Assembly (NCBI GenBank): GCA_023623095.1
Contig: JAMNXX010000253.1
Coordinates: forward strand, 1-9,199
DNA from: Bacillota bacterium
GTDB taxonomy: Bacteria; Bacillota; Clostridia; Peptostreptococcales; Thermotaleaceae
Length of the DNA stretch: 9,199 nucleotides
Direction of reading: 5' to 3'
The position numbers and the translations under genes are program-made. This document shows positions 1-9,199 of this stretch, piece after piece. Under the pieces are notes generated by a model. The model ran no database searches. It was not told where the DNA came from and saw only the letters and a program-made list of their open reading frames with translations. How positions within the stretch are numbered: position 1 is the stretch's first letter; every line of letters starts with the position of its first letter.

Positions 1-427
1 GAAGATATGCCAAATTTTCGAAATAGGCTAAATCCCTATTTTTCTTCTTTTTAAAGATATTCTTTTTCCGAACATTTTGTCCTAGAAACAAATATAAGAA
101 AAATCCAATGACCGGTACTAAAAAAAGAACAAGCAGCCATGCGATCGTCTTGGAAGGGTTTTTGTTCTCCAAAAAAATCAATATCCCGATAAAAATACTA
201 TATAATGTAAAAATAACACCTAGAAATCCCTTTATCTTTTCTAAATAATTTATGAAATCCACTTTCGTAAAACTATATAAGCTGCATTGGATTTCTTTCG
301 TTCTTTCTATCGCTTCATTAAAAAAAGCACAGCGATGAAAGCTCAGTGCATCCCCTTCGATTGTGAATAAGCCAAAAATGAAAACGAGATAGAACCCAAA
401 AAACACCAAGTGATATCCCCTGCTCAT
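1..427 (-). CDS. cls: Cardiolipin synthase, N-terminal part (runs off the window)
   Basis: An open frame of 142 codons starts at ATG 425-427 and is still open at the window edge. GGGGGA just upstream serves as ribosome binding site. Three hydrophobic segments are visible: residues about 6-23, 68-86 and 95-115. The last two fit the PLDc_N membrane region of bacterial cardiolipin synthases; the signature around residues 87-116 reads ENKNPSKTIAWLL, then PVIGFFLYLFLG, and is followed by a basic cytoplasmic stretch. The catalytic HKD phospholipase D motifs would lie beyond the edge. The family condenses two phosphatidylglycerols to cardiolipin at the membrane. The stretch between segments 1 and 2 (about 45 residues, two cysteines) is longer than I expect for the family. 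It lies 209 bp downstream of the XRE regulator gene on the same strand, so co-transcription is possible although a promoter is also visible. The family call rests on the N-terminal region only. Confidence 0.75.
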   Translation of the reverse strand, partial: MSRGYHLVFFGFYLVFIFGLFTIEGDALSFHRCAFFNEAIERTKEIQCSLYSFTKVDFINYLEKIKGFLGVIFTLYSIFIGILIFLENKNPSKTIAWLLVLFLVPVIGFFLYLFLGQNVRKKNIFKKKKNRDLAYFENLAYL

Positions 428-520
428 ATTCCCCCGCCCTCCACCGATCTGCCTGCTCCGAAAATAAAGAAAGCGCCTGATTCCATTTCGCCATGATAAA
501 ATAAATATCGGCTTCTATTT

Positions 521-549
521 ATTATATGAAAAAAATACTTTTTTGTTTC
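521..549 (-). promoter_or_regulatory. Candidate promoter for cls with overlapping palindrome
   Basis: On the minus strand a TATAAT -10 box lies at 521-526. A weak -35 (GAAACA, 3/6) lies 17 bp upstream at 544-549. The perfect inverted repeat AATAAATA/TATTTATT (500-507 and 516-523) overlaps the -10 box and could bind a regulator. The predicted leader is about 85 nt. The -10 box is good but the -35 is poor, so this is only a candidate. Confidence 0.35.
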
Positions 550-636
550 ATCAGAGGAAAAAATCGTTTTGACATTTATAGAAGCACGCATCTGATAATC
601 TTATCTTTGTATATACCCAATTTTTTATGACTGCGT

Positions 637-1329
637 TCAAAAATCAATTTCAATCCGCACCACTTTCCCTAAAACTTTTAACTCTTTTATCGGTTTGGCG
701 ACCGTTTTCTGCTCCTTATAATAAGAAATCAGCTGCACTTGATTGCTGCCTTCCCGCTTTATTTTCCTAATCTTTCTATTCCCATCCACCTCTACCAATA
801 CAAACGAACCATCGACCCATTCCGAGCTCAAGTAAATGAATGCCCGATCCCCCCGATGCATCCGAAATCCTTTCATCAGATCATCCGGAAGCATGATGTA
901 AACCAACTTTTCTGGCTGCACGCCTTCCACTTTCCCATTAATAATAGGAAAGCTTTTATACCCTACAATTTTCTTCATATCGAAATCTGCATAAACAGGA
1001 ACCTTTCTCACAATCCCGGCCAATGCCTCTGCCCATTGATCTAAAGGTTTCTCTTGTTTCTTAGTCGAAATTCTTGTTTCTGCTTTCTCAAAAATATCCT
1101 CTCTTTCCCGATCCCCTTTTCCCCCTTCTTCAATATTATCCAGCTGCATATTTAAATCCTGTCCAAGAATCTTTGAAAGCTGTTCCAATAATTTTTCGTT
1201 AATGATTCTCTTTCCCGTTTCAACATCTTCAATAAAATTGGGAGATACCCCGCACTTTCGGGCAAGCTGCTTCGTACTTAAACCCTTTTGGATCCTTTTT
1301 TCTCTGATCTTCTCTCCGATTCTGCTCAT
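637..1329 (-). CDS. XRE-family regulator with degenerate S24 (LexA-like) domain
   Basis: The 230-residue protein has an N-terminal helix-turn-helix of XRE type at about residues 5-58 (GLSTKQLARKCGVSPNFIEDVE). It continues with a charged linker (60-95) and a C-terminal domain (about 108-228) with the fold signature of LexA/CI-type S24 peptidases (VPVYADF, then DDLMKGFRMHRGD, then VDGSFVLVEVDG, then a basic strand). By eye, the catalytic serine position of the DDSM motif is Leu151 and the catalytic lysine position is Arg188, and no Ala-Gly cleavage site is present at the usual place. The domain therefore probably serves for dimerisation or sensing, not self-cleavage. AAAGGAT upstream of ATG 1327-1329 is the ribosome binding site. 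It is likely a repressor; its targets are unknown, though cls downstream and its own promoter are natural candidates. Known: XRE-S24 proteins are often phage or stress repressors. Inferred: no RecA-dependent cleavage. Confidence 0.85.
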   Translation of the reverse strand: MSRIGEKIREKRIQKGLSTKQLARKCGVSPNFIEDVETGKRIINEKLLEQLSKILGQDLNMQLDNIEEGGKGDREREDIFEKAETRISTKKQEKPLDQWAEALAGIVRKVPVYADFDMKKIVGYKSFPIINGKVEGVQPEKLVYIMLPDDLMKGFRMHRGDRAFIYLSSEWVDGSFVLVEVDGNRKIRKIKREGSNQVQLISYYKEQKTVAKPIKELKVLGKVVRIEIDF

Positions 1330-1346
1330 GAATATTCAATCCTTTC

Positions 1347-1364
1347 AATTGATATTGTCAAATT
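1347..1364. promoter_or_regulatory. Possible operator palindrome upstream of the XRE gene
   Basis: The imperfect inverted repeat AATTGA-TATTG-TCAAATT lies between the candidate -10 box and the ribosome binding site of the XRE gene. XRE repressors commonly bind such palindromes to control their own gene. No second copy was found near cls, so the role is inferred from position only. Confidence 0.25.
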
Positions 1365-1389
1365 CCCTTTTATTTTAAATCTTACATCT

Positions 1390-1418
1390 ATTATAAATGT
1401 TGGAAGGCGAAACTTCAG
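1390..1418 (-). promoter_or_regulatory. Candidate promoter of the XRE regulator gene
   Basis: A perfect TATAAT -10 box sits at 1390-1395 on the minus strand, about 60 bp before the start codon. A weak -35 (CTGAAG, 3/6) is placed 17 bp upstream at 1413-1418. Confidence 0.4.
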
Positions 1419-1448
1419 CAATATGCTTTTAGACAAAAAATAAATAAA

Positions 1449-1520
1449 GTACTTATAAAAAATACCTGTTAAAATGTGGTTTCCTATATTTCACATAGAT
1501 AGGGAACTATTTATAAGTAC
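1449..1520. repeat. 11-bp perfect inverted repeat pair, 72-bp span
   Basis: GTACTTATAAA (1449-1459) and TTTATAAGTAC (1510-1520) are exact reverse complements separated by 50 bp. The enclosed DNA contains a smaller imperfect pair (TTCCTAT and ATAGGGAA). No ORF or terminator tail accompanies it; it could be paired operator sites or part of a decayed element. Confidence 0.4.
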
Positions 1521-1686
1521 AATACGAGTATATCAAGAATTTATTAAGGTTAAAAGGAAGTGAAATAAAAATTGCCTATTATTGATGCTATCGGCTATTA
1601 AGACCTGCAATATTGTCGAACAAACTATCTTAACTTTAACAATATAATCATAGGGGCTAAATAGCATTCAAATCCAAAGATAGCAA

Positions 1687-1726
1687 AAAGTCCTATTTGT
1701 GAGAACTATCTCATAAATAGGACTTT
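1687..1726 (-). terminator. Rho-independent terminator downstream of the ggt/antiporter block
   Basis: A 16-bp stem (1689-1704 with 1709-1724) closes a four-base loop, with a single G/T mismatch at 1699/1714. On the minus strand it is followed by TTTTTGC, ending the transcript that carries ggt and the antiporter remnant about 55 bp after the latter's restored stop. The plus-strand side also has a T-rich flank (TTTCTTTT), so it may act in both directions. Confidence 0.85.
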
Positions 1727-1777
1727 CTTTTATATGTGCATATACATTTTCATTGATTGAGCAATATTAAAAATTTA

Positions 1778-2298
1778 TTACAACAGGTATCCGGCAATAA
1801 TAAATGCAATTACAGCTATAACATATGGGACTGCAATGATTGGCAATGACGTTTTTGCATAATCAATATTCCTAGATTTCTTTTGTCCTTATTTTCAGTT
1901 GCGAACGTTTGATTATTACTTTCCACGTTTTCTTGGATTTCAATATCATCAGGTTCAGTCGCAACTGCTTGTTTATTAACTTCTATGTTTTCAGTAACTT
2001 CAGCCCTCTCGGGAAACAGAAGACCTTTTTCTTCAGCTCCCCGGACAGCTTTTTTCATTGGCCCCCACAATGGTAATATGCCAACCGTTATTAAAAATGC
2101 AACAACAAAAGCTGCGATAGGATAGAAAAGATATGGTATTGTTGCAATATAAGTTGCAGTTCCTGTTCCAGGGAGAGCAACGCCGTTTCCTTCCAATTGT
2201 CCGGCAAAGAATGCAGACCAAGTAGAGAATGGTACTAAAACACATACTATTGTTCCTGTAGCTTGAATAATATAAGCAAGTAAAACTCGTGGCACTCT
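1778..2298 (-). pseudogene. NhaC-type antiporter remnant, front-truncated and frameshifted
   Basis: The first frame encodes a membrane segment typical of the NhaC family of Na+/H+ and related antiporters: LLAYIIQATGTIVCVLVPFSTW, a loop GQLEGNGVALPGTG, TIPYLFYPIAAFVVAFLITVG and PLWGPMKKA. Family members are usually about 450-530 residues; here everything before the last third is missing, because homology begins directly at the ggt stop codon. After an acidic extension with two copies of an ENxExNxQxxATE repeat, the frame runs into a TAG at 1816-1818. A -1 shift at the A-run 1881-1884 restores a sensible end, DYAKTSLPIIAVPYVIAV then AFIIAGYLL, stopping at TAA 1778-1780. The final hydrophobic helix makes it clear that this is the original C-terminus. 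No ribosome binding site precedes an in-frame start at the junction. An intact relative would probably have moved a substrate or product of the neighbouring hydrolase; that is inference. Confidence 0.8.
1894..1992 (-). repeat. Two 39-bp coding repeats with 60-bp period
   Basis: Within the antiporter remnant the 13-residue unit ENIEVNKQAVATE (1954-1992) recurs as ENVESNNQTFATE (1894-1932). The DNA copies also align codon by codon, so this is an old tandem duplication of 60 bp in the acidic extension between the last two membrane helices. Confidence 0.6.
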
Positions 2299-2300
2299 AA

Positions 2301-3893
2301 TTAGTAACCGATAGCACATCCATCTTTGCGATCATCGCTACCCCCAGCATATGTTCCTTCATCAGAATTTATCATTATGCCTTGAAACCCTCCAAAAATA
2401 TCATATCCCGATATAATGAAGTGTCCTTTTTTCATTAGTTTTGTAGTTTCTTGCCATGAGATACCAGATTCTAAGGCAACTCCTTCGGCAGTATGACAAA
2501 CTCTCGGAGCTTCTCCAGCTTCTTGAATATTCATGCCAAACTCCACTAAGTTAAGTAATACCTGAACATGGCCTTGTGGCTGCATATCTCCGCCCATAAC
2601 GCCATAGCTAAGCCATGGTTTACCATCTTTCATTACAAACGCGGGGATGATCGTATGCAAAGGTCTTTTTGAAGGTTCTAAGTAATTTAAGTGTCCAGGT
2701 TCTAAGGAAAATAATGTTCCTCTATTTTGTAGTATGATTCCAGTCCCTTTAGGAACAATTCCTGAACCAAATTCCCAGTATATACTTTGGATAAATGAAA
2801 TAATATTTCCGTATTTGTCAGCCACTGTTAAATATACTGTATTTGAAGACTTTTCCTCCCAATCAGAAATTTCGGATGCTTTATTGAGATTAATTAACTT
2901 TCTTCTCTCCGAAGCATATTCTTTTGAAATAATTCTTTCTGTAGGTAAGTCTGCAAAACTTGGGTCAGCAACATATTTCGCTCGATCTGCAAACGCTGCC
3001 TTTTTAGCTTCAATTATTAAATGCAAATAATCAGCACTATTATGTCCAAGGGATTTCATATCATATCCCTCTAAAATATTAAGCATTTCTAGTACCATCG
3101 CCCCTTGCCCATTTGGAGGCAGCTCATACACATCATATCCACGATAATTTGTACTTATCGGATCAACCCACTCAGACTTATGATTTTTGAAATCTTCAAT
3201 TTTAAGGTGGCCACCTAGCTCCTTAATGCAAGCACATATTTTTTCTGCAAGTTCTCCTTCATAAAAACATCTACATCCCTCTCGCGCAATTACCTCTAAA
3301 CTGTCTGCATAATCTGGGTTTGAAAAAACTTCTCCTTCTCTGGGTGAACGCCCATTTCTGAGGAAAACCCTTTTGGCTTCGTCCGTTTCAAGGCTCTTTT
3401 TATTCATTTCCCATTGATGAGAAATGATATCAGTTACAGGAAATCCATAACGAGCATATTCGATTGCTGGCTGTAAAAGCTCATCAAAAGCTATCGTTCC
3501 ATATCTTTTATGTAGAACATCCCAAGCATCAACTGCACCTGGCACTGTAACAGTATGAACACCTGTTAAAGGTAGTTTCTCATAACCAGTTTCTTTTTTT
3601 AACTTAACTGCATCAATTGAAGCAGCTGATCTTCCACTTCCATTTAAACCTACTAGCTCCTTTTTTTGATTATCCCAATAAATCGCAAATGCATCCCCAC
3701 CGATACCTGTCGCAAATGGCTCTACTACGCCTAATACTGCAGATGCAGTTATCGCAGCATCTACAGCATTACCTCCTTTCATTAAAACTTGTAGCCCTGC
3801 AGATACAGCAAGAGGTTGACTTGACGCTATCATTCCATTGCGGCTCCACACTACAGATCTAGCATTTTTACTAGGGGTTGGTCTATCACCCAT
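2301..3893 (-). CDS. Gamma-glutamyltransferase-family Ntn-hydrolase (HpxW/YwrD-like)
   Basis: The 530-residue protein covers a full GGT-fold precursor, which normally cleaves itself into two subunits. The likely new N-terminal nucleophile is Thr352 in SSNTVYLTVADKYGN; the oxyanion-hole pair is in MGGD (433-436); the C-terminus SDDRKDGCAIGY is typical. The motifs VPGAVDAW (117-124), GSGRS (85-89) and FIQSIYWEFGSG fit the HpxW/YwrD branch better than classical Ggt; HpxW of Klebsiella is known as an oxamate amidohydrolase. The arginine that holds the gamma-glutamyl carboxylate in classical enzymes (Arg114 in E. coli, in an REKAP-like motif) is not apparent, so glutathione may not be the substrate. 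I see no signal peptide, suggesting a cytoplasmic enzyme. ATG 3891-3893 is preferred because GGGAGG then lies 7 bases upstream; the ATG at 3897-3899 is nearly on top of it. The gene is followed without a gap by the antiporter remnant. Confidence 0.85.
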   Translation of the reverse strand: MGDRPTPSKNARSVVWSRNGMIASSQPLAVSAGLQVLMKGGNAVDAAITASAVLGVVEPFATGIGGDAFAIYWDNQKKELVGLNGSGRSAASIDAVKLKKETGYEKLPLTGVHTVTVPGAVDAWDVLHKRYGTIAFDELLQPAIEYARYGFPVTDIISHQWEMNKKSLETDEAKRVFLRNGRSPREGEVFSNPDYADSLEVIAREGCRCFYEGELAEKICACIKELGGHLKIEDFKNHKSEWVDPISTNYRGYDVYELPPNGQGAMVLEMLNILEGYDMKSLGHNSADYLHLIIEAKKAAFADRAKYVADPSFADLPTERIISKEYASERRKLINLNKASEISDWEEKSSNTVYLTVADKYGNIISFIQSIYWEFGSGIVPKGTGIILQNRGTLFSLEPGHLNYLEPSKRPLHTIIPAFVMKDGKPWLSYGVMGGDMQPQGHVQVLLNLVEFGMNIQEAGEAPRVCHTAEGVALESGISWQETTKLMKKGHFIISGYDIFGGFQGIMINSDEGTYAGGSDDRKDGCAIGY

Positions 3894-3995
3894 TACCATC
3901 CCTCCCTAAATATTATTAATAAAATCTTAAACCAATTTAATGAACGCGCTTTTCATATTGCAATTAACAACATATATACCGTACCCTTATGATTT

Positions 3996-4191
3996 GTACA
4001 GGTTCTTTAATTAAATAAATGATGTTTCCTAGAACAGTTTTAATTTGTGCAAATTTAAATGAATCCATTTTTGTTATGTGGTGTTGATTTTAATAACAAT
4101 ATTTTGTCTATTTTAAAACATTTATATAGCATTCATTGAAATAATTCGCCTCCTTGTTTTGTAAATAAGAACACATTTAAAGAACCTATAC
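3996..4191. repeat. Segment bounded by 15-bp inverted repeats (MITE-like?)
   Basis: GTACAGGTTCTTTAA at 3996-4010 and TTAAAGAACCTATAC at 4177-4191 are reverse complements with one mismatch in 15. They enclose 166 bp of AT-rich non-coding DNA. No clear target-site duplication is visible on the flanks and no transposase is present, so a small non-autonomous element or a deletion remnant of an insertion sequence is only a possibility. Confidence 0.4.
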
Positions 4192-4250
4192 TTCTCTAAA
4201 AGCGAACAAGCCTATAGCCTAAAACAGCATATTTGGAATACATGTTATAT

Positions 4251-4343
4251 TAGGAGTCGAACTGTCTCACGACGTTCTGAACCCAGATCGCGTGCCTCTT
4301 TAATGGGCGAACAGCCCAACCCTTGGAACCGACTTCTGTCTCA
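4251..4343 (-). pseudogene. 23S rRNA fragment (domain V, A-loop to helix 93 region)
   Basis: Read on the minus strand, about 93 bases match the part of 23S rRNA that in E. coli spans roughly positions 2500-2610. Recognisable blocks are AAGTCGG, CCAAGGGTTGGGCTG, TTCGCCCATTAAAG, GGCACGCGA, CTGGGTTCAGAACGTCG and TGAGACAGTTCG. The A-loop hairpin GGGCTGTTCGCCC is intact. Departures from my recollection of the Firmicutes consensus include GGTTCC for GGTCCC, AAAGAGGCACG for AAAGTGG or AAAGCGG, GCGATC for GCGAGC, and divergence at both ends (CTGAGACAG, TTCGACTCCTA). It is therefore a decayed piece, not a functional gene: no rest of the rRNA operon, no tRNA and no rRNA promoter flank it. Edges are set where similarity fades and are good to a few bases. 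Confidence 0.85.
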
Positions 4344-4350
4344 GAAAGAT

Positions 4351-4389
4351 AAAAAATATCTATCTTTATAAAGAAAAGATAGATATTTT
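4351..4389 (-). terminator. Terminator of the MoeA-like gene
   Basis: A perfect 15-bp stem (4353-4367 with 4375-4389) closes a seven-base loop, and on the minus strand runs into TTTTTTATC. It begins about 18 bases after the stop of the molybdopterin-binding gene. The stem is poor in GC, so efficiency is uncertain. Confidence 0.7.
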
Positions 4390-4407
4390 ATCCAGGAAAA
4401 TCTCATT

Positions 4408-5430
4408 TCAACTTCTCCCAAAATAACATCGTGGATATCTACAATCTTTGCAGCCCATACATAGACCGCCTTCGCCATAGCTCGCAATTTCGTCCTCAGT
4501 GATCTCAATACCGGCAAAAACCCGGGGCAGGAACACATCAAGGCTAGTGGTAGGACTATGCATCGACGCTCCCGGCACCCCTATCAACATCGTATTGTCT
4601 AAATAAGCCATTGTAAGCATATTCCCTGGCTGCATCGGTACTCCCTGCGTAACGAGCCTTGCACCGCTCTTGCGAATCGCAGTGGGAGTCAAATCATCAG
4701 GGTCAACGGACATGCCGCCTGTCAATAATATCAATTCCGCTCCTTGCGATTTGAAATCCCTGATTGCTTCCAAAATCAAATCAAGATCATCCGGGCACTT
4801 CGTAAACTTCAGAATTTCTGCTCCATATCGATTCAATTTCTCTGTCATTATCGGTTCAAAGCGATCTTTAATTCTGCCATAATATACCTCGCTGCCCGTA
4901 ATGATCACGCCTGATTTCAGCGGTTTAAATGGCCGAACCATCAGCACGGGAGAATGCTCTTTTGCAATTCGAGCCGCTTCCAAAACATTTTGACGCTTTG
5001 TAACGAGAGGGATGATTCGAGTCCCTGCCAATTTATCTCCCTTTTTGACAGGCGTAAAATTCGGCAAGCAAGCAACGGTATAGTCAGGAACACGATTAAT
5101 CGCTTTCAGTGCTTCCCGATCGATACAAAATAGTCCGTCGATAGTGGAATTTATTTGAACTTTTCCTTCTGAGGGATTGGAATAGACCAGATTCTCTCCA
5201 CAAATCACTTTCGCCAAGGCCAATGCCGCATCATCCTCATGAACCTCGTCCGCTTTTGGATCCCACACAAAAATATGAGATTCACCGATATCCAGAAGCT
5301 CAGAGATATCTTCCTCGGTAATCACATGGCCCCTTTTAAACTTTACCCCTTTAAAGCCACCTTCAAGAATTGCCGTTATATCATGGCATAGGACTTGACC
5401 TACTGAATCCTCTACCCTTATTTTTTTCAT
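4408..5430 (-). CDS. MoeA-like molybdopterin-binding protein with C-terminal Cys cluster
   Basis: The 340-residue protein carries a MoCF-type molybdopterin-binding domain at about residues 172-305 (SGVIITGSEVYYGRI, then ILLTGGMSVDPDD at 234-246, then GVPGAS at 284-289). An N-terminal part (1-165) resembles the outer domains of MoeA. The conserved GxPGNP of true MoeA is GVPGAS, and the protein is about 60 residues shorter than usual, so insertion of molybdate itself is not assured. The C-terminus adds C-x2-C-x2-C-x4-C (Cys324, 327, 330, 335), a likely Zn or Fe-S site. This arrangement is known to me from clostridial molybdopterin-binding proteins that accompany molybdenum hydroxylases or tungsten enzymes; no such enzyme is in this window. 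GGAGG seven bases before ATG 5428-5430 fixes the start. It has its own promoter (5640-5668), a leader of about 200 nt and its own terminator, so it is a single-gene unit. The role is probably in assembly or sulfuration of the cofactor of a distant enzyme (inference). Confidence 0.8.
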   Translation of the reverse strand: MKKIRVEDSVGQVLCHDITAILEGGFKGVKFKRGHVITEEDISELLDIGESHIFVWDPKADEVHEDDAALALAKVICGENLVYSNPSEGKVQINSTIDGLFCIDREALKAINRVPDYTVACLPNFTPVKKGDKLAGTRIIPLVTKRQNVLEAARIAKEHSPVLMVRPFKPLKSGVIITGSEVYYGRIKDRFEPIMTEKLNRYGAEILKFTKCPDDLDLILEAIRDFKSQGAELILLTGGMSVDPDDLTPTAIRKSGARLVTQGVPMQPGNMLTMAYLDNTMLIGVPGASMHSPTTSLDVFLPRVFAGIEITEDEIASYGEGGLCMGCKDCRYPRCYFGRS

Positions 5431-5639
5431 ATGACAACCTCCACTTTATCCCCTATGATTTTTTAAATTTTGCTTATTATTTTTTAAATAGATTTTCAGA
5501 GAATAAAGCTGCTATCTCCGTGCGAGAAAATATCATGGATGATTCCGAATGCATTGCATAAAAAACAGGCATTTATTGCTTTTTAAAATGTTTTGGCTTG
5601 AAAGCAACCATTATTCTTGTACGAGATTATTCTCATTTG

Positions 5640-5668
5640 AATATAGTACAGAAAAAATAGAATGTCAA
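5640..5668 (-). promoter_or_regulatory. Near-consensus sigma-A promoter of the MoeA-like gene
   Basis: TTGACA (5663-5668) and TATATT (5640-5645) are separated by exactly 17 bp on the minus strand. The predicted start is near 5633, giving a leader of about 200 nt before the coding region. Two AGAATAAT direct repeats (5626-5633 and 5610-5617, 16 bp apart) lie at the start of the transcript. The first sits in TGAGAATAATCTC, which matches half of a Fur-type box (6 of 7), so metal-dependent control is conceivable but unproven. Confidence 0.8.
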
Positions 5669-5707
5669 TAAGTTCCTATATGATTGAAAAACATTGAAAA
5701 TAAAGAA

Positions 5708-5732
5708 GCTTCGGATTGTCGACATCCGAAGC
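5708..5732 (-). terminator. Second hairpin terminator downstream of cooS
   Basis: A perfect 9-bp stem GCTTCGGAT/ATCCGAAGC closes a seven-base loop. On the minus strand it is followed by TTCTTTATTTTC. It stands between the first cooS terminator and the promoter of the next gene, insulating that promoter. Confidence 0.7.
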
Positions 5733-5776
5733 AATCGAAGTGACAAATGCAGGGAACCCATGTAAAAGACTTGTAG

Positions 5777-5842
5777 GAGAAAAAGCAGAGAAACCTCCGC
5801 ATTTGGCAAAATGTAAGAAACATTCCAAGGAGATTCTCTGCT
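5777..5842 (-). terminator. Large compound hairpin terminator downstream of cooS
   Basis: On the minus strand AGCAGAGAA (5834-5842) pairs with TTCTCTGCT (5784-5792). Inside, CTCC pairs with GGAG, TTGG with CCAA and AATGT with ACATT, giving a long interrupted stem of about 22 bp. The stem is followed directly by TTTTTCTCC. It lies about 155 bases after the cooS stop codon. Confidence 0.75.
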
Positions 5843-5968
5843 CTCTATGATGATAGACGAAAAAAAAGGTTCTTCCCTAAAAGGTAGCATGAAATTATGG
5901 GATAAGAAATCATTGTTTAACCCATCAAAGATATATGATGAAAAGGCAGAAACTGATATACATAGACA

Positions 5969-5987
5969 GCGCATAATAAGGATGCGC
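5969..5987 (-). other. Small hairpin just after the cooS stop
   Basis: GCGCAT and ATGCGC form a perfect 6-bp stem with a seven-base loop about ten bases behind the stop codon. There is no T-tract, so this is more likely a 3' end-stabilising stem than a terminator. Confidence 0.4.
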
Positions 5988-5996
5988 GTTCTATCA

Positions 5997-7913
5997 TCAA
6001 TTGTTCAGCCCCATTTTTTGTCTTTTTTCTATGATATGATTTTCTATATCTTTTGCTGCTTCTTTTGGATCATCCCCTAAAGCAACCTTTCCTCCTACTA
6101 ATTTTTCTACATCTTCTGTCAGCAGCTGAACAAGTTTCGGTGCCCCTGTAACGAAAGGCGTAGGAGATAAATGGGTATATGCACCATATGCCACTGCAAA
6201 CATACCGTCAATGGTAGCCTTCTGCTCCATCCATTCCGGCGCCGTTACAGCAATGGGCAAATCAGGAATATCCACATCTAAATGATTAGCAAGCTCCGTT
6301 ACAAGCATCGATATTCTACCCGTATCCGTACAGGTCCCAAAACTAAGGACAGGCGGAATGTTTAGCATATTGCAAATTTCTTTCAAACCGCTCCCTGCCA
6401 TTTCCCTAGCTTCCAAGCTGCAGAGTCCTGCTACTTCCAATGCGTGATTCCCGCATCCGCCGCTGACGACAAGGATATCTTTTTTGATCAATTCTTTTAC
6501 CAAATTGACCGTATTCCAATCCTGAGGCCCATTTCGAAGGGTAGAACAATTCACTAAAGCAACGACCCCTTTGATCTTGCCTGCTGCAATGACATCTACA
6601 AGAGGATCCAGGCTGTTTCCCAAAGCTTCTAAAACCGCCTCTGTTGAAAATCCCGCGATTGCTTTCTGGATGATTTTCGGAACCTTTGGAACAATTTTTC
6701 CTTTCCTCTTTTTAAAGTTTTCAATCCCCAATTCAATCAATCGATCTGCCATCGCATCCACTTCGGCAGGGTTATACGGCAATTCATGCTGCAATCCCGG
6801 AATCCCAATAATGGTGCTAACGCTGACCAGCGTTATTTGATATTTTTCTGCATAATGATCGATGGCAGGCGGGGAACAATTTTCTTCCATCGCAATCACA
6901 TCCACCGTGCCTGTAGCCAAAAGCGGCTCAATGGATAACCAATTGCCCATCAGCCCCACAAAAACATCATCTACTTGAAATCTCTGCAGCAGCTCCTGTC
7001 CCGTTTCGATGGAGCCTACAATCCGCAGTCCCTTCGCCCCGGCCTCCTTCGCTCTCTGCTGAATTTCCGGGGTCTTCGCTTTCATCAATGTAGCAACCCC
7101 TGCCCAAGGCTGATGTCCATTGAAAACGATATTGACGTATTCTGGGTCCATGATGCCCAGATCCACATTTACTTCATGGGGTTTTGGCGTTCCAAATAAA
7201 ATATCCTGAACCATTTCCAATCCAATCTGAGCCGTGTAGATCGTCGATAGACCTAATCGCAACCCTTTTTTAGCCAAGGATACATAATCTCCATCCACAT
7301 TCGTCAAACAGCTTGCTACGGCATTTTGCTCCTCATGTACGACCCCCGCCGGGTAAATCCCAGCATCTTTCCAAACTTTTTTTCTCTTGCGCGGAGCGAA
7401 AACATCCACCATCACGCTGGGATCATCCGGATCCTTTGCCATTTCTTTTTCCAGAAAATCAGCCAGCTGGATCGCCATCTGATTGATGTCCTGACTCGTG
7501 TCAATTCCTACTTTCTCACATAACCATTTTAACTTTCCCGGATCCGCAATCTTAAAAGGAGTCTTCCCTTCTGCAGTCGCTCTCAATGTTCGGTAAGCTT
7601 CATAAGCATGATGGCTGTATGTTCCCGCTCCCATAATATTGCGCAGCAAAAAGTTTCGCATTGCCATCGCATCCGGTCCAATTCCGCAAACCCCTTTATC
7701 CTGCCCTCCCTTTTCACTAATGCGACAAGGCCCTTGGGAACAAAGCTGACAACTGAGTCCCTGCAGGCAAAATTTACATCGTATCTTTTCCTGCAATACC
7801 CACCGGTCAAATACATTGGACATTCCATCTTCCCGGATTCTTTTCAGCATTTCCTCGACAGAATCATGATAGCTGACACGCCCTTCGGTTCTTTCCATGA
7901 TGGTTTCATTCAT
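5997..7913 (-). CDS. cooS: CooS-family protein (anaerobic CO dehydrogenase scaffold), deviant CooS-V-like type
   Basis: The 638-residue protein matches anaerobic Ni-CODH subunits along its whole length. At the N-terminus, C-x2-C (Cys46, Cys49) is followed by the cluster B cysteines Cys55, 58, 63 and 76 (SCQLCSQGPCRI, GVCG). Of the cluster C ligands, His267, Cys346, Cys456, Cys487 and Cys528 and the nearby Lys565 are present. The position of Cys295 of C. hydrogenoformans CODH-II is Glu303 (VGSIETGQE). Of the proton-relay histidines only one (His102) seems kept. Known: CooS-V-type proteins that lack a cluster C cysteine can hold an Fe/S/O hybrid cluster, do not turn over CO, and react slowly with hydroxylamine. 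Inferred: this gene belongs to that type, and its physiological substrate is unknown. AGGAGG is nine bases before ATG 7911-7913 and only three before ATG 7917-7919, so the inner start is preferred. No cooC, cooF or acetyl-CoA synthase gene is adjacent, consistent with a stand-alone function. Confidence 0.9.
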   Translation of the reverse strand: MNETIMERTEGRVSYHDSVEEMLKRIREDGMSNVFDRWVLQEKIRCKFCLQGLSCQLCSQGPCRISEKGGQDKGVCGIGPDAMAMRNFLLRNIMGAGTYSHHAYEAYRTLRATAEGKTPFKIADPGKLKWLCEKVGIDTSQDINQMAIQLADFLEKEMAKDPDDPSVMVDVFAPRKRKKVWKDAGIYPAGVVHEEQNAVASCLTNVDGDYVSLAKKGLRLGLSTIYTAQIGLEMVQDILFGTPKPHEVNVDLGIMDPEYVNIVFNGHQPWAGVATLMKAKTPEIQQRAKEAGAKGLRIVGSIETGQELLQRFQVDDVFVGLMGNWLSIEPLLATGTVDVIAMEENCSPPAIDHYAEKYQITLVSVSTIIGIPGLQHELPYNPAEVDAMADRLIELGIENFKKRKGKIVPKVPKIIQKAIAGFSTEAVLEALGNSLDPLVDVIAAGKIKGVVALVNCSTLRNGPQDWNTVNLVKELIKKDILVVSGGCGNHALEVAGLCSLEAREMAGSGLKEICNMLNIPPVLSFGTCTDTGRISMLVTELANHLDVDIPDLPIAVTAPEWMEQKATIDGMFAVAYGAYTHLSPTPFVTGAPKLVQLLTEDVEKLVGGKVALGDDPKEAAKDIENHIIEKRQKMGLNN

Positions 7914-8129
7914 GTACATCTTCCTCCTGTAATCGATTCTAAATATTTGAAGAAAATAAACACTTGATTTAAGGCAAATCTTTTTGATAATGACTGCTTA
8001 CACTCTAATCTTCTCCCAAAATGTACATGAATATGTATTTCCATTGGTTTAAAGTCGCAAAACGATTCGAAATCCTTTTTAAAATCACAAGAAAATAGGA
8101 TAAAATAAATTCCTTTTCGTTGTTTTTTA

Positions 8130-8816
8130 TCAGCGAATCTTAAAAATCTCAAACCACTCTTTTACCGTCTCCCTGATCTTTTCTAACTCATCCCTGTCGT
8201 AGGCATGCAACTTCCCTGCTCCTGCTAAAACCGTTTCGGTATCGCGAAAGTTCTGGATCGTATAACGTCTGCTCCCTTTCAATGCTTCCGCAATCTTAAG
8301 AATATCTTTTAAAGAAAGATGCTCCTGACAGACCGTCGTACGAAATTCCACCTCAATGCGATTTTCTTCTTTCAGGATTTCCACGCTTTCCCGAACTGCC
8401 TCTACATCTGCATCCGTTCCCACAATCTGTCTATATTGATTCCAAGGGGCTTTGACATCCATGGCCACATAATCCAATAGATTTTGATTCAAAAGCGCCT
8501 GCAGCATCTTTGGATTGGTTCCATTTGTATCCAGCTTTATCAAAAATCCTTTTTCCCTTATTTTCCCTATCCATTCCGGCAGATCTTCATAGAGCGTCGG
8601 TTCTCCTCCGGAAATACATACCGCGTCAATAAACTTTTTTCTCTGCTCTAAAAAATCGAAAATTTCCTCCTCATCGAGCTCTTCTTCTTCTCCTTTTACA
8701 ATATGGGAATTATGACAATAAAGGCAACGAAAGTTGCAACCCGCTGCAAAAAAAACCGTACAAATTTTATCCGGATAATCTATCAACGATGTTTTTTGAT
8801 GTCCAATGATCCGCAT
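8130..8816 (-). CDS. nrdG: Anaerobic ribonucleotide reductase activase-type radical SAM protein
   Basis: The 228-residue protein has the radical SAM signature C-x3-C-x2-C (Cys27, Cys31, Cys34 in GCNFRCLYCHN), the SAM-binding GGEP (70-73) and the further strand LDTNGT (95-100). The opening MRIIGHQKTSLIDYPDK and the length fit the NrdG2-like branch (anaerobic ribonucleoside-triphosphate reductase activating protein). The family uses a [4Fe-4S] cluster and S-adenosylmethionine to create the glycyl radical on NrdD in the cytoplasm. Here nrdD is not next to it: a terminator and a transporter gene lie upstream, cooS downstream. It may serve an nrdD elsewhere or another glycyl-radical partner. AAGGGG upstream of ATG 8814-8816 is the ribosome binding site. 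No terminator separates it from cooS 216 bp downstream, so read-through is possible. Confidence 0.85.
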   Translation of the reverse strand: MRIIGHQKTSLIDYPDKICTVFFAAGCNFRCLYCHNSHIVKGEEEELDEEEIFDFLEQRKKFIDAVCISGGEPTLYEDLPEWIGKIREKGFLIKLDTNGTNPKMLQALLNQNLLDYVAMDVKAPWNQYRQIVGTDADVEAVRESVEILKEENRIEVEFRTTVCQEHLSLKDILKIAEALKGSRRYTIQNFRDTETVLAGAGKLHAYDRDELEKIRETVKEWFEIFKIR

Positions 8817-8880
8817 CGACTCATCCCCTTATCTTTTTCTCATTTTTATCAAAATCAGCTCCTTAAACTTCCTCCGCTTT

Positions 8881-8889
8881 ATTATAGCA
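8881..8889 (-). promoter_or_regulatory. Extended -10 promoter of nrdG
   Basis: TGCTATAAT on the minus strand is an extended -10 element (TGnTATAAT). No convincing -35 is found 16-18 bp upstream, as is common for this type. The leader is about 58 nt and contains GGAGGAAG and AAGGAG, followed by a seven-codon frame (TTG start, MIKMRKR) directly before the nrdG ribosome binding site. Confidence 0.55.
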
Positions 8890-9023
8890 TTTTCTTTGCG
8901 CATGCAGATCTCTTTCATAAACCCATACTGCTTTTTTGTCAGGAATCAAGCACAGATGATCCTGCATTGCTGAAATCTAAATCGGTTCAAAGATGATGGC
9001 ATTTCATCTTACAATTGCGGCAA

Positions 9024-9057
9024 ATAAAATCTCCCGCCGGTTTCCTACCGACGGGAG
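9024..9057 (-). terminator. GC-rich Rho-independent terminator
   Basis: CTCCCGCCGGT (9031-9041) and ACCGACGGGAG (9047-9057) form an 11-bp stem with a five-base loop. The one mismatch becomes a G-U pair only in the minus-strand RNA, where the stem is followed by ATTTTATTTG. It ends the transcript of the membrane protein gene whose stop is 65 bp upstream. Confidence 0.9.
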
Positions 9058-9121
9058 CATCAAATCGAATGAATATCGCCTACAATAAAATCTATTCCGA
9101 ATATTCAATAAAGTATTATTT

Positions 9122-9199
9122 TTAAACGAATCCGAACATTCTAGGAAGGAATAATGCCAAACCTGGGATATATGTCGTAAGGATCAATGCCGGAATCCA
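9122..9199 (-). CDS. C-terminal tail of a membrane transporter, probably TRAP large permease
   Basis: The last 25 codons of a gene entering from the right edge read WIPALILTTYIPGLALFLPR then MFGFV, ending at TAA 9122-9124. A hydrophobic end with a TYIP motif and a LFLP motif close to the stop is typical of DctM, the 12-helix large permease of TRAP transporters, which import organic acids with sodium ions. Too little is present for certainty; another permease family could end similarly. The reading frame is supported by the terminator 65 bp downstream. Confidence 0.6.
   Translation of the reverse strand, partial: WIPALILTTYIPGLALFLPRMFGFV

Follow-up and report, generated by a model that had tools for sequence, protein, structure and literature searches.

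The window, a 9,199-nucleotide stretch of bacterial DNA, carries on its minus strand a gene of the CO dehydrogenase (CODH) family whose product has a glutamate in place of a cluster C cysteine. The initial annotation had proposed an Fe/S/O hybrid-like cluster on a CODH scaffold, a function other than CO oxidation, perhaps in nitrogen-oxide or hydroxylamine chemistry, and a database label of CO dehydrogenase. In a protein search, 3744 proteins reached E ≤1e-100 among 7997 candidates scored; the 120 listed relatives were 82 to 100% identical, and the named ones among these 120 listed matches are indeed labeled CO dehydrogenase.

Using phmmer and MAFFT alignments with CODH-II, CooS-V and Hcp, we located the gene and its ligand residues as follows, with residues counted, as in the initial annotation, from the Met at 7913, which gives a product of 638 aa.

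5997..7919, minus strand: CooS-V-type (group D-1) gene, open reading frame of 640 aa
7767..7769, minus strand: codon for Cys49, D-cluster, equivalent to Cys41 of CooS-V (MAFFT alignment)
7617..7619, minus strand: codon for Tyr99, replacing the acid-base His93 of CODH-II (MAFFT alignment)
7113..7115, minus strand: codon for His267, cluster ligand, equivalent to His259 of CooS-V (His in 82/82 group rows and 24/24 other CODH rows)
6993..7019, minus strand: motif VGSIETGQE, residues 299-307, opposite VGICCTGNE of CODH-II (phmmer alignments)
7005..7007, minus strand: codon GAA for Glu303, at the place of Cys295 of CODH-II, equivalent to Glu295 of CooS-V
6876..6878, minus strand: codon for Cys346, cluster ligand, equivalent to Cys338 of CooS-V (MAFFT alignment)
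6546..6548, minus strand: codon for Cys456, cluster ligand, equivalent to Cys449 of CooS-V (MAFFT alignment)
6453..6455, minus strand: codon for Cys487, cluster ligand, equivalent to Cys480 of CooS-V (MAFFT alignment)
6330..6332, minus strand: codon for Cys528, cluster ligand, equivalent to Cys521 of CooS-V (MAFFT alignment)
6225..6227, minus strand: codon for Glu563, second Glu ligand, equivalent to Glu556 of CooS-V and Glu494 of HCP (MAFFT alignment)

In the phmmer alignments with CODH-IV and CODH-II, Glu303 pairs with the second Cys of GICCTGNE. The register is not off by one, because it is the first Cys of this motif that is replaced by Ser in entry 6dc2 (D. vulgaris C301S). The MAFFT alignment comprised 109 rows, i.e., 82 group rows (80 loci, the window and CooS-V), 24 other CODHs and 3 HCPs. 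Its Glu303 column holds Glu in 82/82 group rows versus Cys in 24/24 other CODH rows, with a gap in the 3 HCP rows; Glu303 is therefore neither a sequencing error nor a chance substitution. Thus, both alignments bear out the earlier reading of the motif, with Glu303 and no Cys at the Cys295 position, and His267, Cys346, Cys456, Cys487, Cys528 and Lys565, listed then as kept, are all present. The complete cluster C set of an active Ni-CODH (His plus five Cys) is broken in the window protein by the Glu at the Cys295 place. The Tyr99 column has Tyr in 82/82 group rows and 14 His, 7 Tyr and 3 Asn in the other CODH rows, while the Cys49 column has Cys in 82/82 group rows and Gly in 20/24 other CODH rows. 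Cys46, Cys49 and Cys55 form the Cys-X2-Cys-X5-Cys pattern of a type III D-cluster. Glu563, which corresponds to an additional HCP ligand, Glu494, was absent from the initial annotation; it lies two residues ahead of Lys565 and is Glu in 82/82 group rows, but its presence in 10/24 other CODH rows makes it by itself non-specific for group D-1.

The window protein scored 893.7 bits against TIGR01702 and 504.7 bits against PF03063; against the Hcp family TIGR01703 it reached 48.2 bits versus a cut-off of 360.8. Its best PDB match in phmmer was CooS-V (7b7q) with 880.8 bits, the next being a Thermococcus CODH with 451.9 bits. An AlphaFold model of the protein (mean pLDDT 74, pTM 0.81) has values below 50 for residues 1-77 and some ligand loops, with Cys346 and Cys456 in such stretches; Foldseek searches with this model ranked CooS-V first (61% identity, TM 0.87). 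In a tree of 51 rows, built by a quick search without bootstrap, group D-1 forms a single clade of 20 rows (SH-aLRT 99) that holds the window protein together with CooS-V, while the other CODHs fall outside and the HCPs stand apart. Within the clade, the window protein and the 80 loci make up a tighter set, 77 to 87% identical to the window protein, outside which CooS-V branches; the nearest tree neighbor is a C. ragsdalei protein (support 82, 85% identical). C. ragsdalei belongs to the same group of acetogens as C. autoethanogenum.

In the published definition of group D-1 (PMC6344411), Glu replaces the first cluster C Cys, the acid-base His is Tyr, the D-cluster is of type III, and the Lys has a Glu two positions ahead of it. 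The window protein carries every one of these marks (Glu303; Tyr99 with Lys565; Cys46/Cys49/Cys55; Glu563), and it is a group D-1 (CooS-V-type) member of the CODH family. Based on these marks and the place inside the D-1 clade, the kind of gene was already known, and PMC6344411 and PMC9311411 had previously put forward a CODH scaffold with a hybrid cluster for this group. By comparison, CODH-II of C. hydrogenoformans shares the fold, the Lys and all but one of the six cluster C ligands with the window protein but is only 32% identical and has Cys at 295 as well as the acid-base His. Hcp (E. coli Hcp and class III Hcp) resembles it in a hybrid-type ligand set with two Glu and a persulfide-forming Cys, whereas it is far in sequence (29.4 bits for 1gn9), lies outside the CODH clade and has a Glu that does not align with Glu303.

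According to PMC9311411, the cluster of CooS-V is of the Fe/S/O type and is contacted by His259, Glu295, Glu556 and four Cys, of which Cys521 is a persulfide in the oxidized state; no nickel signal is reported there, and the cluster and its channel change with redox state. In the same account, CooS-V neither oxidizes CO nor reduces CO2, and the C295E variant of CODH-II is Ni-deficient and inactive. Since all contact residues of CooS-V are kept (Glu303/Glu295, the His, the four Cys, Glu563/Glu556, besides the Tyr and Cys49), the window protein is predicted to hold the same nickel-free Fe/S/O hybrid cluster as this solved, 61% identical protein; together with the shared clade, this supports the hybrid-like cluster of the initial annotation well as a prediction. 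The annotation's parallel with the Glu ligand of HCP stands for the place in the structure (PMC9311411) but not for the aligned sequence: in a profile alignment, E. coli Hcp has its Glu at the position of Glu307 (in TGQE), four residues past Glu303, so that the likeness of Glu303 to HCP Glu268 is one of structural place. This offset agrees with the view of the authors of PMC9311411 that hybrid clusters arose at least twice on this scaffold. The suggested nitrogen-oxide or hydroxylamine function finds little backing in CooS-V: its hydroxylamine reduction, with 0.13 per s and 20 per M per s, is slower than that of even a CO-oxidizing CODH, and no NO reduction above background was detected (PMC9311411).

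The closest genetic counterpart is cooS2 of Clostridium autoethanogenum (CAETHG_3899), likewise an orphan CODH-type gene, which is treated as a D-1/clade D gene (PMC6344411, PMC13056359). Its host has two further CODH genes, including that of CODH/ACS, whereas none was found in the window's genome. CO oxidation was absent from an acsA mutant with intact cooS2, and a cooS2 knockout had little effect, with a lower final density on CO, as described in PMC4895105. Transposon data list cooS2 of this species as dispensable (PMC9004356), and cooS-2 of C. ljungdahlii is lowered on syngas (PMC5640608).

Among 391 genomes of the class, 75 had a match at E ≤1e-20, and 29 of these 75, the window's own genome included, had a D-1 match (64 to 100% identity). 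Five of the 29 copies (G030, G111, G134, G259 and G364) are fragmentary or broken, with stops or frame breaks in G030:C9:10024-10880, G134:C12:3-1677 and G364:C420:344-2238, which suggests either gene loss under way in some lineages or assembly errors. By manual count, a second CODH above the TIGR01702 cut-off is present in 6/29 D-1 genomes and absent from 23/29; 16 of the 22 D-1 genomes that are at least 90% complete lack one over the cut-off. Hcp exceeded its own cut-off in 26/29 D-1 genomes and in 177/391 genomes overall. We rejected an Hcp link special to D-1, as Hcp also occurs in 40/46 genomes with only other CODHs (E ≤1e-60, manual count), a difference that is not significant. A further CODH type (loci L114, L115 and L116) has open frames of ~710-720 aa, all cluster C cysteines and 38 to 40% identity to the window protein; it is common both in the class and in the family of the window, and its three rows form one clade beside D-1.

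The window's own genome, which is 76% complete, has a single CODH, no PF03598 match and one Hcp. This Hcp gene is split over contig 125 (from 2888) and contig 118 (to 794; loci L003 and L002), whose ends share identical letters, and adjoins a ferredoxin-like ORF of 243 aa. None of 15 same-family relatives has a D-1 gene. Because of this and the incompleteness of the metagenome-assembled genome, the host of the contig is uncertain: either the D-1 gene was patchily gained or lost in the family, or the short contig was misbinned. The neighboring MoCF protein is equally near, at 47%, to one genome of the family and one from outside it.

The D-1 gene has no broadly conserved neighbors. In 81 loci, the most frequent family within 1.5 kb occurred in only 13/81, as counted over the 45 largest ORF families with the gene itself and ORFs antisense inside it set aside, and the window's neighbors (NrdG2-like, MoCF, GGT and HTH/S24) recur in 1/80 other loci (MoCF, in the C. 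ragsdalei locus L009). This lone position agrees with PMC13056359, in which the genome context of clade D is described as lacking a clear pattern, with 64% of genes without neighbors. Two features in the window lie on the same strand beyond the gene.

4408-5430, minus strand: MoCF-domain protein, 340 aa, C-terminal end rich in Cys; 20/38 other genomes searched have relatives (41-47%)
4259-4360, minus strand: lone 23S rRNA piece, RF02541 positions 2531-2632 of 2925, 68.6 bits (Rfam)

The rRNA piece sits directly downstream of the MoCF gene, its 5' part worn and its 3' part well kept, and is possibly a misassembly.

We then turn to the upstream regions, of which 79 of 81 were at least 200 nt long (the other two being too short), and 73 remained after removal of near copies. 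A search for inverted-repeat dyads revealed no excess, but its 8-mers led to a 32-bp element, and 11 patterns of known regulator sites gave none clearly over base shuffles in the 79 upstreams. De novo, a 32-column motif was found with a likelihood of 380.7 (60 starts) versus 103.9, 114.6 and 106.2 in three dinucleotide shuffles (30 starts). The better sites consist of TRTACATATTTA, some ten free positions and TGRGNAAACT, mostly 61-66 nt ahead of the start, with start codons set by rule, some of them wrongly, and that of the window re-set. Leaving out each locus and its near kin, the motif scored ≥10 in 41/79 loci, i.e., about half, versus 9 of 684 controls (the upstream regions of other genes from these loci), in runs that were seeded with the all-loci matrix and then retrained and in which related loci are non-independent. 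Of the 41 sites, 31 lie between -80 and -50. The carriers are Clostridium (17/25), Desulfosporosinus (10/15), Epulonipiscium-labelled loci (3/3), Lutispora (1/2), Gracilibacter, Fonticella, seven loci without genus and the window; the 38/79 loci below the threshold include all 3 of Peptostreptococcales and both of Acetivibrio.

Trained without Desulfosporosinus, the motif scored ≥12 in 10/15 Desulfosporosinus loci, all at -61 to -65, versus 5/684 controls; a second training split gave 10/32 left-out loci versus 2/684 controls. Both runs used random starts and the training set alone. Twelve extra D-1 loci, out of 23 upstreams from the class sample, were scored with a matrix built without them, and 6/12 reached ≥10, at -63 to -82. 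Both the Desulfosporosinus test and the added loci argue against kinship alone as the source of the element. The element was found in 0/12 Hcp upstreams (12 usable from 29 loci), and in other CODH upstreams 2/17 stretches (~700 nt each) scored ≥10, neither at about -64 of the gene. The site in the window is the following.

8008-8039, minus strand: candidate forespore-type promoter at -126 to -95 relative to the Met at 7913, motif score 12.4

This score was obtained with the window left out of training, although the starting matrix had included it, and is equaled or exceeded in 3/684 controls. Most carriers have stronger sites that lie closer to the start.

The consensus for the forespore sigma factor sigma-F is GYATA, 14-16 nt and GGNNANAHTR. 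This consensus, which is independent of our sequences, occurred with at least 10/12 matches at -70 to -56 in 24/79 loci versus 24/684 controls (Fisher p 4e-13, with kinship ignored and the interval picked after the motif position was known); these counts concern the group, and the window alone offers the weaker site at -126. In seven other 15-nt bins, it occurred in 2-6/79 cooS upstreams and 14-39/684 controls, an at most ~threefold difference. Anywhere in 160 nt, a loose measure, it was found in 44/79 cooS loci, 152/684 controls and 17/22 spoIIR upstreams. The sigma-G consensus was slightly raised (43/79 loci versus 293/684 controls), a weaker excess than that of sigma-F. SASP genes are expected to be forespore genes; in their upstreams, 3/11 usable loci (11 of 30) had the sigma-F and 7/11 the sigma-G consensus.

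Like the promoters of spoIIR and other sigma-F genes, the element has a two-box layout, in which the -35 box contains ATA and the -10 box begins G-rich, and its spacing is identical to that in the spoIIR upstreams of the same genomes. It differs in a longer conserved run (TACATATTTA) and in that most sites read ACATA instead of GYATA. In C. difficile, a G before the -10 box marks sigma-F promoters and an A after it sigma-G promoters (PMC3789822), and many element sites carry this G. A motif derived from 22 spoIIR upstreams was discarded, as it was driven by near-identical Desulfosporosinus-type sequences. A sigF/sigG-type gene is present in 28/29 D-1 genomes (the miss, G346, is 71% complete), compared with 268/362 other genomes (p 0.002) and 33/46 genomes with only other CODHs (p 0.006; manual count). 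The element resembles a sigma-F promoter, from which we infer the sigma factor. The open literature as covered here, including PMC3789822, PMC7494833 and PMC3738446, gave no sporulation link of a D-1 gene. The context, a lone gene with a forespore-type promoter candidate, appears new, in contrast to the kind of protein.

Judged from sequence, we favor on balance that the window gene encodes a D-1 protein predicted to hold a nickel-free hybrid cluster and not to use CO, and that in spore-forming Clostridia the gene is probably transcribed in the forespore from a sigma-F-type promoter. The cluster type, from the solved 61% identical protein, the sigma-F reading of the element and the forespore as site of action are inferred, and a redox role there may follow. 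In the most likely mechanism, low-potential electrons would enter via the [2Fe-2S] and [4Fe-4S] clusters, the reduced cluster would open its channel, as in CooS-V, and a small oxidized compound (a reactive oxygen, sulfur or nitrogen species) would be reduced at the cluster, so that the forespore or its metal enzymes would be protected. More tentatively, and in our estimate somewhat short of an even chance, the CooS-V-type "CO dehydrogenases" of Clostridia may in general be forespore proteins, in which a CODH scaffold was made into a hybrid-cluster reductase under sigma-F control; a family filed under carbon metabolism would then belong to the sporulation program.

The same hybrid-cluster protein could instead be a vegetative, Hcp-like stress enzyme that removes hydroxylamine, NO or peroxide, with the element read by another, e.g., a general-stress, sigma factor. 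The HCP-like ligand set (our alignment; PMC6344411) and the frequency of Hcp in D-1 genomes relative to all genomes point this way, yet Hcp is as common with other CODHs, no Hcp upstream carries the element, and the hydroxylamine turnover of CooS-V is very slow, with NO reduction unseen in PMC9311411. In C. difficile, sigma-B induces cooS (CD0174) along with genes of nitrosative stress (PMC7494833); however, CD0174 sits in a group with two oxidoreductase genes, whereas the D-1 gene stands alone, and for this reason CD0174 probably belongs to another clade. We regard the stress-enzyme explanation as possible but rather unlikely. The protein might also be a redox sensor or regulator rather than an enzyme, its cluster shifting with redox state and the protein signaling. 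Redox sensing or regulation has been suggested for clades C and D (PMC13056359), and the redox-dependent change of the CooS-V cluster and channel would fit, but the 81 loci lack a conserved partner gene nearby, and a complete cluster chain and channel (PMC9311411) suggest turnover, making a sensor improbable. A working Ni-CODH in spite of Glu303, as favored by the family labels, the five of six cluster C ligands kept along with Lys565, and M. acetivorans genetic data (cited in PMC6344411) that suggest a D-1 part in CO oxidation, is very improbable, given that CooS-V, whose ligands are identical, contains no Ni and acts on neither CO nor CO2, that C295E CODH-II is likewise Ni-deficient and inactive (PMC9311411), that Tyr99 replaces the acid-base His and that cooS2 of C. 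autoethanogenum fails to sustain CO oxidation (PMC4895105).

For the solved CooS-V-type enzyme, the one substrate described is slow (PMC9311411). If the forespore reading of the D-1 gene is true, its conserved forespore-type promoter would provide a place and a time at which to seek the role of these enzymes, and the CO dehydrogenase label would mislead metabolic reconstruction. In PMC5630571, for example, C. beijerinckii CODH genes, with a reported 77.62% identity to the CODH of C. ljungdahlii that is non-clustered, are listed among C1-capture genes, and the CODH so listed is probably the D-1 gene.
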